Assembly: GCA_031282355.1 (NCBI GenBank)
Contig: JAITDW010000001.1
Span: 1-64,000, forward strand
Direction of reading: 5' to 3'
DNA: 64,000 bases
DNA from: Candidatus Endomicrobiellum neotermitis
GTDB taxonomy: Bacteria; Elusimicrobiota; Endomicrobiia; Endomicrobiales; Endomicrobiaceae
This document shows, one piece after another, positions 1 through 64,000 of the stretch (its first letter is position 1; every line of letters starts with the position of its first letter). The translations under genes were made by a program, and so were the position numbers. The notes beneath the pieces were generated by a model. That model searched no databases. It had not been told where the DNA came from and saw only the letters and a list, made by a program, of their open reading frames with translations.

Positions 1-58
1 ATTGAACATGTCTTTCACTTAAATTCCTTTGCAAATTTTTTTCGCCAGATTGTTTCAT
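1..58 (-). CDS. Amino-acid permease (APC family), N-terminal fragment
   Basis: Only the first 19 codons lie in the window; the gene runs off the left edge. An ATG at 56-58 (minus strand) is preceded by a good GGAGAAG ribosome-binding site at 64-70. The visible peptide includes LQRNLSERHVQ, which matches the conserved cytoplasmic N-terminus just before the first membrane helix in bacterial amino-acid permeases of the CycA/AnsP/AroP type (typically L-x-R-x-L-x-x-R-H-[IV]-Q). It lies about 60 bp downstream of carA on the same strand and may be cotranscribed with it. The substrate cannot be told from this fragment. The family call rests on one short motif. Confidence 0.6.
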   Translation of the reverse strand, partial: MKQSGEKNLQRNLSERHVQ

Positions 59-117
59 TTAATCTTCTCCTAAGACTTAATTAACATTCGGTTACATTTT
101 TATTAAATCACAATATT

Positions 118-1260
118 TTATAATGACGCAACAAACTTATCTATTATCCAAGACGTATCATTAGGTCCACTAGATGCTTCAGGATGAAATTGTACTGAAA
201 TAAATGGCTTTGTTTTATGTCTGAGCCCTTCAACTGAGTTATCATTTGCGTTTTCAAACCATAATTCCCAATCAGGCTGTATTGAATCTTTTTCAACAGC
301 GTATCTATGATTTTGACTTGACATATAAGCGTTTCTTTCAGGAAGTGAAAAAATGGGTTGATTATGGCTTCTATGTCCATGACTAAGCCTTTTTGTTTTT
401 GCTCCAGAAGCTAATGATAAAAGTTGATGTCCTAAACATATTCCTAAAATAGGTTTATTTGAACTTAAGATATATTTTTTTATATTTTTAACTAAGTCAC
501 CAGTATTTTTTGGATCACCAGGTCCATTGCTTATAAGCCAACCATCACATTTTATTTCAGAGAAATCGATATTCCAAGGTAAAAGCTCGATTTTACAATT
601 TCTTTCAACAAGCATCCTTATAATGTTCCACTTTATACCACAATCTATAATTGCAATTTTTTTGGAACCACTTCCAATCACTAATTTCTTTTTTGTTGAC
701 ACAGATGGCATTAAATTGTATCTTGATGGATCTATGTACTCATCATTTTTAAAACTTTTTAAAAATTCAAATTTATTTTTATTTTGTGGCTTTGCTTTTT
801 CAGAGTAAATTCGCCCCCAAAGATTTCCACTTTCTCTTATCATTTGCACTAAATATCTAGTATCAATACCTGAAATACCTGGTACATCTTGACTTATCAT
901 CCATTCTTCAATGGAAATGCCACCGTCATGGTGATGACAGCCATTGTAAATACTTGAAACAATAATTCCTTGAGTTTTGATTGATGAACTTTCATGCCCT
1001 GCAGATACTAATAAATTGTCATTTTTGAGTGGTATTCCATAGTTTCCAATCGAACAAAAACTAAACACAAGTATTTGCCCTAGATATGAAGGATCAGTCA
1101 TAGCCTCACTGTATCCAAGCATTCCAGTATTGAAAACCATCTCACCACTTGTACTTATATCAGCACCAATAGCATCACCTTCAAAATTTATTCCATTCGA
1201 TAATTCAAGGTAAGCTTTTTTTTTACATTTCACACTAGTAACATTTACATTATTATTCAT
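118..1260 (-). CDS. carA: Carbamoyl-phosphate synthase small (glutaminase) subunit
   Basis: CarA releases ammonia from glutamine and channels it to CarB, which makes carbamoyl phosphate for arginine and pyrimidines. At 380 residues the length is normal for the family. The N-terminal CPSase small-chain domain (roughly residues 15-150) is followed by a class I glutamine amidotransferase domain with the nucleophile elbow GICLGHQLL (Cys near residue 273) and the catalytic His-Glu in QFHPEASSGP near the C-terminus. The start ATG at 1258-1260 has an AAGAGAG-like ribosome-binding site. CarB is not in the window. ArgF, a user of carbamoyl phosphate, is encoded at 17.6 kb. Confidence 0.96.
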   Translation of the reverse strand: MNNNVNVTSVKCKKKAYLELSNGINFEGDAIGADISTSGEMVFNTGMLGYSEAMTDPSYLGQILVFSFCSIGNYGIPLKNDNLLVSAGHESSSIKTQGIIVSSIYNGCHHHDGGISIEEWMISQDVPGISGIDTRYLVQMIRESGNLWGRIYSEKAKPQNKNKFEFLKSFKNDEYIDPSRYNLMPSVSTKKKLVIGSGSKKIAIIDCGIKWNIIRMLVERNCKIELLPWNIDFSEIKCDGWLISNGPGDPKNTGDLVKNIKKYILSSNKPILGICLGHQLLSLASGAKTKRLSHGHRSHNQPIFSLPERNAYMSSQNHRYAVEKDSIQPDWELWFENANDNSVEGLRHKTKPFISVQFHPEASSGPNDTSWIIDKFVASL

Positions 1261-1360
1261 TTCATGTAATCTCTCTTTATGTTTTCCTTAATGCCAGCAA
1301 AACAGCTTGCGCACGCATGTGTACACCATCATGTAGATTAAAAATTCGTACTGCATAAAA

Positions 1361-1389
1361 ATTTTACAAAATAACAGAATTATTAACAA
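1361..1389 (-). promoter_or_regulatory. Probable sigma70-type promoter of carA
   Basis: Read on the minus strand, a -35 TTGTTA (1384-1389) and a -10 TAAAAT (1361-1366) are separated by 17 bp. Transcription would begin near 1354, leaving a leader of about 95 nt before carA. The -35 match is moderate (4 of 6). Because the region is AT-rich, chance matches are expected, so this is a prediction only. Confidence 0.4.
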
Positions 1390-1435
1390 ATATAAAAGGA
1401 AAACACTAGAGGATGATGTATCAAAAAAAATACTG

Positions 1436-1511
1436 GGTGGTTGACGGGCCTCGAACCCGCAAATCTTCGGCTTCACAAACCGACGCTCTAACCAATTGAG
1501 CTACAACCACC
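1436..1511 (-). tRNA. tRNA-His (anticodon GUG)
   Basis: A full cloverleaf on the minus strand: acceptor GTGGTTG/CAACCAC, anticodon loop TTGTGAA, T-arm loop TTCGAGG. The base at 1511 supplies the extra G at position -1, facing the discriminator C, which is the identity mark of tRNA-His. The 3' CCA is not encoded. It is the second of two minus-strand tRNAs, 8 bp beyond tRNA-Arg. Confidence 0.95.
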
Positions 1512-1519
1512 AGAAAACA

Positions 1520-1593
1520 CGTCCCCGGCGTGAGTTGAACACGCAGTCTACTGCTTAGAAGGCAGTTGCTCTATCCAATTGAGCTACGGAGAC
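1520..1593 (-). tRNA. tRNA-Arg (anticodon UCU)
   Basis: A cloverleaf on the minus strand with acceptor GTCTCCG/CGGGGAC (one G-U pair), anticodon stem ACTGC/GCAGT and loop CTTCTAA, giving anticodon UCU for AGA/AGG codons. AGA is the expected main arginine codon in an AT-rich genome. CCA is not encoded. Confidence 0.95.
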
Positions 1594-1654
1594 AAGCTAT
1601 AGAGGAATCTATTGTATTAAAAAAGAATCCATTATGCAATTTTAAGACATAAAA

Positions 1655-1683
1655 TTGATTTTTCAGTAGTAATTTGTTAGAAC
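1655..1683 (+). promoter_or_regulatory. Promoter-like module upstream of tRNA-Leu(UAA), copy 1
   Basis: TTGATT (1655-1660), 17 bp, then TAGAAC (1678-1683). The same arrangement with the same spacing recurs at 1876-1904 before the next tRNA, and AATTTGTTAGAAC is identical in both. The distance to the tRNA-Leu 5' end is about 66 nt. The repeat and the tRNA context support a promoter role; the -10 hexamer itself is weak. Confidence 0.4.
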
Positions 1684-1749
1684 TTTTAATTATGTATTTT
1701 ATAAATCTTACAATTTGTTACAATGCATGAATCCCAGATAATATTAAAG

Positions 1750-1835
1750 GGGCGAATGGCGGAACTGGCAGACGCACAGGACTTAAAATCCTGAAACTTG
1801 CAAAAGTTGTGAGGGTTCGATTCCCTCTTCGCCCA
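1750..1835 (+). tRNA. tRNA-Leu (anticodon UAA)
   Basis: A class II tRNA of 86 nt with acceptor GGGCGAA/TTCGCCC, anticodon stem CAGGA/TCCTG, loop CTTAAAA, and a long variable arm (ACTTGC/GCAAGT-like). It reads UUA/UUG, the dominant Leu codons here. CCA is not encoded. Confidence 0.96.
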
Positions 1836-1875
1836 TTTCTAGGTATAAAGCATATCTTTAAATAATATGAAGTAA

Positions 1876-1904
1876 TTGATTTTTATGTTCTAATTTGTTA
1901 GAAC
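1876..1904 (+). promoter_or_regulatory. Promoter-like module upstream of tRNA-Lys, copy 2
   Basis: TTGATT (1876-1881), 17 bp, TAGAAC (1899-1904), matching the module at 1655-1683. The tRNA-Lys 5' end follows 24 nt after the -10-like hexamer, an ordinary leader length for a tRNA gene. Confidence 0.45.
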
Positions 1905-1927
1905 CTTTGGTTAAGATATTTCTTTAT

Positions 1928-2000
1928 GCGCTGCTAGCTCAATTGGTAGAGCAAACGACTCTTAATCGTTAGGTTATAGGTTCAATTCCTGTGCAGCGCA
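1928..2000 (+). tRNA. tRNA-Lys (anticodon CUU)
   Basis: Acceptor GCGCTGC/GCAGCGC, anticodon stem AACGA/TCGTT, loop CTCTTAA giving anticodon CUU. This isoacceptor reads only AAG, a minority codon in this genome, so a UUU isoacceptor must exist outside the window. CCA is not encoded. Confidence 0.95.
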
Positions 2001-2064
2001 ATTTTGAGTCTAAAAAAAGCAATATAGATGAGACATATATAGATCTAAAGAGTTTTACACAAAA

Positions 2065-2146
2065 GCGGGTGTGGCGAAAGTGGTATACGCGTATGGCTTA
2101 GGACCATATGCTGAAAAGCATAGGGGTTCGACTCCCTTCACCCGCA
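2065..2146 (+). tRNA. tRNA-Leu (anticodon UAG)
   Basis: A class II tRNA of 82 nt: acceptor GCGGGTG/CACCCGC, anticodon stem TATGG/CCATA, loop CTTAGGA giving UAG (CUN codons), with a short variable arm. CCA is not encoded. It is the last tRNA before the terminator at 2177. Confidence 0.95.
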
Positions 2147-2176
2147 ACCGTATTAGGTACTAAAATCGCTAATCGC

Positions 2177-2203
2177 TAAGATGTAATTTTGTATCTTATT
2201 TTT
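2177..2203 (+). terminator. Intrinsic terminator of the plus-strand tRNA cluster
   Basis: A 9-bp stem (TAAGATGTA with TGTATCTTA, two G-U pairs) around an ATTT loop is followed at once by TTTTT (2199-2203). It lies 31 nt after tRNA-Leu(UAG) and about 50 nt before clpP, so it separates tRNA transcription from the protease operon. Confidence 0.65.
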
Positions 2204-2253
2204 AGGCAAAATAATGAATGTCATGTTGATGTATGGAGAAAAAAGGGGGGGCA

Positions 2254-2862
2254 ATGTCGTATTTAATGCCTACAGTAATAGAAAGATGGTCTCATGGAGC
2301 TGCTGTAACATATGACTTATATTCGAGACTTTTAAAAGATAGAATTATTTTTGTTGGTGGTCATGACGGAGTCGTTACTACTGAATCCTCAAATATTTTA
2401 ATAGCTCAGCTGTTGTACTTAGATTCAGAAGATCAAGAGAAAGACATAAGCTTATATATTAATTCCCCTGGTGGAATAGTAACTGCTGGCTTTGCAGTTT
2501 ATGATACCATGCAATTTATAAAGAGTCCAGTAACCACTATTTGTGTTGGTATGGCAATGTCTTTTGGAGCTGTTTTACTTGCTGCCGGTACAAAAGGTAA
2601 AAGGTATGCTTTGAAGAATTCTCGTATCATGATGCATCAACCTTTAATTTATAAAAGTGATTTATCAGGTACTGTTTCTGACATTGATATAGAGACAAAA
2701 GAGCTTTTATATACAAAACAACGACTTTCTGAAATAATTGCTGAGCATACTGGAAAAACAAGCGATCAAATATTAAAAGATACTGATAGAAATTATTATA
2801 TGTCTGCACGTGAAGCAAAGGATTATGGGTTAATTGATGAAGTAATAGTTAGTTTGAAGTAA
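2254..2862 (+). CDS. clpP: ATP-dependent Clp protease proteolytic subunit
   Basis: ClpP is the tetradecameric serine protease that degrades substrates fed by ClpX. The catalytic triad is visible: Ser103 in [13 protein letters not shown], His128 in RIMMHQP and Asp176 in KDTDRN. Starting at ATG 2254 gives 202 residues, the usual size. An in-frame ATG at 2233 would add seven residues (MEKKGGA) but lacks a ribosome-binding site; for 2254, a G7 run at 2245-2251 (or GGAG at 2235) acts as the site. The clpP-clpX-lon order is classical, but trigger factor (tig) is not upstream; tRNAs are. Confidence 0.96.
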
Positions 2863-2905
2863 ATTTATTAAAATATTTGTTTTAATTTTTACTCGAAGGT
2901 ATTTG

Positions 2906-4132
2906 ATGGAAAATAATTATAACGAGCAGCATTGTGCGTTTTGTAACAGAGTTTATTGTGATAAATTAGTAGGAGGTAATGGTGTCTATATTTGCAGAGA
3001 GTGTGCTAGTGCATCATTGGAGCTATTCAACAGTTTTAATAAAAAAGAATCAAAAGAAATTACGTTTAATTTACTAAAGCCAAGTGAGATAAAGAAAAAT
3101 CTTGATGCTTATGTTGTGGGACAAGAACATGCAAAAAAATCGCTAGCAGTTGCTGTTTATAACCACTATAAAAGATTAAAGATGGAGAGTAACGGTGTTA
3201 GATTTCAAAAATCAAATGTTTTATTAATAGGACCAACTGGAACTGGTAAAACATTGTTAGCGCAAACTTTAGCAAAAATACTTGATGTTCCATTCGCTAT
3301 TTCTGATGCCACTGTGTTAACAGAAGCAGGATATGTTGGTGAAGATGTTGAAAATATACTTTTAAAATTGATACAGAATGCGGATTTTGATATTGCAAAA
3401 GCTGAGAAAGGAATAATTTATATTGATGAAATAGATAAAATAGCAAAAAAATCAGATTCATTATCTATAACAAGAGATGTTTCAGGTGAAGGTGTTCAGC
3501 AAGCTTTACTGAAAATTTTAGAAGGTACAATTGCAAACGTCCCACAGCAATGTGGTCGAAAACATCCTCAGCAAGAATATTTTAGAATAGATACAACAAA
3601 TATTCTTTTCATATGTGGAGGGACTTTTGGTGACCTTGAAAAGATAGTTGAAAAACGTTTATCAAAAAAACCTTTGGGATTTATAAAAAATTATAAAACA
3701 TACGCTGTGAAAAATAAGTGTAATGTTAGCTATGAAATTGAAAGTGATGATTTAATTAAATTTGGTTTTATTCCAGAGTTTATAGGGAGAATCCCTATAA
3801 TTTCAAGTTTATGTTGTTTGTCAGTTCTAGATTTAGTTCATATCTTGACAGAACCTAAAAATGCTTTGGTAAAGCAGTATCAAAAGATGTTTGAATTTGA
3901 AAATATTAATTTAGAGTTTGAAAACGGTGCTCTAGAGGCAATAGCAAATGAATCTTTGAAAAGATACTCTGGAGCAAGAGGGTTGAGAGCGATTATAGAA
4001 AATTTATTACTCGAAACAATGTTTGATGTTCCTGACAATCCGTTGATTACAAAAGTTATAGTCACTACTGAAACCGTAATAAAAATGGGAAAGCCTAAAT
4101 TTATATATGGTACTACGAAGGAGATTTCATGA
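2906..4132 (+). CDS. clpX: ATP-dependent Clp protease ATP-binding subunit ClpX
   Basis: ClpX is the AAA+ unfoldase that recognises substrates, including ssrA-tagged peptides made with SmpB, and threads them into ClpP. The N-terminal zinc-binding domain has Cys10, Cys13, Cys30 and Cys33 (CAFC...CREC). Walker A is GPTGTGKT (about residue 110) and Walker B is IIYIDEID (about 170-177). The ClpP-docking loop is LGF (about 256), equivalent to IGF. ATG 2906 follows a GAAGG site; a TTG directly upstream is less likely. The stop overlaps the lon start as ATGA. Confidence 0.97.
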
Positions 4133-6534
4133 GTGAATTAGATAGATTAAATAATGAAAAAAATGAATTGCAAAAAATCCCAGATGAGCTTCCACTTCTT
4201 CCTGTAAGAGACATTATTCTATACCCAGCTATGGTATTACCACTTGCTATAGGTAGAGAAAAATCTATAAAAGCTCTAGAAGAAGCTATGGCTATGAATA
4301 GACTTATTTTCATTGTTGCACAAAAGAATGTTCAAATTGAAGATCCAACACCTAATGATGTTTATAATATAGGTACTGTATGTGAAGCATTACAATTATT
4401 AAAGATGCCAGATGGTACTCTGAAAGCTCTTGTTGAAGGGATAAGCAGAGCTCAATGGACTGATTTTAAATTAAATGACAAAGGCTATATCGAAGTAGGA
4501 ATAAAACTTTTTGATGAAAAAATCGAAAAAACTTCTGAATCTGAAGCTATTATGAGGAGAGCTATTGCTCTTTTTGAGCAATATACAAAATTAAATTCAA
4601 GAATGCCTATGGAGATTTCTATATCTGTAGGCAATATTATAGATCCGTCGAGACTTGCAGACACAATAGCATCGCATTTAACAATAAAAAATAGTGATAA
4701 ACAAATGATTCTTGAACTTGTAAATCCTATCGAACGCTTAGATAAGATAATACAAATACTCAATTCTGAAATAGAGATACTAAATATTGAAAGACGCATA
4801 CAAAGCAGAGTAAGAAATCAGATAGAAAAAACGCAAAAAGAATATTATCTCACAGAACAGATGAAAGCTATTCAAAAAGAATTAAAACAAAAAGATGAAG
4901 CACAGAAAGATGTTGATGAATTAAAAGATAAAATAAAAAGAATGAAAATGCCACAAGCTGTAAGGGAAGCTGCTGATAAAGAAGTTTTAAGACTTGAAAA
5001 AATGATGCCAATGTCACCTGAAGCTGCTATTATAAGAACATACCTTGAGTGGATTTTAGATTTGCCGTGGGAAAAATCTACACAAGATAATTTAGATTTA
5101 AAAAGAGCTAAAGAAATTTTAGATTTAGATCACTATGGACTTGAAAAAGTTAAAGACAGAGTTTTGGAATACCTTGCAGTTTTATCAAGAGTAAAAAAAA
5201 TAAAAGGCCCTATTTTATGTTTTGTTGGACCTCCTGGAGTAGGTAAAACATCAATTGCAAAATCTATTGCAAGAAGTCTTGGGAGGAATTTTGTAAGAAT
5301 TTCTATGGGTGGTGTAAGAGATGAGGCTGAAATAAGAGGTCACAGACGTACATATATAGGTTCTTTACCTGGGAAAATTATACAGTCAATGAAGAAAGCA
5401 GGGTCGAATAATCCTGTGTTTATTTTAGATGAAATAGATAAAATAGGTTCTGATTGGAGAGGTGATCCATCTGCAGCATTGCTTGAGGTTTTAGATCCTG
5501 AACAGAATTATGCTTTTAGTGATCATTATCTTGATTTAGATTTTGATTTGTCAAATGTTATATTTATAACTACTGCAAATACATTGAACAATATTCCAAG
5601 TACACTTATTGATAGGTTAGAGGTAATAAGGTTTTCTAGCTATACTGATAATGAAAAATTGCATATAGCTGAAAAATTTCTTATTTCAAGGCAATTAGTG
5701 GAACATGGATTAAAATCTGAAGAACTTATTCTCACAGGTAACGCTCTAGAAGTTATAATTAAGAATTATACTCATGAAGCAGGAGTTCGTAACTTGACAA
5801 GAGAAATTGCTAATCTTTGCAGAAAAGTTACGAAAGAACTTGAATTTAATAAAGAATTGAAATCAATTAAAATTTCTCCTGAAAATTTGAATAAATATTT
5901 AGGAATAGCTCATTATGAAAGAGAAAATATAGCAGAAAATGATATTGGAGTTGTAACTGGATTAGCGTGGACTGAGGTTGGTGGTGAAACACTTACTATA
6001 GAAGTAAACAAAATGAAAGGGAAGGGTTCTTTGGTTCTTACCGGTAAGCTTGGTGATGTTATGAAAGAGTCTGCTCAGGCTGCACTAACATATGTTCGCT
6101 CATCATCGCGAAAACTTTTAATAAATGAAAATATATTTTCAAATACAGATTTTCATATACATATACCTGAAGGGGCTGTACCAAAAGATGGTCCAAGTGC
6201 TGGAATTGTTTTAGCAACAGCACTTGCTTCGGTTTGTATGAATAAACCTGTGAAAAAAAAGATTGCAATGACTGGTGAAGTTACATTAAGAGGAAGAGTT
6301 CTTGGAATTGGAGGTCTTAAAGAGAAAGTTTTGGCTGCATACAGAGAAGGGATAGTTGACATAATTTATCCTGAAAGTAATAAGAAAGATTTAGTTGATA
6401 TACCAATAGATTTAAGAAATAAATTGCATATGACGCCTGTTTCTCATATGGATGATGTGATTTTTTTAGCTATAGAACAGTTGTCTATTCGCAAAAAAAA
6501 ACAAAGAAATAAAAAAAAGAGAATATTGTTGTAA
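4129..6534 (+). CDS. lon: ATP-dependent protease La (Lon)
   Basis: LonA is a cytoplasmic AAA+ serine protease that removes damaged and short-lived regulatory proteins. Its 801 residues contain the N-terminal LON substrate-binding domain (about 20-210), a coiled helical region, Walker [10 protein letters not shown] (about 366), Walker [12 protein letters not shown], and the C-terminal protease domain with the catalytic Ser in PKDGPSAG (about 690) and Lys in the following [12 protein letters not shown] segment. It starts at an ATGA overlap with clpX, behind an AAGGAG site. The C-terminus is lysine-rich and encoded by long A runs (A9 and A8 near 6490-6520), prone to slippage. Confidence 0.97.
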
Positions 6535-6586
6535 GTAAATCTCTTAAATTAGAACTAAAAAGTATAACAATTTTTCTGTAATTGTT

Positions 6587-6660
6587 GCTGCCATCGTCTA
6601 GGGGTTTAGGACATCGCCCTCTCAAGGCGGAAATCACGGGTTCGAATCCCGTTGGCAGCA
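6587..6660 (+). tRNA. tRNA-Glu (anticodon CUC)
   Basis: Acceptor GCTGCCA/TGGCAGC, anticodon stem TCGCC/GGCGG, loop CTCTCAA giving CUC, which reads GAG only. A UUC isoacceptor is expected elsewhere. A TTGTTG-18 bp-TAGAAC promoter-like pair lies at 6526-6555, overlapping the end of lon; the TAGAAC hexamer also occurs before the 1.6-1.9 kb tRNAs. CCA is not encoded. Confidence 0.93.
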
Positions 6661-6718
6661 TTATTGTAAAGTTGTTTTATAATTTTTAATATAGTATTTA
6701 TACAAAACAAGACAAAAT

Positions 6719-6792
6719 GCGCCCATAGCTTAACTGGATAGAGCATTTGACTACGAATCAAAAGGTTAGGGGTTCAACTCCTCTTGGGCGCG
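6719..6792 (+). tRNA. tRNA-Arg (anticodon ACG)
   Basis: Acceptor GCGCCCA/TGGGCGC, anticodon stem TTTGA/TCAAA, loop CTACGAA, discriminator G. The anticodon ACG is normally deaminated to ICG by TadA to read CGU/CGC/CGA. It lies 58 bp after tRNA-Glu and is probably cotranscribed. CCA is not encoded. Confidence 0.95.
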
Positions 6793-6887
6793 TTTATTAC
6801 AAAAATTAAATTATTTTTATAATACTGGAGTTTTGAATTTTATTGTTTTATATTGTTTTATTTTATATGAATACCTATAAACAAGGA

Positions 6888-6921
6888 AAGGACCTCAAGA
6901 ACTGATAACCATGAGGTCCTT
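6888..6921 (-). terminator. Hairpin terminator after the cold-shock gene
   Basis: A perfect 10-bp stem, AAGGACCTCA (6888-6897) with TGAGGTCCTT (6912-6921), and a 14-nt loop. It starts 34 nt downstream of the csp stop on the minus strand. The bases that follow in that direction (TTCCTTGTTTATAG) are only moderately T-rich, so it may be an imperfect terminator or a 3' mRNA stabiliser. It could also block readthrough from the convergent plus-strand tRNAs. Confidence 0.6.
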
Positions 6922-6955
6922 CTTCTAAAAAAATACCTAAAACTTCGTAACGTGA

Positions 6956-7159
6956 TTAAATTTTCTTTATGTTTGCTGCTTTAGGTCCCTTATCTGAGTT
7001 TACAACTTCAAACTCAACACTGTCACCTTCAGCTAACGACTTAAAACCATCAGACTGAATAGCCGAATAATGTGCAAATACGTCACCAGATCCATCATCA
7101 TTTGAAATGAATCCATACCCTTTTTGATCATTGAACCACTTTACCTTACCCTGTGCCAT
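6956..7159 (-). CDS. Cold-shock domain RNA chaperone (CspA family)
   Basis: A 67-residue single cold-shock domain protein that binds single-stranded RNA/DNA and melts mRNA structure. RNP1 (KGYGFISND) and RNP2 (DVFAHYSAI) are both present, as is the conserved start GKVKWFND. An AAGGAG site precedes the ATG. The gene has its own strong promoter (7269-7298), a leader of about 100 nt with a hairpin, and a hairpin after the stop, so it is monocistronic. Long structured leaders are typical of cold-regulated csp mRNAs. Which Csp paralogue it is cannot be decided. Confidence 0.95.
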
Positions 7160-7225
7160 TGCTTACAACTCCTTGTTTTATATCCGCTTGCTTGTTACAA
7201 AAAACACAACGGACAACTAAATTTC

Positions 7226-7250
7226 GATCATATCAATGATTGATGTGATC
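7226..7250 (-). promoter_or_regulatory. Hairpin in the csp 5' untranslated leader
   Basis: Within the predicted leader, an inverted repeat of 11 bp with a single mismatch (GATCACATCAA against TTGATATGATC, minus strand) encloses a 3-nt loop. It begins about 12 nt after the predicted transcription start. A role in temperature-dependent folding or mRNA stability is inferred from known csp leaders, not shown. Confidence 0.45.
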
Positions 7251-7268
7251 ACATACCATAACAGCGCT

Positions 7269-7298
7269 ACTATATTAAATTAATTATATATTTGTCAA
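7269..7298 (-). promoter_or_regulatory. Sigma70-type promoter of the cold-shock gene
   Basis: On the minus strand, a perfect -35 TTGACA (7293-7298), an 18-bp spacer and -10 TATAGT (7269-7274). The start point would be near 7262, about 100 nt before the csp ATG. Confidence 0.7.
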
Positions 7299-7374
7299 TA
7301 GTTCTTAAAGATAAAAAATTAAGGGAATAATCTAATAAAGCTTAAATTTGTATAATATATAAAGTTGATATTTT

Positions 7375-7445
7375 GCGGGTGTAGTTTAGTGGTAGAATAC
7401 TAGCTTCCCAAGCTAATGATGTGGGTTCGATTCCCATCGCCCGCT
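7375..7445 (+). tRNA. tRNA-Gly (anticodon CCC)
   Basis: A 71-nt tRNA with acceptor GCGGGTG/CGCCCGC (one U-G pair), anticodon stem CTAGC/GCTAA-like, loop TTCCCAA giving CCC, which reads only GGG. A TATAAT hexamer at 7351-7356, 18 nt upstream, is a plausible -10 element. CCA is not encoded; TTTTT follows the gene directly. Confidence 0.93.
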
Positions 7446-7463
7446 TTTTGTTGAGCTGATTTT

Positions 7464-8639
7464 TTAAATTATCGAAGATTTTGTAATTTCAACTTCAAAG
7501 ATATTGTCTTGTTCATTGTTATAATCAAGTTTTGTAGTTATATAATTATCAGTAAGAGCTTTATCTTTACCTATTTTTACAGCACTTCTTTTCTGTCCCA
7601 AATTTTTGTTTATAAAATTTATTTTTTTTTTACAATTTATTTCTAATAAATATTTTGACCTGTTTTTAACTTCATCATATGATATTATATTCTTTAATGC
7701 TGAAGCTTTTGTGATATATCTATTAGAGTATTTGAATACATGAATTCGCGCGAATGGAATTTTGTTTACAAAATTACATGTTTCTTCATAATCTTTTTTT
7801 GTTTCACCTGGAAATCCAACAATAATATCAGTTGTGAGTGCTATGTCTGGTAGAGATTTTATTATCATATTTGTTTTTTCTTCAAAATCTTTCACTAAAT
7901 ATTGTCTATTCATTTTTTTTAAAATTTCATTACTTCCAGATTGTAACGGTATATGCAAATGGCGACATATTTTCTCTGGATTTTCTTGCATGAGTTTTAT
8001 AAGTTTATAATTAACTTCATTTAGTTCTATTGATGAGATACGTATTCTAAATTTTAATGGGATTTTCATTATTTTTTCAATCAGATTTGATATACTACTA
8101 CTATATTTCCCTATATTTATTCCGGTTAATACTATTTCGCAATACTTATTTTGCACAAGATTTTTAATTTCTGATAGAATTTCACACTCAGGCTTACTCC
8201 AAAGAGTATTTCTAACATATGGAACTATGCAATATGTACAAAAACTATCACATCCATCCTGTATTTTTAAAAATGCTCTTGAATGTCCATCTAACCCAGA
8301 GACTACTTGTTTTTTTTGTTCTTTAAAAAGTTTTTTTTTATCTGTTACTATTTCAATATGTTGTAATAAATTTTTCATATTAATGTTTTTATTTTTTACG
8401 ATACACCCCGTAAGTAATATCTTTGGTTTATTTTTCAAATTTATGATTTTTTTAAGAAAATATTTACATTCTTTATCTGCTTTTTCTGTTACGGTACAGG
8501 AATTAACAACAATAATGTCAGCTTCTTTAAGAGTTTTTGCACGTTTGAAATTATCATGTTGGAATTTTTCTGAAATAAGCTGAGACTCATATTGATTTAC
8601 TTTGCAGCCAAAAGTATGTATATAATAATATTTTTTCAT
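7464..8639 (-). CDS. mtaB: tRNA (N6-threonylcarbamoyladenosine37-C2) methylthiotransferase MtaB
   Basis: MtaB is a radical-SAM methylthiotransferase that turns t6A37 into ms2t6A37 in tRNAs reading ANN codons. The N-terminal UPF0004 domain has the MtaB-type motif FGCKVNQYES with further cysteines (SCTV near residue 48 and GC near 78). The radical-SAM motif CDSFCTYC (about 130-137) binds the second 4Fe-4S cluster; a short TRAM-like region ends the protein. GCKVNQ separates it from MiaB (GCQMN, encoded at 27.3 kb). At 391 residues it is a little shorter than usual. RsmE lies 12 bp upstream on the same strand. Confidence 0.92.
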   Translation of the reverse strand: MKKYYYIHTFGCKVNQYESQLISEKFQHDNFKRAKTLKEADIIVVNSCTVTEKADKECKYFLKKIINLKNKPKILLTGCIVKNKNINMKNLLQHIEIVTDKKKLFKEQKKQVVSGLDGHSRAFLKIQDGCDSFCTYCIVPYVRNTLWSKPECEILSEIKNLVQNKYCEIVLTGINIGKYSSSISNLIEKIMKIPLKFRIRISSIELNEVNYKLIKLMQENPEKICRHLHIPLQSGSNEILKKMNRQYLVKDFEEKTNMIIKSLPDIALTTDIIVGFPGETKKDYEETCNFVNKIPFARIHVFKYSNRYITKASALKNIISYDEVKNRSKYLLEINCKKKINFINKNLGQKRSAVKIGKDKALTDNYITTKLDYNNEQDNIFEVEITKSSII

Positions 8640-8651
8640 AATTCATTTATT

Positions 8652-9377
8652 TCAATACATTTTTAAACTTAAAATTAAAACACTCGCAGCTATTGCAGCA
8701 GTTTCTGTTCTCAAAATATTTTTTCCAAGAGTAACAGTTGTAATTCCTAAAGATTTTGCAAATTCAATTTCTTTATTTTCAAAACCACCTTCTGGACCTA
8801 TAAAAATATTTACTTTACTATAAATAGATTTAAAAATAGTTCTGTTTAAAATATTTGTATCTTCTTTTTCCCAAGGTAAAACATTTACACAATATTCTTC
8901 ATTAGCAGCTTTTTTACAAGCAACTTCAAAATTGATTGTTTCAGTAATTTTCATAATATCATTTCTTAAACATTGTGAACTTGCAGCAATAGATATTTTC
9001 TTATATCGTTCAAACTTATTTTTTGATAGATCGTTTTTCGTACTTCTTTTTGTCCTGATAGGTATAATTTCAGAAATGCCTATCTCCGCACATTTTTCTA
9101 CAAGCCATTCGAATCTTTTATTTTTCGGTATTGATACATAAAGTTTTATAGAAAAATTTGACATCAAATATGAAGAAGATAAAATTTCCCCTGATATTAT
9201 ATTTTTATTGATATTTGTAATTTTAGCTTTATATGAATTACCAATACCATTAAAAATCATTATTTCTTTACCAACTTTAAATCGACGTACGTTAAAAATA
9301 TAATGATAACTTTGATTGTTATTAATTGTAAAATTACGTTTTGTAATATCTTTTGGGTTTACATAAAAATGTGACAT
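8652..9377 (-). CDS. rsmE: 16S rRNA (uracil1498-N3)-methyltransferase
   Basis: RsmE methylates N3 of U1498 in the small-subunit decoding region, using AdoMet. It is a SPOUT (trefoil-knot) enzyme of 241 residues, the normal size. An N-terminal PUA-like domain (about 1-70) precedes the SPOUT domain with FIGPEGGFENKE (about 193-204) and the knot motif LGKNILRTETAA, which bind AdoMet. It is the first gene of a two-gene unit with mtaB, both rRNA/tRNA modification enzymes. Confidence 0.95.
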   Translation of the reverse strand: MSHFYVNPKDITKRNFTINNNQSYHYIFNVRRFKVGKEIMIFNGIGNSYKAKITNINKNIISGEILSSSYLMSNFSIKLYVSIPKNKRFEWLVEKCAEIGISEIIPIRTKRSTKNDLSKNKFERYKKISIAASSQCLRNDIMKITETINFEVACKKAANEEYCVNVLPWEKEDTNILNRTIFKSIYSKVNIFIGPEGGFENKEIEFAKSLGITTVTLGKNILRTETAAIAASVLILSLKMY

Positions 9378-9621
9378 ATATTTTACCTCAAAATATTCTT
9401 ATAGTTTTATTCTTTTTTTACTAAATTACATTATAATACTTTAAGGATTATACATATTTTTTATAAATAGCTGTTAAAATATAGTTATGAATGTTCAAAA
9501 TTCAAGGATTAATTTGATAAAATATTAAGAAGAATTACATATGATTAGGTGCTTGTGTTGTAACATTTTAGAATATATTGATTATAAAAAAATGTTGAAT
9601 GCTAAAAAATAGGTATTTAAG

Positions 9622-10836
9622 ATGAAAAATGTATTTTTTACATCAGTAGAAAGTGCTATCAAAGATATTGAATTAGGTAAAATGATTATAATTGCTAATA
9701 ATTCTGATATAAAGAATGAGGGTAATTTAGTTTGTGCTGCAGAAAGAATTTCTCATCGAATTATAAATTTTATGGTAAAACACGCAAGGGGACTCATTTG
9801 CGTTCCTATGAAACATGAACGACTTAAAGAACTCAAGATAGATAACATGGTTGAAAGTTCTATAGAAAAAGAAAAATGTTCTTTCACAATATCTGTTGAT
9901 TATAAACTTGAAACTACAACAGGAATTTCAGCGTATGATAAAGTTGTAACAACTATTAAGAAACTTATTGATAAAACAACAAAATCGGAAGATTTTATAA
10001 AACCAGGGTATGTATTTCCATTAAAGTATAATGAAGGAGGTGTTTTAGTAAAAAGTGGGTATGCAGAAGCAATTATTGATTTAGTGAATCTTGCTGGACT
10101 TTATCCAGCTGGAGTTGTATGTAAAATAATGAATGATTGTGGTACAGTAACACGAATGATTAATTTAATAAAATTTGCTGAAAAATATAAACTCAAAATT
10201 ATAACAATAGATGAAATTATAAAATATAGACGTACAACAGAAAAACTTGTGATAGAAGTTGTTAATGTAGATTTACCTACAAAATATGGTGATTTTAGAC
10301 TTATATGTTTTGAAAACGTTATAACTAAGGATTTTCATTTAGCAGTTGTTAAGGGTAATGTTAAAAATAAGCAAAATGTTTTAGTAAGAGTTCATTCTTC
10401 ATGTGAAACTGGTGATATTTTCCATTCGTTGAGGTGTGACTGTGGTGAACAACTTAAAATAGCGTTAACTATTATTGGACAAATTAAACAAGGTGTAATT
10501 CTGTACATGCATCAAGAAGGTAGAGGAATAGGTCTTATTAATAAATTAAAGGCTTATAGTTTACAAGAAAAAGGTATGGATACTGTTGAGGCTAATATAG
10601 CACTTGGATTTGCGCCAGATTTAAGAGATTATTGGATAGCTAGTCAGATACTGCATGAACTTGGCGTAAAAAGTGTTAATGTTATGACGAATAATCCGCA
10701 AAAAATAATGAGCCTTAAAGAATATGGCTTAAAAATAACAAAAAGGATTCCTTTGGAGATTACTCCTACGAGTGCTAATATAAAATATCTGAAAACGAAA
10801 ATGATAAAGATGGGACATATATTAGAAATAGTATAA
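9622..10836 (+). CDS. ribBA: RibAB-type fusion: intact GTP cyclohydrolase II with a degenerate DHBP synthase domain
   Basis: The C-terminal half (about 207-404) is a complete GTP cyclohydrolase II, opening GTP for riboflavin synthesis: zinc cysteines in HSSCETGD and SLRCDCG, YMHQEGRGIGL, and the catalytic Asp/Arg region DLRDYW. The N-terminal half aligns along its length with 3,4-dihydroxy-2-butanone-4-phosphate synthase, but signature residues have changed. The canonical DDEDRENEGD is NNSDIKNEGN (26-35), GHTEA is GYAEA (146-150), and the Glu before the IMN motif is Lys168. The metal-binding Glu and His are therefore lost and this half is probably inactive. TTGISA and FPL are retained. It stands alone, without ribH, ribE or ribD nearby. 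Confidence 0.9.
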   Translation: MKNVFFTSVESAIKDIELGKMIIIANNSDIKNEGNLVCAAERISHRIINFMVKHARGLICVPMKHERLKELKIDNMVESSIEKEKCSFTISVDYKLETTTGISAYDKVVTTIKKLIDKTTKSEDFIKPGYVFPLKYNEGGVLVKSGYAEAIIDLVNLAGLYPAGVVCKIMNDCGTVTRMINLIKFAEKYKLKIITIDEIIKYRRTTEKLVIEVVNVDLPTKYGDFRLICFENVITKDFHLAVVKGNVKNKQNVLVRVHSSCETGDIFHSLRCDCGEQLKIALTIIGQIKQGVILYMHQEGRGIGLINKLKAYSLQEKGMDTVEANIALGFAPDLRDYWIASQILHELGVKSVNVMTNNPQKIMSLKEYGLKITKRIPLEITPTSANIKYLKTKMIKMGHILEIV

Positions 10837-10844
10837 GCAGAAGT

Positions 10845-10916
10845 TAGCGGCGGTAGGACTTGAACCTACGACCAAAGGCTTATGAATCCTTTGCTCTACC
10901 ACTGAGCTACGCCGCC
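10845..10916 (-). tRNA. tRNA-Met (anticodon CAU), probably elongator
   Basis: Acceptor GGCGGCG/CGCCGCT (terminal G-U pair), D-stem GCTC/GAGC, loop TTCATAA, T-stem GTAGG/CCTAC. The lack of a C1-A72 mismatch excludes an initiator. It resembles elongator tRNA-Met more than tRNA-Ile(k2C), but the latter cannot be ruled out. The last anticodon-stem pair is an A-G mismatch. CCA is not encoded. It is convergent with ribAB. Confidence 0.88.
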
Positions 10917-10930
10917 CATACAAATAATTT

Positions 10931-11021
10931 CGGAGGAGGAGAGATTCGAACTCTCGGTACGGGTAAATCCCGTACACCGGTTTAGCAAACCAGCGCACTA
11001 GACCAACTATGCGACCCCTCC
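10931..11021 (-). tRNA. tRNA-Ser (anticodon GCU)
   Basis: A class II tRNA of 91 nt: acceptor GGAGGGG/CTCCTCC, anticodon stem CTGGT/ACCGG, loop TTGCTAA, long variable arm (TGTACGGG/CCCGTAC-like), discriminator G. It reads AGU/AGC. It precedes tRNA-Met by 14 bp on the minus strand and shares its promoter. CCA is not encoded. Confidence 0.95.
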
Positions 11022-11051
11022 ATTTCTTTAGAATGTAATATGGAAGTCAAA

Positions 11052-11081
11052 ATTGTATCAAAATAACATTATTTTTTACAA
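11052..11081 (-). promoter_or_regulatory. Promoter of the tRNA-Ser/tRNA-Met unit
   Basis: On the minus strand: -35 TTGTAA (11076-11081), 18-bp spacer, -10 TACAAT (11052-11057). The tRNA-Ser 5' end lies 30 nt downstream of the -10, as expected for a short tRNA leader. Confidence 0.5.
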
Positions 11082-11141
11082 CTATTAGTACATATAGCTA
11101 AATATTTTTTGATTTTTGATTATTATTTTTATAATATAAAA

Positions 11142-12089
11142 ATGGTGAATAAGATTGTTTTTTTTCATATGAATCAGTTAGGAGATTTACTGTTTTCAAT
11201 TCCTGTTTTGAAAGCTGCAAAGCAGGAATTGAAAACCAAAATATATTCTGTTGTTAGACAAGATTTATCTCCACTCTTAATATCTTCAAATCTTACTGAT
11301 AAAATAGTCCCTAAAGATAAAAAATTAATAAACAATTTGCGCAAAGAAACATTAAGTATGGCAATTTTTTTTTCTGAATCACCAAGATCACTGATCACCG
11401 CATACTTATTAAAAATAAAGGAAAGAATTGGTTTTGAAACTTCATCTTTAAATTTTTTGCTTACAAAAAAAATACGAAGAATAGGAGTTCCATCGTTATT
11501 TAATAATAGAGAGCTTGGTATTGGAATGGGGTTAAAAACAGTACATGCAGATTATACAAATATATTAAAAATACCACTAAAAAATTTAAATTATGTTAAA
11601 CAGTGGTTTACAAAAAATAGATTCAATATTTCTAAAACAATAGTAATTTCAATTGGTGCAAGCAAAAAAAGACAGAGTAAATGTTTAGAAAAAAACAAGT
11701 GGATCAAAGTAATAGATATATTATCAGAAAAAGGATTTAACTGTATTCTTACAGGTGCAGAATGGGAAAAAAAAATCTTAAAAAAAATATCTGTGAAATG
11801 TAAAATAAAACCTAAATTATTTCACGCTAAAAATGGTATTTTAGACAATGCAGCTTTACTAAAAATTTCACCATTGTTTGTAGGTATAGATTCAGGAGCT
11901 TTACACTTAGCTGCTGCTGTAGGAACAAAATGTGTAGCTATATTTTGCTGTACAGATCCGTTACAGATAGGTCCTATGCCTTTAGAAAAGCATGTAATAA
12001 TAAAGAAAAATAATATGAGTGAGATTACAATAGAAGATATTGTTTCAAAGGTAAAAAATAGCTGGAGGATTAAAAAATGCCACGCATAG
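11142..12089 (+). CDS. Glycosyltransferase family 9 (heptosyltransferase-like)
   Basis: A 315-residue GT-B enzyme of the ADP-heptose:LPS heptosyltransferase family, which adds heptose or related sugars to lipopolysaccharide core at the inner membrane. The N-terminal GDLLFSIPVLKAAK motif and the C-terminal donor-site motif GIDSGALHLAAAVGTKCVAIF, followed by TDP...GPM, are diagnostic. ATG 11142 is chosen because the family begins with the first beta strand (KIVFFHMNQLGD); an in-frame start at 11109 adds residues unlike the family. The 3' end overlaps the phosphofructokinase gene by 13 bp. Donor and acceptor sugars are unknown. Confidence 0.88.
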   Translation: MVNKIVFFHMNQLGDLLFSIPVLKAAKQELKTKIYSVVRQDLSPLLISSNLTDKIVPKDKKLINNLRKETLSMAIFFSESPRSLITAYLLKIKERIGFETSSLNFLLTKKIRRIGVPSLFNNRELGIGMGLKTVHADYTNILKIPLKNLNYVKQWFTKNRFNISKTIVISIGASKKRQSKCLEKNKWIKVIDILSEKGFNCILTGAEWEKKILKKISVKCKIKPKLFHAKNGILDNAALLKISPLFVGIDSGALHLAAAVGTKCVAIFCCTDPLQIGPMPLEKHVIIKKNNMSEITIEDIVSKVKNSWRIKKCHA

Positions 12090-13753
12090 ATGTTTCAGAG
12101 CTTCAAGTTGAAAGGCAAAAATTTAAACCTATTTTACCAAAAATATTGAAGAATGGAGCTGAATATATTAAAGTAGTTAAATGTAAATTTATTGAACCTA
12201 TAAGTAATCAAAGTCAATATGAAATACAAAGAATTTTTAAGAATACTTATGGATTTCCAGAAATTGTGTTTAGAAAAGGTATAAATATCGCTATTAAAAG
12301 AAAGACTGTAAAAGTTGCTGTAGTTTTTTCTGGAGGTCAAGCACCAGGTGGACACAATGTTATATGTGGGCTTTTTGATGGGTTAAAAAAAGTAAATAAA
12401 AAAAATATTTTGATAGGGTATATCGGTGGTCTATCTGGAATTTTAAAAAATGAGTTTAAGGTAATTTCTGAGAGGACCCTTAGAAATTACAGAAATACTG
12501 GAGGTTTTGATTTTATAACATCTGGAAGAACAAAAATTGAAACATCTGAACAATTTAATTTGATTAAAGAAGAATTTTTACGTAATAAAGTTGACGCATT
12601 AGTGATTGTTGGCGGTGATGATTCTAATACAAACGCAGCGGTAATCGCAGAGTACTTCGCAAAAGAAGACTTAAATAAGTATGTTGTTGGTGTTCCAAAA
12701 ACTATTGATGGTGATTTGAAAAACAAGTATATAGAAACTTCATTTGGTTTTGATACTGCTACAAAAATATATGCCGAACTTGTAGGAAATATTTGTAAAG
12801 ATGTAAATTCTTCACGAAAGTATTGGCATTTTATACGTCTTATGGGTCGAAGTGCTTCACATGTTGTGTTAGAAGTTGCTTTCAAAACACATCCTAATAT
12901 TGTTTTAATAGGTGAAGAAATCCTATCAAAAAATATGACACTTAGCAAAGTTATAAAAACTGTAACAGATATTATAGTTAAACGTTCACAGTTAGGTAAA
13001 AATTTTGGCGTTGTATTGATACCAGAAGGTATTATAGAATTTATACCTGAGATGAGAGAACTTCTTGTAAATATAAATAACGTTATAGGTAATAATACTA
13101 AAATTATCTCAGAAATTTATTCCATAGATCAAAAGATAGAATTTATATGTAGTAAAATTTCAAGTAAACTTTCTAATTTGATGAATTCGCTTCCATTTGA
13201 TATAGCTTCACAGCTTATATCAGATAGGGATCCTCATGGGAATATACGCTTATCATTAATTGAAACAGAAAAATTCTTAATAAACATGGTCCATGCAAAA
13301 CTTTTAAAACTTAGAAAAAAAGGTAAATATCAGTATAAATTTTCACCAATTTCACATTTTTTTGGATATGAAGGTCGTTGCGGCATTCCATCAAACTTTG
13401 ATGCAAACTATGCATATGCTTTAGGTTATAATGCAGCTATACTTGTTCTTAATGGACTAACAGGATATCTATCTAATATAAAAAATCTTACAAAATTTCC
13501 AAAACAATGGGAATGTTGTGCTGTTCCACTTACAACGATGATGGCTATTGAAAAAAGAATTTCTAAAAATAAACCTGTTATACAAAAATCTATGGTAGAT
13601 CTCCAAGGGAAACCGTTTATAAATTTTATTAAAGAGAGAGATAAATGGATTTTAAATGAAGACTATATTTCTCCTGGACCTATACAATATTTTGGACCAT
13701 CAAATATTACAAATATGACAACAAAAACACTTCAATATGAAAAAAAACTATAA
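12077..13753 (+). CDS. pfp: Pyrophosphate-dependent 6-phosphofructokinase, long form
   Basis: This enzyme reversibly phosphorylates fructose 6-phosphate with PPi, saving ATP in glycolysis and able to run backwards. At 558 residues it belongs to the long (about 550 aa) PFP clade. The donor-site motif is GGDDSNTNA, where Asp replaces the Gly of ATP-dependent enzymes, and the following motif is PKTIDGDLK, with the PPi-type Lys. Substrate-binding MGRSASH and the C-terminal GYEGRCG are also present. A GGAGG site lies 10 bp before the ATG, inside the GT9 gene. A second, ATP-type phosphofructokinase is at 38.9 kb. Confidence 0.95.
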   Translation: MPRIDVSELQVERQKFKPILPKILKNGAEYIKVVKCKFIEPISNQSQYEIQRIFKNTYGFPEIVFRKGINIAIKRKTVKVAVVFSGGQAPGGHNVICGLFDGLKKVNKKNILIGYIGGLSGILKNEFKVISERTLRNYRNTGGFDFITSGRTKIETSEQFNLIKEEFLRNKVDALVIVGGDDSNTNAAVIAEYFAKEDLNKYVVGVPKTIDGDLKNKYIETSFGFDTATKIYAELVGNICKDVNSSRKYWHFIRLMGRSASHVVLEVAFKTHPNIVLIGEEILSKNMTLSKVIKTVTDIIVKRSQLGKNFGVVLIPEGIIEFIPEMRELLVNINNVIGNNTKIISEIYSIDQKIEFICSKISSKLSNLMNSLPFDIASQLISDRDPHGNIRLSLIETEKFLINMVHAKLLKLRKKGKYQYKFSPISHFFGYEGRCGIPSNFDANYAYALGYNAAILVLNGLTGYLSNIKNLTKFPKQWECCAVPLTTMMAIEKRISKNKPVIQKSMVDLQGKPFINFIKERDKWILNEDYISPGPIQYFGPSNITNMTTKTLQYEKKL

Positions 13754-13784
13754 AAAGTTTAATACTTCTTCATAAATTTATAAC

Positions 13785-14954
13785 TTATGTTTTTATTGAC
13801 TTTTTAAGTTCTTTAACTTTATTAACTTCTTCCCATGTAAAATTTTTATCTGTTCTTCCAAAATGTCCGTACGCAGCAGTTTTCGTAAAAATAGGTCTAC
13901 GAAGTTTTAAGTAATCTGTTATTTCTTTAGGCGTAAGTGGAAATACTTTTTTTACCACAGACTCCAATATTTCAGGAGAAATTTTACTTGAATCATGTGT
14001 ATCAATTGTTATTGAAATTGGATTTGAAATACCGATTGCATATGCTAATCGTACTGTACATTCATCTACAAGATTTGCTGCAACTATATTTTTTGCTATG
14101 TGTCTAGCCATGTAGCATGCACTTCTATCTACTTTTGTAGAATCCTTACCTGAAAATGCACCTCCACCATGTGCTACTATTCCTCCATATGTATCTACTA
14201 TTATTTTTCTACCTGTAAGACCTGTGTCAGCAGCTGGTCCTCCAATTAAAAATTTTCCGGCTGGGTTTATGTGTATATTTGTGGTTTTATCAATTAGTTT
14301 GCCGAGGACAGGCTTAATAACACTATTAAAAATTTCTTCTTTTGATTTATTTGTTATATGATTTCCAGATTTATCTAAAATTTCTTTTGTGTGTTGTGTT
14401 GATAAAATAATAGTATTTACTTTTTTAGGTTTTGAGTTTTCGTATTCAACAGTTACTTGTGTTTTACCATCTGGACACAAATAAGGTAAAATTCCCATTT
14501 TTCTGACATTAGTAAGTCTTATGGCTAATTTATGTGCTAGAATTATTGGTAGTGGCATAAATTCTGGAGTTTCTCTACATGCAAAACCTATCATCATTCC
14601 TTGATCTCCAGCTCCACCATTGTCAACACCAATAGCAATATCTTGAGATTGTGTATTTATAACATCTACGATAGTGAGTGCATTGTAATCAAGTCCTAAA
14701 GATGGATCATTGTAACCTATCTTCTTTATAGCTTCTTTTATGATATTTTTTGTATTAATTTTTGCTACTGTAGTAATTTCTCCACCTACAACAAGTAAAC
14801 CTTTAGAAATAAAGGTCTCACAAGCAACTCTAGCTTTTGTATCTTGCTTTAAAATTGCATCTAGAATACTATCTGAAATTATATCACACAATTTATCTGG
14901 GTGCCCTTCAGTAACAGATTCAGAAGTAAAAAAATATTTACGTTTATATGACAT
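13785..14954 (-). CDS. metK: S-adenosylmethionine synthetase
   Basis: MetK makes AdoMet from methionine and ATP, supplying RsmE and the radical-SAM enzymes MtaB and MiaB in this window. All signatures are visible: FTSESVTEGHPDK at the N-terminus, the hexapeptide-like GAGDQG loop (about 116-121), and GGGAFSGKDSTKVDRS (about 260-275) for phosphate and metal binding. Length 389 is normal. It sits 56 bp downstream of recA on the same strand. I saw no SAM-riboswitch-like structure in front of it. The 3' end converges with pfp across a 31-bp gap. Confidence 0.98.
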   Translation of the reverse strand: MSYKRKYFFTSESVTEGHPDKLCDIISDSILDAILKQDTKARVACETFISKGLLVVGGEITTVAKINTKNIIKEAIKKIGYNDPSLGLDYNALTIVDVINTQSQDIAIGVDNGGAGDQGMMIGFACRETPEFMPLPIILAHKLAIRLTNVRKMGILPYLCPDGKTQVTVEYENSKPKKVNTIILSTQHTKEILDKSGNHITNKSKEEIFNSVIKPVLGKLIDKTTNIHINPAGKFLIGGPAADTGLTGRKIIVDTYGGIVAHGGGAFSGKDSTKVDRSACYMARHIAKNIVAANLVDECTVRLAYAIGISNPISITIDTHDSSKISPEILESVVKKVFPLTPKEITDYLKLRRPIFTKTAAYGHFGRTDKNFTWEEVNKVKELKKSIKT

Positions 14955-15010
14955 AAGAACCTCTCTTATATATCCTATGTATTATTTTCTCATCTAGTAA
15001 TAATTCAATG

Positions 15011-16108
15011 TTATGAAATAGAATTGCTACTTAAATCATCTTTTTTAATGTTAATATTATGAACCTCATTTTTTTTTTGATGTTTTTTACTTTTATTATT
15101 TTCAATTTTTACAACTTCTCCGAAATTTTTATTTCTTATTTTTAATTCTATTTCTTCAGCAATAGCATAATTTTCAGATAAGTAAGTTTTTACATTATCT
15201 TTACCGTGCCCTATTTTTTCACCATTGTAACTAAAAAATGATCCTGTTTTTTCAATTATTTCATTATTTACACCCATATCTATTAAGAACCCTAATTTAT
15301 CAATACCCTGGCCAAATATTATTTCAAACTCAGCTTGTTTAAATGGTGCAGCAACCTTGTTTTTTACAACTTTTACTCTTACCTTATTACCTAGGATATT
15401 ATCACCTCTTTTGACTGATTCAATCCTCCTTATATCAAGTCTTACTGAAGAATAAAATTTAAGAGCAAGTCCTCCAGGTGTTGTTTCTGGATTTCCCCAC
15501 ATTACACCTATTTTTTGTCTTAATTGATTTATGAACACTATTGAAGTTCTTGATCTAGAAATATTAGAAGTAAATTTTCTAAGTGCTTGACTCATAAGTC
15601 TTGCTTGAAGTCCTACAAAAGAGTCACCTATTTCTCCTTCTATTTCAGCTCTAGGAACAAGTGCTGCTACTGAATCTATAACTATAATATCAATAGCTCC
15701 AGAATGTACAAGTTTGTCAGCAATTTCAAGTCCTTGCTCACCAGAATCTGGTTGTGATATCAAAAGGTTATCTATGTCAACTCCAAGTTTTTTAGCATAA
15801 TCTGGGTCCATTGCGTGCTCAGCGTCAATATATGCTGCAATACCATTAAGTTTTTGTGCTTCGGCAATAATGCATAAAGCGAGAGTTGTTTTTCCTGATG
15901 ATTCAGGACCATAAATTTCAATTATTCTTCCACGTGGAATTCCACCTATACCTATAGCTATATCTAAAGGAAGAGCTCCCGTTGGTATTGAGTCAATTTT
16001 TTCTTTCAAGTATTTTTCTCCAAGACGCATAATTGATTCTTTTCCAAAATCTTTTTCAATTTGTGAAATAGCTGAATCTAAAGCTTTGAGCTTTTCATCT
16101 TTTGACAT
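15011..16108 (-). CDS. recA: Recombinase A
   Basis: RecA forms filaments on single-stranded DNA for homologous recombination and SOS signalling, loaded here presumably by AddAB and followed by RuvABC. Walker A is GPESSGKTT (about 67-75), Walker [13 protein letters not shown] (about 138-149), loop L1 [17 protein letters not shown] and L2 region [22 protein letters not shown]. The ATG follows a strong GGAGG site. The length of 365 includes a charged, lysine-rich C-terminal tail. No clear LexA box was seen upstream. Confidence 0.98.
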
Positions 16109-16575
16109 AAAAATCCTCCAAAATTTACATATTTTTTACAATATTTAAAATCATATAATCTAATTAATTTTCTTTTTATGTCATTATGTTTTTATTATAC
16201 AAAAGACTTAGTATTCTAGCATTTTGATATTATATGAACAATTACTACTTCACGTATAAATACTTAATTTTTACTAATTATTTTATGGTATCAAATGTAT
16301 CAATATAAATAAAATTGTTGGCGTATAATTTTATTTAATTAATGGTATTAACGAAATTTAGTGAAAATTTGCATGTGTTTTATCAATATCAGTTTATTCT
16401 TTTATTAGATTAGAATCGTGATGATTATATCTAATAATATAGATTCTGTAATATTTCATAGATTTTTTTTGATTATATTTTTTCTTTTTTTACAAATATT
16501 TCACAATATATATAAATTTAAAAAATAATTTTTGCTATAATATTGGTTCATAAAATCAATATTAATGGAATTTAA
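16109..16575. other. Divergent intergenic region between recA and the LysM/M23 gene
   Basis: This 467-bp gap holds no convincing gene. It is extremely AT-rich. A TATAAT on the minus strand (16194-16199) would place a recA start point about 80 nt before its ATG, and an extended -10 on the plus strand (16533-16541) serves the M23 gene. The roughly 300 bp between show only short imperfect dyads. No SOS box, RNA gene or repeat was recognised. Confidence 0.6.
16533..16541 (+). promoter_or_regulatory. Extended -10 promoter of the LysM/M23 gene
   Basis: TGCTATAAT contains a perfect TATAAT (16536-16541) preceded by the TG-n extension, which compensates for the lack of a recognisable -35. The ATG lies 34 nt downstream. 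Confidence 0.5.
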
Positions 16576-17541
16576 ATGGATAAGTATTTCTCTAAACAGA
16601 CGTTTTTAGTAATGTTTATAGTTGCTATCTTAACAATCTTTGTTGTTAAGACTATATTTATTACGAAAAAAGCTGTTACATCACAGATGGCTTCTTCTGT
16701 TTCACCAGTTAAAAAAATGTGCAATAATTATTCTGCTGATATCTTATTAAATAATGTTGAAATAAGATCGAAATATTTAGCAGAAAAAACTAAAAACATT
16801 AATTTCTTTGTTTATTCTGTTAGGCGCAGTGATAATCTGTGGAAAATCGCTAAAAGATATGGTTATTCTGTTGATACATTGATAGGTAATAATCCACAAC
16901 TTAAAACTTATCGAGTAAATGTATCCCAAAAAATTTTAGTTCCATCAATTGGTGGATCGCTTCATCCTATACAACGTGATGATACATGGTTGAAAATCGC
17001 TAAACGCTATGGTGCCGATGCTAAAACTCTTCGAAATACAAATCTTGGTGTTGTTAAACTTATTCCTGGAGAATATGTTTTCATCCCTGGGAAAAAACCT
17101 GACATTAATTTAATGAATAAAGCAATGCAGGAAAAATATGAACTCCGTTCTCTATTCGTTTATCCATTAATAAAAAAAGGTAGACTTTCAAGTAAATTTG
17201 GGCACAGAATCCATCCGATAACAGGAAAAATGAGCTTACATGCTGGAATAGATATCTCAGTACCTGTAGGGACTTGTGTAGCAGCTGCAGCAGGAGGTGA
17301 AGTTATAGTTGCTAGTTATAATATGGGACATTATGGGACAGCAGTGTTTATAGACCATAAAAATGGATATGTTACACATTATGGTCACCTTTCTTCTATC
17401 AGAGTAAAAGTTGGACAAAAAGTAAAAGCTAAACAATACATAGCAAAAAGTGGAGCAACTGGTAGAGTTACAGGGCCACATCTGCATTTTACAGTAAAAA
17501 AAAGAGGTAAAGCTCTCGATCCGTTAAAATTTTTATGGTAA
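16576..17541 (+). CDS. Membrane-anchored LysM and M23 (LytM/NlpD-type) peptidoglycan endopeptidase
   Basis: An envelope protein of 321 residues that binds and probably cleaves peptidoglycan peptide bridges. An N-terminal helix (about 8-28) anchors or exports it. Two LysM repeats follow (about 76-122 and 130-172, each with W-x-I-AKRYG), then an M23 zinc peptidase domain (about 200-315). The metal ligands are intact: HAGID (H-x3-D) and HLHF, with the additional His in THYGHLS, so it should be active, unlike NlpD/EnvC activators that lack them. It is probably a single-gene unit; the partner amidase is not in the window. Confidence 0.92.
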   Translation: MDKYFSKQTFLVMFIVAILTIFVVKTIFITKKAVTSQMASSVSPVKKMCNNYSADILLNNVEIRSKYLAEKTKNINFFVYSVRRSDNLWKIAKRYGYSVDTLIGNNPQLKTYRVNVSQKILVPSIGGSLHPIQRDDTWLKIAKRYGADAKTLRNTNLGVVKLIPGEYVFIPGKKPDINLMNKAMQEKYELRSLFVYPLIKKGRLSSKFGHRIHPITGKMSLHAGIDISVPVGTCVAAAAGGEVIVASYNMGHYGTAVFIDHKNGYVTHYGHLSSIRVKVGQKVKAKQYIAKSGATGRVTGPHLHFTVKKRGKALDPLKFLW

Positions 17542-17631
17542 TTTTTATTAAATAAGTTTTGCTTTATTATTACACATTATGATAAAATGACGTTGTGTGT
17601 TATGTTTTTTTTAATAATTTGGCGCGTACCT

Positions 17632-18567
17632 ATGACAAAAAAAAATCTATTATCAATTTATGATTTATCTGTGGAAGAAGTAAAATTACTGTTTAGTCAA
17701 GCATTTTACTTGAAAAGTAAATATAAGTATTTTGATATTTTAAAAGGTAAAACGTTAGGATTGATATTTGAAAAACCTTCTACAAGGACAATGGTATCTT
17801 TTGCAGTTGCAATGATACAACTCGGAGGAGTGCCTCTTTTACTTAATAATAAAAATTTACAGCGCAAAAGGGGAGAATCTATACATGACACTTCGATAGT
17901 ATTATCGCGCTATTTAAATATTATTATGATGAGGGCTTTTAAACATTCAGATGTAGAAGAGTTCGCAAAATATTCTACAGTACCTGTTGTAAATGGTCTT
18001 ACGGATTATGAACATCCGTGTCAAATTTTAGCTGATATCATGACTATTATGGAATTACATAGAATACAAGCAGTCGAGGCTTTGAGAGATATTAAAATTG
18101 TTTATATTGGAGATAGTAATAATATTTCAAACTCTCTTCTCGCAATATCTGCTATTTTAGATCTTAACTTTACGCTTATAGCTCCAGAAGAATATTTACC
18201 TGAAAAAAAAATATTAAGTAAAGCTTTTGAATATACATCATTAAGTAAAACTGAAATAAAAATTTCAAGTGATATAAATGCAACAGAGAATGCAGATGTG
18301 ATATATACAGATGTTTGGACATCGATGGGATTTGAATCAGAAGCTAACAAAAGAAAAAAAAGTCTTAAATATTATCAGGTTAATGATGAGCTTCTAAAAA
18401 AAGTATCACCAAATTGCGTTGTACTTCACTGTCTTCCTGCAGTGAGAGGTGAAGAAATTACTTCAGAAGTTATGAGTAAACACGAAAATTCAATATTTAC
18501 ACAAGCTGAAAACAGACTTCACATACAAAAAGCTATACTGTTACATTTACTTAATATAAAGTACTAA
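17632..18567 (+). CDS. argF: Ornithine carbamoyltransferase
   Basis: ArgF joins ornithine and carbamoyl phosphate into citrulline in arginine synthesis, using the product of CarAB. The carbamoyl-phosphate loop is KPSTRT (about 45-50), with HPCQILAD (about 129-136). Ornithine-specific features are DVWTSMG (about 228-234) and HCLPAVRGEEIT (about 265-276), distinguishing it from aspartate carbamoyltransferase; the usual HCLPAHRG has Val in place of His. ATG 17632 gives 311 residues, the family size; the in-frame ATG at 17587 adds 15 hydrophobic residues absent from the family. The 3' end is 3 bp from the convergent SurA-like gene. Confidence 0.95.
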   Translation: MTKKNLLSIYDLSVEEVKLLFSQAFYLKSKYKYFDILKGKTLGLIFEKPSTRTMVSFAVAMIQLGGVPLLLNNKNLQRKRGESIHDTSIVLSRYLNIIMMRAFKHSDVEEFAKYSTVPVVNGLTDYEHPCQILADIMTIMELHRIQAVEALRDIKIVYIGDSNNISNSLLAISAILDLNFTLIAPEEYLPEKKILSKAFEYTSLSKTEIKISSDINATENADVIYTDVWTSMGFESEANKRKKSLKYYQVNDELLKKVSPNCVVLHCLPAVRGEEITSEVMSKHENSIFTQAENRLHIQKAILLHLLNIKY

Positions 18568-18570
18568 TTA

Positions 18571-19230
18571 TTAATCAATAATTGTATCGTTGATTATAAT
18601 TTTTGAATTTTTTAGAATGTTTAAGTACCACTCTTTTGCAATCAGATTCACCTTTTTGTTTATTAAAAATTCTCTCGTAATAGTTGGATCTTGTTTAACA
18701 GAATTTTCAAATTCATGATTCCATAATTTTATAGAAGATAAAACTATAAAACTAATTTTACTTGCAGCAATTTGTTTTTTTCTTATTGTTTCATATTCAT
18801 TTGGTGTCATTTTTATGAAATTTAAAACTGCGCGATATTTATGTATATCAAAACCGTTTTTACCTTTAAACATTATTGAATTTTGTAAATCAGTTTTTAA
18901 CTCTTCATCATCAACAACTATTTTATAACATTTTGATTGTTGATAAAAAATTTCCTCTTGTATTAAATCATAAATAATCTTCATCTTCACTCTATTTAAA
19001 TCGTCTTTAGACAATTTTTTATTTGATGCTTTTTCATACATTTTAATGCAACTTATATATACCAAATCAAATATTTTCATTGGTATTTTTACATTATTTA
19101 CTATTGCTAAAGTTTGAGGATCATTTTTATGATCTGAAAAATGAACTGCTAAATTTACAAAAATACTACTGACAAAAGCAATAATTATTAAAATAAAAAT
19201 TATACGAACATGTTTTTTAAGAAAATTCAT
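18571..19230 (-). CDS. Membrane-anchored SurA/PpiD-type chaperone domain protein lacking the isomerase domain
   Basis: A 219-residue protein with an N-terminal membrane helix (about 9-31, hydrophobic) followed by a helical, lysine-rich region resembling the SurA N-terminal fold: a short VNNVKIPMKIFDL strand-helix, then VKMKIIYDLIQEEIFYQQ, then a long amphipathic region. PpiD and SurA normally carry one or two parvulin (PpiC) isomerase domains; none is visible here, and the protein ends about where the first would start. It is probably periplasmic-facing and may chaperone exported proteins. ATG 19230 is preferred over the adjacent GTG 19233. The family call is by pattern and moderate in strength. 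Confidence 0.6.
   Translation of the reverse strand: MNFLKKHVRIIFILIIIAFVSSIFVNLAVHFSDHKNDPQTLAIVNNVKIPMKIFDLVYISCIKMYEKASNKKLSKDDLNRVKMKIIYDLIQEEIFYQQSKCYKIVVDDEELKTDLQNSIMFKGKNGFDIHKYRAVLNFIKMTPNEYETIRKKQIAASKISFIVLSSIKLWNHEFENSVKQDPTITREFLINKKVNLIAKEWYLNILKNSKIIINDTIID
18572..18610 (+). terminator. Possible argF terminator inside the convergent gene
   Basis: A perfect 7-bp stem, TAATCAA (18572-18578) with TTGATTA (18590-18596), is followed by TAATTTTTGAATTTTTT. It starts 5 nt after the argF stop and lies within the last codons of the opposite-strand SurA-like gene. The stem is A/T-only, so it is weak. Confidence 0.35.
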
Positions 19231-19363
19231 CACTATTTCTTTTATCCTTTAATCTATGTTTTTTAAATCAAAATCAATTACAACTTAGTATATACTAAAA
19301 AAAACGAAAAGATACAAAAATGCACCAGCGAATTTAAAAATTAATGATACTAAAATACTGCTT

Positions 19364-19392
19364 TTGACAGCCGTATTTTTTTTATATATCAT
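19364..19392 (+). promoter_or_regulatory. Promoter of tRNA-Thr (and possibly smpB-addAB)
   Basis: A perfect -35 TTGACA (19364-19369), a 17-bp spacer and -10 TATCAT (19387-19392). The tRNA begins 18 nt after the -10. Since smpB starts 42 bp after the tRNA, readthrough into smpB-addA is possible. Confidence 0.65.
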
Positions 19393-19409
19393 GTAAAATC
19401 CATACATGT

Positions 19410-19482
19410 GCCGACGTAGCTCAGTTGGTAGAGCAGCGGTTTTGTAAACCGCAGGTCGTAGGTTCAAATCCTATCGTCGGCT
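19410..19482 (+). tRNA. tRNA-Thr (anticodon UGU)
   Basis: Acceptor GCCGACG/CGTCGGC, D-arm GCTC...GAGC, anticodon stem GCGGT/ACCGC, loop TTTGTAA, T-arm GTAGG/CCTAT. It reads ACA/ACG and probably ACU. CCA is not encoded. Confidence 0.96.
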
Positions 19483-19524
19483 ATTTATTAAAAAAGAATG
19501 AAGAGTTTATCTATATCTAATTAA

Positions 19525-19971
19525 ATGCAAAAAAATATATTTTCACTAAATAAAAAAGCTTGTTATAACTATGAGATCCTTGAGAAATTAGAGGTGGGTA
19601 TTATTTTACATGGTTATGAGGTAAAATCTATAAGGCATTCTAGTGTAAGTCTTGTTGAAGGAGTTGTAAAATTTTATAATAGAGAAGCTTTTATTGAAAA
19701 TATGTTTGTAGCTCTTTATAAGCATACATCATGTGTTTATAAATATAATCCTGTAAGAAAAAGAAAATTATTGATGCATAGGTCAGAAATAAATAAGATG
19801 TATACTAAAGCTAAAGTAAAAGGTCTTTCCGTTATTCCTTTGGAAATTTATAATGGAAGTAACAGTAAAGTTAAACTCCTTATAGGTCTTGTAAGAGGTA
19901 AAAAAATGTACGATAAAAGAGGAATTATTAAAAATAGAGATATTGCAAGAGAAACAGCGAGAGAATATTAA
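19525..19971 (+). CDS. smpB: SsrA-binding protein SmpB
   Basis: SmpB binds tmRNA and brings it to stalled ribosomes for trans-translation; tagged products are destroyed by ClpXP and Lon, both encoded in this window. Length 148 is typical. The OB-fold core shows the hallmark GIILHGYEVKSIRHSSVSLVEG segment (about 26-47) and the C-terminal basic stretch GKKMYDKRGIIKNRD that enters the decoding site and folds as a helix. The ssrA gene itself was not found here. The last 29 bp overlap the start of addA. Confidence 0.95.
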   Translation: MQKNIFSLNKKACYNYEILEKLEVGIILHGYEVKSIRHSSVSLVEGVVKFYNREAFIENMFVALYKHTSCVYKYNPVRKRKLLMHRSEINKMYTKAKVKGLSVIPLEIYNGSNSKVKLLIGLVRGKKMYDKRGIIKNRDIARETAREY

Positions 19972-22900
19972 TTCAATTAAAACTCAAAAATCACAAATAA
20001 TTTCTGTGCAAGCTTCGGCTGGGTCTGGAAAGACATACAGTCTTGTGAAAAGGTATCTTTGTTTGTTGTTGGATCCAGATAATGATGCTAAAGTAGAGAA
20101 TATAGTTGCTGTAACTTTTACTAATAAAGCAGCTGTAGAAATGAAGTATAGAGTTATAGATTATTTGAAAGCAGCAGCTTTATCATTAGAGATGGGTGAT
20201 TTTTTTCAAGATTTAAAACTCACAAAAAATGAAATATCAAAAAAAAGTATTACTATTTTAAATACTATATTTGAATCTTATGATAATTTTAATATAAGTA
20301 CCATAGACGGATTTAAAAATCATATTCTAAAATCATGTGCAATTAATGTTGACCTTTCTCCAAATTTTAATATAGAGCAGGATTATTCAGATAATCTTTT
20401 GTTCGCATTAGAAGTATTTTTAAAAAAAACTCAAGTTTTTAAAAAATTTAAAAAAATTATACTGAAATACCTATCTCAGTATTTGATCGAAGATTTAGGA
20501 TGGGTTCCAAAAAATGACATCTATAATGAAATTGAGAGATTATTTAAAAAATTATCTAATACTGGGAAAATTATAAGCACGCATAAAAATACAAATTTTA
20601 AAAGTGAACTTTTCTCAAGATCTGAATTTATTGTTGATAAAGTTAAGAAACTTGCCGAAGTACTCCCAAAAATTAAAATTAATTTTCATCATAATAAAGC
20701 TGTTGAAAGAGTTTTAAAAAATGGAGTTAAGATATTTACTTCAATGAATATTCCATCTAGGTTTATGTATAAAAATATTGAATATAAAAAAGGAGTTGAA
20801 TCCAGTGCTGAAGCTGATAAACTTTGGAATGAAATAAATCAAAAAATTCAGTCTCTGTGTAACTTCTATATGACAAATTATTACAACATTTATCTAAATA
20901 TATACTCAAATATTATTTTGGAATTTGATAAACAATCCAAAAAAAGTGGAATAGTGTTTTTAAATGAAATAAATAAAAAAACTGTAAATTTTTTTGAAAA
21001 GAACGATAATATTATGCCTGAAGTTTATTATAGGCTATCTGAAAAATACAAACATTTTTTAATTGACGAGTTTCAAGATACTAGTTTTGTTCAATGGAGT
21101 GGTATAAAAAGATTTTTAGAAGAGAGCCTTGCGTGTGGTGGTACATTTTTTTATGTTGGAGATGTTAAACAAGCAATATATGCTTTTAGGGGTGGAAAAT
21201 CTGAAGTTTTTGATATGGTATCAAAAGAATTTCCTTTGAGAAAAGTTGATAAAACATATCTTACAAAAAATTTTAGAAGTGGTGAAATTATTGTAAATTT
21301 CAATAATAAAATTTTTTCGAAGGAAAATATTAAGAGATTTTTAAACGAAGTTTACAAGCCGAAGCATATTGAGTTCGATTTCTCAAAATTTATAGAAATG
21401 TATTCTTTTTCTGAACAAACGACACCAGTTGAACAGAATTATGGATATGTTGAAATAAATTTAATTGATAAACATTTTACAGAACACATTGGAAAAGAAA
21501 TAAAAGAAAGATTCATAAATTATATTTTTGATATACTTAGCAGATTTGATCTAGATGATATAGCTGTTTTATGTAGAACTAATGATGAAATAGGTATTGT
21601 AAGTACATGGCTTTTAGATAATAATTTCGAAGTTGAATCATCACAAACTTTAAATATAAAAAATAATAAATTTATAAAGCAGATTATATCATTAATGAAA
21701 TTTATAAATTTTCCTACAGATATGTTGTCATTTTCCTCTTTTATTATTGGAGATATTTTTACTAAAGTGTCAAGAATCAATAAATGTACAATAGAGCAAT
21801 TTATTTTTATTCACAATAATAAAATTGGTTTTTCCTATAAAATTTTTAAAAAAAAATATGAAAATTTATGGAACAAATACTTTGAATATTTTTTCTTAAC
21901 TGCCGGATACATTCCTGTTTATGAATTAACTTTAGTAATACTTGAAAAATTTAAAATTATTGATAATTTTCCAGATACAAAAGTGTTTATTATGCGTTTT
22001 TTAGAGTTTATAAAAGATTTTGAGGTGAAAGAAAATTCTGAACTTAGAAATTTTTTAGAATTTTTTGATAATTTGAAAGATGACATATATGTTAAAAATG
22101 CTTTTGGCAGTGGTATAAAAATTATGACAATACACAAAGCTAAGGGTTTACAATTTCCTGTAGTAATAATTCCATTTTTTAAAATTTCAGATAAAAACAT
22201 AGAAAAATTGTATTGTGATGATTCAAGCGATAAAATTAAACTATTTAGAATATCAGAAAATATCATAAAATTTTCACCTCAAGCTAAAGACATATATATC
22301 AATGAAAAAATAAATTCAATGTTGTCAGAACTTAATACATTGTATGTATCAACAACAAGAGCAAAATATGAACTTTATGCAATAATTTCTAAGAAATCTT
22401 ACAATTCTAGTAATTTAATTTTGAAACTTCTTAGTGATTGTAGTTTAATAAGTGGTACCAAACAAAAAATTAATTTTAAAAAGAATAATTTAGAAAATAC
22501 TGCAACAATTTCTGATACCTTTATTTATGGATATAAAGATGTGCAAAAATATTTAAAAGGTACGGATAAAAAATCTATTAGTGTAAATAATTTTAAACAA
22601 AAAGGATCAATTTTGCATTATGCTTTATCTAGAATAATATCATTAAAGAACAAAAATATAAATAAAAGTATTGATGATGCAGTTAATTTTACAAAACGAT
22701 TTTTTTTTTCAGAGAAAGTTGAATTTGTAAGAGAAAAACTTATAAATTTATTTGCGTCAGAAAAAGTTTTAAATTTGTTTTTGTTTGATGAGTATAATAT
22801 TTATAATGAAAAAAAAATTGTAAACTCAAATGGAGAAGTTTTTAGAATTGACAAATTAATAATAGACAAAAATGTGATCATGATAGTAGATTTTAAAAGC

Positions 22901-23035
22901 TTTGACTATGATAGTAAAAAAAATAAAAATCAACTCGAACTTTATGCATCTCTTATTGCTGAAATTTATCCAAATAAGACAATATTAACTTATATCGTAA
23001 ATATCGATAAAGCTATGATTATATGTTATACCTAA
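19943..23035 (+). CDS. addA: AddA-type UvrD/REP helicase-nuclease
   Basis: This subunit of the AddAB complex unwinds and resects double-strand breaks so that RecA can load. It has 1030 residues: Walker A ASAGSGKTYS (about 24-33), Walker B/motif II DEFQDT (about 375-380), GDVKQAIYAFRGG (motif III region), helicase motif V/VI features TIHKAKGLQFPVV and YVSTTRAK. A C-terminal RecB-like nuclease domain carries RIDK, IVDFKS and QLELYA, so it looks active. The start is a TTG inside smpB, since no ATG precedes Walker A. The neighbouring gene is the AddB partner, 60 bp downstream. Confidence 0.9.
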   Translation: MQEKQRENINSIKTQKSQIISVQASAGSGKTYSLVKRYLCLLLDPDNDAKVENIVAVTFTNKAAVEMKYRVIDYLKAAALSLEMGDFFQDLKLTKNEISKKSITILNTIFESYDNFNISTIDGFKNHILKSCAINVDLSPNFNIEQDYSDNLLFALEVFLKKTQVFKKFKKIILKYLSQYLIEDLGWVPKNDIYNEIERLFKKLSNTGKIISTHKNTNFKSELFSRSEFIVDKVKKLAEVLPKIKINFHHNKAVERVLKNGVKIFTSMNIPSRFMYKNIEYKKGVESSAEADKLWNEINQKIQSLCNFYMTNYYNIYLNIYSNIILEFDKQSKKSGIVFLNEINKKTVNFFEKNDNIMPEVYYRLSEKYKHFLIDEFQDTSFVQWSGIKRFLEESLACGGTFFYVGDVKQAIYAFRGGKSEVFDMVSKEFPLRKVDKTYLTKNFRSGEIIVNFNNKIFSKENIKRFLNEVYKPKHIEFDFSKFIEMYSFSEQTTPVEQNYGYVEINLIDKHFTEHIGKEIKERFINYIFDILSRFDLDDIAVLCRTNDEIGIVSTWLLDNNFEVESSQTLNIKNNKFIKQIISLMKFINFPTDMLSFSSFIIGDIFTKVSRINKCTIEQFIFIHNNKIGFSYKIFKKKYENLWNKYFEYFFLTAGYIPVYELTLVILEKFKIIDNFPDTKVFIMRFLEFIKDFEVKENSELRNFLEFFDNLKDDIYVKNAFGSGIKIMTIHKAKGLQFPVVIIPFFKISDKNIEKLYCDDSSDKIKLFRISENIIKFSPQAKDIYINEKINSMLSELNTLYVSTTRAKYELYAIISKKSYNSSNLILKLLSDCSLISGTKQKINFKKNNLENTATISDTFIYGYKDVQKYLKGTDKKSISVNNFKQKGSILHYALSRIISLKNKNINKSIDDAVNFTKRFFFSEKVEFVREKLINLFASEKVLNLFLFDEYNIYNEKKIVNSNGEVFRIDKLIIDKNVIMIVDFKSFDYDSKKNKNQLELYASLIAEIYPNKTILTYIVNIDKAMIICYT

Positions 23036-23095
23036 TGTATTTTTATCACGTTCTAATCATTTTATATAAAAAAATAAAGGGGTTTATCTAATAAA

Positions 23096-25906
23096 ATGTC
23101 GCGTAGCAAGATAATTAATATAGATATTCATGATAATATTATAGATTATGTCTCAGAGTATATTATGAGACTATCTGGAAAAACTCTTTTAATAAGTGGA
23201 GGTAGAAGGCCTTTTGTGTTTATTAAAAAAAAATTAGCAGAAAAATATAGCAAATCTTTTTTTTCACCAGAATTCCTTACAAATAATGAATTTATTGAAA
23301 AAATTATTTTTGAAAATACAAAATTTGTTAAAATTTCTGATATAGAAGCATCATTTATGATATTTAAAATTATTAAAAATAGTGTACCTCAACTCTTAAA
23401 TAAAAAAAAATCTTTTGTAACTTTTATGGAATGGTCTTTTGAAATTTTATCTTTCATTGAACAATTGGATTTAGAAAATGTATCAAAAGAAAAATTTAAG
23501 CTCATAGAAGCAAATGCTAAAATAGGATATGATGTTCCTGAGAATATTAATAATTTATTAAAAAATATTTTTAAAATAAGAAAAAGTTTCCATAATGTTT
23601 TAGAGAAATCATTAAAAATTACGAAAGGATATAGTTTTATGAGAGCTATGACTTTCAGCGCCGATTTATTAACAGAAAATTATGATGAAATAATATTGAT
23701 GGCTCCTTTCTATCTTCATAAAACAGAAATTGAAATTTTTAAGAAAATTTACAATAACAAAAAATTAGTACTATTCGTACAAGGGAATCCTAAAAAATAT
23801 GGTATTTTAGGACATATATATACTGAATTTAATGAACCTTTGCCAAATATGCAAAATAAAAAAGATAATTATAACTTAAATATATATTCTGCTTTTGACG
23901 ATCAATCACAAGGTGCAATACTTAAAAATCTTATTAAAAATTATTCTGAGGATGATAAAGACAAAACTGTTATAGTTGTACCTGATTTAACAATGCTTCA
24001 ATCTGTAATATCTGAAATTTCAGTGATCACAGATAAATATAATATTTCAGCTGGATATCCAGCTGAAAAAACTGCTGTTTTTTCTTTATTGAACTCTATT
24101 ATAGAAGCTCAAATTTTAAGAAAAGATAAGTACTATTATTCAGTGAGTATTGTAAAAATTTTAACTAATCCGTTAATAAAAAATTTCAATTTTTTAGGAG
24201 AAAATTATATATCAAAAATTATTTCCTATAAAGTTGAAGAAGCGTTACTTCAGAATTCTGCAAATAGTTTAAATGGTAAAATTTTTGTTTCTTTTGATGA
24301 AATTATAAATGAAAAACAAATTATTGGAGATATAAGTTCAGCGTTAGCAGATGTACAAAAATATTTTTCTGCTGGAGAAATTGTAAAAATATTACAAGAA
24401 ATTTTTATTATCTTTTTTAAATCTTGGGAGAATATAACTACTTTTAATAAATTATCGAATGTTTTACATATATTTTCTAAAAAAATATATGCTTTTAGCA
24501 ATGTTAGTAGTTATCCATTAAATATTGAATCTATAGAATTACTATTATTCTTAGCAAAGGATTTTAAATTTGGAGGAGATATATCAAAAGTAAGATTTAA
24601 AAGTGAAGATATTTTAAATATTTTGAAAGAGCTAATTAAAAATAAAAGGATCCCTTTAAAAGGATCTCCATTAAAAGGATTACAAATTTTAGGATTATTA
24701 GAGTCAAGAAATATTTCTTTTGATAATGTTTTCATAGTAGGTATGACAGATTCGGCAGTACCTATGATAAGAAAAGAGTATTCCCTAATACCTAGAGATA
24801 TAATGTATACTTTAGGTCTCGAAATGTCACAAAAGGAATTTGAAATACAGCAATATCATTTTCAGAGACTTATTTCTGGATCTAAAAATTTACATCTCAT
24901 TTATCCAGATAATGAAAAAAATGAAAGGAGTAGATTCATAGAACTACTCATTTGGAATAAGCAGCAAGAAAATAATAATATTAATATTATAAAAGTAAAC
25001 AAATTCGCTTTGCATAAAATTTCAGCACAAGATTCTTCAAAGCAAAAATATAAAAAAACCAAAGAAATTAGAGAATATCTTAGAAATATGCATTATACTT
25101 ATACTAAAATTGATACTTATTTAAATTGTAAACTTAAATTTTATTTTAAATATGTTTTACTGTTGGACCAAAATATAAAAATAGGGAAAGAATTTTCTAG
25201 AGATGATATGGGAAATTTTATACATGATTTTTTAAAAGATGTGCTACATGAAAATTTAAATTCTAGAGAATTACAAGTAGCTGAGTTTAAAAAAGAATAC
25301 TTCAAAAGACTTCATAATAGATTCAGTAATTTTCATAAATTCAAATTTAGAGAAGATTCTTTTATGATAAAAGATGTTTTGATGTATCGAATGGGTAAAT
25401 TATTACATTATGAGAAAATGAGAGTATATAAAAGTATTTATGCTTGTGAAAAAGAATATATATCAAATATTAAGACTTTGTTTGGTGCAACATATAATTT
25501 AAGCTGTAGAATAGATAGAATAGATACCGATGGTGAAAATTATATGATATTTGATTATAAAACTGGAGTTGTTTTTGATAACATTATTTCTAACAAGTAT
25601 TTTAAATTAACATCAAATAACTTTTTAAACAGGCAAAATATAAAAAAAGGAATAAAATCACTCCAGCTGCCATTATATAAATATATATTTGAAAAAGAAA
25701 CAAAATACAATGCTTCAGAATGTGGAATTTATGATTTAAGAAGAGTAAGAATTATTGGATTTCCACAAGAACAAGAAATATATGATAAATGTATAGATAT
25801 AATTAAGATAATTCTTGATGAAATAAATAATGAAGAAAACTTTGAATTCACTAAGGATGACAACACTAACTGTAAAAACTGTCAGTATTTTTACATATGT
25901 AGATAA
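23096..25906 (+). CDS. addB: AddB-type helicase-like/nuclease subunit with Fe-S cluster motif
   Basis: The second subunit of AddAB, 936 residues. The N-terminal half is a degenerate UvrD-like fold, here without a clear Walker A. The C-terminal part has the RecB-type nuclease motif CRIDRID...MIFDYKTG (about 803-822) and the downstream QLPLYKY. Four cysteines fit the AddB 4Fe-4S cluster: one in YLNCKLKFYF (about 677) and three in CKNCQYFYIC at the C-terminus. GLLESRNISFDNVFIVGM (about 537-554) is a typical AddB segment. A GGGG site lies upstream with a rather long spacing. Its place next to addA supports the assignment. Confidence 0.88.
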   Translation: MSRSKIINIDIHDNIIDYVSEYIMRLSGKTLLISGGRRPFVFIKKKLAEKYSKSFFSPEFLTNNEFIEKIIFENTKFVKISDIEASFMIFKIIKNSVPQLLNKKKSFVTFMEWSFEILSFIEQLDLENVSKEKFKLIEANAKIGYDVPENINNLLKNIFKIRKSFHNVLEKSLKITKGYSFMRAMTFSADLLTENYDEIILMAPFYLHKTEIEIFKKIYNNKKLVLFVQGNPKKYGILGHIYTEFNEPLPNMQNKKDNYNLNIYSAFDDQSQGAILKNLIKNYSEDDKDKTVIVVPDLTMLQSVISEISVITDKYNISAGYPAEKTAVFSLLNSIIEAQILRKDKYYYSVSIVKILTNPLIKNFNFLGENYISKIISYKVEEALLQNSANSLNGKIFVSFDEIINEKQIIGDISSALADVQKYFSAGEIVKILQEIFIIFFKSWENITTFNKLSNVLHIFSKKIYAFSNVSSYPLNIESIELLLFLAKDFKFGGDISKVRFKSEDILNILKELIKNKRIPLKGSPLKGLQILGLLESRNISFDNVFIVGMTDSAVPMIRKEYSLIPRDIMYTLGLEMSQKEFEIQQYHFQRLISGSKNLHLIYPDNEKNERSRFIELLIWNKQQENNNINIIKVNKFALHKISAQDSSKQKYKKTKEIREYLRNMHYTYTKIDTYLNCKLKFYFKYVLLLDQNIKIGKEFSRDDMGNFIHDFLKDVLHENLNSRELQVAEFKKEYFKRLHNRFSNFHKFKFREDSFMIKDVLMYRMGKLLHYEKMRVYKSIYACEKEYISNIKTLFGATYNLSCRIDRIDTDGENYMIFDYKTGVVFDNIISNKYFKLTSNNFLNRQNIKKGIKSLQLPLYKYIFEKETKYNASECGIYDLRRVRIIGFPQEQEIYDKCIDIIKIILDEINNEENFEFTKDDNTNCKNCQYFYICR

Positions 25907-25924
25907 ATACTACATAAATATTTT

Positions 25925-27088
25925 TTAAAAAGCTAGTTTGTATATTTCTACAATATCTGTGTAGCAAAGTTTTTTTAAATTACCTAACTCTCCAAATATT
26001 ATAGATTTTTTTGCCATTGTATCAATACTGCTTTTATTAACATTAATTTCACTTAGTCTAGTAGGAAGTCCAAGGTTTTTGAAAAAAATTTCAGTTTTTT
26101 CAATACCTATACGCGCTGTATCTTCTTCATTTCTTATTGCATCGTTGACATTCCAAACATTCACAGCAAATTGAGTGAAAAGTGGGGTATTATGTTTATA
26201 TACATATTTCATCCATGCAGGGAAAATTATTGCCAACCCTGCACCATGAGCTATATCATAAATAGCACTGATTGCATGTTCAATGCTGTGAGATGCCCAA
26301 TCTTCAGTTCTACCCATTCCTAAAAACCCATTATGTGCTAAATTACCAGCCAATATAAGCTCCGCCCATGCATTATAATTTTCACAATTATTTATAACTT
26401 TTAGGGCATTATTTATAATAGTTTTTAAAATGCTTTCGCATAATTTATCAGAAAGCTCAGTGTTTTTTGTATTTGTAAAATATCTTTCAAAAATATGAGC
26501 CATCATGTCGCATACCCCATTAGCAATTTGCTCTTTAGGCAAACTAAAACACAACTCAGGATTCAAAATACTAAACACAGGGCGTAATAAATCATGTCCA
26601 TATCCTAACTTCATACAACTTATTTCATTTGTAATAACAGAGTTTGGGCTACTTTCACTACCTGCAGCAGGTAGTGTAAGTATGGTAGCTACTTTTAGAG
26701 CGGATTGCAATATTACTTTACCCATAAAAAAATCCCACACATCTCCATCATAATTTACTCCCATGGATATAGCTTTTGCACTATCTATTACACTTCCACC
26801 ACCAATAGCTAAAATAAAATCTATACTTTTTTTTCTACATAGTTTTATTCCTTCGCGTACCAAACTAAGTTTAGGATTTGGTTTTACACCACTAAATTCT
26901 GTATATGCTATTCCAGATTTTTTTAATGACAAAACTACTTCATCATAAAGCTTGCTCTTTTTGATTCTATTTCCACCATAGTGGAGTAAAATATTTTTCG
27001 AATATTTTTCAACCTCTTTTCCTATTTCGTGATGTGTATTCTTACCAAAAATAATTCTGGTCGGATTACAAAATACAAAATTATTCAC
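25925..27088 (-). CDS. Iron-containing alcohol dehydrogenase (BDH/YqhD-like)
   Basis: An NAD(P)H-dependent group III alcohol/aldehyde reductase, likely disposing of reducing equivalents in fermentation. Typical features are the N-terminal FVFCNPTRIIFGK, the nucleotide-binding GGGSVIDSAKAI (about 95-106), and the metal ligands Asp and His in DMMAHIFER, HSIEHAISAIYD and DIAHGAG. A GTG start at 27086-27088 is chosen: a GGAGGG site sits 5 nt before it and the family begins MNNF-x-F-x-NPT. The upstream ATGs (27106, 27100) lack such a site. Substrate and cofactor preference are not predictable. Confidence 0.9.
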   Translation of the reverse strand: MNNFVFCNPTRIIFGKNTHHEIGKEVEKYSKNILLHYGGNRIKKSKLYDEVVLSLKKSGIAYTEFSGVKPNPKLSLVREGIKLCRKKSIDFILAIGGGSVIDSAKAISMGVNYDGDVWDFFMGKVILQSALKVATILTLPAAGSESSPNSVITNEISCMKLGYGHDLLRPVFSILNPELCFSLPKEQIANGVCDMMAHIFERYFTNTKNTELSDKLCESILKTIINNALKVINNCENYNAWAELILAGNLAHNGFLGMGRTEDWASHSIEHAISAIYDIAHGAGLAIIFPAWMKYVYKHNTPLFTQFAVNVWNVNDAIRNEEDTARIGIEKTEIFFKNLGLPTRLSEINVNKSSIDTMAKKSIIFGELGNLKKLCYTDIVEIYKLAF

Positions 27089-27170
27089 TATACCCTCCAT
27101 ATACATTGTTTTATAATCACAGTTCTACAAAACGCTTAATATAGTAGCATAAATATAGGGAAAATCACTA

Positions 27171-27190
27171 TTTTGTAGGTGTCCACAAAA
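27171..27190. repeat. 20-bp imperfect dyad between the Fe-ADH and miaB genes
   Basis: TTTTGTAGGTGTCCACAAAA folds as an 8-bp stem with one G-U around 4 nt. It lies 83 bp upstream of the Fe-ADH start in a divergent promoter region, so it could be an operator. The TTGT...ACAA ends resemble a Rex site, but the half-site spacing is 2 bp too short. Confidence 0.35.
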
Positions 27191-27234
27191 CTTATTTTAT
27201 ATAACAGTTACACATAATAAGAAAACAAATTTTG

Positions 27235-27240
27235 TATAAT
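27235..27240 (+). promoter_or_regulatory. Possible -10 element of the miaB operon
   Basis: A perfect TATAAT preceded by TTTTG; TTTG directly before TATAAT also occurs in front of tRNA-Gly (7351) and recA (minus, 16194-16199). No -35 is evident. The miaB ATG is 78 bp downstream. Confidence 0.35.
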
Positions 27241-27317
27241 TGCTGTAATCTAAAGTTGAGTTTTTAAATGTGGTAAGCATATGCATATTTGCACATATAA
27301 TAAAAAATTTTTATATT

Positions 27318-28583
27318 ATGAATTATTTTATTAAGACTTTTGGATGTCAGATGAATATATGTGATTCTGATACAATCGATTTTTCACTGTCAACAATATA
27401 TGGAGCATCAAAAGTGACTGATGTTTTGTATGCTGACGTTGTGATACTTAACACTTGTTCTGTAAGATCACAATCTGAACAAAAAGCTTTTTCTTACATT
27501 GGAAGATTAGAAGAGTTTAAACTACAAAATCCTAATTTAAAAATTGTTATTATCGGATGTATGGCAGAAAGACTTGGGTATAAAATAAAAAAACGCTTTA
27601 GTGGAGTTGATTTAATTATTGGCTCTAAAGATATTAATATTACTGCTTTTAAAATTATCAATTTATATTTTACGAACAATTACTTAAAAAAAAATTTCAA
27701 TTATAAATTCAAAGTTATTGAGTATGTGACAATTACAAGTGGATGTAATAATTATTGTTCTTACTGCATAGTACCATTTGTAAGAGGAATTGAAAAAAGC
27801 ATTAACTATCAATTGCTGATTGATAAATGTTCTTTAATGGCTAAGAATGGTACAAAAGAAGTGATGCTTTTAGGACAAAATGTTAATTCGTATAAATATA
27901 ATGGTGTGAATTTTTCTCTACTACTCAAAAGAATTGCATCAATAGAGAATCTTTACAGAATAAGATTTATGACAAATCATCCTAATGATTTTGATGATAA
28001 ACTTATTGATACTATAACAAATGAATATAAAATTTGTCCTCATATTCATCTTCCAATGCAATCTGCATCTAACAAAATTCTCAAAGCAATGAATAGAAAA
28101 TATACATATGAGTACTATTTTAATTTAGTGAATAAATTAAGAAAAAAAATACCTGGAGTGAGTATAACAACTGATATCATTGTGGGGTTCCCTAATGAAA
28201 CTGAAAGAGATTTCAATGATACTTTAAATGCTATAAAGACAATAAAATTTGATGGATTATATGTTTTTAAATACTCTGCAAGGTCTAACACAACTGCTTT
28301 TAAAATGTTTGATACTGTGACTACAGAAGAAAAGAAAAGGAGACATTCAGTTATACTCAAAGAGTCGAATAAAATTTCTGCTAAGATTATTTCTAAAATG
28401 ATAGGGAGTACCCAACAAGTTTTAGCTGAAAAATTTGACAATGGAATTATAAAATCAAGAACAAGAACAGGACATAAAGTATTTATAAATGGAAGTGAGA
28501 AATATGTTGGTAAAATTTTTAATGTAATTATTAAATCAGTAAAAGTAAATTCACTATATGGCAGTATTATAAATAAAATTTAA
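27318..28583 (+). CDS. miaB: tRNA-2-methylthio-N6-dimethylallyladenosine37 synthase MiaB
   Basis: MiaB adds the methylthio group to i6A37 in tRNAs reading UNN codons, after MiaA, encoded four genes downstream. It has the N-terminal UPF0004 domain with TFGCQMN (about 6-12), a second Cys in LNTCSVR and a third near GCMAER. The radical-SAM motif is CNNYCSYC (about 141-148); a C-terminal TRAM domain (about 360-421) ends the protein. ATG 27318 matches the family start (MNYFIKTFGCQMN) and gives 421 residues; the in-frame GTG at 27270 adds an unconserved extension. Confidence 0.95.
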   Translation: MNYFIKTFGCQMNICDSDTIDFSLSTIYGASKVTDVLYADVVILNTCSVRSQSEQKAFSYIGRLEEFKLQNPNLKIVIIGCMAERLGYKIKKRFSGVDLIIGSKDINITAFKIINLYFTNNYLKKNFNYKFKVIEYVTITSGCNNYCSYCIVPFVRGIEKSINYQLLIDKCSLMAKNGTKEVMLLGQNVNSYKYNGVNFSLLLKRIASIENLYRIRFMTNHPNDFDDKLIDTITNEYKICPHIHLPMQSASNKILKAMNRKYTYEYYFNLVNKLRKKIPGVSITTDIIVGFPNETERDFNDTLNAIKTIKFDGLYVFKYSARSNTTAFKMFDTVTTEEKKRRHSVILKESNKISAKIISKMIGSTQQVLAEKFDNGIIKSRTRTGHKVFINGSEKYVGKIFNVIIKSVKVNSLYGSIINKI

Positions 28584-28621
28584 TTTATTATAGTGAACAT
28601 TTATTATCAAGGAGTAAAAAT

Positions 28622-31072
28622 ATTAGAGATATTACTAAAAATCTAACACCATTAATGCGTCAATACTGGGATATTAAAACCAAATATCTTGATATGATAT
28701 TGTTTTTTCGTCTAGGTGATTTTTATGAAATGTTTTATGACGATGCTATAAAATCAGCACCGATACTGGATGTTGTACTTACTCAAAGGAGTGGAACTCC
28801 TATGTGCGGTATTCCTTACCATTCAGCAAATTCGTACATAAGAAAATTAATAACTAATGGTTTTAAAGTTGCAATTTGTGAGCAACTTGAAAAATCGAAT
28901 AATGGAACTACTGCAAATAGTATTGTAAAACGTGGAGTAATAAAAGTGATAACTCCTGGTATGGTCTTAGAAGACACCATATTAGACTCAAAAAAAAATA
29001 ATTTTTTAATGGCACTTACATTAGATAAAACTTTAACAACAGTTGCATTTGCTGTTGCTGATATATCAACTGGTGATTTTTTTACCTCTCAAACATCACT
29101 AAATTTCATTGAAACTGAAGTGTTGAAATATAATCCTGGAGAACTCATTATACTGTCAAAAGACATGCAAAATGAATGTATTAATCATCTTATATCTAAA
29201 ATTAAAATACTAGTTTCTAATGTTAATGATATAAATTTAGTAAATGCTAAAAAAATCATATTTGAAGTTTTTAATGATAAAAATACAAAAAAAATTGAAT
29301 TTTTCAGCGAAGGAATAATTCGAGTTTGTGGGATGTTGATTTCATATATAAAAGAAATGCAACCTGGAAGTATTAATATCTTTTTAAATATGAATATCAG
29401 ATATATAAAAAATTCAGATTTTATGTATTTAGATATTGTTACAATTAAAAATCTTGAGTTATTTAATTCTAATACAGGGAAATCAGAAAATTCTTTGCTA
29501 TCAGTCATAGATTCTACAAAGACATCTATGGGTGCAAGACTTATGCGTCGATGGCTTATGAGACCACTCTTAGATTTTTCAAAAATTGAAAAACGTCAAA
29601 ATGCTGTAAAGTTTTTTATAAGAAATCTAAGTATAAGGAAAGAAGTTGTATCAAAGCTTAAAAATATTTCTGATATTGAAAGAATAATAGCAAGAATTTC
29701 TTCTAATAATACCAATCCAAGGGATTTAATTGCTTTAAAAAATTCATTAAATGCAATAAATGATATTTCGAAAATTATAGGATATTCAAGTGAATTAAGT
29801 ATTGATATTCCAAATAATGCTGAAGTGATAGATAATATTTCTTCACATTTATTTGATGATCCATCAATATCTTTAAAATACGGGAATGTTATTAGAAATG
29901 GAGTTAGTTATGAACTTGATGAATTAAGAAAAATATGTACAAATACAAAAAATTATATGTCAGATTTAGAATCTAAAGAAAAAAATCAAACTAAAATAAA
30001 TAATCTTAAAATTGGGTATACTTCTACATTTGGCTATTATATAGAGGTAACTAAGTCTAATATCAAACTGGTTCCAAAACATTACACTCGCAAACAGACT
30101 GTTGTAAATGGCGAACGATATATAACAGAAGAATTGAAAATTCTTGAAGGCGAGATATTATCCGCACAAATAAAAATTTTAAATCTTGAAAACTCCATAT
30201 TTAATGATTTAAGAGAAAAAATATCTGTTTTTAGTTCAAATGTACTGAAAACTTCTCAAATTATTGCAGAAATTGATATCTTATGTAGTTTTGCTATAAA
30301 TGCTTTGGAATATGATTATGTTTGTCCTGATGTATCACAGTATAGTGAAGAATTTTCGATAAAAAATGGAAGACATCCTGTAGTAGAAAATATGTTAAAA
30401 ACTGGAGAATTTGTAGCTAATGATATTTTTATGAATAAAGATGCTAAAATAATGATCCTCACAGGACCTAATATGTCTGGTAAGTCAACTTATTTAAGGC
30501 AAATCGCACTCATTACAATAATGGCTCAAATTGGTTCTTTTGTACCAGCACGCAGTGCACAGATAGGTGTTATTGATAGAATCTTTACAAGAATTGGTGC
30601 AGGAGATAATCTTGCTGGTGGAAAATCAACTTTTATGGTTGAAATGACTGAAACAGCAAATATCTTAAATCAGTATACAAAAGGAAGTCTAATTGTTTTA
30701 GATGAAATAGGTAGAGGTACATCTACATACGATGGAATATCTATTGCTTGGGCTATAATAGAATATTTTGCAAAAAATACAGAAGCTAATTCAGGTGTTA
30801 AAGTTCTCTTTGCTACACACTATTTTGAGCTTACATCTCTAAAAAAAACACTTAAATGTGTTGTAAATTACAGCGTTAGTATAAAAGAATGGAATAATGA
30901 GGTTGTATTTTTGTATAAAATAATTAAAGGTAGTATAAATAAATCTTATGGGATATATGTTGCAAAAATTGCAGGAATACCTGCTAGTATAATAAAGAGA
31001 GCCTATGAAATATTGGATAAGCTTGAGATAAATCAAGCTAATAAAAAATTACAACGTAAAAAATGGAATTAA
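28622..31072 (+). CDS. mutS: DNA mismatch repair protein MutS
   Basis: MutS recognises mismatches and recruits MutL. Domain I has the mismatch-probing FYEMF motif (F-x-E). The ATPase domain has Walker A GPNMSGKSTYLRQ, Walker B LIVLDEIGRGTSTYDG and the ATHYFELT switch. The first ATG (28655) falls within the conserved LTPLMRQYW segment and lacks a ribosome-binding site. In-frame codons upstream encode RDITKNLTPL, and an AAGGAG (28609-28614) sits 7 nt before an ATT at 28622, so an AUU start is proposed, giving 816 residues. The stop is 1 nt before mutL. Confidence 0.93.
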   Translation: MRDITKNLTPLMRQYWDIKTKYLDMILFFRLGDFYEMFYDDAIKSAPILDVVLTQRSGTPMCGIPYHSANSYIRKLITNGFKVAICEQLEKSNNGTTANSIVKRGVIKVITPGMVLEDTILDSKKNNFLMALTLDKTLTTVAFAVADISTGDFFTSQTSLNFIETEVLKYNPGELIILSKDMQNECINHLISKIKILVSNVNDINLVNAKKIIFEVFNDKNTKKIEFFSEGIIRVCGMLISYIKEMQPGSINIFLNMNIRYIKNSDFMYLDIVTIKNLELFNSNTGKSENSLLSVIDSTKTSMGARLMRRWLMRPLLDFSKIEKRQNAVKFFIRNLSIRKEVVSKLKNISDIERIIARISSNNTNPRDLIALKNSLNAINDISKIIGYSSELSIDIPNNAEVIDNISSHLFDDPSISLKYGNVIRNGVSYELDELRKICTNTKNYMSDLESKEKNQTKINNLKIGYTSTFGYYIEVTKSNIKLVPKHYTRKQTVVNGERYITEELKILEGEILSAQIKILNLENSIFNDLREKISVFSSNVLKTSQIIAEIDILCSFAINALEYDYVCPDVSQYSEEFSIKNGRHPVVENMLKTGEFVANDIFMNKDAKIMILTGPNMSGKSTYLRQIALITIMAQIGSFVPARSAQIGVIDRIFTRIGAGDNLAGGKSTFMVEMTETANILNQYTKGSLIVLDEIGRGTSTYDGISIAWAIIEYFAKNTEANSGVKVLFATHYFELTSLKKTLKCVVNYSVSIKEWNNEVVFLYKIIKGSINKSYGIYVAKIAGIPASIIKRAYEILDKLEINQANKKLQRKKWN

Positions 31073-31073
31073 A

Positions 31074-32771
31074 ATGCCGATAAATATTTTGTCGCAGGAA
31101 ACAATTAATAAAATAGCTGCAGGAGAGGTTATAGAATGTCCATTGAACGTTGTTAAAGAATTGGTTGAAAATTCCTTAGATGCGCTTGCATCTTCAATAG
31201 TAGTTGAAATAGAAAATTCTGGTAAAAAGCTTATAAGAGTAGCTGACAACGGGTTAGGTATGAGTAAGAAAGATTTAGAACTTTCTATATTAAGACATAC
31301 TACAAGTAAAATAGAAAAATTTACTGATTTATCATACATTTATTCATTTGGTTTTAGAGGTGAGGCTCTTGCTTCCATAGCGACAGTTTCAAATTTAAAA
31401 ATAAAAACAAAAAGGAAAATGGATGTTTTAGGATGGGAACTTTTATCTCATGGTGGTAAAAATATTAAAACTTTTCCATGGTCAGGTGCTGATGGAACAA
31501 TATCTGAAGTTAGAAATTTGTTTTTCAACACCCCCGCAAGATATAAATTCCTTGCAAGTAATCTTAATGAAAGAATAAAGATCATTAATTCTCTTGAAGA
31601 AATAGCTCTTGCAAATTATGATGTAACTTTTAAATTAATTTCTGAGAAAAAAAATATTTTATCTACTGTAAAAACAAATAATAAAATAAATAGAATTTTA
31701 GATATTTTAGGCAAAGATTTTACAAAAAGCATCAAAAATATCAAAATTAACCAACGTGATATTTTAATGAATATTTATTTTACAGATAGGTATAATTCTC
31801 TGTCGAGTAAAAAATATCAATATCTTTTCATAAACTCAAGACCAGTGAATTATCCAAAATCTATTATTCGTTGTATTTATCAAGCATATAGAGAGTCAAT
31901 TCAGAATAATAAACATCCTGGAATTTTAATTTACATGGCTATAAATCCATCAGAAATTGATTTTAATATACATCCAACTAAAAGAGAAATAAAATTTGCA
32001 AATGAGAATGAAATATGTGATATAATTCTTAAAGTTTTGAGAAATACATTGGTATCACAATCTTGTTCAAATATAAATATTACTAGTTCATATAATGATA
32101 GTTACAAATCAACGTTAGATTATAATTCAGAAAATTCTTTTAGTGATAATTACGATGATTTTTTTTCTGATAAACAAATAAACTTTGGATATAGGAATTT
32201 TAATGGTATAAAAATTATAGGTCAAATATTTAACACTTACATTGTTGTTGAGAATATTGGATATTTTTATATTTTTGATCAGCATGCTGTATCAGAAAGA
32301 ATAAAATATGAACTATATATTTCTCAGATGAAAGCACAAGACATTAAAACACAGAGAATGCTTACACCACTAAATTTTGATATTCCTTTGAGTAGCTTGG
32401 AGTTAGTCAAAGCTAATATGAATATTTTTAATGAACTTGGGATGATTCTTGAGGAATTTGGGCATAACTCCCTCAGAGTTATCGCATATCCAGAATTACT
32501 TGGAAATATATCAATAGAACATGTAATAAAAACAATAATATCTAATATTGAAAACGATAAAAATACAGTGATAGAACAAAAAAGAGATAAAATTATGCGT
32601 TTAGCTTGTCATGCAAGCATAAAATCAGGATATAAAGTTTCTTTTATTGAAGCAGAAAAACTTATAAGTGATTTATTTAAATGTGAATATCCTTTCACAT
32701 GTCCACATGGAAGACCAACTGCATATAAGATATCTTTACATACACTAGAGAAATTTTTTAGGAGAAAATGA
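31074..32771 (+). CDS. mutL: DNA mismatch repair protein MutL (endonuclease type)
   Basis: MutL couples mismatch recognition by MutS to strand incision. The N-terminal GHKL ATPase domain has VKELVENSLDA (motif I), DNGLGM (motif II) and SFGFRGEALASI (motif III). The C-terminal domain carries the metal-dependent nuclease motif DQHAVSERIKYE (DQHA-x2-E-x4-E), ACHASIK and CPHGRPT, so this is the self-nicking MutL of organisms without MutH/Dam-directed repair. Length 565 is on the short side because the interdomain linker is short. It follows mutS directly, implying translational coupling. Confidence 0.96.
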   Translation: MPINILSQETINKIAAGEVIECPLNVVKELVENSLDALASSIVVEIENSGKKLIRVADNGLGMSKKDLELSILRHTTSKIEKFTDLSYIYSFGFRGEALASIATVSNLKIKTKRKMDVLGWELLSHGGKNIKTFPWSGADGTISEVRNLFFNTPARYKFLASNLNERIKIINSLEEIALANYDVTFKLISEKKNILSTVKTNNKINRILDILGKDFTKSIKNIKINQRDILMNIYFTDRYNSLSSKKYQYLFINSRPVNYPKSIIRCIYQAYRESIQNNKHPGILIYMAINPSEIDFNIHPTKREIKFANENEICDIILKVLRNTLVSQSCSNINITSSYNDSYKSTLDYNSENSFSDNYDDFFSDKQINFGYRNFNGIKIIGQIFNTYIVVENIGYFYIFDQHAVSERIKYELYISQMKAQDIKTQRMLTPLNFDIPLSSLELVKANMNIFNELGMILEEFGHNSLRVIAYPELLGNISIEHVIKTIISNIENDKNTVIEQKRDKIMRLACHASIKSGYKVSFIEAEKLISDLFKCEYPFTCPHGRPTAYKISLHTLEKFFRRK

Positions 32772-32826
32772 TTCTTTTTAATTAATATTTTTAATAATCT
32801 ATTAATCTTAATAAGATATTGTTTAC

Positions 32827-33693
32827 ATGAATATAATTGTAATTTCAGGACCTACAGCAAGTGGAAAGACAAAAAAAGCTATTGAATTTTGTAAAAGAAA
32901 TAATGGCGAGATAATTTCATGTGATTCAAGACAGATTTACAAATATTTAGATATAGGTACAAATAAAGAAGGAATCCTTTTACAAGATGGAACTCGTAAT
33001 ATTAATGGTGTTATACAACATTTAACTGACATTGTATCGCCTGATCAAGAATATAGTGCTGTTGATTTTATGAAAAATGCTGATGCAGAAATTTTAAAAA
33101 TTTTGTACAAACATAAAGTTCCAGTAGTAACTGGAGGGACTGGGTTATACATTAAAACCTTGCTGTATGGATTAGATTTTATATCTGAGACTGACAAAAC
33201 TTTAAGAAAAGAATTAAAATCTAAATGTTGCGATGAACTTTATGAGATATTACTTAAATTGGATCCTCAGGCCGCAGAAAAAAATAAAAAAAATCCGCAA
33301 CGACTAGTACGAGCACTTGAAATAAATATTCTTTCAAAAAAAACAATTAAGGCAAATTTAAAATATAAAAAAACACCAAGGTATAGTTTTAAACATTACA
33401 GTCTTTGTGTAGATAATAAAATTTTATACAGAAAAATTAACGACAGATGCAAATATATGATTGAAAATGGTATGATTGAAGAAACACAAAAAATTGTAGA
33501 TATGGGCTTTAAAGCAAATTGTCCAGGGTTAAGTGCTATCGGTTACAAACACGTGTTACAATATCTTAACAATAATATGTCAAAAGATGATTTGATTATG
33601 AGATTTTCGAGAGATACAAGACATTATGCAAAACGCCAAAATACTTGGTTTAAAGCACAACCTGATGTGGAATTTATATACAACACAATATGA
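32827..33693 (+). CDS. miaA: tRNA dimethylallyltransferase
   Basis: MiaA transfers a dimethylallyl group from DMAPP to A37 of tRNAs reading UNN codons, producing the MiaB substrate. It has the P-loop GPTASGKTKKA (8-18), the catalytic Asp in SCDSRQIYKYLDIGT (about 36-50), and TGGTGLYIKTLLYGL (about 105-119). Length 288 is close to the norm. It lies 55 bp after mutL; the hfq often found after miaA is absent, with lplA there instead. Confidence 0.96.
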   Translation: MNIIVISGPTASGKTKKAIEFCKRNNGEIISCDSRQIYKYLDIGTNKEGILLQDGTRNINGVIQHLTDIVSPDQEYSAVDFMKNADAEILKILYKHKVPVVTGGTGLYIKTLLYGLDFISETDKTLRKELKSKCCDELYEILLKLDPQAAEKNKKNPQRLVRALEINILSKKTIKANLKYKKTPRYSFKHYSLCVDNKILYRKINDRCKYMIENGMIEETQKIVDMGFKANCPGLSAIGYKHVLQYLNNNMSKDDLIMRFSRDTRHYAKRQNTWFKAQPDVEFIYNTI

Positions 33694-33729
33694 AAAATCA
33701 ATAAAAATTATAAAAGTGAATAATTTGAA

Positions 33730-34389
33730 ATGAAGTATTTACGTTGGATCAATGATATTCCTAGAAATGCCATAATGAATATGGCTCTTGATGAGTTTCT
33801 GTTTAATGAATATATGAATGAACCTATACTAAGGACTTATCTTTGGGATGGTTTTTATACAACTATAGGGTATTTTCAAAATGCTAGCATTTGTAATTCC
33901 AATTTTGTGAGAAGACTTACCGGAGGTTTAATGGTACAACATCATAATGATATGTCTTACAGTTTTTTTGTATCATCAGATTTTTGGAACGTGCATAATC
34001 CGTGTCAAATTTATAATAATATTCATTTATTAATACAAAAATCTTTAAAGATAATTGGTATTAATTCGGTTGTTTTAAATAAAAACTCAAATAATACAAG
34101 TAACATTTGCATACAAAATTTTTGTGAAAATGATCTAATATTTGATAAAAAAAAAATTGTTGGATCATGCCTACGTAAGCGCGCAGGTAAGGTGATTATA
34201 CAAGGCTCAATCCATATACATTTAAATGATGTTTACAAAATAATTTTTTTAAAAGAATTCGCAGAAAATATGTCAAAATTTCTCAAAATTGAAATTAAAA
34301 AATTAAATTTTAGTGATGATGAAATTGAATCTGCTAAAGAAATCGCTATTGGAAGGTATTCAAATTCTAAATGGAATAATAAGTTTTAA
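33730..34389 (+). CDS. Lipoate-protein ligase A / octanoyltransferase family protein
   Basis: A 219-residue member of the BPL/LplA/LipB fold, which attaches lipoate or octanoate to carrier lysines (GcvH, E2 subunits). Visible motifs are RRLTGGLMVQHHNDMSYSF (about 58-76; canonical RR-x-TGGG-x-V-x-H-x-x-x-x-x-YS, one Gly changed to Leu), KKIVGSCLRKRAGKVIIQGSI, with the Lys that contacts the acyl-adenylate, and the following IHIHL. The small C-terminal accessory domain of E. coli LplA is absent, as in LplA-N or LipM-type enzymes. LplA and LipM cannot be told apart here. No acceptor protein is encoded nearby. Confidence 0.8.
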   Translation: MKYLRWINDIPRNAIMNMALDEFLFNEYMNEPILRTYLWDGFYTTIGYFQNASICNSNFVRRLTGGLMVQHHNDMSYSFFVSSDFWNVHNPCQIYNNIHLLIQKSLKIIGINSVVLNKNSNNTSNICIQNFCENDLIFDKKKIVGSCLRKRAGKVIIQGSIHIHLNDVYKIIFLKEFAENMSKFLKIEIKKLNFSDDEIESAKEIAIGRYSNSKWNNKF

Positions 34390-34428
34390 ATTATGTATAT
34401 GTAAAAGTAATTGTAGATTTAAATATGA

Positions 34429-34457
34429 TTGACATAAAGATGCATAAAATGTAGAAT
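34429..34457 (+). promoter_or_regulatory. Sigma70 promoter of the pal-tol operon
   Basis: A perfect -35 TTGACA (34429-34434), an ideal 17-bp spacer and -10 TAGAAT (34452-34457). The start point would be near 34464, about 30 nt before pal, which has an AGGAG site. It is among the best promoter matches in the window. Confidence 0.7.
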
Positions 34458-34494
34458 AGTGGTGTTTTGTATTTCATATTAAAGGAGAATAAAA

Positions 34495-34995
34495 ATGAAA
34501 AATACAAAAGGTTTTTTGTTAACTGTACTCAGTATTATGATTTTATTAGGATCTTCTTGCACTAAGAGGCAAAATATAAAATATGAGAATGTTTTTAAAG
34601 ATAAAGAGGCCGAAATCAACTTAAATGAACCGTCATTAAGAGGAACCAATTGTGAAGATAGTTTTAATCTTAAAGTTGTGTACTTTAATTTTGATAGAAG
34701 CGATCCAACAACAAGTTCTCTTGAATCCTTAAAAGAAAATTTGGTTTATTTAACTACAAATCCTAATGTTAAAATTGTTCTTGAAGGACATACAGATGAA
34801 AGAGGTACTACAGAGTATAACCTTTCTTTAGGGCAACGCAGAGCTTTGAAGATTAAGGAATATTACACACGTTTTGGTATTGCATCTGATAGGATAGCAA
34901 CAATTTCTTACGGTAAAGAAAAACCTGCAGATTTAGGTAAGAATGAATTAGCGTGGTCAAAGAATAGAAGAGTTGAAACAAAATATTTAAGGTAG
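34495..34995 (+). CDS. pal: Peptidoglycan-associated lipoprotein Pal
   Basis: Pal is an outer-membrane lipoprotein that binds peptidoglycan and TolB, linking the outer membrane to the wall, especially at division. A signal peptide (about 1-21) ends in a lipobox-like LGSSC (Cys22). The OmpA-like domain (about 62-165) begins with VVYFNFDRSD and has the diaminopimelate-binding signature ILEGHTDERGTTEYN...LGQRRA. Length 166 is typical. It leads a pal-cpoB-tolA-tolB-tolQ-tolR block, unlike the common order where tolQ is first and pal near the end. Confidence 0.95.
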   Translation: MKNTKGFLLTVLSIMILLGSSCTKRQNIKYENVFKDKEAEINLNEPSLRGTNCEDSFNLKVVYFNFDRSDPTTSSLESLKENLVYLTTNPNVKIVLEGHTDERGTTEYNLSLGQRRALKIKEYYTRFGIASDRIATISYGKEKPADLGKNELAWSKNRRVETKYLR

Positions 34996-35019
34996 AGAAA
35001 AAAAATAAAAGTACAATAA

Positions 35020-35721
35020 ATGAGTAAAAATAAGATAATATTTTTATTATTGTGTTTTTTTGCGTGTCTGTTTAGTAGCGGATGTGCTTCGTTTGTCTCT
35101 CGTAATGTCACATCAGATTTAAAAAATTTAAAAGATGAGTTATTTTTTTTGCAAATACAATGTAGTGAACTTAAACAAAATTATGCAGAATTATGTATGA
35201 AGGTTTGCTCTAATTGTGAGGTACTTGATACTTTGTCCACGTTAGCTAACAACAATCTAAACAACGGTATTTCTACGCCAGTGTCAGCTTCTTTAACTCA
35301 AATGAACCAAGACGACAATAGCAGCAGCGATGATGCTATTGTATCTTCTTATCAAAGAGCTTATAGTGATTACTGTATGGGTAAATTTGATATTGCATGT
35401 TCAGGTTTTGAGACATTTATTGAAAAACATCCTAATTCTGATCTTGTACCACAAGCTCAATTTTATATAGGGGAGTGTTTCTATTCTGATAATATGTGGG
35501 ATAAAGCTCTTGAGGAATATAAAAAAATAGAGCAAAATTATAAAATATCACGATTGATACCATCCGCAAGATTAAAGATTGCTTTATGTTTAGAATTTCT
35601 GAACAGACGTAATGAAGCATTAAATATCTTTTCGTCAATAGTAAAAGATTTTCCACAAAGTCATGAATCTTCAATGTCAAAAGAAAGGCTTAAAACATAT
35701 AGTAATGCTCAGAAAAGATAA
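35020..35721 (+). CDS. Cell division coordinator CpoB/YbgF-like lipoprotein with TPR repeats
   Basis: A probable lipoprotein of 233 residues: signal peptide with FSSGC (Cys22), a short heptad-like region (about 30-60, LKNLKDELFFLQIQCSELKQNY), a Ser/Asn-rich linker, then three TPR-type repeats (about 113-228) with the typical motif FIEKHPNSDLVPQAQFYIGECFY. YbgF/CpoB coordinates Tol-Pal with peptidoglycan synthesis in Proteobacteria; the position next to pal supports that role. CpoB is normally a soluble periplasmic protein, so the lipobox is a difference. The 3' end overlaps the next gene by 17 bp. Confidence 0.8.
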   Translation: MSKNKIIFLLLCFFACLFSSGCASFVSRNVTSDLKNLKDELFFLQIQCSELKQNYAELCMKVCSNCEVLDTLSTLANNNLNNGISTPVSASLTQMNQDDNSSSDDAIVSSYQRAYSDYCMGKFDIACSGFETFIEKHPNSDLVPQAQFYIGECFYSDNMWDKALEEYKKIEQNYKISRLIPSARLKIALCLEFLNRRNEALNIFSSIVKDFPQSHESSMSKERLKTYSNAQKR

Positions 35722-36424
35722 TTTTTTACCTTATTTAATAATCTCATTGTTTTTGCATATGGTAATTGTCTATTTTTTATTTCATTTTAAAGAGAAACAT
35801 GTTGTTTTATATTCTAATATTCCAATAGAAGTTTCTTTTTCTCCAATGGAACATCAAAATATGATGCAGTCTTCAACTGTAAATATTATGGCGAAACACA
35901 GTGAAAAAAATAATGAATTTCAGCGTATTAATAATACTACTGAAGGAAGCATTATAATAAAAGAAAAAAAAAATCTACAGAAAAAACAATTAGAATCTGA
36001 AGTTAATAACAAAATGTTAAAAAAATGTGAAAATATAGACATTGGTATTCCATCGTTACATTTAGATAAACATCTAGATGGACAACAGTTTGATGATTAT
36101 AATTCTCAATTGTGTTGTGATAGTCCTTTTTTCGATGATCAAAACTTTAATCATTATTTATATTATAAAGGGCAAATAATAAGAAAAATTGAACAACAAT
36201 GGAGATGGGTTGAAACTTGTAAAAAACTTAGAACGCTAATATATTTTAAGATTCATAGAGATGGTTCTGTATCTGATATTCTTGTGAAAGAATCCTCTAG
36301 AGATGCTGAATACGATATAAATGCTTTAAATACAGTACGTAGAGCAGCTCCTTTCCCATGTTTACCAGAAAATTATACAGGGCAAACATTAGGTGTTTTT
36401 TTCGAGTTCAAATACGAAAATTAA
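35705..36424 (+). CDS. TonB/TolA-family energy transducer
   Basis: A 239-residue single-pass inner-membrane protein. An N-terminal helix (about 7-24) precedes a polar, charged periplasmic stretch and a C-terminal TonB/TolA domain (about 155-239) with RKIEQQWRW, LIYFKIHRDGSVSDI and ALNTVRRAAPFP. In the Tol cluster it must be the TolA counterpart, carrying proton-motive force from TolQR to TolB-Pal; the long alanine-rich helix of enterobacterial TolA is missing. ATG 35705 is chosen since the membrane helix follows it directly; ATG 35663 would add 14 polar residues deeper within cpoB. Confidence 0.8.
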   Translation: MLRKDNFLPYLIISLFLHMVIVYFLFHFKEKHVVLYSNIPIEVSFSPMEHQNMMQSSTVNIMAKHSEKNNEFQRINNTTEGSIIIKEKKNLQKKQLESEVNNKMLKKCENIDIGIPSLHLDKHLDGQQFDDYNSQLCCDSPFFDDQNFNHYLYYKGQIIRKIEQQWRWVETCKKLRTLIYFKIHRDGSVSDILVKESSRDAEYDINALNTVRRAAPFPCLPENYTGQTLGVFFEFKYEN

Positions 36425-36429
36425 AAATC

Positions 36430-37725
36430 ATGAAAAAATTTTTTATTTTTTTTTATATCATTTTGCATCTCTCAACATATGTTTATGCACAAAGCGATAT
36501 TTATCTTTCTTTAGTTGCGACAAATGCATGTAAAAAACTCAGTATCATTATTGGTGATTTTACTGCTATAGATAAAAATGAAAATACAATAAAAACTATT
36601 AATATTTTAAGAGATATAATAAAAAGTGATCTTATTCATTCAAGATATTTTAATGTTACAGAAAAAAAAGATATTTCTGTTAATTCTTTTAAAGAAAAAC
36701 TGCTTTCTTATGAATATGAAAAAACGTCAGTTTTTATCATTGCTGATATTGCACATGATATCAACAATAATCTTATTATTAACATAAAAATACTGGATAT
36801 TACAGGTAAAGTGATATGGGAATGTAAATATATAAGAGAATTAACAGATTATAGATACATGTGTCATGAAGCAAGTGATGAAATTATTAAAATATTAACA
36901 GGTGAGATTGGTATAGCTCGATCGAAAATAGCTTTTGTAAGTAATAGTACAGGATTTAAAGAAATATATGTTGTTGATTATGACGGGTATAATTTACGCA
37001 GACTTACAAAAGATAATAAAATCAATATCCTTCCTAGATGGTCGCCTGATGGAAGATGTATAATTTATACAAGTTATCTTCATAATAACCCGGATCTATT
37101 TGTTTTAGATATAGTAAAAAATAGACGTTTGATTGTCTCAAAATATCAAGGTCTAAATGTAGCTGGATCGTTTTCTCCTGATGGGAAAAAAATATTGCTT
37201 ACATTATCAAAAGGCAATTACCCAAATCTATATTTGATAAATACTTCAGGTGAAATTATACGTAGAATAACAAATAATTTTTGTATTGATACAAGTCCAT
37301 CATTTTCTCCTAATGGACAAGAAATAGTATTCATTTCAGATAGAACAGGTTATCCACAGCTTTATATTATGAACCTTGAAGGTGGTAATATAAGAAGGCT
37401 TACAACAAGTGGTTTTTGTGATTCTCCATCATGGTCTCCGTGTGGTGATAAAATTGCTTTTACAATGAAACAACAAAAATGTAATAATTATGATCTATAT
37501 ATATATGATCTTCCAACGGCTAAAATATTAAAGCTGACAAATAATCAAAAGAATAATGAAAATCCATCATTTTCCCCTGATGGAAGATTTATAACGTTTT
37601 ATTCAAATAGATCTGGCAAAGGGGAAATTTATGTAATATCTGTTGATGGTTTGAATACAAGAAAACTGACAGAACTATCTGGTGCATCTTATACCCCATC
37701 ATGGTCTCCAGTTTTAATGAAGTAA
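36430..37725 (+). CDS. tolB: Tol-Pal system protein TolB
   Basis: TolB is the periplasmic protein that shuttles between Pal and TolA. A signal peptide (about 1-20, ending VYAQS) is followed by an N-terminal domain (about 25-160) and a six-bladed propeller of PD40/WD40-like repeats. The repeats are easy to see as WSPDGR, FSPDGK, FSPNGQ, WSPCGD, FSPDGR and a final WSP. ATG 36430 is chosen because the signal peptide begins there; upstream in-frame codons from 36358 overlap tolA. No clear ribosome-binding site precedes it, suggesting translational coupling. Confidence 0.94.
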   Translation: MKKFFIFFYIILHLSTYVYAQSDIYLSLVATNACKKLSIIIGDFTAIDKNENTIKTINILRDIIKSDLIHSRYFNVTEKKDISVNSFKEKLLSYEYEKTSVFIIADIAHDINNNLIINIKILDITGKVIWECKYIRELTDYRYMCHEASDEIIKILTGEIGIARSKIAFVSNSTGFKEIYVVDYDGYNLRRLTKDNKINILPRWSPDGRCIIYTSYLHNNPDLFVLDIVKNRRLIVSKYQGLNVAGSFSPDGKKILLTLSKGNYPNLYLINTSGEIIRRITNNFCIDTSPSFSPNGQEIVFISDRTGYPQLYIMNLEGGNIRRLTTSGFCDSPSWSPCGDKIAFTMKQQKCNNYDLYIYDLPTAKILKLTNNQKNNENPSFSPDGRFITFYSNRSGKGEIYVISVDGLNTRKLTELSGASYTPSWSPVLMK

Positions 37726-37789
37726 TTATAAAATTAAATTAAAAAATTCTGCTTTGTTATAAATTATTTACTAATTTGAGAGGATAAAA

Positions 37790-38422
37790 ATGTTTGAAGA
37801 TAAAAGTTTTATTGATATACTTACAATGGGTGGTTGGACTCTTTATGTTCTTTTGGTATTATCAGTTTTTTCAATAACGATAATTTGTTTAAAATTAGGT
37901 GAATTTTATACAAAATCAAAGGTTACAAGAGTTTATTTTATATCTAAATTAGTTGACAAAATTGACATAAATAAACTTGATTTTGATGATATTATTAATT
38001 TCTGTGATACTCTTAACTCTCCTATGGCAGTTGTGGTTAAATCTGGAATAAATGCTTTTAGAAGAGATGAAAATAACATTATAGAAGCTATGGAAAGAGA
38101 AATAATGGTTCAAACAATGAACCTTGAAAAATTTGTAACTATTATTGGTACATTGGGTGGTATTGCAGTTTATATAGGTTTATTTGGAACAGTTTTAGGC
38201 ATTATAAAAGCATTTCATAACATTTCAAAACTAGGATCTGGTGGTATATCTGTTGTCATAGGTGGAGTTTCAGAGGCACTTATTTCTACAGCAGCAGGGC
38301 TTTTTGTCGCTATTCCAGCTGTCATAGCATACAATTTTTTCACGAAAAAAATAGATAAGTTTATTATAAATATGGAATATTGTTCTTCTAGAGTTTATGA
38401 GATTTTGAAAAGAGGAAATTAA
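37790..38422 (+). CDS. tolQ: TolQ/ExbB-type proton channel subunit
   Basis: An inner-membrane protein of the MotA/TolQ/ExbB family that, with TolR, uses the proton gradient to energise TolA. Three membrane helices are visible: about 15-37, 113-140 (TIIGTLGGIAVYIGLFGTVLGI, the conserved GLLGTV-like motif) and 155-185 (SEALISTAAGLFVAIPAVIAYN). A GAGGA site precedes the ATG. ExbB would have a similar sequence; the neighbouring tolR, tolB and pal favour TolQ. Confidence 0.92.
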   Translation: MFEDKSFIDILTMGGWTLYVLLVLSVFSITIICLKLGEFYTKSKVTRVYFISKLVDKIDINKLDFDDIINFCDTLNSPMAVVVKSGINAFRRDENNIIEAMEREIMVQTMNLEKFVTIIGTLGGIAVYIGLFGTVLGIIKAFHNISKLGSGGISVVIGGVSEALISTAAGLFVAIPAVIAYNFFTKKIDKFIINMEYCSSRVYEILKRGN

Positions 38423-38426
38423 ATAA

Positions 38427-38825
38427 GTGAATTTTAAAAGAAAAAGCAATAATGTCATGTCAGAAATTAATATAACACCTTTTACTGATGTTATATTAGT
38501 ACTGCTTATTATTTTTATGATAACTACTCCTATGCTCATGCAATCTAGTATAAAAGTTGATCTTCCTAAAGCTCAAACTTCTGATATTGAAAACTCATTG
38601 AACGTCGATGTTATAATTTCAAAAGACGGATGTATTTATATAGATGGAAATCAAATTCATGTATCAAATATAGAAGAGATGCAAAGATTATTACTTCCAA
38701 ATATCAATAAAACTGTTATTATAAAAGGTGATAAAGATGTCAAATATGATTATATAGTACAGTTTTTAGACGTAGCTAAAAAAATAGGTGTGAAAAAATT
38801 TGTTCTTGCAGTGGATAAATCTTAA
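38427..38825 (+). CDS. tolR: TolR/ExbD-type proton channel subunit
   Basis: A 132-residue single-pass inner-membrane partner of TolQ. The N-terminal segment MSEINITPFTDVILVLLIIFMITTP contains the conserved proton-carrying Asp (about Asp21) and the membrane helix; the periplasmic domain follows. The start is a GTG at 38427 with a GAGGA site 10 bp upstream; the family usually has a short basic leader before MSEIN, which this start provides (NFKRKSNN). ATG 38457 is the alternative. Confidence 0.9.
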   Translation: MNFKRKSNNVMSEINITPFTDVILVLLIIFMITTPMLMQSSIKVDLPKAQTSDIENSLNVDVIISKDGCIYIDGNQIHVSNIEEMQRLLLPNINKTVIIKGDKDVKYDYIVQFLDVAKKIGVKKFVLAVDKS

Positions 38826-38884
38826 TTTTACATATTTAGAGCATTTTAGAATTATAAATGATCGTTTTCTATTAATGAGGTTTT

Positions 38885-39850
38885 ATGGCTAAAAAAATAG
38901 GTGTTATAACTTCTGGAGGTGATGCTCCAGGAATGAATGCCGTACTTAGAGCTGTTACTAGATATGGAATTTTTTTGGGGTATCAAATAATAGGAATAAG
39001 AAGAGGATTTAAAGGACTTCTAGATAATGATTTTATAACGTTGACCTTACGTTCAGTGAGTGGTATAATAAATTTAGGAGGTACTTTACTACATACTGGA
39101 CGATGTTCTGCAATAAAAACAGTACTAGGTATGGAAAAAGCTATTAGAATAATAAAAAAACTTAATTTATATGGAATGATAATTATAGGTGGAGATGGGT
39201 CATTGGCTGCTGGGGATGTTTTTGTAAGACATGGTATTAGAATTATTAATGTACCAGCATCAATTGATAATGACATATGTGGTACTGATGAAACTATAGG
39301 TTATGATACAGCCTTAAATACTGCAGTAGAAGCAATAGATAAAATAAGAGATACAGCAACAAGTCACGATAGGATTTTTGTCGTTGAAATTATGGGAAGA
39401 GATCATGGATTTTTGACACTTGATGTTGGTATTGCTGCAGGGTGCGAGTTTATAGTTGTACCTGAAATTAAGACTGATATACAAAAGCTTATAGAAGAAT
39501 TAAGAATGGGAAAAGAAAAAGGAAAAACATCCGAAATTATAGCTTTTGCTGAAGGTTGTGGATCTTCAGTAAAATTTGCAGAAAAAATAAAAATTTTAAC
39601 AGGTGGTCTTGAAGTAAAAGTAAGTACACTTGGATATATACAACGTGGTGGAAGGCCGACTGCAAGAACTAGAATACTTGCTTCAAAGCTTGGTCATACA
39701 GCTGTAAATCTTTTAGAACAAGGAAAGTGTAATTTACTTGTTGGAATAACAGATGGTAAAATATCTTCAGTACCTATTTGTGAAGCGATAAAACAAAAAA
39801 AGAAATTTGACATTGAATTAGTTAAAGTATTAATGAATTTATCTGTTTAA
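38885..39850 (+). CDS. pfkA: ATP-dependent 6-phosphofructokinase
   Basis: This enzyme commits fructose 6-phosphate to glycolysis. Its 321 residues match bacterial PfkA. The donor motif IIGGDGSLAAG has the ATP-type Gly, and PASIDNDICGTDETIGYDTA carries the catalytic Asp-x-Asp and lacks the PPi-type Lys; MGRDHGF and RGGRPTA bind substrate. These features contrast with the PPi enzyme at 12.1 kb. The start has a GAGG site 6 bp away. It follows tolR by 59 bp and leads the run tyrS-nfnAB-valS-gltX. Confidence 0.93.
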   Translation: MAKKIGVITSGGDAPGMNAVLRAVTRYGIFLGYQIIGIRRGFKGLLDNDFITLTLRSVSGIINLGGTLLHTGRCSAIKTVLGMEKAIRIIKKLNLYGMIIIGGDGSLAAGDVFVRHGIRIINVPASIDNDICGTDETIGYDTALNTAVEAIDKIRDTATSHDRIFVVEIMGRDHGFLTLDVGIAAGCEFIVVPEIKTDIQKLIEELRMGKEKGKTSEIIAFAEGCGSSVKFAEKIKILTGGLEVKVSTLGYIQRGGRPTARTRILASKLGHTAVNLLEQGKCNLLVGITDGKISSVPICEAIKQKKKFDIELVKVLMNLSV

Positions 39851-39875
39851 TTTTTATTCATATAAAAGGTATAAA

Positions 39876-41048
39876 ATGAGTGAAGTATTAGAAAAAATAA
39901 AAGAAGGAACAAATGAAGTTATTTCTATTAAAGATCTTAAAAAAAAACTTGAATCATCTAAAAAATTAACAATAAAGATGGGAATTGATCCTACAGCTCC
40001 AAATTTACACCTAGGACATACAGTGCTTATAAATAAGTTAAAAACTTTTCAAGATCTAGGACACCAAGTTATATTTTTAGTAGGTGATTTTACGGCTCAA
40101 ATAGGGGACCCATCTGGTATGTCGGAAATACGACAAACTATGACAAAAGAGCAGATAAAATTAAACATGAGGACATATACTGACCAAGTTTTTAAAATCC
40201 TTGATCGCAACAAAACAAAAATTGTGTACAACAGTGAATGGTTAGGAAAACTTGAAATGAGTGAATTTTTCAATCTTATTGCTAAAAGCACAGTAGCACG
40301 CATGCTTACAAGGGACGATTTTAAAAAAAGGTATTTAAATAATAATCCTATAAGCATGGCTGAATTTCTATATCCATTACTTCAAGCTTATGACTCTGTG
40401 GTTTTATGTGTAGATATTGAGATTGGAGGTAATGACCAAAAATTCAATTTACTTTTAGGAAGAGAGATACAGAGAAGTTATGGATTTAACGATGTTCAAA
40501 CAGTTATTACTATGCCTCTTTTAGAGGGTACTGATGGTATAAAAAAAATGTCAAAATCGTATAATAATTATATAGCCTTAAATGATTCTCCAAAAGATAT
40601 GTTCGGTAAAATAATGTCAATTTCTGATGAGCTCATGTATAAATATTATAAACTTTTAACTCAAGTAGATTTTAACAGCATTAAAAATATGCATCCAAAA
40701 GATGCAAAATATGCATTAGCACTAACTATTGTCGAAAGATATTATACGAAAGAAATTTCTTTAAAAACAAAGGATGAATTTGATAATATTTTCGTAAATA
40801 AAAATATTTCCAATGACATTATTAAAAAATATTATTTAATTGATGCTGATGTAAAATTATCAGATCTAATATTTAAGAGTGGTATGGTTTTAAGTAAAAA
40901 TGAAGCCAAGCGTATTATAGCTCAGGGAGGTATAAAAATTGATTTTAAAAAAGTAAATGAAGATTTTATAATCAGATGTGAGAAATCATTTATATTGCAA
41001 ATAGGTAAAAAAAAAATTATAAAAATATTAGTAAAAAATACTAATTAA
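39876..41048 (+). CDS. tyrS: Tyrosyl-tRNA synthetase
   Basis: A class I aminoacyl-tRNA synthetase charging tRNA-Tyr. The HIGH-type motif is HLGH (about 45-48) and the KMSKS motif is intact (IKKMSKS, about 226-232). A C-terminal S4 RNA-binding domain (about 330-388) is present. At 390 residues it belongs to the TyrZ-like class with HLGH. Its 3' end includes an A10 run near 41007-41016, a slippage-prone tract. First of three synthetase genes in this stretch. Confidence 0.96.
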   Translation: MSEVLEKIKEGTNEVISIKDLKKKLESSKKLTIKMGIDPTAPNLHLGHTVLINKLKTFQDLGHQVIFLVGDFTAQIGDPSGMSEIRQTMTKEQIKLNMRTYTDQVFKILDRNKTKIVYNSEWLGKLEMSEFFNLIAKSTVARMLTRDDFKKRYLNNNPISMAEFLYPLLQAYDSVVLCVDIEIGGNDQKFNLLLGREIQRSYGFNDVQTVITMPLLEGTDGIKKMSKSYNNYIALNDSPKDMFGKIMSISDELMYKYYKLLTQVDFNSIKNMHPKDAKYALALTIVERYYTKEISLKTKDEFDNIFVNKNISNDIIKKYYLIDADVKLSDLIFKSGMVLSKNEAKRIIAQGGIKIDFKKVNEDFIIRCEKSFILQIGKKKIIKILVKNTN

Positions 41049-41063
41049 AGGAAAAGATATAGA

Positions 41064-41909
41064 ATGTATAAAATTGTAAGTAAAGAAAAAATTGGACCTA
41101 ACATACAAAGCTATGAAATTTTTGCTCCTGAAATTGCAAAAAATGCTCAACCGGGGCAATTTATTATGTTTAGAATTAATGATAATGCTGAAAGAGTTCC
41201 ATTAACCATTGCACATACAAATTATCAAAAGGGATTAGTCAAAATAATTTTTCAAGAAACAGGTAAAAGTACAAAACAACTTGCATCACTTAGTGAAGGT
41301 GATTATATACAAGATTTTGTAGGTCCCTTAGGACGTCCTACTGAAATCAAAAAATACGGAACTATAGTTGTTGTCGTTGGTGGAGTTGGAGTTGCTGAAG
41401 CATTACCTATAATAAAAGCGTTTAAAAAAATCGGGAATAAAATTATTACTATAGTTGGTGTGAAATCTAAAAATTTGATAATACTTGAAAATGAGTTAAA
41501 AAAGGAAAGTGACTTATTATTTTTTGCTACAAATGATGGAACATATGGAGTAAAAGGGCTTGTCACAGATATTTTAGAAAAAATAATAAATAAAGAAGAA
41601 ATAGACATGTTTTATATTATTGGGCCAGTACTTATGATGCAGGCTGTTGCAAAATTTACAAAAGAAAAACATATATATACTTTAGCTTCTTTAAATCCCA
41701 TAATGCTTGACGGTACTGGAATGTGTGGAGCATGTAGAGTTACTATAGATAATAAAATTAAATTCGCTTGTGTTGATGGTCCTGAATTTGATGCACATTT
41801 AGTAAACTGGGAAGAGCTCATTTCAAGACTTAATTCATTTAAAAATCTTGAAGAAATTTCTATGAATAAATTTGAACAAAAACAGGAGTGTAAATGTCAC
41901 AGAACATAA
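41064..41909 (+). CDS. nfnA: NfnA-type FAD/NAD(P)-binding, 2Fe-2S oxidoreductase subunit
   Basis: The small subunit of NADH-dependent reduced ferredoxin:NADP oxidoreductase (also named SudB or GltA-like). FAD-binding ERVPLTIA (about 47-54) and the nucleotide-binding GGVGVAEALPI (about 107-117) precede C-terminal cysteines for a 2Fe-2S cluster in GMCGACRV and FACVDGPEFD. With NfnB it couples NADPH, NADH and ferredoxin by electron bifurcation. It overlaps nfnB by 16 bp. Its 281 residues fit NfnA. Dihydroorotate dehydrogenase PyrK is a related alternative, but the NfnB neighbour argues against it. Confidence 0.88.
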   Translation: MYKIVSKEKIGPNIQSYEIFAPEIAKNAQPGQFIMFRINDNAERVPLTIAHTNYQKGLVKIIFQETGKSTKQLASLSEGDYIQDFVGPLGRPTEIKKYGTIVVVVGGVGVAEALPIIKAFKKIGNKIITIVGVKSKNLIILENELKKESDLLFFATNDGTYGVKGLVTDILEKIINKEEIDMFYIIGPVLMMQAVAKFTKEKHIYTLASLNPIMLDGTGMCGACRVTIDNKIKFACVDGPEFDAHLVNWEELISRLNSFKNLEEISMNKFEQKQECKCHRT

Positions 41910-43303
41910 GGATGTTAGAAAGAGAGCCGAAAATAAGAAAACATGATTTTGAACAAATAAGTTTTGGGTATAGTAAAGAAGAAATGCTTATTGAAGCAAG
42001 AAGATGTTTACAGTGTAAAAAACCTATGTGTTGCGTTGGATGCCCTGTAGAAGTTGATATTCCTAAATTTATAAAGTTTCTTTCTGATGATAAACCTCAG
42101 GAAGCTATTAAAATTTTAAGAGAAAATAATAGTCTGCCTGCTGTGTGTGGTAGGGTTTGTCCACAAGAAACACAGTGTGAAAAATTTTGTATTTTATATA
42201 AACAAAATGCAAGCATTTGTATTGGAAATTTAGAAAGATATGCAGCTGATTCTACATCTAAAATTCATAATTCATTTTTTAATATTAGCAGTATTAAAAA
42301 AAATGGGTTAAAAATCGCAGTCGTTGGTTCTGGTCCTGCAGGTCTTACATGTGGAGGCGATTTGTTAAGAATGGGTTACGATGTTACAATTTATGAATCA
42401 TTACATGATAGTGGTGGGGTTTTACGTTATGGGATTCCAGAATTCAGACTTCCTAAAAAAATTTTAGATATAGAAATAAACATACTTAAAAAATCTGGGA
42501 TGAAAATAAATTTGAACACTTTTATTGGTAGAACAAAAACAATTAGAGATCTTTTTAATGAAGGATATAAATCAATATTTATTGCTGTTGGAGCTGGACT
42601 TCCTATATTCCCCAATATTCCAGGTGAGAATTTAAACCATGTTTATTCTGCAAGTGAATTTTTAGTACGAATAAATCTCATGCATGCTTATGATTTTCCT
42701 ATATATGATACTCCGGTTTATAAAGGTAAAAATGTTGTAGTTATAGGTGGTGGTAACACAGCTATGGATTCTGCGAGAACTTCAATAAGACTTGGAGCAA
42801 AAACTGTCAAGCTTATTTACAGGAGAACAGAAGATGAAATGCCTTCTAGAAAGGAAGAAAAAAAACATGCTAAAGAAGAAGGAGTTGAATTTATAGTTTT
42901 AACATCCCCTGTAAGATTTATAGGAGATGTTAAAAGGTTTGTCAAAGCTGTTGAATGTGTAAAGATGGAATCTAATGGACATAGTAATTTTGGCGTAAAA
43001 AATTCTCTAAAAAAGATTGATGGATCAAATCATATAATTGAAACTGATATGGTAATTTTAGCTTTAGGATTACATCCTAATCCAGTTTTATCTTCATTGA
43101 CAAATAATTTAAATATAGATACACGTGGATATCTTATAGTTGATAACAATTATATGACTTCTATACCAGGAATATTTGCAGGAGGTGACATAGTTGGAGG
43201 AAGTACAGTAATTGAAGCTATTGGAATGGGTAAAAAGGCTGCAAAGGCTATAGTAGAATATATAAAAAAAACAAATAGATATATGCAAAAAACTAAGTTC
43301 TAA
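41894..43303 (+). CDS. nfnB: NfnB-type NADPH-binding subunit (glutamate synthase small-subunit family)
   Basis: The large subunit of the NfnAB bifurcating transhydrogenase. N-terminal cysteines for two 4Fe-4S clusters are in RCLQCKKPMCCVGCPV and VCGRVCPQETQCEKFC (about 36-98). Two dinucleotide folds follow: VVGSGPAGLTCGGDL (about 142-156) for FAD and VVIGGGNTAMDSARTS (about 283-298) for NADPH, ending with IFAGGDIVGGSTVIEAIGMGK. It would be annotated as glutamate synthase beta in isolation, but nfnA adjacency and the absence of a large gltB point to NfnB. An AGGAG site lies within nfnA. Confidence 0.9.
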   Translation: MSQNIRMLEREPKIRKHDFEQISFGYSKEEMLIEARRCLQCKKPMCCVGCPVEVDIPKFIKFLSDDKPQEAIKILRENNSLPAVCGRVCPQETQCEKFCILYKQNASICIGNLERYAADSTSKIHNSFFNISSIKKNGLKIAVVGSGPAGLTCGGDLLRMGYDVTIYESLHDSGGVLRYGIPEFRLPKKILDIEINILKKSGMKINLNTFIGRTKTIRDLFNEGYKSIFIAVGAGLPIFPNIPGENLNHVYSASEFLVRINLMHAYDFPIYDTPVYKGKNVVVIGGGNTAMDSARTSIRLGAKTVKLIYRRTEDEMPSRKEEKKHAKEEGVEFIVLTSPVRFIGDVKRFVKAVECVKMESNGHSNFGVKNSLKKIDGSNHIIETDMVILALGLHPNPVLSSLTNNLNIDTRGYLIVDNNYMTSIPGIFAGGDIVGGSTVIEAIGMGKKAAKAIVEYIKKTNRYMQKTKF

Positions 43304-43330
43304 AAGTTTGTTATAAGTTAAGGATTAAAT

Positions 43331-45994
43331 ATGGAAAAAAAGTATGATTTTAAGAAATCTGAAATAAAATGGCAAAAATATTGGGTAGAAAATAAGATAT
43401 TTTCTACAAGATATAATGAAAATAAGAAGCCGTTTGTTATTATTGTTCCACCACCAAATATAACTGGACATCTTCATATGGGACATGCTTTTAATAGTGT
43501 CCTTCAAGATGTATTAATAAGATTTAAAAAATTGCAAGGGTATAATACATTATGGGTTCCTGGAATAGATCATGGTGGAATTGCTACGCAAAACATTGTT
43601 GAAAAAATTTTAAAAAAAGATGGTATGACAAAATATAATTTAGGTCGTGAAGAATTTTTAAAAAAAGTATGGCAATGGAAATCTTGTACTGGTGATACAA
43701 TACTAAACCAATTTAAAAAATTAGGGTGTAGTTTAGATTGGGATAGGATAGCTTTTACAATGGATGAAAATTGTTCGAAAGCTGTTAAGAAATCATTTAT
43801 ACATCTTTTTAATAATGGACTTATATATAAAGGTAAAAGACTTGTTAATTGGTGTTTTAAATGTTCAACAGCATTATCGGATATAGAGATTGAATATGAA
43901 AATGAAAGGAGTAGTTTATGGTATGTAAAATATCCTATAAAAAATTCTAAAGAATATGTTGTTGCTGCAACAACAAGACCAGAAACAATATTTGGAGATA
44001 CAGCTATTGCAGTGAATCCAAGCGATAAAAGATATGTAAAGTTAATAGGAAAAACAGTATTAGTTCCAATAACGAATAAGGAAATTAAAATAATTTCAGA
44101 TTATATCGTTGATAAATCTTTTGCTACTGGAATAGTAAAAGTTACACCGGCACATGATGCAGTTGATAACGATATAGCAAAAAGAAATAAATTAGATATT
44201 ATAGACATAATAAGTATTAACGGTACAATGATAAACGTTCCACAAAGATATCAAGGATTAAGTATAGCAAAAGCAAGAGAAAAAATTGTTGATGAACTTA
44301 ATACAAGAGGATCATTATTAAGGACACAAATTCATGTCCATTCTATAGCAAAATGTTATAGATGTTCTACAAAAATAGAACATTTAATGTCAGAACAGTG
44401 GTTTTTGAATGTAGAAAAAATGTCTGTAAAAGCAATTGAAGTAGTAAATAATGGCATGATATCATTTCATCCCAATTCATGGAAAAAACCTTATATTGCT
44501 TGGCTTAAAAGCCTAAAAGATTGGTGTATAAGTCGTCAAATATGGTGGGGTCATAGAATACCAATTTATTATTGTGTAGACGAAAATAATAATAAAAAAA
44601 ACTGTAAACCAATAGCCTCATTTGATAAACCTATAAAATGTTTTTATTGTAATGGAGAGAATTTCATACAAGACAATGATGTTTTAGATACTTGGTTTTC
44701 ATCGGCTTTGTGGCCAATGAGTGTCTTTAATTGGGGGAAAAATGATAGTAAAGATAATAATGATTTAAAATATTTTTATCCAACGTCTGTTTTAGTTACA
44801 GGACACGATATTCTTTATTTATGGGTTGCAAGAATGATACAGTTTGGTTTAGAATTTATGAATGATGTTCCTTTCACTGATGTGTTTATTCATGGAATAG
44901 TTAGAGATAAACAAGGTAAAAAAATGTCTAAATCATCTGGTAATGTTATTGATCCTGTAACAATTATGGAACAATATGGAACTGATGCACTAAGGTTTGC
45001 ACTTGCTCACATTGCTATTCCAGGAAGAGATGTTCATATCTCAGATGAATTATTTTTAACTGCAAGAAATTTTGTAAATAAAATATGGAATGCAGCAAGA
45101 TTTGTAGTATTAAATTTTGAAAAGAATTATAATGTCGATATAAATATTCAACCATGTGAACTTGTCGATGATTGGATTTTGACAGAATTTACAAATACAT
45201 TTTTAAAGGTTAAAACCGGGTATGAGTGTTATAATATCGCTAATTCTGCAAAAGAGATTTATGATTTTTTTTGGATAAAATATTGTAATTGGTATGTAGA
45301 ATTCTCAAAAATACGCATGTTATCTGCAAATATAAAAATAAGAGAACATGTTTTTTTAATGCTTGTATATATACTAAGATGTACTTTACAATTGTTATCA
45401 CCGATAATGCCATTTATAACTGAAGAAATATGGTGCATACTAAATGAAAATATTAATAGTACAAAAATGATAAGTGAAAATTTTCTATTTGAAGTTAAAA
45501 ATAATACTAACAAAGAAACAATTAAAAAAATGAAGATCATTCAAGATATAATTACAAATATAAGAACTTTAAGAAGTGAGATGAATATTCCATCTGCAGT
45601 AAAACTTAATGCTATGTTTAATATGTTGAAAGATAATCAAATAACAGCAGTAATTAGAGAAAATGAAAATTACATAAAATATTTAGCTAAAATTGACAAA
45701 ATACAGTTTTATAAAAATATAGATAAAGTTAAAAATTCTGCACTTATTGTTACAGAACATTTTGAAATATTTATATATTTAAATGGTTTCGTTAACATTG
45801 AAATAGAAAAAGCAAGACTCGAAAAGAAAATTTTTTTGGCGGAACAAGATATTGAAACAATAAATTTAAAATTAAATAACAGAGATTTCATAAAAAGAGC
45901 TCCACATACTGAAGTACAAAAGATTCAAATAAAATTTAACGAATTAAAATTAAAAATAAATAAAATTAATGAAGCATTAAAATTTTTAAAATGA
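43331..45994 (+). CDS. valS: Valyl-tRNA synthetase
   Basis: A class Ia synthetase that charges and edits tRNA-Val. HLHMGHAFN (about 46-54) is the HIGH motif, ending just after PPPNITG, a ValRS mark; KKMSKSSGNV is the KMSKS loop (about 536-545). The editing domain contains TTRPETIFGDTAIAVNP, and a C-terminal tRNA-binding coiled coil (about 820-887) is rich in Lys and Glu. Length 887 is normal. An AAGGA site precedes the ATG. Confidence 0.97.
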   Translation: MEKKYDFKKSEIKWQKYWVENKIFSTRYNENKKPFVIIVPPPNITGHLHMGHAFNSVLQDVLIRFKKLQGYNTLWVPGIDHGGIATQNIVEKILKKDGMTKYNLGREEFLKKVWQWKSCTGDTILNQFKKLGCSLDWDRIAFTMDENCSKAVKKSFIHLFNNGLIYKGKRLVNWCFKCSTALSDIEIEYENERSSLWYVKYPIKNSKEYVVAATTRPETIFGDTAIAVNPSDKRYVKLIGKTVLVPITNKEIKIISDYIVDKSFATGIVKVTPAHDAVDNDIAKRNKLDIIDIISINGTMINVPQRYQGLSIAKAREKIVDELNTRGSLLRTQIHVHSIAKCYRCSTKIEHLMSEQWFLNVEKMSVKAIEVVNNGMISFHPNSWKKPYIAWLKSLKDWCISRQIWWGHRIPIYYCVDENNNKKNCKPIASFDKPIKCFYCNGENFIQDNDVLDTWFSSALWPMSVFNWGKNDSKDNNDLKYFYPTSVLVTGHDILYLWVARMIQFGLEFMNDVPFTDVFIHGIVRDKQGKKMSKSSGNVIDPVTIMEQYGTDALRFALAHIAIPGRDVHISDELFLTARNFVNKIWNAARFVVLNFEKNYNVDINIQPCELVDDWILTEFTNTFLKVKTGYECYNIANSAKEIYDFFWIKYCNWYVEFSKIRMLSANIKIREHVFLMLVYILRCTLQLLSPIMPFITEEIWCILNENINSTKMISENFLFEVKNNTNKETIKKMKIIQDIITNIRTLRSEMNIPSAVKLNAMFNMLKDNQITAVIRENENYIKYLAKIDKIQFYKNIDKVKNSALIVTEHFEIFIYLNGFVNIEIEKARLEKKIFLAEQDIETINLKLNNRDFIKRAPHTEVQKIQIKFNELKLKINKINEALKFLK

Positions 45995-46020
45995 AAGTTG
46001 TTTTACTAAAGAGGTAAAAA

Positions 46021-47475
46021 ATGTGTGAAAAAGTAAGAGTAAGATTTGCACCATCTCCTACAGGTGATTTGCATATTGGTGGAATACGTACAGCTTTATT
46101 CAACTGGTTATTTGCAAAGAAAAAAAATGGAACATTTATTTTAAGGATTGAAGATACAGATGAAGTTCGTTCCACAAAAGAGTCCGTAAAAATTATTTTA
46201 AATACCATGAAATGGCTAAAACTTAATTGGAATGAAGGACCTAATTATCAAACAGAACGTAAAAAATGTGGTATATATAAAAAATATGCTGATGAACTTG
46301 TTACCAAAGGTTTTGCATATCCATGTTATTGTACTCAAGAAGAAATTAATGAAATGAGGCAAAAAGCTCAAATCAGTAAGCTCCCACCGAAATATAATGG
46401 AAAATGTAGATATCTTACCATAGAAGATAGCATGAAAAAAGCATTAAAGTCACAGAACTCAATTTTAAGATTTAGAATGCCAGATGATGGAATTGTTGTT
46501 CTAGATGATTTAATAAGAGGGAAAATTAGATTTAGTAACTCTTTACTTGATGATTTTGTAATAATGAAAGCAAATGATATGCCTACTTATAATTTTGCAT
46601 GTGTTATAGATGATCATCTTATGAATATAACTCATGTTTTAAGAGGAGATGATCATATTTCTAATACTCCTAGACAAATACATATTTATAATGCATTAAA
46701 TTGGAAAATTCCAAAATTTGCTCATATGCCTATGATTTTAGGAACTGATGGAACAAGGCTTTCAAAAAGACACGGGCATACTTCTGTTTTAGATTACAGA
46801 AAAGATGGGTATTTACAAGATGCATTAATAAATTACATCGCATTATTAGGTTGGTCAACTGAAAATAGCCAACAAATTTTTACTGTAGAAGAATTGATAA
46901 AGAATTTTTCTATAGAAAGATCTGGAAAAAGCTCTGCAACATTCAATTTAGGAAAACTTTTATGGCTTAATGGTGAAAAAATTCGATCAAAAACTTCAGG
47001 AGAATTATTTAAATTATTCATTGATTGGATAAAATATACAAACAATGAAAAATTGATAGAAGGATGGGATATTGATTTACTAAGAAAAGCTATATTTTTA
47101 GAACGTGAAAAAATAAAATTATTAAAGGATATTCCATTTCTCGTAGACTTTTTTTTTATAAAGGACATAGAATATCAAAAAGATGTAGTTAATGATATTT
47201 TACTTTCTGATAAATCAAAAGAAAATGCTAAATTTGTTTTGACAGAAAGTGTGATGAGATTAAAGCATTATGATGATTTTTCTGCATCAGTATTAGAAAA
47301 ATATGCAAGAAATTTGGCTATTGAAAAAAATATTAAAACTAAACAAGTATTTCATCCAATTCGAGTTGCGATTTCTGGTAGAATTCAAGGACCGAGTTTA
47401 TTTCATATGATGGAACTTATGGGTAAAAATGAAGTAATACGAAGAATTAATGTTGCTATAACTAAATTTTATTGA
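46021..47475 (+). CDS. gltX: Glutamyl-tRNA synthetase
   Basis: A class Ib synthetase: [19 protein letters not shown] (about 11-29) is the HIGH region, FILRIEDTD follows, and RLSKRHG (about 245-251) is the KMSKS equivalent. Length 484 is typical. Whether it is discriminating, or also charges tRNA-Gln for GatCAB amidation, cannot be settled here. A GAGG site precedes the ATG. It is the last gene of the plus-strand run; a weak A/T hairpin followed by TATTTTTAT lies about 8 nt after the stop. Confidence 0.97.
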
Positions 47476-47535
47476 TTTTATTGACTAAATCTTTAGTTAT
47501 TTTTATGTCTGATAATATATATTATGTTAAGTATA

Positions 47536-47564
47536 AATCAAACCAATCAAATCTAATCAAATCT
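47536..47564 (+). repeat. Short tandem repeat (10-bp unit)
   Basis: AATCAAATCT occurs twice in tandem (47545-47564), preceded by a degenerate AATCAAACC copy. It sits in the 234-bp gap between gltX and the convergent asd, which otherwise shows only A/T-rich spacer. Confidence 0.6.
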
Positions 47565-47709
47565 AAAATTATAAAAAACCAATAAATACATATAAATGAT
47601 CTTATATAAAATAATTAAAGTAACTTATTATATAAACAAAATTTTATATTTAAAAACATAAATAATCTTATTTGTATTAACATTTTACTTTAATATTATA
47701 CACAAAAAA

Positions 47710-48732
47710 CTACACAAAATTATTTCCTATAATAACTTCTGCAATCTGTACTGCATTTAACGCTGCACCTTTTAATAAATTATCAGAAACAATCCAAAAA
47801 GTTAACGCATTATTATTGTTTGTAGAAATGTCTGAACGAATTCTACCAACAAAAGTTATTTGATTATTTTCAGCAAATAAAGGCATAGGATATCTATTAT
47901 TTTTTGGATCATCTAAAAGCTGTATGCCTTTAGCTTTTGAAAATATTTTTTTTGCTTTAACTGAAGATAGTGGTTTTTCAGTTTCAATCCATACGCTTTC
48001 AGAGTGTGAACGAAATACTGGCACTCTCACACATGTTGCACTCACTTTTATAGAATCATCTCCTATAATTTTTTTGGTTTCATTAGTCATTTTCATTTCT
48101 TCTTTTGTGTATCCATTATTCATAAAAATATCTATTTGTGGAATAAGATTAAAAGCTATCTGATGTTGAAATTTATTTGCTACAGGAATTTTATACCCAT
48201 TAACCCATGCTTTTATCTGTTCGGTAAGTTCATCTTTACCCTTTTGACCTGCTCCTGAAACTGATTGATATGTCGAAACAATAACCCTTTTTATTTTTAC
48301 AAAATCATGTAACGGTTTTAATACGACAACCATTTGTATTGTCGAACAGTTAGGATTTGCAATAAGTTTCTTATTTTTCTCTAAAACGTGAGAATTCACT
48401 TCTGGAACAACTAAAGGTACATTTTTATCCATCCTCCATGCATTCGAATTATCTATAACAAAAGATCCATTATTAACGAAAATAGGTGCAAATTTTTTTG
48501 ATATTGCCGTACCAGCACTGAAAAGTGCAATATCAATATCCTTATCACAGTTTTTTGTAAGCAATTCAACAGAAATTTCTTCCCCACGAAATTTTAATTT
48601 TTTACCAATTGAACGTTCTGAAGCTAAGAATTTTATATTCCCTACAGGAAAATTTCTAATTTCAAGCATTCTAATCATTTCAAGTCCTACAGCACCGGTC
48701 GCGCCAACAACAGCTACCTTATAATTTTTCAT
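47710..48732 (-). CDS. asd: Aspartate-semialdehyde dehydrogenase
   Basis: Asd reduces aspartyl phosphate to aspartate semialdehyde, the branch point to lysine/diaminopimelate, threonine and methionine. The NADP-binding GATGAVG is at 10-16, and the catalytic Cys is in NPNCSTIQM (about 130). Ser-Gly-Ala-Gly in QSVSGAGQKG and the active His in the later RVPVFRSHSESVW segment are present. Length 340 fits. It is the last gene of the yebC-ruvCAB-spoIID-asd run, 18 bp after spoIID. Diaminopimelate supply ties it to wall synthesis. Confidence 0.97.
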   Translation of the reverse strand: MKNYKVAVVGATGAVGLEMIRMLEIRNFPVGNIKFLASERSIGKKLKFRGEEISVELLTKNCDKDIDIALFSAGTAISKKFAPIFVNNGSFVIDNSNAWRMDKNVPLVVPEVNSHVLEKNKKLIANPNCSTIQMVVVLKPLHDFVKIKRVIVSTYQSVSGAGQKGKDELTEQIKAWVNGYKIPVANKFQHQIAFNLIPQIDIFMNNGYTKEEMKMTNETKKIIGDDSIKVSATCVRVPVFRSHSESVWIETEKPLSSVKAKKIFSKAKGIQLLDDPKNNRYPMPLFAENNQITFVGRIRSDISTNNNNALTFWIVSDNLLKGAALNAVQIAEVIIGNNFV

Positions 48733-48750
48733 TTTATCCTCTACTCTAAT

Positions 48751-49911
48751 TCAACGTTTATAAGTTATTTTTGTAATTTCAGTTCCAGGGTAAAAATAAG
48801 ATAAAATATCTTTGTAACTTTTCCCGTTCTCAGCCATAGTTTTAGCACCCCATTGACATAAACCAACTTTATGTCCCCATCCTTTACCTTTAAAACAGAA
48901 ATTATCTCCATCTCTTTCTATATGGTAAAAATAATGACTTTTTATTTGTAATGCGTCAACAATAATACGAAACTGGTAAGCATTTAATATAAGTTTACCG
49001 TTAGAATGAAATATTTCTAGCTCATTTGTTGCTCCTGTAATAGTTTTTCCTTTAATTTTAATTTTTTTAATTTTTCCTATGTTAAAATTATTGTTAGAAA
49101 GTTTTGTTCTGATAAAACATTCATTTAAAGTTTGTTCCCAATTTGAGTAAGGAGCATCTTTACAATAATCACATTTCACTCCTTGTAAGTATGGCGGTAT
49201 AGACTTACAATTCCATATATATTGTGGGCTTTCCGTATGCCCTCCACAACTTGCATGAAAAACTGTATTCGCAAATTTATCGTTATAAGTCAAAAATTCA
49301 CATTCAGTTAATAAAAGTGCTTTATTATATGCATTATTTTCAATACCTATTATTCCATCGTAGACTTGGCAATGAGTTGTGGAACATAAGTCAAATCCCT
49401 GAGATGAATGTTTACTTAAATTTGCAACAGCATAAGTTCTACTTATTACAGCATGGGCTTTTAGTGCTTCTTCATTCCAATTATTTCCTGCTTCTTTATA
49501 TAAAACACCTCTCACATAATCATCTATGTTTAGTACATTGATAATATTTAATTTGTTATCAAATTTTTTTATAATTAAATATCCCCTATAAGGTTTAGAT
49601 TCCACAAAAATAATATTATTTGAAGGTTTTATTTTTATAGGTGATAATAAAAAATACTTATCTGCTATATAAATACCATTTTTATCGCAAGAAATTCTTA
49701 ATATGCCTTTACTAAATTTTAGTTTTTTGTTTGATGCATCAGTAATAGAAAATTTGTTTGAACACCCTACTATAAAATTAGAAGTTCCAATTATTATACC
49801 AATTTCTATATCCTCTTTAATAGAATTTAATTCGTTTGAATATGAATTGCAGCAATACATAAACAAAATAGTTGTTAATATCATCAATATAAAAAAATTT
49901 CTCATTTTCAT
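48751..49911 (-). CDS. SpoIID/LytB-domain peptidoglycan lytic transglycosylase
   Basis: A probable exported enzyme of 386 residues that cleaves glycan strands stripped of peptides. A signal peptide (about 1-25; MYCCNSYS could also act as a lipobox) is followed by an N-terminal beta region and the SpoIID domain (about 125-380). The proposed catalytic Glu is in GVLYKEAGNNW (about residue 139), followed by EALKAHAVISRTYA. FDLCSTTHCQVYDG, FHASCGGHTES and the C-terminal GKGWGHKVGLCQWGA are SpoIID hallmarks. Outside spore-formers this family appears in several diderm phyla. The start lies 1 bp after the ruvB stop. Confidence 0.88.
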   Translation of the reverse strand: MKMRNFFILMILTTILFMYCCNSYSNELNSIKEDIEIGIIIGTSNFIVGCSNKFSITDASNKKLKFSKGILRISCDKNGIYIADKYFLLSPIKIKPSNNIIFVESKPYRGYLIIKKFDNKLNIINVLNIDDYVRGVLYKEAGNNWNEEALKAHAVISRTYAVANLSKHSSQGFDLCSTTHCQVYDGIIGIENNAYNKALLLTECEFLTYNDKFANTVFHASCGGHTESPQYIWNCKSIPPYLQGVKCDYCKDAPYSNWEQTLNECFIRTKLSNNNFNIGKIKKIKIKGKTITGATNELEIFHSNGKLILNAYQFRIIVDALQIKSHYFYHIERDGDNFCFKGKGWGHKVGLCQWGAKTMAENGKSYKDILSYFYPGTEITKITYKR

Positions 49912-49912
49912 T

Positions 49913-50965
49913 TTATAGTAATTTATCTTGAAGTTTTTTTTTTATAGTTTTTATAGGAGGTGTAATACCAATATGATTGTATCCAGCTTCAGTGACTATC
50001 CTACCTCTAGAAGTTCTTGCAATAAAACCGGACTGTATAAGGTATGGTTCATAAATATCAGCTATAGTATTTACATCTTCTGATATAGCTACTGCGATGG
50101 TTTCAATTCCTGCAGGGCCTCCATCAAATTTTGTAATTAGAGCTATGATGATTGATCTATCAATTTTATCTAATCCTGCACTATCAACTTCTAATGCACT
50201 AAGTGCTTCTTTTGCTATGATATACGTAATACCACTAATCTTATCACCTTTTATTTCAGCAAAATCCCTTACTCTTTTTAAAAGCCTATTTACTATTCTT
50301 GGGGTTCCTCTAGAACGAATCGCAATTTCATTAATAGCATCCTTATCAATTTGAATATTCATTATTGTAGCGGAACGATTAACTATGTTCATAAGATCTT
50401 TTATTTCATAAAATTCTAAGCGTTCTATAATACCAAATCTATCTCTTAACGGACTTGATAAAAGACCAGCTTTTGTTGTTGCACCTATTAATGTAAAACG
50501 AGGGATAGGTAATTTAATTGTTTTTGCTGAAGGTCCTTGTCCTATTATAATATCAAGTTCAAAATCTTCCATAACGGGATACAACGCTTCTTCAACAAAA
50601 TGATTTATTCTATGTATTTCATCTATAAAAAGTACATCTCCATCTGAAAGGTTTGTGAGAATAGCTGCTAAATCTTTAATTTTTTCTAATACAGGTCCTG
50701 AGGTTACTCTTAAATTACTGTCCATTTCTTTTGCTATTATATGTGCAAGAGTTGTTTTGCCAAGTCCTGGTGGAGCATAAAATAGGCAATGATCTAAAGT
50801 TTCAAATCTTCTTTTTGCAGCTTTTATAAAAATTTTAAGATTATTTTTAAGCTTTTCTTGGCCTATAAAATCATTAAGATTTCTTGGTCTTAAAGAATTT
50901 TCTGCTTTATTTTCGCAACCAAGTTTTGAGCTTTCAATAATTCTTTCTAATCCAGTATCAGTCAT
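49913..50965 (-). CDS. ruvB: Holliday junction branch migration helicase RuvB
   Basis: RuvB is the AAA+ motor that drives branch migration with RuvA. Walker A is [13 protein letters not shown] (about 63-75), Walker [12 protein letters not shown] (about 115-125), sensor [22 protein letters not shown], which includes the arginine finger region, and a C-terminal winged helix with [16 protein letters not shown]. Length 350 is normal. The gene follows ruvA by 37 bp. Confidence 0.98.
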
Positions 50966-51002
50966 TAAATTTATCCCTAACTTTATATCTACAACTCATA
51001 AA

Positions 51003-51626
51003 TTATAAATATTGCAAAGATTTTTTTACTAAATTCTCTAGAGTAATATTATTATTTATATTGTAAACATTTGTTACTACTGTTATTGCCTGTTGTTTTT
51101 TATATCCCAAGGCTACAATACATTCTATAGCATCTGCCATAAGTGTATTTTTAATTACTACATCTGAATATTTTTTTTCATCTGTTGTAATGTATACATT
51201 TGATATTTTTTCTTTTAATGTCATGATAAGCTTATCAGATGTTTTTTTTGTAAAACCAAATATCTTATTTAATACTGATAAATCTTTCGAAATTATAGCA
51301 GCTTTAAAATTAGTAAATGATCTAAAGATTTTATTTGTGTACTCTAAAGCTTTTTTTGCTCCAATACTAGGGACTTCATTTTTTATCAGTAAATATACGT
51401 CTCTCTCATCTTTTGAAATAAAACCATAAAGACATATAATACAGTTGTACATTCCGGTTACAGTCTCTACAACATATATTTTTATAAAATCTCCAATTTC
51501 TGGAAGTTTTTCAAAAGTAAAAGCTGATATAAATACTGCGTAACCAACCCCATCAACTTTAACAGTTATAGACATAGTACTATCAGATGATTTTGAATCA
51601 AGTATTCCATATAAACAATCTATCAT
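51003..51626 (-). CDS. ruvA: Holliday junction DNA-binding protein RuvA (divergent)
   Basis: RuvA tetramers hold the four-way junction for RuvB. Length 207 and the position between ruvC and ruvB identify it. Domain I (about 1-68) has MIDCLYG and VDGVGYAVFIS. The two helix-hairpin-helix motifs are degenerate: the second, usually a PGIGKKTAERL-like loop, reads IFGFTKKTSDKL. Domain III (about 160-207) retains DAIECIVALGYKKQQA for RuvB contact. It is plainly less conserved than ruvB and ruvC. Confidence 0.9.
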   Translation of the reverse strand: MIDCLYGILDSKSSDSTMSITVKVDGVGYAVFISAFTFEKLPEIGDFIKIYVVETVTGMYNCIICLYGFISKDERDVYLLIKNEVPSIGAKKALEYTNKIFRSFTNFKAAIISKDLSVLNKIFGFTKKTSDKLIMTLKEKISNVYITTDEKKYSDVVIKNTLMADAIECIVALGYKKQQAITVVTNVYNINNNITLENLVKKSLQYL

Positions 51627-51632
51627 TCCAAC

Positions 51633-52112
51633 TTAACTCCATTTTATGGTATTAATATGACAAATCGCTATTGCAAGCGCATCTGCTGCATCATCAGGTT
51701 TAGGAATTTTCTTAAGTTTAAGAAAAAATTTTACCATATGTTGTATTTGATATTTGTCAGATGCACCATACCCTGTCAGTGCTATTTTAACAATCTTTGG
51801 ATTGTATTCAAATAAAGATATTTTATTCAATGACACTGTCAAAATAATAGCCCCTCTTGCTTGCCCTATAGCAGAGATACTTTTAGCTGCTTTGAAAAAA
51901 AATAGTTCTTCTATAGCAACAGCCTTAGGACTATATTTATATATAATATGTTGCAGTTCAGTATTTATAATTTGTAATCTTTGTATGAGTGATGAATGCG
52001 ATACGGTTTTAATACAACCATAACTAATGAAGCTAATTTTATCTCTAGAAATAGCCTCAATGACACCCCATCCTGTAATTGAAAGTCCAGGATCTATACC
52101 CAAAATTACCAT
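51633..52112 (-). CDS. ruvC: Holliday junction resolvase RuvC
   Basis: RuvC nicks Holliday junctions symmetrically. The four acidic catalytic residues are visible: Asp7 in LGIDPGLS, Glu in AIEELFF (about 68), and the Asp pair in KPDDAADALAIA (about 139-142). Length 159 is typical. It starts 27 bp after yebC and ends 6 bp before ruvA, within one operon. Confidence 0.97.
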   Translation of the reverse strand: MVILGIDPGLSITGWGVIEAISRDKISFISYGCIKTVSHSSLIQRLQIINTELQHIIYKYSPKAVAIEELFFFKAAKSISAIGQARGAIILTVSLNKISLFEYNPKIVKIALTGYGASDKYQIQHMVKFFLKLKKIPKPDDAADALAIAICHINTIKWS

Positions 52113-52139
52113 TTATATTGATCTCCAACACAATATTAC

Positions 52140-52886
52140 TTAATCTTTTATATCGTTAGTAATAATATTAAAATTTGTATATATATTTTTAACATCATCA
52201 TGATTTTTTAACTTATCTATAAACTCTAACATAAGTTTTGCATCATTACCTTCAATAGTGGTCCATATTTTTGGAATCATTATAATATCTGTAGATATAA
52301 ATGGTATACTTTTGCATTCTAATACTGATATTACTAATTCTAAATCTGTTGGTGCCGTAATAATTTCATAAAAACTTTTATTTTTTAAATTTTTAAAATC
52401 TTCTGCAGGTGTATCCAATATTGCATCAATAATGACTTCTTCACTAACAGCAAATTTATTAACAGTTATACGCCCTTTTCTTTCAAACATCCAACTTACA
52501 CAACCAGTTTCACCAAAACTTCCACTATACTTCGAAAAAATTCTTCTTATATCTGATGCTGTCCTATTTTTATTATTAGTTATTACATTAACAATTAATG
52601 CTACTCCTCCAGGACCATATCCTTCATAAACTAATTCACTATAAATGGATTCATACAAATTTCCCCCACTTTTTTGTATAGCTCTTTTTATATTATTCTG
52701 AGGCATATTTATTTCTTTAGCACATTCCACAGCTTTTTTTAAGCGTGAATTATTTTCAACTCGTGCACCACCTTCTTTAGTAGCAACAATTATATCCCTA
52801 ATAATTTTTGTAAAGATTTTACCTCTTTTTGCATCAACTATAGCCTTTTTATGTTTAATACCAGCCCATTTACTATGACCAGACAT
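52140..52886 (-). CDS. yebC: YebC/PmpR family protein (TACO1-type)
   Basis: A 248-residue YebC-family protein; members bind DNA as regulators or assist translation of difficult (proline-rich) stretches at the ribosome. The N-terminal signature MSGHSKWAGIKHKKAIVDAKRGKIFTKI is near-perfect; VYEGYGPGGVALIV (about 84-97) is the family's central motif. Its place directly before ruvC is a common arrangement. An AGGAG site precedes the ATG. It opens the yebC-ruvCAB-spoIID-asd run. Confidence 0.96.
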   Translation of the reverse strand: MSGHSKWAGIKHKKAIVDAKRGKIFTKIIRDIIVATKEGGARVENNSRLKKAVECAKEINMPQNNIKRAIQKSGGNLYESIYSELVYEGYGPGGVALIVNVITNNKNRTASDIRRIFSKYSGSFGETGCVSWMFERKGRITVNKFAVSEEVIIDAILDTPAEDFKNLKNKSFYEIITAPTDLELVISVLECKSIPFISTDIIMIPKIWTTIEGNDAKLMLEFIDKLKNHDDVKNIYTNFNIITNDIKD

Positions 52887-52957
52887 GAAAAAACAACTCC
52901 TCTTTTATAAATTTTATGCATATTTTTTATAGTAAAAAAGAATTTATAAAATTAATC

Positions 52958-53371
52958 CTATATTTTTTTTCGTTTAACATTTAATTCCAACTTTAATTTA
53001 CACACGGATCGCAATTGTGATTCAATAATTGACATGTTAACAAACTTTTGCCTTTTATTTTTCATGCTATTTGCTAACTCTATAGCTTGATTTATTTTTT
53101 GTTTATTTGTTTCACTCGATTGTATCGCAAACTCAGCAATAACTGTAATATTATTTTGTACAATCTCCACAAAACCACCACTTATAGATATTTTTTTTTT
53201 ATTTTTAATAGATTCAATTATTATTTCGCCACTATCTAATTTAGTTATAAGATTTACATGTCCAGGTAAGATCGTTATTACACCATTAAATGTCGGAAGT
53301 GAAACTGATATCACTTCTCCATTAAAAATAACTCCATCTGGTGATAAAACTTCAATTTTTAATTTATCCAC
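52958..53371 (-). CDS. atpC: F-type ATP synthase epsilon subunit
   Basis: The epsilon subunit sits on the rotor stalk and inhibits ATP hydrolysis. The N-terminal beta domain (KLKIEVLSPDGVIF, then LPTFNGVITILPGHVNLI, about 25-45) is followed by a helical hairpin rich in Lys. A GTG start at 53371 is preferred because the family begins just before KL-x-[VI]-EV; it leaves a 10-bp gap after atpD and has GAG 6 nt upstream. A TTG at 53398, overlapping atpD by 17 bp, is the alternative. Last gene of the atp operon. Confidence 0.9.
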   Translation of the reverse strand: MDKLKIEVLSPDGVIFNGEVISVSLPTFNGVITILPGHVNLITKLDSGEIIIESIKNKKKISISGGFVEIVQNNITVIAEFAIQSSETNKQKINQAIELANSMKNKRQKFVNMSIIESQLRSVCKLKLELNVKRKKI

Positions 53372-53381
53372 ACATATCTCA

Positions 53382-55614
<2,233 letters not shown>

Positions 55615-57135
55615 AATTATTAATCTCTTTAAATTTTTTTATTTTATCTTTGATTTCTGATTTCAAAATTAAAATGTCATCATTTTTTGTGCTTATAATA
55701 GCTTTTTTTACAATTTCTGGTGACATTTTTTTTATAAAACGTATCATTTGCTGTTCGATAATATTAATTTCATCAATACTTATATCATCAAACAAACCGG
55801 ATGTTACAGCAAAAATCGAAAGTATTTCTGATAACTCATCATATAAGGTGTATTGATATTGTTTTAAAACTTCTGTAATTCTTCTTCCTCTTTCAAGTCT
55901 TTTTAATGTGTCTTCGTCTAAATCACTGCCAAATTGTGTAAAAGCTTGTAATTCCCTAAATTGCGAAAGTTCAAGTCTTATCGGACCAGCTAAATGCTTC
56001 ATAAATTTTGTCTGTGCTGCACCACCTACACGTGAAACTGAGAGTCCAATGTTTATTGCAGGACGAATACCAGAATTAAATAAATCAGTTTCAAGATATA
56101 TTTGCCCATCAGTAATCGAAATTACATTTGTTGGAATATATGCTGATAAATCATTACCTTGAGTCTCAATAATTGGAATAGCTGTAAGTGTTCCTCCACC
56201 ATTTTTATCAGATAATCTTGCAGCTCTTTCCAAAAGCCTTGAATGTAAATAGAAAATATCACCTGGATAAGCTTCACGACCTGCTGGCCTTTTAATTAAA
56301 AGAGAAATTTGTCTATATGCCCAAGCATGCTTTGTTAAGTCATCATAAACAACTAAAACATCTTCTCCTTTATTCATAAAATGTTCACCAATAGTACAGG
56401 CTACAAAAGGAGCGATATACTGCATTGAAGCAGAATCTGATGCTGTAGCTGCTATAATAATGGTGTAATCCATAACTGATTCTTTATATAGTTTTGCTGC
56501 AATAGAAGCTAAATTTGATTTTTTTTGTCCTATAGAACAATATATACATATGACTTTTTTCAAACCCATATCGAGTTTTTTTTGATTTATTATAGTATCA
56601 ATTGCTATTGCTGTTTTACCAGTACCTCTATCTCCAATTATCAATTCTCTTTGGCCTCTACCTATCGGAATCATAGCATCTATAGCTTTAATACCTGTTT
56701 TTAAAGGATTATTCACTGGACTTCTATCAATAATCCCAGGTGGCATTTTTTCAATTGGATAATAAACTGGATTTTCATGTATTAATTCTTTATCATCAAC
56801 AGGCTGACATAAAGCATCTAAAACTCTTCCAATTAATTTATTAGAAACAGTTACACCTAATATTTCCCCTGTAGATTTCAGCTTCATACCACATGTTATA
56901 TGCCCAGAGTTTTTAAGTAACACTATTGAAACAATATCTTCGTCAATATTTAAGATAAATCCTATAGAACTATCATTAACAAATTCTATTTTCTCATAAT
57001 AACCTGCATTTGAAAGACCAGATGCTTTAACAATTTCATCACCTACTGTTTCAACAATCCCAAAATTTATAAGTTCTGGATCAACTTGAGTAGAATATAT
57101 TTTTTCTTCAATTTTTCTTATTATTTCTTCAGGTT

Positions 57136-57492
57136 TCATAAATTTTCTCTTATGCTACTTGTAATTTTTTTCATCATTCCTAAAACGCTATAATCAAAAA
57201 AATAATCACCATATCTCAAACATAGGCCTCCAATAATATTTTTGTCGTCACGTTTAAATAAAACTTGTTTGTTCGGAAACATTGCAGAAATTTTACTCTT
57301 ACTTTCATTATCTAATTCGCCTGCAAAACTTACTACAACAGTATTATTTTTTATTTCTTTATGCAATAAATATATAAAAAATTTAAGTTCTTGTTTCGAA
57401 AATTTTAAAAAAATCCATTTTAAACCTTCCTCAGAAAGTTTACCACAACTTACAATAGACTTTGCCAATTTTTCAATTTGCAATTTTTCCAT
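57136..57492 (-). CDS. atpH: F-type ATP synthase delta subunit, strongly shortened
   Basis: Delta ties the peripheral b stalk to the top of F1. Only 118 residues are present against a usual 175-185. The C-terminal part is recognisable: VLFKRDDKNIIGGLCLRYGDYFFDYSVLGMMKKI (about 79-112) matches the conserved GG-x-x-x-[RK]-x-G-D-x-x-x-D-x-S segment. The N-terminal six-helix domain of about 105 residues that binds alpha is reduced to about 50 residues. Position between atpF and atpA confirms the identity. It overlaps atpF by 20 bp. No frameshifted remainder was seen. Confidence 0.85.
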   Translation of the reverse strand: MEKLQIEKLAKSIVSCGKLSEEGLKWIFLKFSKQELKFFIYLLHKEIKNNTVVVSFAGELDNESKSKISAMFPNKQVLFKRDDKNIIGGLCLRYGDYFFDYSVLGMMKKITSSIRENL

Positions 57493-57982
57493 TTATTTTT
57501 TCCATTACCCGTGATATAATTACTTGTTTTTCATTATTTGTAAATAAATTAGACAAGATTTTTAGCATAATTTTTTCAGAAACATCTGTAGATATTTTTT
57601 CAAGTTGTTTTGTCATATTTTCAAATTCTATTGTTGCTTTTTGTTTTGCAATACCTACAATGTATTCAGAATATTTTTTAGCATCTATAGCAGCTTGTTT
57701 TTTCGATTCATCAATTGAAACTCTTGTAGCTGTAGTTAACATTGCTGCATTATTCTTAGCTTCTTCTAGTATGCATTGTTTCTCTTTATTGGCATTTTCT
57801 AGAATAATCTTTGCTTCTTCGATATAGATAAGAGATTGTTCTATTCTAAATTTTCTTTCATTAAAAATTTTTTTTAAAGGCTTAAGTAAAAATCTTTGCA
57901 GTACAAACACTACAATCGAAAAATTTATAATTTGAAACAAGAATAGATAAGGATCAAGACCAAACTTATTTATAAATTTCAT
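57473..57982 (-). CDS. atpF: F-type ATP synthase b subunit
   Basis: The peripheral stalk subunit: one N-terminal membrane helix (about 11-30, FLFQIINFSIVVFVLQRFLLKP) and a long charged helix (about 32-165) forming the dimeric stator. The motif LLKPLKKIFNERKFRIEQ after the membrane is typical. Only one b gene is present. Length 169 is normal. It starts 32 bp after atpE. Confidence 0.93.
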   Translation of the reverse strand: MKFINKFGLDPYLFLFQIINFSIVVFVLQRFLLKPLKKIFNERKFRIEQSLIYIEEAKIILENANKEKQCILEEAKNNAAMLTTATRVSIDESKKQAAIDAKKYSEYIVGIAKQKATIEFENMTKQLEKISTDVSEKIMLKILSNLFTNNEKQVIISRVMEKINGKIAN

Positions 57983-58014
57983 TTTTATCTCTCATTTACT
58001 TCTATAATTTTGTG

Positions 58015-58221
<207 letters not shown>

Positions 58222-58252
58222 TTAATCAAATTTAAACTATAATACTTCTCTG

Positions 58253-58975
58253 TCAGTGTGTTCTATCAGTCATTATATGCATGAATACCATAGTTAACAT
58301 TGAAAATACAATAGCCTGAACGACTGCTACCATAAGTTCAAGAATTATAAATGGCAATGGAAATATTATAGGAAATAACCCATACATAGTTGCCAATATT
58401 TTTTCACCTGCAAAAATGTTTCCAAATAACCTAAAAGAAAACGAAATAAATTTTGTAAATTCATTTACAAATTCTAGCATCCCAACAAACAAAAAAACAG
58501 GAAACATTTTAAACGATACAAATCGTTTAATATATGACACTACACCAATATGTTTTATACTCAAATAATTTGTTATGAACACGCTAGTAACGGCCAATGC
58601 AAGCGTCATATTCAAGTCACTCGTAGCCGATCTTAATAATGGAACCTTGTGTTCACAAGATGTTAAATGAATTTTTATCAATTCAAAACCTGGAAGTTGA
58701 GCAATTAAATTTGAAATTACTATGAAAATAAAAAATGAAACAACCCAAGGATATATGAATATCGACTTATCACCAGCAATTTCCTCAGTAATCCCTATAA
58801 AATAATCAATAACTATTTCAACAACGTTTTGTACATTACCAGGATTAATTGTAATCACTCCTTTCATTATAATAACAAACATAAAAATGACAATATCAGT
58901 AATAAGCGTTGATATAACAGTGTTTGTTATTGGGAAGTTTGCTACAGAGAATAAAACTTCAGGATTTAATTGCAC
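58253..58975 (-). CDS. atpB: F-type ATP synthase a subunit
   Basis: The stator channel of Fo: 240 residues with five or six hydrophobic helices. The essential Arg is in the hallmark FRLFGNIFAGE (about 181-191), following EFVNEFTKFISFS, and the last helix contains ELMVAVVQAIVFSMLT with the conserved Gln. It is the first gene of the atpBEFHAGDC operon, with its own promoter and a hairpin in the leader; no atpI gene precedes it. Confidence 0.96.
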   Translation of the reverse strand: MQLNPEVLFSVANFPITNTVISTLITDIVIFMFVIIMKGVITINPGNVQNVVEIVIDYFIGITEEIAGDKSIFIYPWVVSFFIFIVISNLIAQLPGFELIKIHLTSCEHKVPLLRSATSDLNMTLALAVTSVFITNYLSIKHIGVVSYIKRFVSFKMFPVFLFVGMLEFVNEFTKFISFSFRLFGNIFAGEKILATMYGLFPIIFPLPFIILELMVAVVQAIVFSMLTMVFMHIMTDRTH

Positions 58976-59020
58976 ATTTTCAACCTTTTTTATATCTTTT
59001 ACATAAAAACTATAACAATC

Positions 59021-59039
59021 CTTACTACCTCATAGTAAG
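59021..59039 (-). promoter_or_regulatory. Perfect hairpin in the atp operon leader
   Basis: On the minus strand, CTTACTA and TAGTAAG form a 7-bp stem around TGAGG. It lies about 15-35 nt after the predicted start point of the atp promoter and about 45 nt before the atpB ATG. No T run follows, so it is not a normal terminator; mRNA stabilisation or regulation is possible. Confidence 0.4.
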
Positions 59040-59061
59040 ATAATCGATAATATACAGATTG

Positions 59062-59091
59062 ATTATATCTATTAAAAACATAATTAGTCAA
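59062..59091 (-). promoter_or_regulatory. Sigma70 promoter of the ATP synthase operon
   Basis: On the minus strand, -35 TTGACT (59086-59091), 18-bp spacer and a perfect -10 TATAAT (59062-59067), just downstream of tRNA-Phe and about 85 nt before atpB. Confidence 0.65.
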
Positions 59092-59130
59092 ACAAAGCAA
59101 TACTTATTTTCAATAATAATGTAACAAACA

Positions 59131-59203
59131 TGCTGAGGGACAGAATCGAACTGTCGACACCAGGTTTTTCAGACCTGTGCTCTACCAACTGAGCTACCTC
59201 AGC
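59131..59203 (-). tRNA. tRNA-Phe (anticodon GAA)
   Basis: Acceptor GCTGAGG/CCTCAGC, D-arm GCTC...GAGC, anticodon stem CAGGT/ACCTG, loop CTGAAAA, T-arm loop TTCGATT, discriminator A. It follows ytxH by 14 bp and is probably transcribed with it. CCA is not encoded. Confidence 0.96.
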
Positions 59204-59217
59204 ATTAATGTATTTTT

Positions 59218-59430
59218 TTATTTTTCACAAAGCTTGCTACTAGCATCTTTTAAGTCATCACTTAAATTGGAAATTGTATCTTTTACTTCATCACTAAATT
59301 TTTTTATGTTTTTTCTTGTTTCTTTGCCAGATTTAGGAGCATACAGCATACCAATTGTCATCCCTACTAAACTACCTAACACAAAAGCTAAAAAAATACT
59401 GTTTTTACTGCTATTATTGTCGTTGCCCAT
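59218..59430 (-). CDS. YtxH-like small membrane protein
   Basis: A 70-residue protein with one glycine-rich membrane helix (about 11-28, SIFLAFVLGSLVGMTIGML) followed by YAPKSGKETRKNIKKF, the YtxH-family signature, and a charged amphipathic tail. YtxH proteins are linked to general stress in Firmicutes, but their function is largely unknown. A clear AAGGAG site precedes the ATG. It pairs with a DUF948-like gene upstream, a frequent neighbour of YtxH. Confidence 0.8.
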   Translation of the reverse strand: MGNDNNSSKNSIFLAFVLGSLVGMTIGMLYAPKSGKETRKNIKKFSDEVKDTISNLSDDLKDASSKLCEK

Positions 59431-59445
59431 TTTACTCTTCTCCTT

Positions 59446-59709
59446 CTATTCTTTATTTCTTATTTTACATATACACGAAATAATATAAGATATGATAGAA
59501 ATAATCGAAGTAATTGGAGAGTATATTTTTTTCATTGTTAATGCACAGTTATTAAAAAAACTATGTAATTCATTTTTGATAGCATATATTAAATCCTTAA
59601 GTACTTTTTTTATTTGAAGCAACAGTATGATAAAAAATACTGTACCAGTTATTATAGAAAGCGTTATTAAAATAACAGCGATAATCAATACTAACTCTAT
59701 AGATTTCAT
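59446..59709 (-). CDS. DUF948-like small membrane protein
   Basis: An 87-residue protein with an N-terminal hydrophobic helix (about 4-32), then LQIKKVLKDLIYAIKNELHSF and a second hydrophobic stretch (about 63-82). Size, topology and the ytxH neighbour suggest the DUF948 family, of unknown function. The sequence before the ATG reads CCTCCT on the mRNA strand, so no Shine-Dalgarno is present. The homology call is tentative. Confidence 0.6.
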   Translation of the reverse strand: MKSIELVLIIAVILITLSIITGTVFFIILLLQIKKVLKDLIYAIKNELHSFFNNCALTMKKIYSPITSIISIISYIISCICKIRNKE

Positions 59710-59755
59710 GAGGAGGTATTCTAATAAAAACTTTGATGATATGTCAACACCTTGA

Positions 59756-60748
59756 TTATATTTCTAAGATATTTCTTTTAAGCGTATATACAGTTTCAAT
59801 TAATTTCTTTTTTGTAAGATTTCTCTCATCTATTATTATTATTTTTTTATGTTTTTCTATTATTTTTGCATTATGATATTGATGATTATTAGTTGCATAA
59901 GGATAAGGTATTAAAATGGCAGGTTTATTGAAAATTTTAAGTTCAAATATTGTACTAGCCCCTGAACGACATATTATGATATTACTCATCACGTAAGCAT
60001 TTGCAATATTATGCATATATCTAAAAACTGAGTAATTCACATTATTTTTAATCTGTTCTTTAACAGTAATATAATCGTTGTTTCCGGTTATATGAATGAT
60101 TTTAATTCCTTTAAAGGATAATTCTAAAAGTGCTTTACATGCTATGTAATTAAGTTTTGTTGCTCCTAAACTTCCACCAAATGTTAAAATAGTAAAAATA
60201 TTATTTTTCTGTTTTAATTTTTGTGCAATCAATAAGATGTTTTTTCTAATAGGATACATTACAAAAATAATGTTTTTATTCTTAAAATATCTACCTGATA
60301 TTTCAAAACTTGTAAATGTTTTATCAACTATTCTGTTAAGCAACAAATTAGCCCTACCTGGTACAACATTTTGTTCATGTATAAAAATTTTGATACGCAA
60401 TATTTTTGCAGCAAAAAGAATTGGTACTGTAATATTTCCACCTGTACCAATGACAAAAAGAGGTTTTATTTTTAGTATTTGTATTATAGATTTAAAGAAA
60501 ATAGATGTCATAGTAAATAACAATATGCTATTGTTATTTATATATGAAATGAAAGATTTCTTTTTAAATCGTTTAGGAACATTAAATTTAACATATTTAA
60601 ACTTTGAATTTCTTAAAATTTCTAAAGAAATAAAATTATTACTTATAAAAAATGTAATGTTATATCCTTTTGTTTCAAATTTTTCTGCTAAAGCTATTCC
60701 TGGGTAAATATGCCCCCCAGTTCCACCTGAAGCTATTATTATATTCAA
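59756..60748 (-). CDS. murG: UDP-N-acetylglucosamine-lipid I N-acetylglucosaminyltransferase MurG
   Basis: MurG converts lipid I to lipid II on the cytoplasmic face of the inner membrane. The N-terminal glycine loop SGGTGGHIYPGIAL (7-20) and FVIGTGGNITVPILFAA (about 97-113, second G loop) bind lipid I; IHEQNVVPGRANLLL is another family mark. C-terminal GGSLGATKLN and CRSGASTIFEL bind UDP-GlcNAc. Length 330 is about 25 residues short of typical. It lies 41 bp after ftsW. Confidence 0.95.
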   Translation of the reverse strand: MNIIIASGGTGGHIYPGIALAEKFETKGYNITFFISNNFISLEILRNSKFKYVKFNVPKRFKKKSFISYINNNSILLFTMTSIFFKSIIQILKIKPLFVIGTGGNITVPILFAAKILRIKIFIHEQNVVPGRANLLLNRIVDKTFTSFEISGRYFKNKNIIFVMYPIRKNILLIAQKLKQKNNIFTILTFGGSLGATKLNYIACKALLELSFKGIKIIHITGNNDYITVKEQIKNNVNYSVFRYMHNIANAYVMSNIIICRSGASTIFELKIFNKPAILIPYPYATNNHQYHNAKIIEKHKKIIIIDERNLTKKKLIETVYTLKRNILEI

Positions 60749-60789
60749 AAAAAGATCCTCCTAGAATTTATATGGATTATATCATCCTA

Positions 60790-61923
60790 TTACTTTTTGT
60801 ATTTTTTATTGTATTGATTTTTTTTTACATATTGCGATAAATTTATCAATACACCAGCAGCTGCCATTGTAGAAATTAAAGATGTTCCTCCAAAAGATAT
60901 AAATGGTAGTGGTAATCCTTTTGCTGGTAATAATCCAGTTGTCACAGAAAGATTTATAATAGATTCAAAAACAATTGAAAATGTAATTCCTAAGCATAAA
61001 TAATATGAAAAAATGTCAGGCATATATTTACTCATTTTTATACCTTTAAAGAACAAATATACGAAAAAAAATACAACCATTGACGTTCCTAAAAATCCTA
61101 ATTCTTCTCCTATGATTGGAAATATAAAATCAGTATGTGCTTCTGGAAGGTACATAAGTTTCATTTCACTTTTACCAAGTCCTTTGCCTAAAAAACCACC
61201 AGAACCTAATGCATTTAATGATTGTTTTACTTGATAAGATGATGCTTCAATGTTACTAAAAGACGCAAAATAATCTTTAAATCTTATAAACCTATATGGC
61301 TTCCTTACCACCTCAACAATTCCTAAAAAAAACACTATCATAACGCACATAAAAACAGTTCGCATTTTTATACCTGCGCAGAACATCATGGAAAAACATA
61401 CCCATATTATTAAAATAGGAGCTCCTAAATCAGGTTCTAATGCAATTGGTAAAATTATAGAGAGGAGTGCTAATATAACCCATATTAATCCTTTCAATTG
61501 ATGCAATATATTTTTTTTTCGCGATATAAAATCTGATACAAATATTATCATAGAAAACTTGACTAATTCTGATGGTTGTATCGTAAAAAAATATATTTTC
61601 AACCATCTTTTTGCTCCTAAATGTGATGAACCCACAAATAAAACCATAACAACAAGTAATAATGAAATAAAATAAATTAATTTTGCATATTTTTGGTAAA
61701 ATTTATAATCAATCAAGAAAGCCGTAATTGACATTACTGCAAACCCTAAAGTAACCCATAAGATTTGTTTTATAAAGAATTTATAGGGGCTTGACCAACG
61801 TATATCTGCCATAACAGTACTTGATGAAAATACCATGAACGTCCCAAAAATAACGCACACACAAATTGCTGTTATTAAACTACAATCATATTTTTTTAGA
61901 TTTTTTAAAAATAATTTTTGCAT
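60790..61923 (-). CDS. ftsW: Lipid II polymerase / division protein FtsW (SEDS family)
   Basis: FtsW polymerises glycan strands at the septum together with a class B PBP. Ten hydrophobic helices can be traced in 377 residues. Family motifs are GAKRWLKIYFFTIQPSELVK (about 104-123), GSGGFLGKGLGKSEMKLMYLPEAHTDFIFPIIGEELG, whose Asp is catalytic, and the C-terminal GLLPAKGLPLPFISFGGTSL. RodA is a close relative, but the position between murD and murG shows FtsW. Confidence 0.95.
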   Translation of the reverse strand: MQKLFLKNLKKYDCSLITAICVCVIFGTFMVFSSSTVMADIRWSSPYKFFIKQILWVTLGFAVMSITAFLIDYKFYQKYAKLIYFISLLLVVMVLFVGSSHLGAKRWLKIYFFTIQPSELVKFSMIIFVSDFISRKKNILHQLKGLIWVILALLSIILPIALEPDLGAPILIIWVCFSMMFCAGIKMRTVFMCVMIVFFLGIVEVVRKPYRFIRFKDYFASFSNIEASSYQVKQSLNALGSGGFLGKGLGKSEMKLMYLPEAHTDFIFPIIGEELGFLGTSMVVFFFVYLFFKGIKMSKYMPDIFSYYLCLGITFSIVFESIINLSVTTGLLPAKGLPLPFISFGGTSLISTMAAAGVLINLSQYVKKNQYNKKYKK

Positions 61924-61959
61924 TTTTCAATAAAGATATATTTTATTTTGTTGATTTTA

Positions 61960-63273
61960 TCACAAATTTTTAACGAGTTTTTTGAAAAAATTACCTCTTT
62001 CCTCAAAATTATCGAATTGGTCAAAAGAAGAACATCCTGGTGAAAGTAGTACTATATCACCGCTCATAGCTACTTTAAATATTTGTTCTACTGCATTTTT
62101 CATATTATCACATTCAATAAATAAAGTGGTTCCGTTTAAGGCAGTTTTAATCTTATTAGTAGCTTCTCCTATAAGGAAAATTGATTTAACTTTCTGTTTT
62201 ACAATATCGTTTAACGGAGTATAAGGATATCCTTTATCTACACCTCCCATAATAAGTAAAATGTTTTTGTTAAATGATTCGATTGCAACCTTAGTGGAGT
62301 CAACATTTGTTGATTTTGAGTCATTATAATAATTAACACCATTTAAGCTTCTAACAAATTCTAGTCTATGCTCCATGCCTTTATACTTTGAAATAATTTC
62401 TTCTGTAATTGTTGGTTCAATGTCCATTATATAAGAAACTGCTGTTGCCGCTAAAATGTTTGATATATTATGTCTTCCCAATATGTTAATTTTAGGTTTA
62501 ATTACAACATTACATTTCTTGTTAAAATTCACAATTATATTGCCATTATTATAAAACACTCCATTTTTTAGAGGTTTTGTACTAAAAAAAATTAGTTTTG
62601 CGTTCGTTTTTGTAGATATATTTTTACAGATTTTATCATCATAATTTATTATTGCAAAATCTTGAGTAGTTTGGTTTATAAATATATTTTCTTTTGCTTT
62701 TATATATGATGCAAATGTTTTATGATGTTCAATATGATCCGGAGTGATGTTTAATAATACAGATATATTAGGTCTAAAATTTGGAGTATTTTCAAGTTGA
62801 TAGCTTGAAAGTTCAACTATTATAAATGTGTTTTTTGTAACTTCTAATGTTTTAGCCGCTAAAGGAATTCCTATATTTCCTAAAAGTAAACAATTTTTAT
62901 GAGTTGTTTTTATTATTTTTGAAATTAAATCAACCGTAGTAGTTTTACCATTAGTGCCTGTTATAGCTATAATTTTTTGACATTGTATCTTTGAGAAGGC
63001 AAAAGCAAACTCACTCATAATTTTTATTTTTAGCTCTCTTGCTTTTTTTAAAATAGGAATGTCTAAGCATATTCCTGGACTTTTTATAATAATATCTGAA
63101 TTTAAAATTTTATTTGAATGTTCACCAAATTCTTTTATTACATTTTTATCTAAATCATTTATTTTTTTTTCTTGAACATCGCTAGCAAAAACGTTATATC
63201 CCAACCTTATTGCTAAATTTGCAGCAGCAACACCACTTTTACCAAGTCCTAAAATTCCTATGTTTTTTTTCAT
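61960..63273 (-). CDS. murD: UDP-N-acetylmuramoylalanine-D-glutamate ligase
   Basis: MurD adds D-glutamate to UDP-MurNAc-L-Ala in the cytoplasm. N-terminal Rossmann-type GLGKSGVAA binds the UDP moiety; ATP loop AITGTNGKTTTV (about 105-116); NITPDHIEHH (about 175-184); and the C-terminal domain has YYNDSKSTNVDST (about 310-322) and LSPGCSSFDQFDNFEERG, typical for Mur ligases. Length 437 is normal. It follows mraY by 8 bp. Confidence 0.96.
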   Translation of the reverse strand: MKKNIGILGLGKSGVAAANLAIRLGYNVFASDVQEKKINDLDKNVIKEFGEHSNKILNSDIIIKSPGICLDIPILKKARELKIKIMSEFAFAFSKIQCQKIIAITGTNGKTTTVDLISKIIKTTHKNCLLLGNIGIPLAAKTLEVTKNTFIIVELSSYQLENTPNFRPNISVLLNITPDHIEHHKTFASYIKAKENIFINQTTQDFAIINYDDKICKNISTKTNAKLIFFSTKPLKNGVFYNNGNIIVNFNKKCNVVIKPKINILGRHNISNILAATAVSYIMDIEPTITEEIISKYKGMEHRLEFVRSLNGVNYYNDSKSTNVDSTKVAIESFNKNILLIMGGVDKGYPYTPLNDIVKQKVKSIFLIGEATNKIKTALNGTTLFIECDNMKNAVEQIFKVAMSGDIVLLSPGCSSFDQFDNFEERGNFFKKLVKNL

Positions 63274-63281
63274 TTTATTAC

Positions 63282-64000
63282 TTACCTTAATTTAAGTGAT
63301 GCAAAAGAAAGGATAGCAAGCACAATGCTTGCTATCCAAAATCTTATTGTAACTTTTGTTTCGGAAATACCTAATATTTCAAAATGGTGATGTAACGGCG
63401 CCATTTTAAATATTCTTTTTTTTGTTTTTCTATAATAGTAAAGCTGAATAGCAACAGAAAAAGCTTCAACAATAAATACTCCACCCAAAATAGCTAAAAT
63501 AAATTCTTGTTTTATAAGTATCGCAGCCATTCCTAGCACCCCACCTAGAAATAAGCTGCCAGTATCTCCCATAAAAACTTCTGCGGGATGCGAATTATAC
63601 CATAAAAACCCTAATCCCGCTCCTACAATTGCAAATAAAAAAATTGATATTTCTCCAGATCCAGAAACGTTAATAATTTTTAAATAATTTGCTATATTTA
63701 AGTGTCCAGAAAAATACGCAAATAAAGCAAGAGAAAAAGCTACAATGATGATGTTACCTATTGCTAATCCATCTAAACCATCTGTTAAATTCACAGCATT
63801 CGAACTTCCAACAATTATTATAACTACGAATATTGTATATAAAAAATAGAAATTTAGAAAACAACTTTTTAAAAATGGTACATTTACTAGTGTTGCAAAT
63901 TCATAATTTTGTGGAAAAAAAAATAAATATATTGCAAATACTGCAGAAAAAATAATCTGCCCAAAAAGTTTTTTTTTTACTGAAAGTCCTTTTGAATTTT
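63282..64000 (-). CDS. mraY: Phospho-N-acetylmuramoyl-pentapeptide-transferase MraY, C-terminal part
   Basis: MraY makes lipid I by linking phospho-MurNAc-pentapeptide to undecaprenyl phosphate in the inner membrane. About 239 codons are present; the reading frame is open to the window edge, so the N-terminal third is missing. Visible motifs: NAVNLTDGLDGLAIG with the catalytic Asp residues, LGFLWYNSHPAEVFMGDTGSL, and APLHHHFEILGISE (the HHHFE signature), plus several hydrophobic helices. A GTG within the first motif (63794) is not a start. Confidence 0.96.
   Translation of the reverse strand, partial: NSKGLSVKKKLFGQIIFSAVFAIYLFFFPQNYEFATLVNVPFLKSCFLNFYFLYTIFVVIIIVGSSNAVNLTDGLDGLAIGNIIIVAFSLALFAYFSGHLNIANYLKIINVSGSGEISIFLFAIVGAGLGFLWYNSHPAEVFMGDTGSLFLGGVLGMAAILIKQEFILAILGGVFIVEAFSVAIQLYYYRKTKKRIFKMAPLHHHFEILGISETKVTIRFWIASIVLAILSFASLKLR

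Follow-up and report, generated by a model that had tools for sequence, protein, structure and literature searches.

What keeps the GTP cyclohydrolase II half of a bifunctional riboflavin enzyme intact in a symbiont that apparently no longer makes riboflavin? The question is raised by a ribBA gene in Candidatus Endomicrobiellum neotermitis (G000), whose genome of 582,188 bases is assembled in three contigs and which belongs to a group of endosymbionts of termite gut flagellates (PMC11257099). The window, that is, the whole stretch of DNA that was analysed, corresponds to bases 1 to 64000 of contig 3. It contains the gene and its two domains:

9622..10836, + strand: RibBA fusion gene, 404 aa; a single open reading frame, frame intact, with 0 internal stops
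9649..10227, + strand: DHBP synthase (RibB) domain, full length and apparently catalytically degenerate; PF00926 match, 12 of 59 invariant positions changed
10261..10752, + strand: GTP cyclohydrolase II (RibA) domain; PF00925 match, 0 of 64 invariant positions changed, omega 0.063

Both Pfam domains, PF00926 (DHBP_synthase, residues 10-202) and PF00925 (GTP_cyclohydro2, residues 214-377), are full length and occur in the RibB-RibA order characteristic of bifunctional RibBA proteins. The original prediction, that the N-terminal domain aligns with DHBP synthase over its whole length and is preserved in both length and frame, is borne out, although the domain ends at about position 10227, slightly past the 10150 first proposed. 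The protein passes the domain models TIGR00506 (187.5 vs 177.45) and TIGR00505 (248 vs 205.85); against the NCBIfam equivalog PRK09311 it scores 522.4 bits, below the cut-off of 569. Its nearest named relatives are found in Endomicrobiellum and Endomicrobium MAGs, with identities of up to 69%. The AlphaFold model (mean pLDDT 90.6) is confident in both halves and weakest in residues 81-110 (block means 64-73), and the best matches in a structure search with this model are RibBA and DHBP synthase structures. These include M. tuberculosis RibA2 (PDB 4i14), which, like other bifunctional RibBA proteins, shares the domain order and fold and is the best match in both sequence and fold. However, RibA2 retains the motifs DDEDRENEGD, PGH and GHTEA, and the G000 protein does not. 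The replacements in its RibB half correspond, residue for residue, to those originally listed:

9697..9726, + strand: residues 26-35, NNSDIKNEGN instead of DD-x-x-RENEGD (metal/substrate loop)
10009..10011, + strand: Tyr130 instead of His (E. coli His136)
10060..10062, + strand: Tyr147 instead of the GHTEA His (E. coli His153)
10123..10125, + strand: Lys168 instead of the Glu before IMN (E. coli Glu174)

A shifted alignment does not account for these differences. In phmmer alignments with DHBP synthases of solved structure from E. coli (1iez/1g57), C. albicans (1tks) and S. pneumoniae (4ffj), the domain is in register around all sites. Forty-two other RibBA proteins all have D26, R107, H130, R144 and E168; R at position 30 and E at 31 occur in 41 of 42, as does D at 35, and position 147 is H in 38 and Q in 4. 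The metal and substrate residues of DHBP synthase that are expected of a bifunctional RibBA are not retained in G000. One of the 42 proteins, from an Actinomycetota MAG (L113:2537-3733), has a degenerate first RibB loop (DDKSPNNEGV) with intact GHTEA and CEI motifs. Separately, two relatives with intact ribBA have an additional frame, at G004:C23:21174-21764 (L171) and G019:C51:98268-98564 (L170); these second frames are a distant RibB-like one (32% identity) and a partial RibA-like one.

The extent of the loss was gauged in a comparison of 36 RibBA proteins, drawn from the 32 genus genomes (of 41) that have a GTP_cyclohydro2 domain and from four others in the same order. Invariant positions, 59 in the RibB half and 64 in the RibA half, were defined on the 34 proteins other than those of G000 and of a second genome, G028. 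In G000, 12 of the 59 are changed (D26N, R30I, E31K, D35N, R107K, H130Y, R144K, H147Y, T148A, V152I, E168K and M176V) vs none of the 64, and in G028 the counts are 12 of 59 and 2 of 64; the Fisher P values of 8e-5 and 0.003, respectively, are guides only, given the kinship among the sequences. Apart from these two, no protein of the 36 has more than two changed positions in either half. With active-site loops defined after PMC5228156, the changes in G000 show a weak concentration there (6 of 18 loop positions vs 6 of 41 others, P = 0.16), and those in G028 a stronger one (7 of 18 vs 5 of 41, P = 0.03). The changes in G000 also favour charged or histidine positions (9 of 18 vs 3 of 41), a preference that G028 does not show (5 of 18 vs 7 of 41). 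On the strength of these replacements, the RibB half of G000 is almost certainly catalytically dead.

It is extremely unlikely that this half is still active with an altered site, or that it has gained a new ligand. The predicted fold is indeed confident and most resembles RibBA and DHBP synthase structures, but the replacements affect D26, R30, E31, D35, H130, H147 and E168 simultaneously, and G028 has lost a mostly different set, D26N being the only identical change common to both; this looks like loss and not like a shared new site. Of the structural, regulatory or new ligand role first suggested for the domain, the new ligand thus finds no support, because the changes strike metal- and substrate-binding residues and mostly differ between the two genomes, whereas a fold kept for RibA fits. 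The data, namely a RibB omega well below 1 and a confident model, are consistent with a RibB half kept as a fold needed by RibA, or merely for its reading frame; the frame may be retained because RibA is translated behind RibB or because RibA needs the RibB fold.

The C-terminal half presents the opposite picture, and here the expectation that it keeps its zinc cysteines and catalytic residues is upheld:

10402..10443, + strand: zinc cysteines Cys261, Cys272 and Cys274

Tyr295, Arg335 and other key positions are kept as well. Codon models with a separate omega for each terminal branch were fitted with our own script to 17 of the 36 RibBA taxa. RibA-half omega is 0.063 in G000 and 0.080 in G028, not different from the background of 0.055, and a value of 1 is rejected in both cases (2dlnL 63.5 and 35.2). 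RibB-half omega is above background, at 0.125 in G000 (2dlnL 7.5) and 0.105 in G028 (2dlnL 4.3), and is still far below 1 (2dlnL 33.5 and 45.2), with a confidence range that overlaps that of the RibA half. A RibB half that was fully neutral along the entire branch is ruled out by these values. The ratios of RibB to RibA branch length, 1.84 in G000 and 1.47 in G028 vs 1.07 overall in the others, are within the range of other taxa and were given no weight. The omega values indicate full constraint on RibA, and a relaxation of RibB that falls chiefly on its working residues.

The original prediction saw in the loss of RibB the puzzle of how riboflavin is made, and proposed a genome search for ribB, ribD, ribH and ribE. 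RibBA provides the one PF00926 match in the G000 genome, and no second ribB was detected. Across 59 genomes searched, DMRL synthase (ribH) was found in 41, the RibD C-terminal domain in 42 and riboflavin synthase (ribE) in 42, and none of the three in G000 or G028. The flavokinase domain of RibF was detected in 36 of 41 genus genomes; the five that lack it are G000, G017, G021, G028 and G033. The FAD-synthetase family of RibF has no match in G028 and none above cut-off in G000, where a single sub-threshold match (20.4 bits) resembles the second match of relatives. In relatives (L076, L078), ribD, ribE, ribBA and ribH adjoin in one cluster; the corresponding sites in G000 are as follows:

9378..9621, + strand: intergenic, upstream of ribBA; the ribD-ribE site in relatives, with no remnant
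10837..11108: downstream of ribBA; the ribH site in relatives, with tRNA-Met and tRNA-Ser on the minus strand and no ribH remnant

The neighbours of ribBA in G000, named by eye, are an RsmE-type gene upstream and the two tRNAs and a glycosyltransferase-type gene downstream. In G028, where genes were likewise named by eye, ribBA still follows argG, as it does in G024, and ribD and ribE are gone. A tblastn search of the ribBA flanks of both genomes with the G018 and G024 proteins gave only chance-level matches to ribD, ribE or ribH. At Rfam gathering scores, the window contains 12 tRNAs only and no riboswitch. Since ribD, ribE, ribH and ribF were not detected, G000 apparently makes neither riboflavin nor FMN or FAD, and the puzzle is one of RibA conservation instead.

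Estimated completeness is 85% for G000 and 80% for G028, and missing genes could therefore sit in assembly gaps, with another DHBP synthase carrying out the RibB step. We consider this very improbable, because the flanks of ribBA are assembled in both genomes and hold none of the genes that cluster there in relatives, because three separate places (ribDE, ribH and ribF) would have been missed in both genomes, and because of the single PF00926 match in G000. Riboflavin cannot be made without RibB; RibA would thus have persisted beyond the end of riboflavin synthesis, unless the genome once had another RibB. The loss of FMN/FAD synthesis in several Endomicrobiellum lineages or subclades has already been published (PMC11257099), and G000 resembles these flavin auxotrophs. 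The passages of that report on this loss do not mention a retained RibA, and the word "riboflavin" occurs 0 times in its main text. A literature search, largely without subscription papers, found no title or abstract reporting that RibA is kept after loss of the riboflavin pathway.

Flavins nevertheless appear to be in use, as the window encodes enzymes that depend on them:

41064..43303, + strand: two FAD-enzyme genes, a sulfide/dihydroorotate dehydrogenase-like FAD/NAD-binding subunit and a gltA-type subunit

Their presence implies that flavins must be supplied from outside and, in the absence of detectable FMN/FAD synthesis, that a flavin-nucleotide importer should exist. It may be that labour is divided, with the RibA product exported, converted to riboflavin in the flagellate host or in a co-symbiont, and returned as FMN/FAD. 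Such an arrangement would be in keeping with an outside source of flavin nucleotides, to which the lack of RibF in G000 and G028 and the remaining FAD enzymes point. It would, however, require a phosphorylated, labile intermediate to cross membranes, and no exporter or partner genome was identified, so that we regard it as improbable.

Whether G000 and G028 represent one event or two bears on why RibA persists. In the RibBA tree, G000 groups with G018 (UFBoot 97), and in the tree of valyl-tRNA synthetase (ValS) with G018 and G008 (UFBoot 99). G028 groups with G007 on RibA (UFBoot 87) and on the joint data (80), and instead with G030/G017 in the ValS tree (84). Both G018 and G007 have complete rib sets. 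A clade of G000 and G028, when forced, is disfavoured but unrejected by single genes (AU P = 0.105 for ValS, 0.052 for RibBA and 0.137 for the RibA half), and is rejected on RibA plus ValS (AU P = 0.019). It is thus likely, if not certain, that the one-sided RibBA arose independently in the two genomes, a conclusion drawn from the combined data. The valyl-tRNA synthetase genes have peculiarities of their own: in that of G028 (L204, G028:C3:161500-165200) the frame is broken near the C-terminal end, in the tail, possibly through erosion or assembly error, and G017 has two full-length, clearly different copies (L205, L207).

The recurrence is relevant to an alternative account, in which riboflavin synthesis ended recently, ribD, ribE, ribH and ribF were deleted first, and the RibA half is a leftover that has yet to decay. 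Genome reduction is strong in this group, several still smaller relatives are without RibA, and the modest rise in RibB omega could be produced by neutral evolution over about 8% of the branch. The same neutral period should, however, have cost RibA about as many invariant positions, and RibA has lost 0 of 64; its omega has a 95% limit of about 0.12, which leaves room for a neutral fraction of no more than about 6% of the branch, and the one-sided pattern recurs in G028. A pathway caught in mid-loss is thus unlikely, with some chance of being correct. Among other reduced relatives, RibA is undetectable in G017, G021, G030 and G033, which could mean either that its role is dispensable or that RibA is on its way out.

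Probably, then, the RibB half is dead and the RibA half works and is kept for a role other than riboflavin synthesis. As judged from sequence, the formerly bifunctional RibBA would now act solely as a GTP cyclohydrolase II. Riboflavin synthesis would have ended in the symbiont, with flavins presumably taken from the host cell. The RibA product, 2,5-diamino-6-ribosylamino-4-pyrimidinone 5'-phosphate, or the turnover of GTP itself, would serve another purpose, as the purifying selection still acting on the RibA half suggests.

The likeliest such role, which we put forward tentatively, would be in the pterin branch of folate synthesis. FolE is found in both G000 and G028, directly adjoining a dihydropteroate-synthase-type gene (FolP; named by eye), and FolK is present in both, as in 37 of 41 genus genomes; folate synthesis thus looks alive in these two symbionts. 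There is a possible precedent in Chlamydia, likewise an obligate intracellular bacterium, whose RibA (GTP cyclohydrolase II) reportedly contributes to folate synthesis (cited in PMC5312566). There RibA is reported to fill a gap in the pathway, whereas G000 and G028 have FolE, though altered, and a strict Chlamydia-type replacement of an absent FolE is accordingly ruled out.

The alterations in FolE were assessed in 34 genomes, namely 27 from the genus, out of 28 that had a match (G032 was left out), and seven others; G056 was dropped because filtering yielded no frame. In T. thermophilus FolE, the phosphate is contacted by Lys134, Arg137, Arg183 and Arg64, and the zinc and catalytic residues are His111, Cys108, Cys179 and His177 (PMC4005822); this numbering was mapped onto the genus sequences by motif. 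Zinc and catalytic residues are kept in 34 of 34, with Cys108, His110, His111, His177 and Cys179 all present in G000. The full set of four phosphate contacts is not retained there: Arg64 and Lys134 are kept, Arg137 is replaced by Glu, and the Arg183 column holds Lys according to the aligner, which places a one-residue insertion before it, or Thr in an ungapped reading. On the latter reading, two contacts are lost in G000 (Arg137, Arg183), as in G028 (Lys134, Arg183) and G021 (Arg137, Arg183); one is lost in G002 and G010 (Arg183) and in G003 (Arg137), and none in the other 28. The Fisher value for contact loss is 0.005, and is void if the G000 column is Lys, in which case only one contact is lost. 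FolE omega, 0.076 in G000 and 0.105 in G028, is near the background of 0.065, which indicates that FolE is not a pseudogene. Further conserved positions are lost (3 of 44 in G000 and 9 in G028), so weakening by drift is possible. The loop after HLC is changed in G028 (L161), G021 (L169) and G000 (L160), alike in the first two and different in G000.

The RibA product is the monophosphate counterpart of an intermediate in the FolE reaction, and this resemblance is the basis for proposing that RibA feeds or relieves FolE. In the FolE reaction, ring opening precedes the Amadori step (PMC6718149). RibA would open GTP and remove formate and pyrophosphate, and FolE, its phosphate grip weakened and its zinc and catalytic residues intact, would close the pterin ring; alternatively, RibA would relieve a failing FolE. 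In its most specific and rather unlikely form, the proposal is that two symbionts, each reduced independently, have split the GTP cyclohydrolase I reaction: RibA would open GTP and strip pyrophosphate, and FolE, having lost its hold on the triphosphate, would only rearrange and close the ring. A vitamin B2 enzyme would then have become the first step of folate synthesis after B2 synthesis was lost.

Several observations weigh against a link to folate. G002 has lost a FolE contact, yet has a full rib set and thus no orphan RibA, and G021 has a doubly altered FolE and no detected RibA; no RibA was found in G010 and G003, each with one contact lost, in assemblies that are incomplete. Despite the wide occurrence of FolK, a search for FolB (dihydroneopterin aldolase) gave 0 matches in the 41 genus genomes, so that a different enzyme must carry out this step throughout the genus. 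If the replacement is PTPS-III, a triphosphate is wanted, which argues against a monophosphate route.

One-sided RibBA proteins as such are known, as the original prediction noted for plants. Arabidopsis RIBA3 (PMC3509567) is a full-length RibBA fusion with exchanges at essential DHBP-synthase residues and a conserved GTP cyclohydrolase II half, which is active in RIBA3. The G000 protein shows the same pattern of lost DHBP-synthase residues and kept GTP cyclohydrolase II, a likeness of pattern only. Plants, however, keep a fully bifunctional RIBA1 along with the remaining pathway enzymes, whereas ribBA is single-copy in G000 and ribD, ribE, ribH and ribF were not found. A. baumannii RibBX (PDB 6mnz), to judge from its entry title and alignment, is likewise a two-domain protein of RibB/RibA type with one domain apparently out of use. 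It is the mirror image of the present case, named as a DHBP synthase with a domain X; in the alignment, no cysteine motif is seen in its RibA-like part.

What is of interest here is the absence of the pathway, together with the case in G028 that is probably parallel. If RibA is truly kept without riboflavin synthesis, the annotation "ribBA present" does not imply riboflavin production, and the opening step of one vitamin pathway would have found a new use as the genome shrank. Two cases, probably parallel, among relatives whose pathways are intact, together with a before-state that can be read in G018 and G007, make the question of RibA testable.
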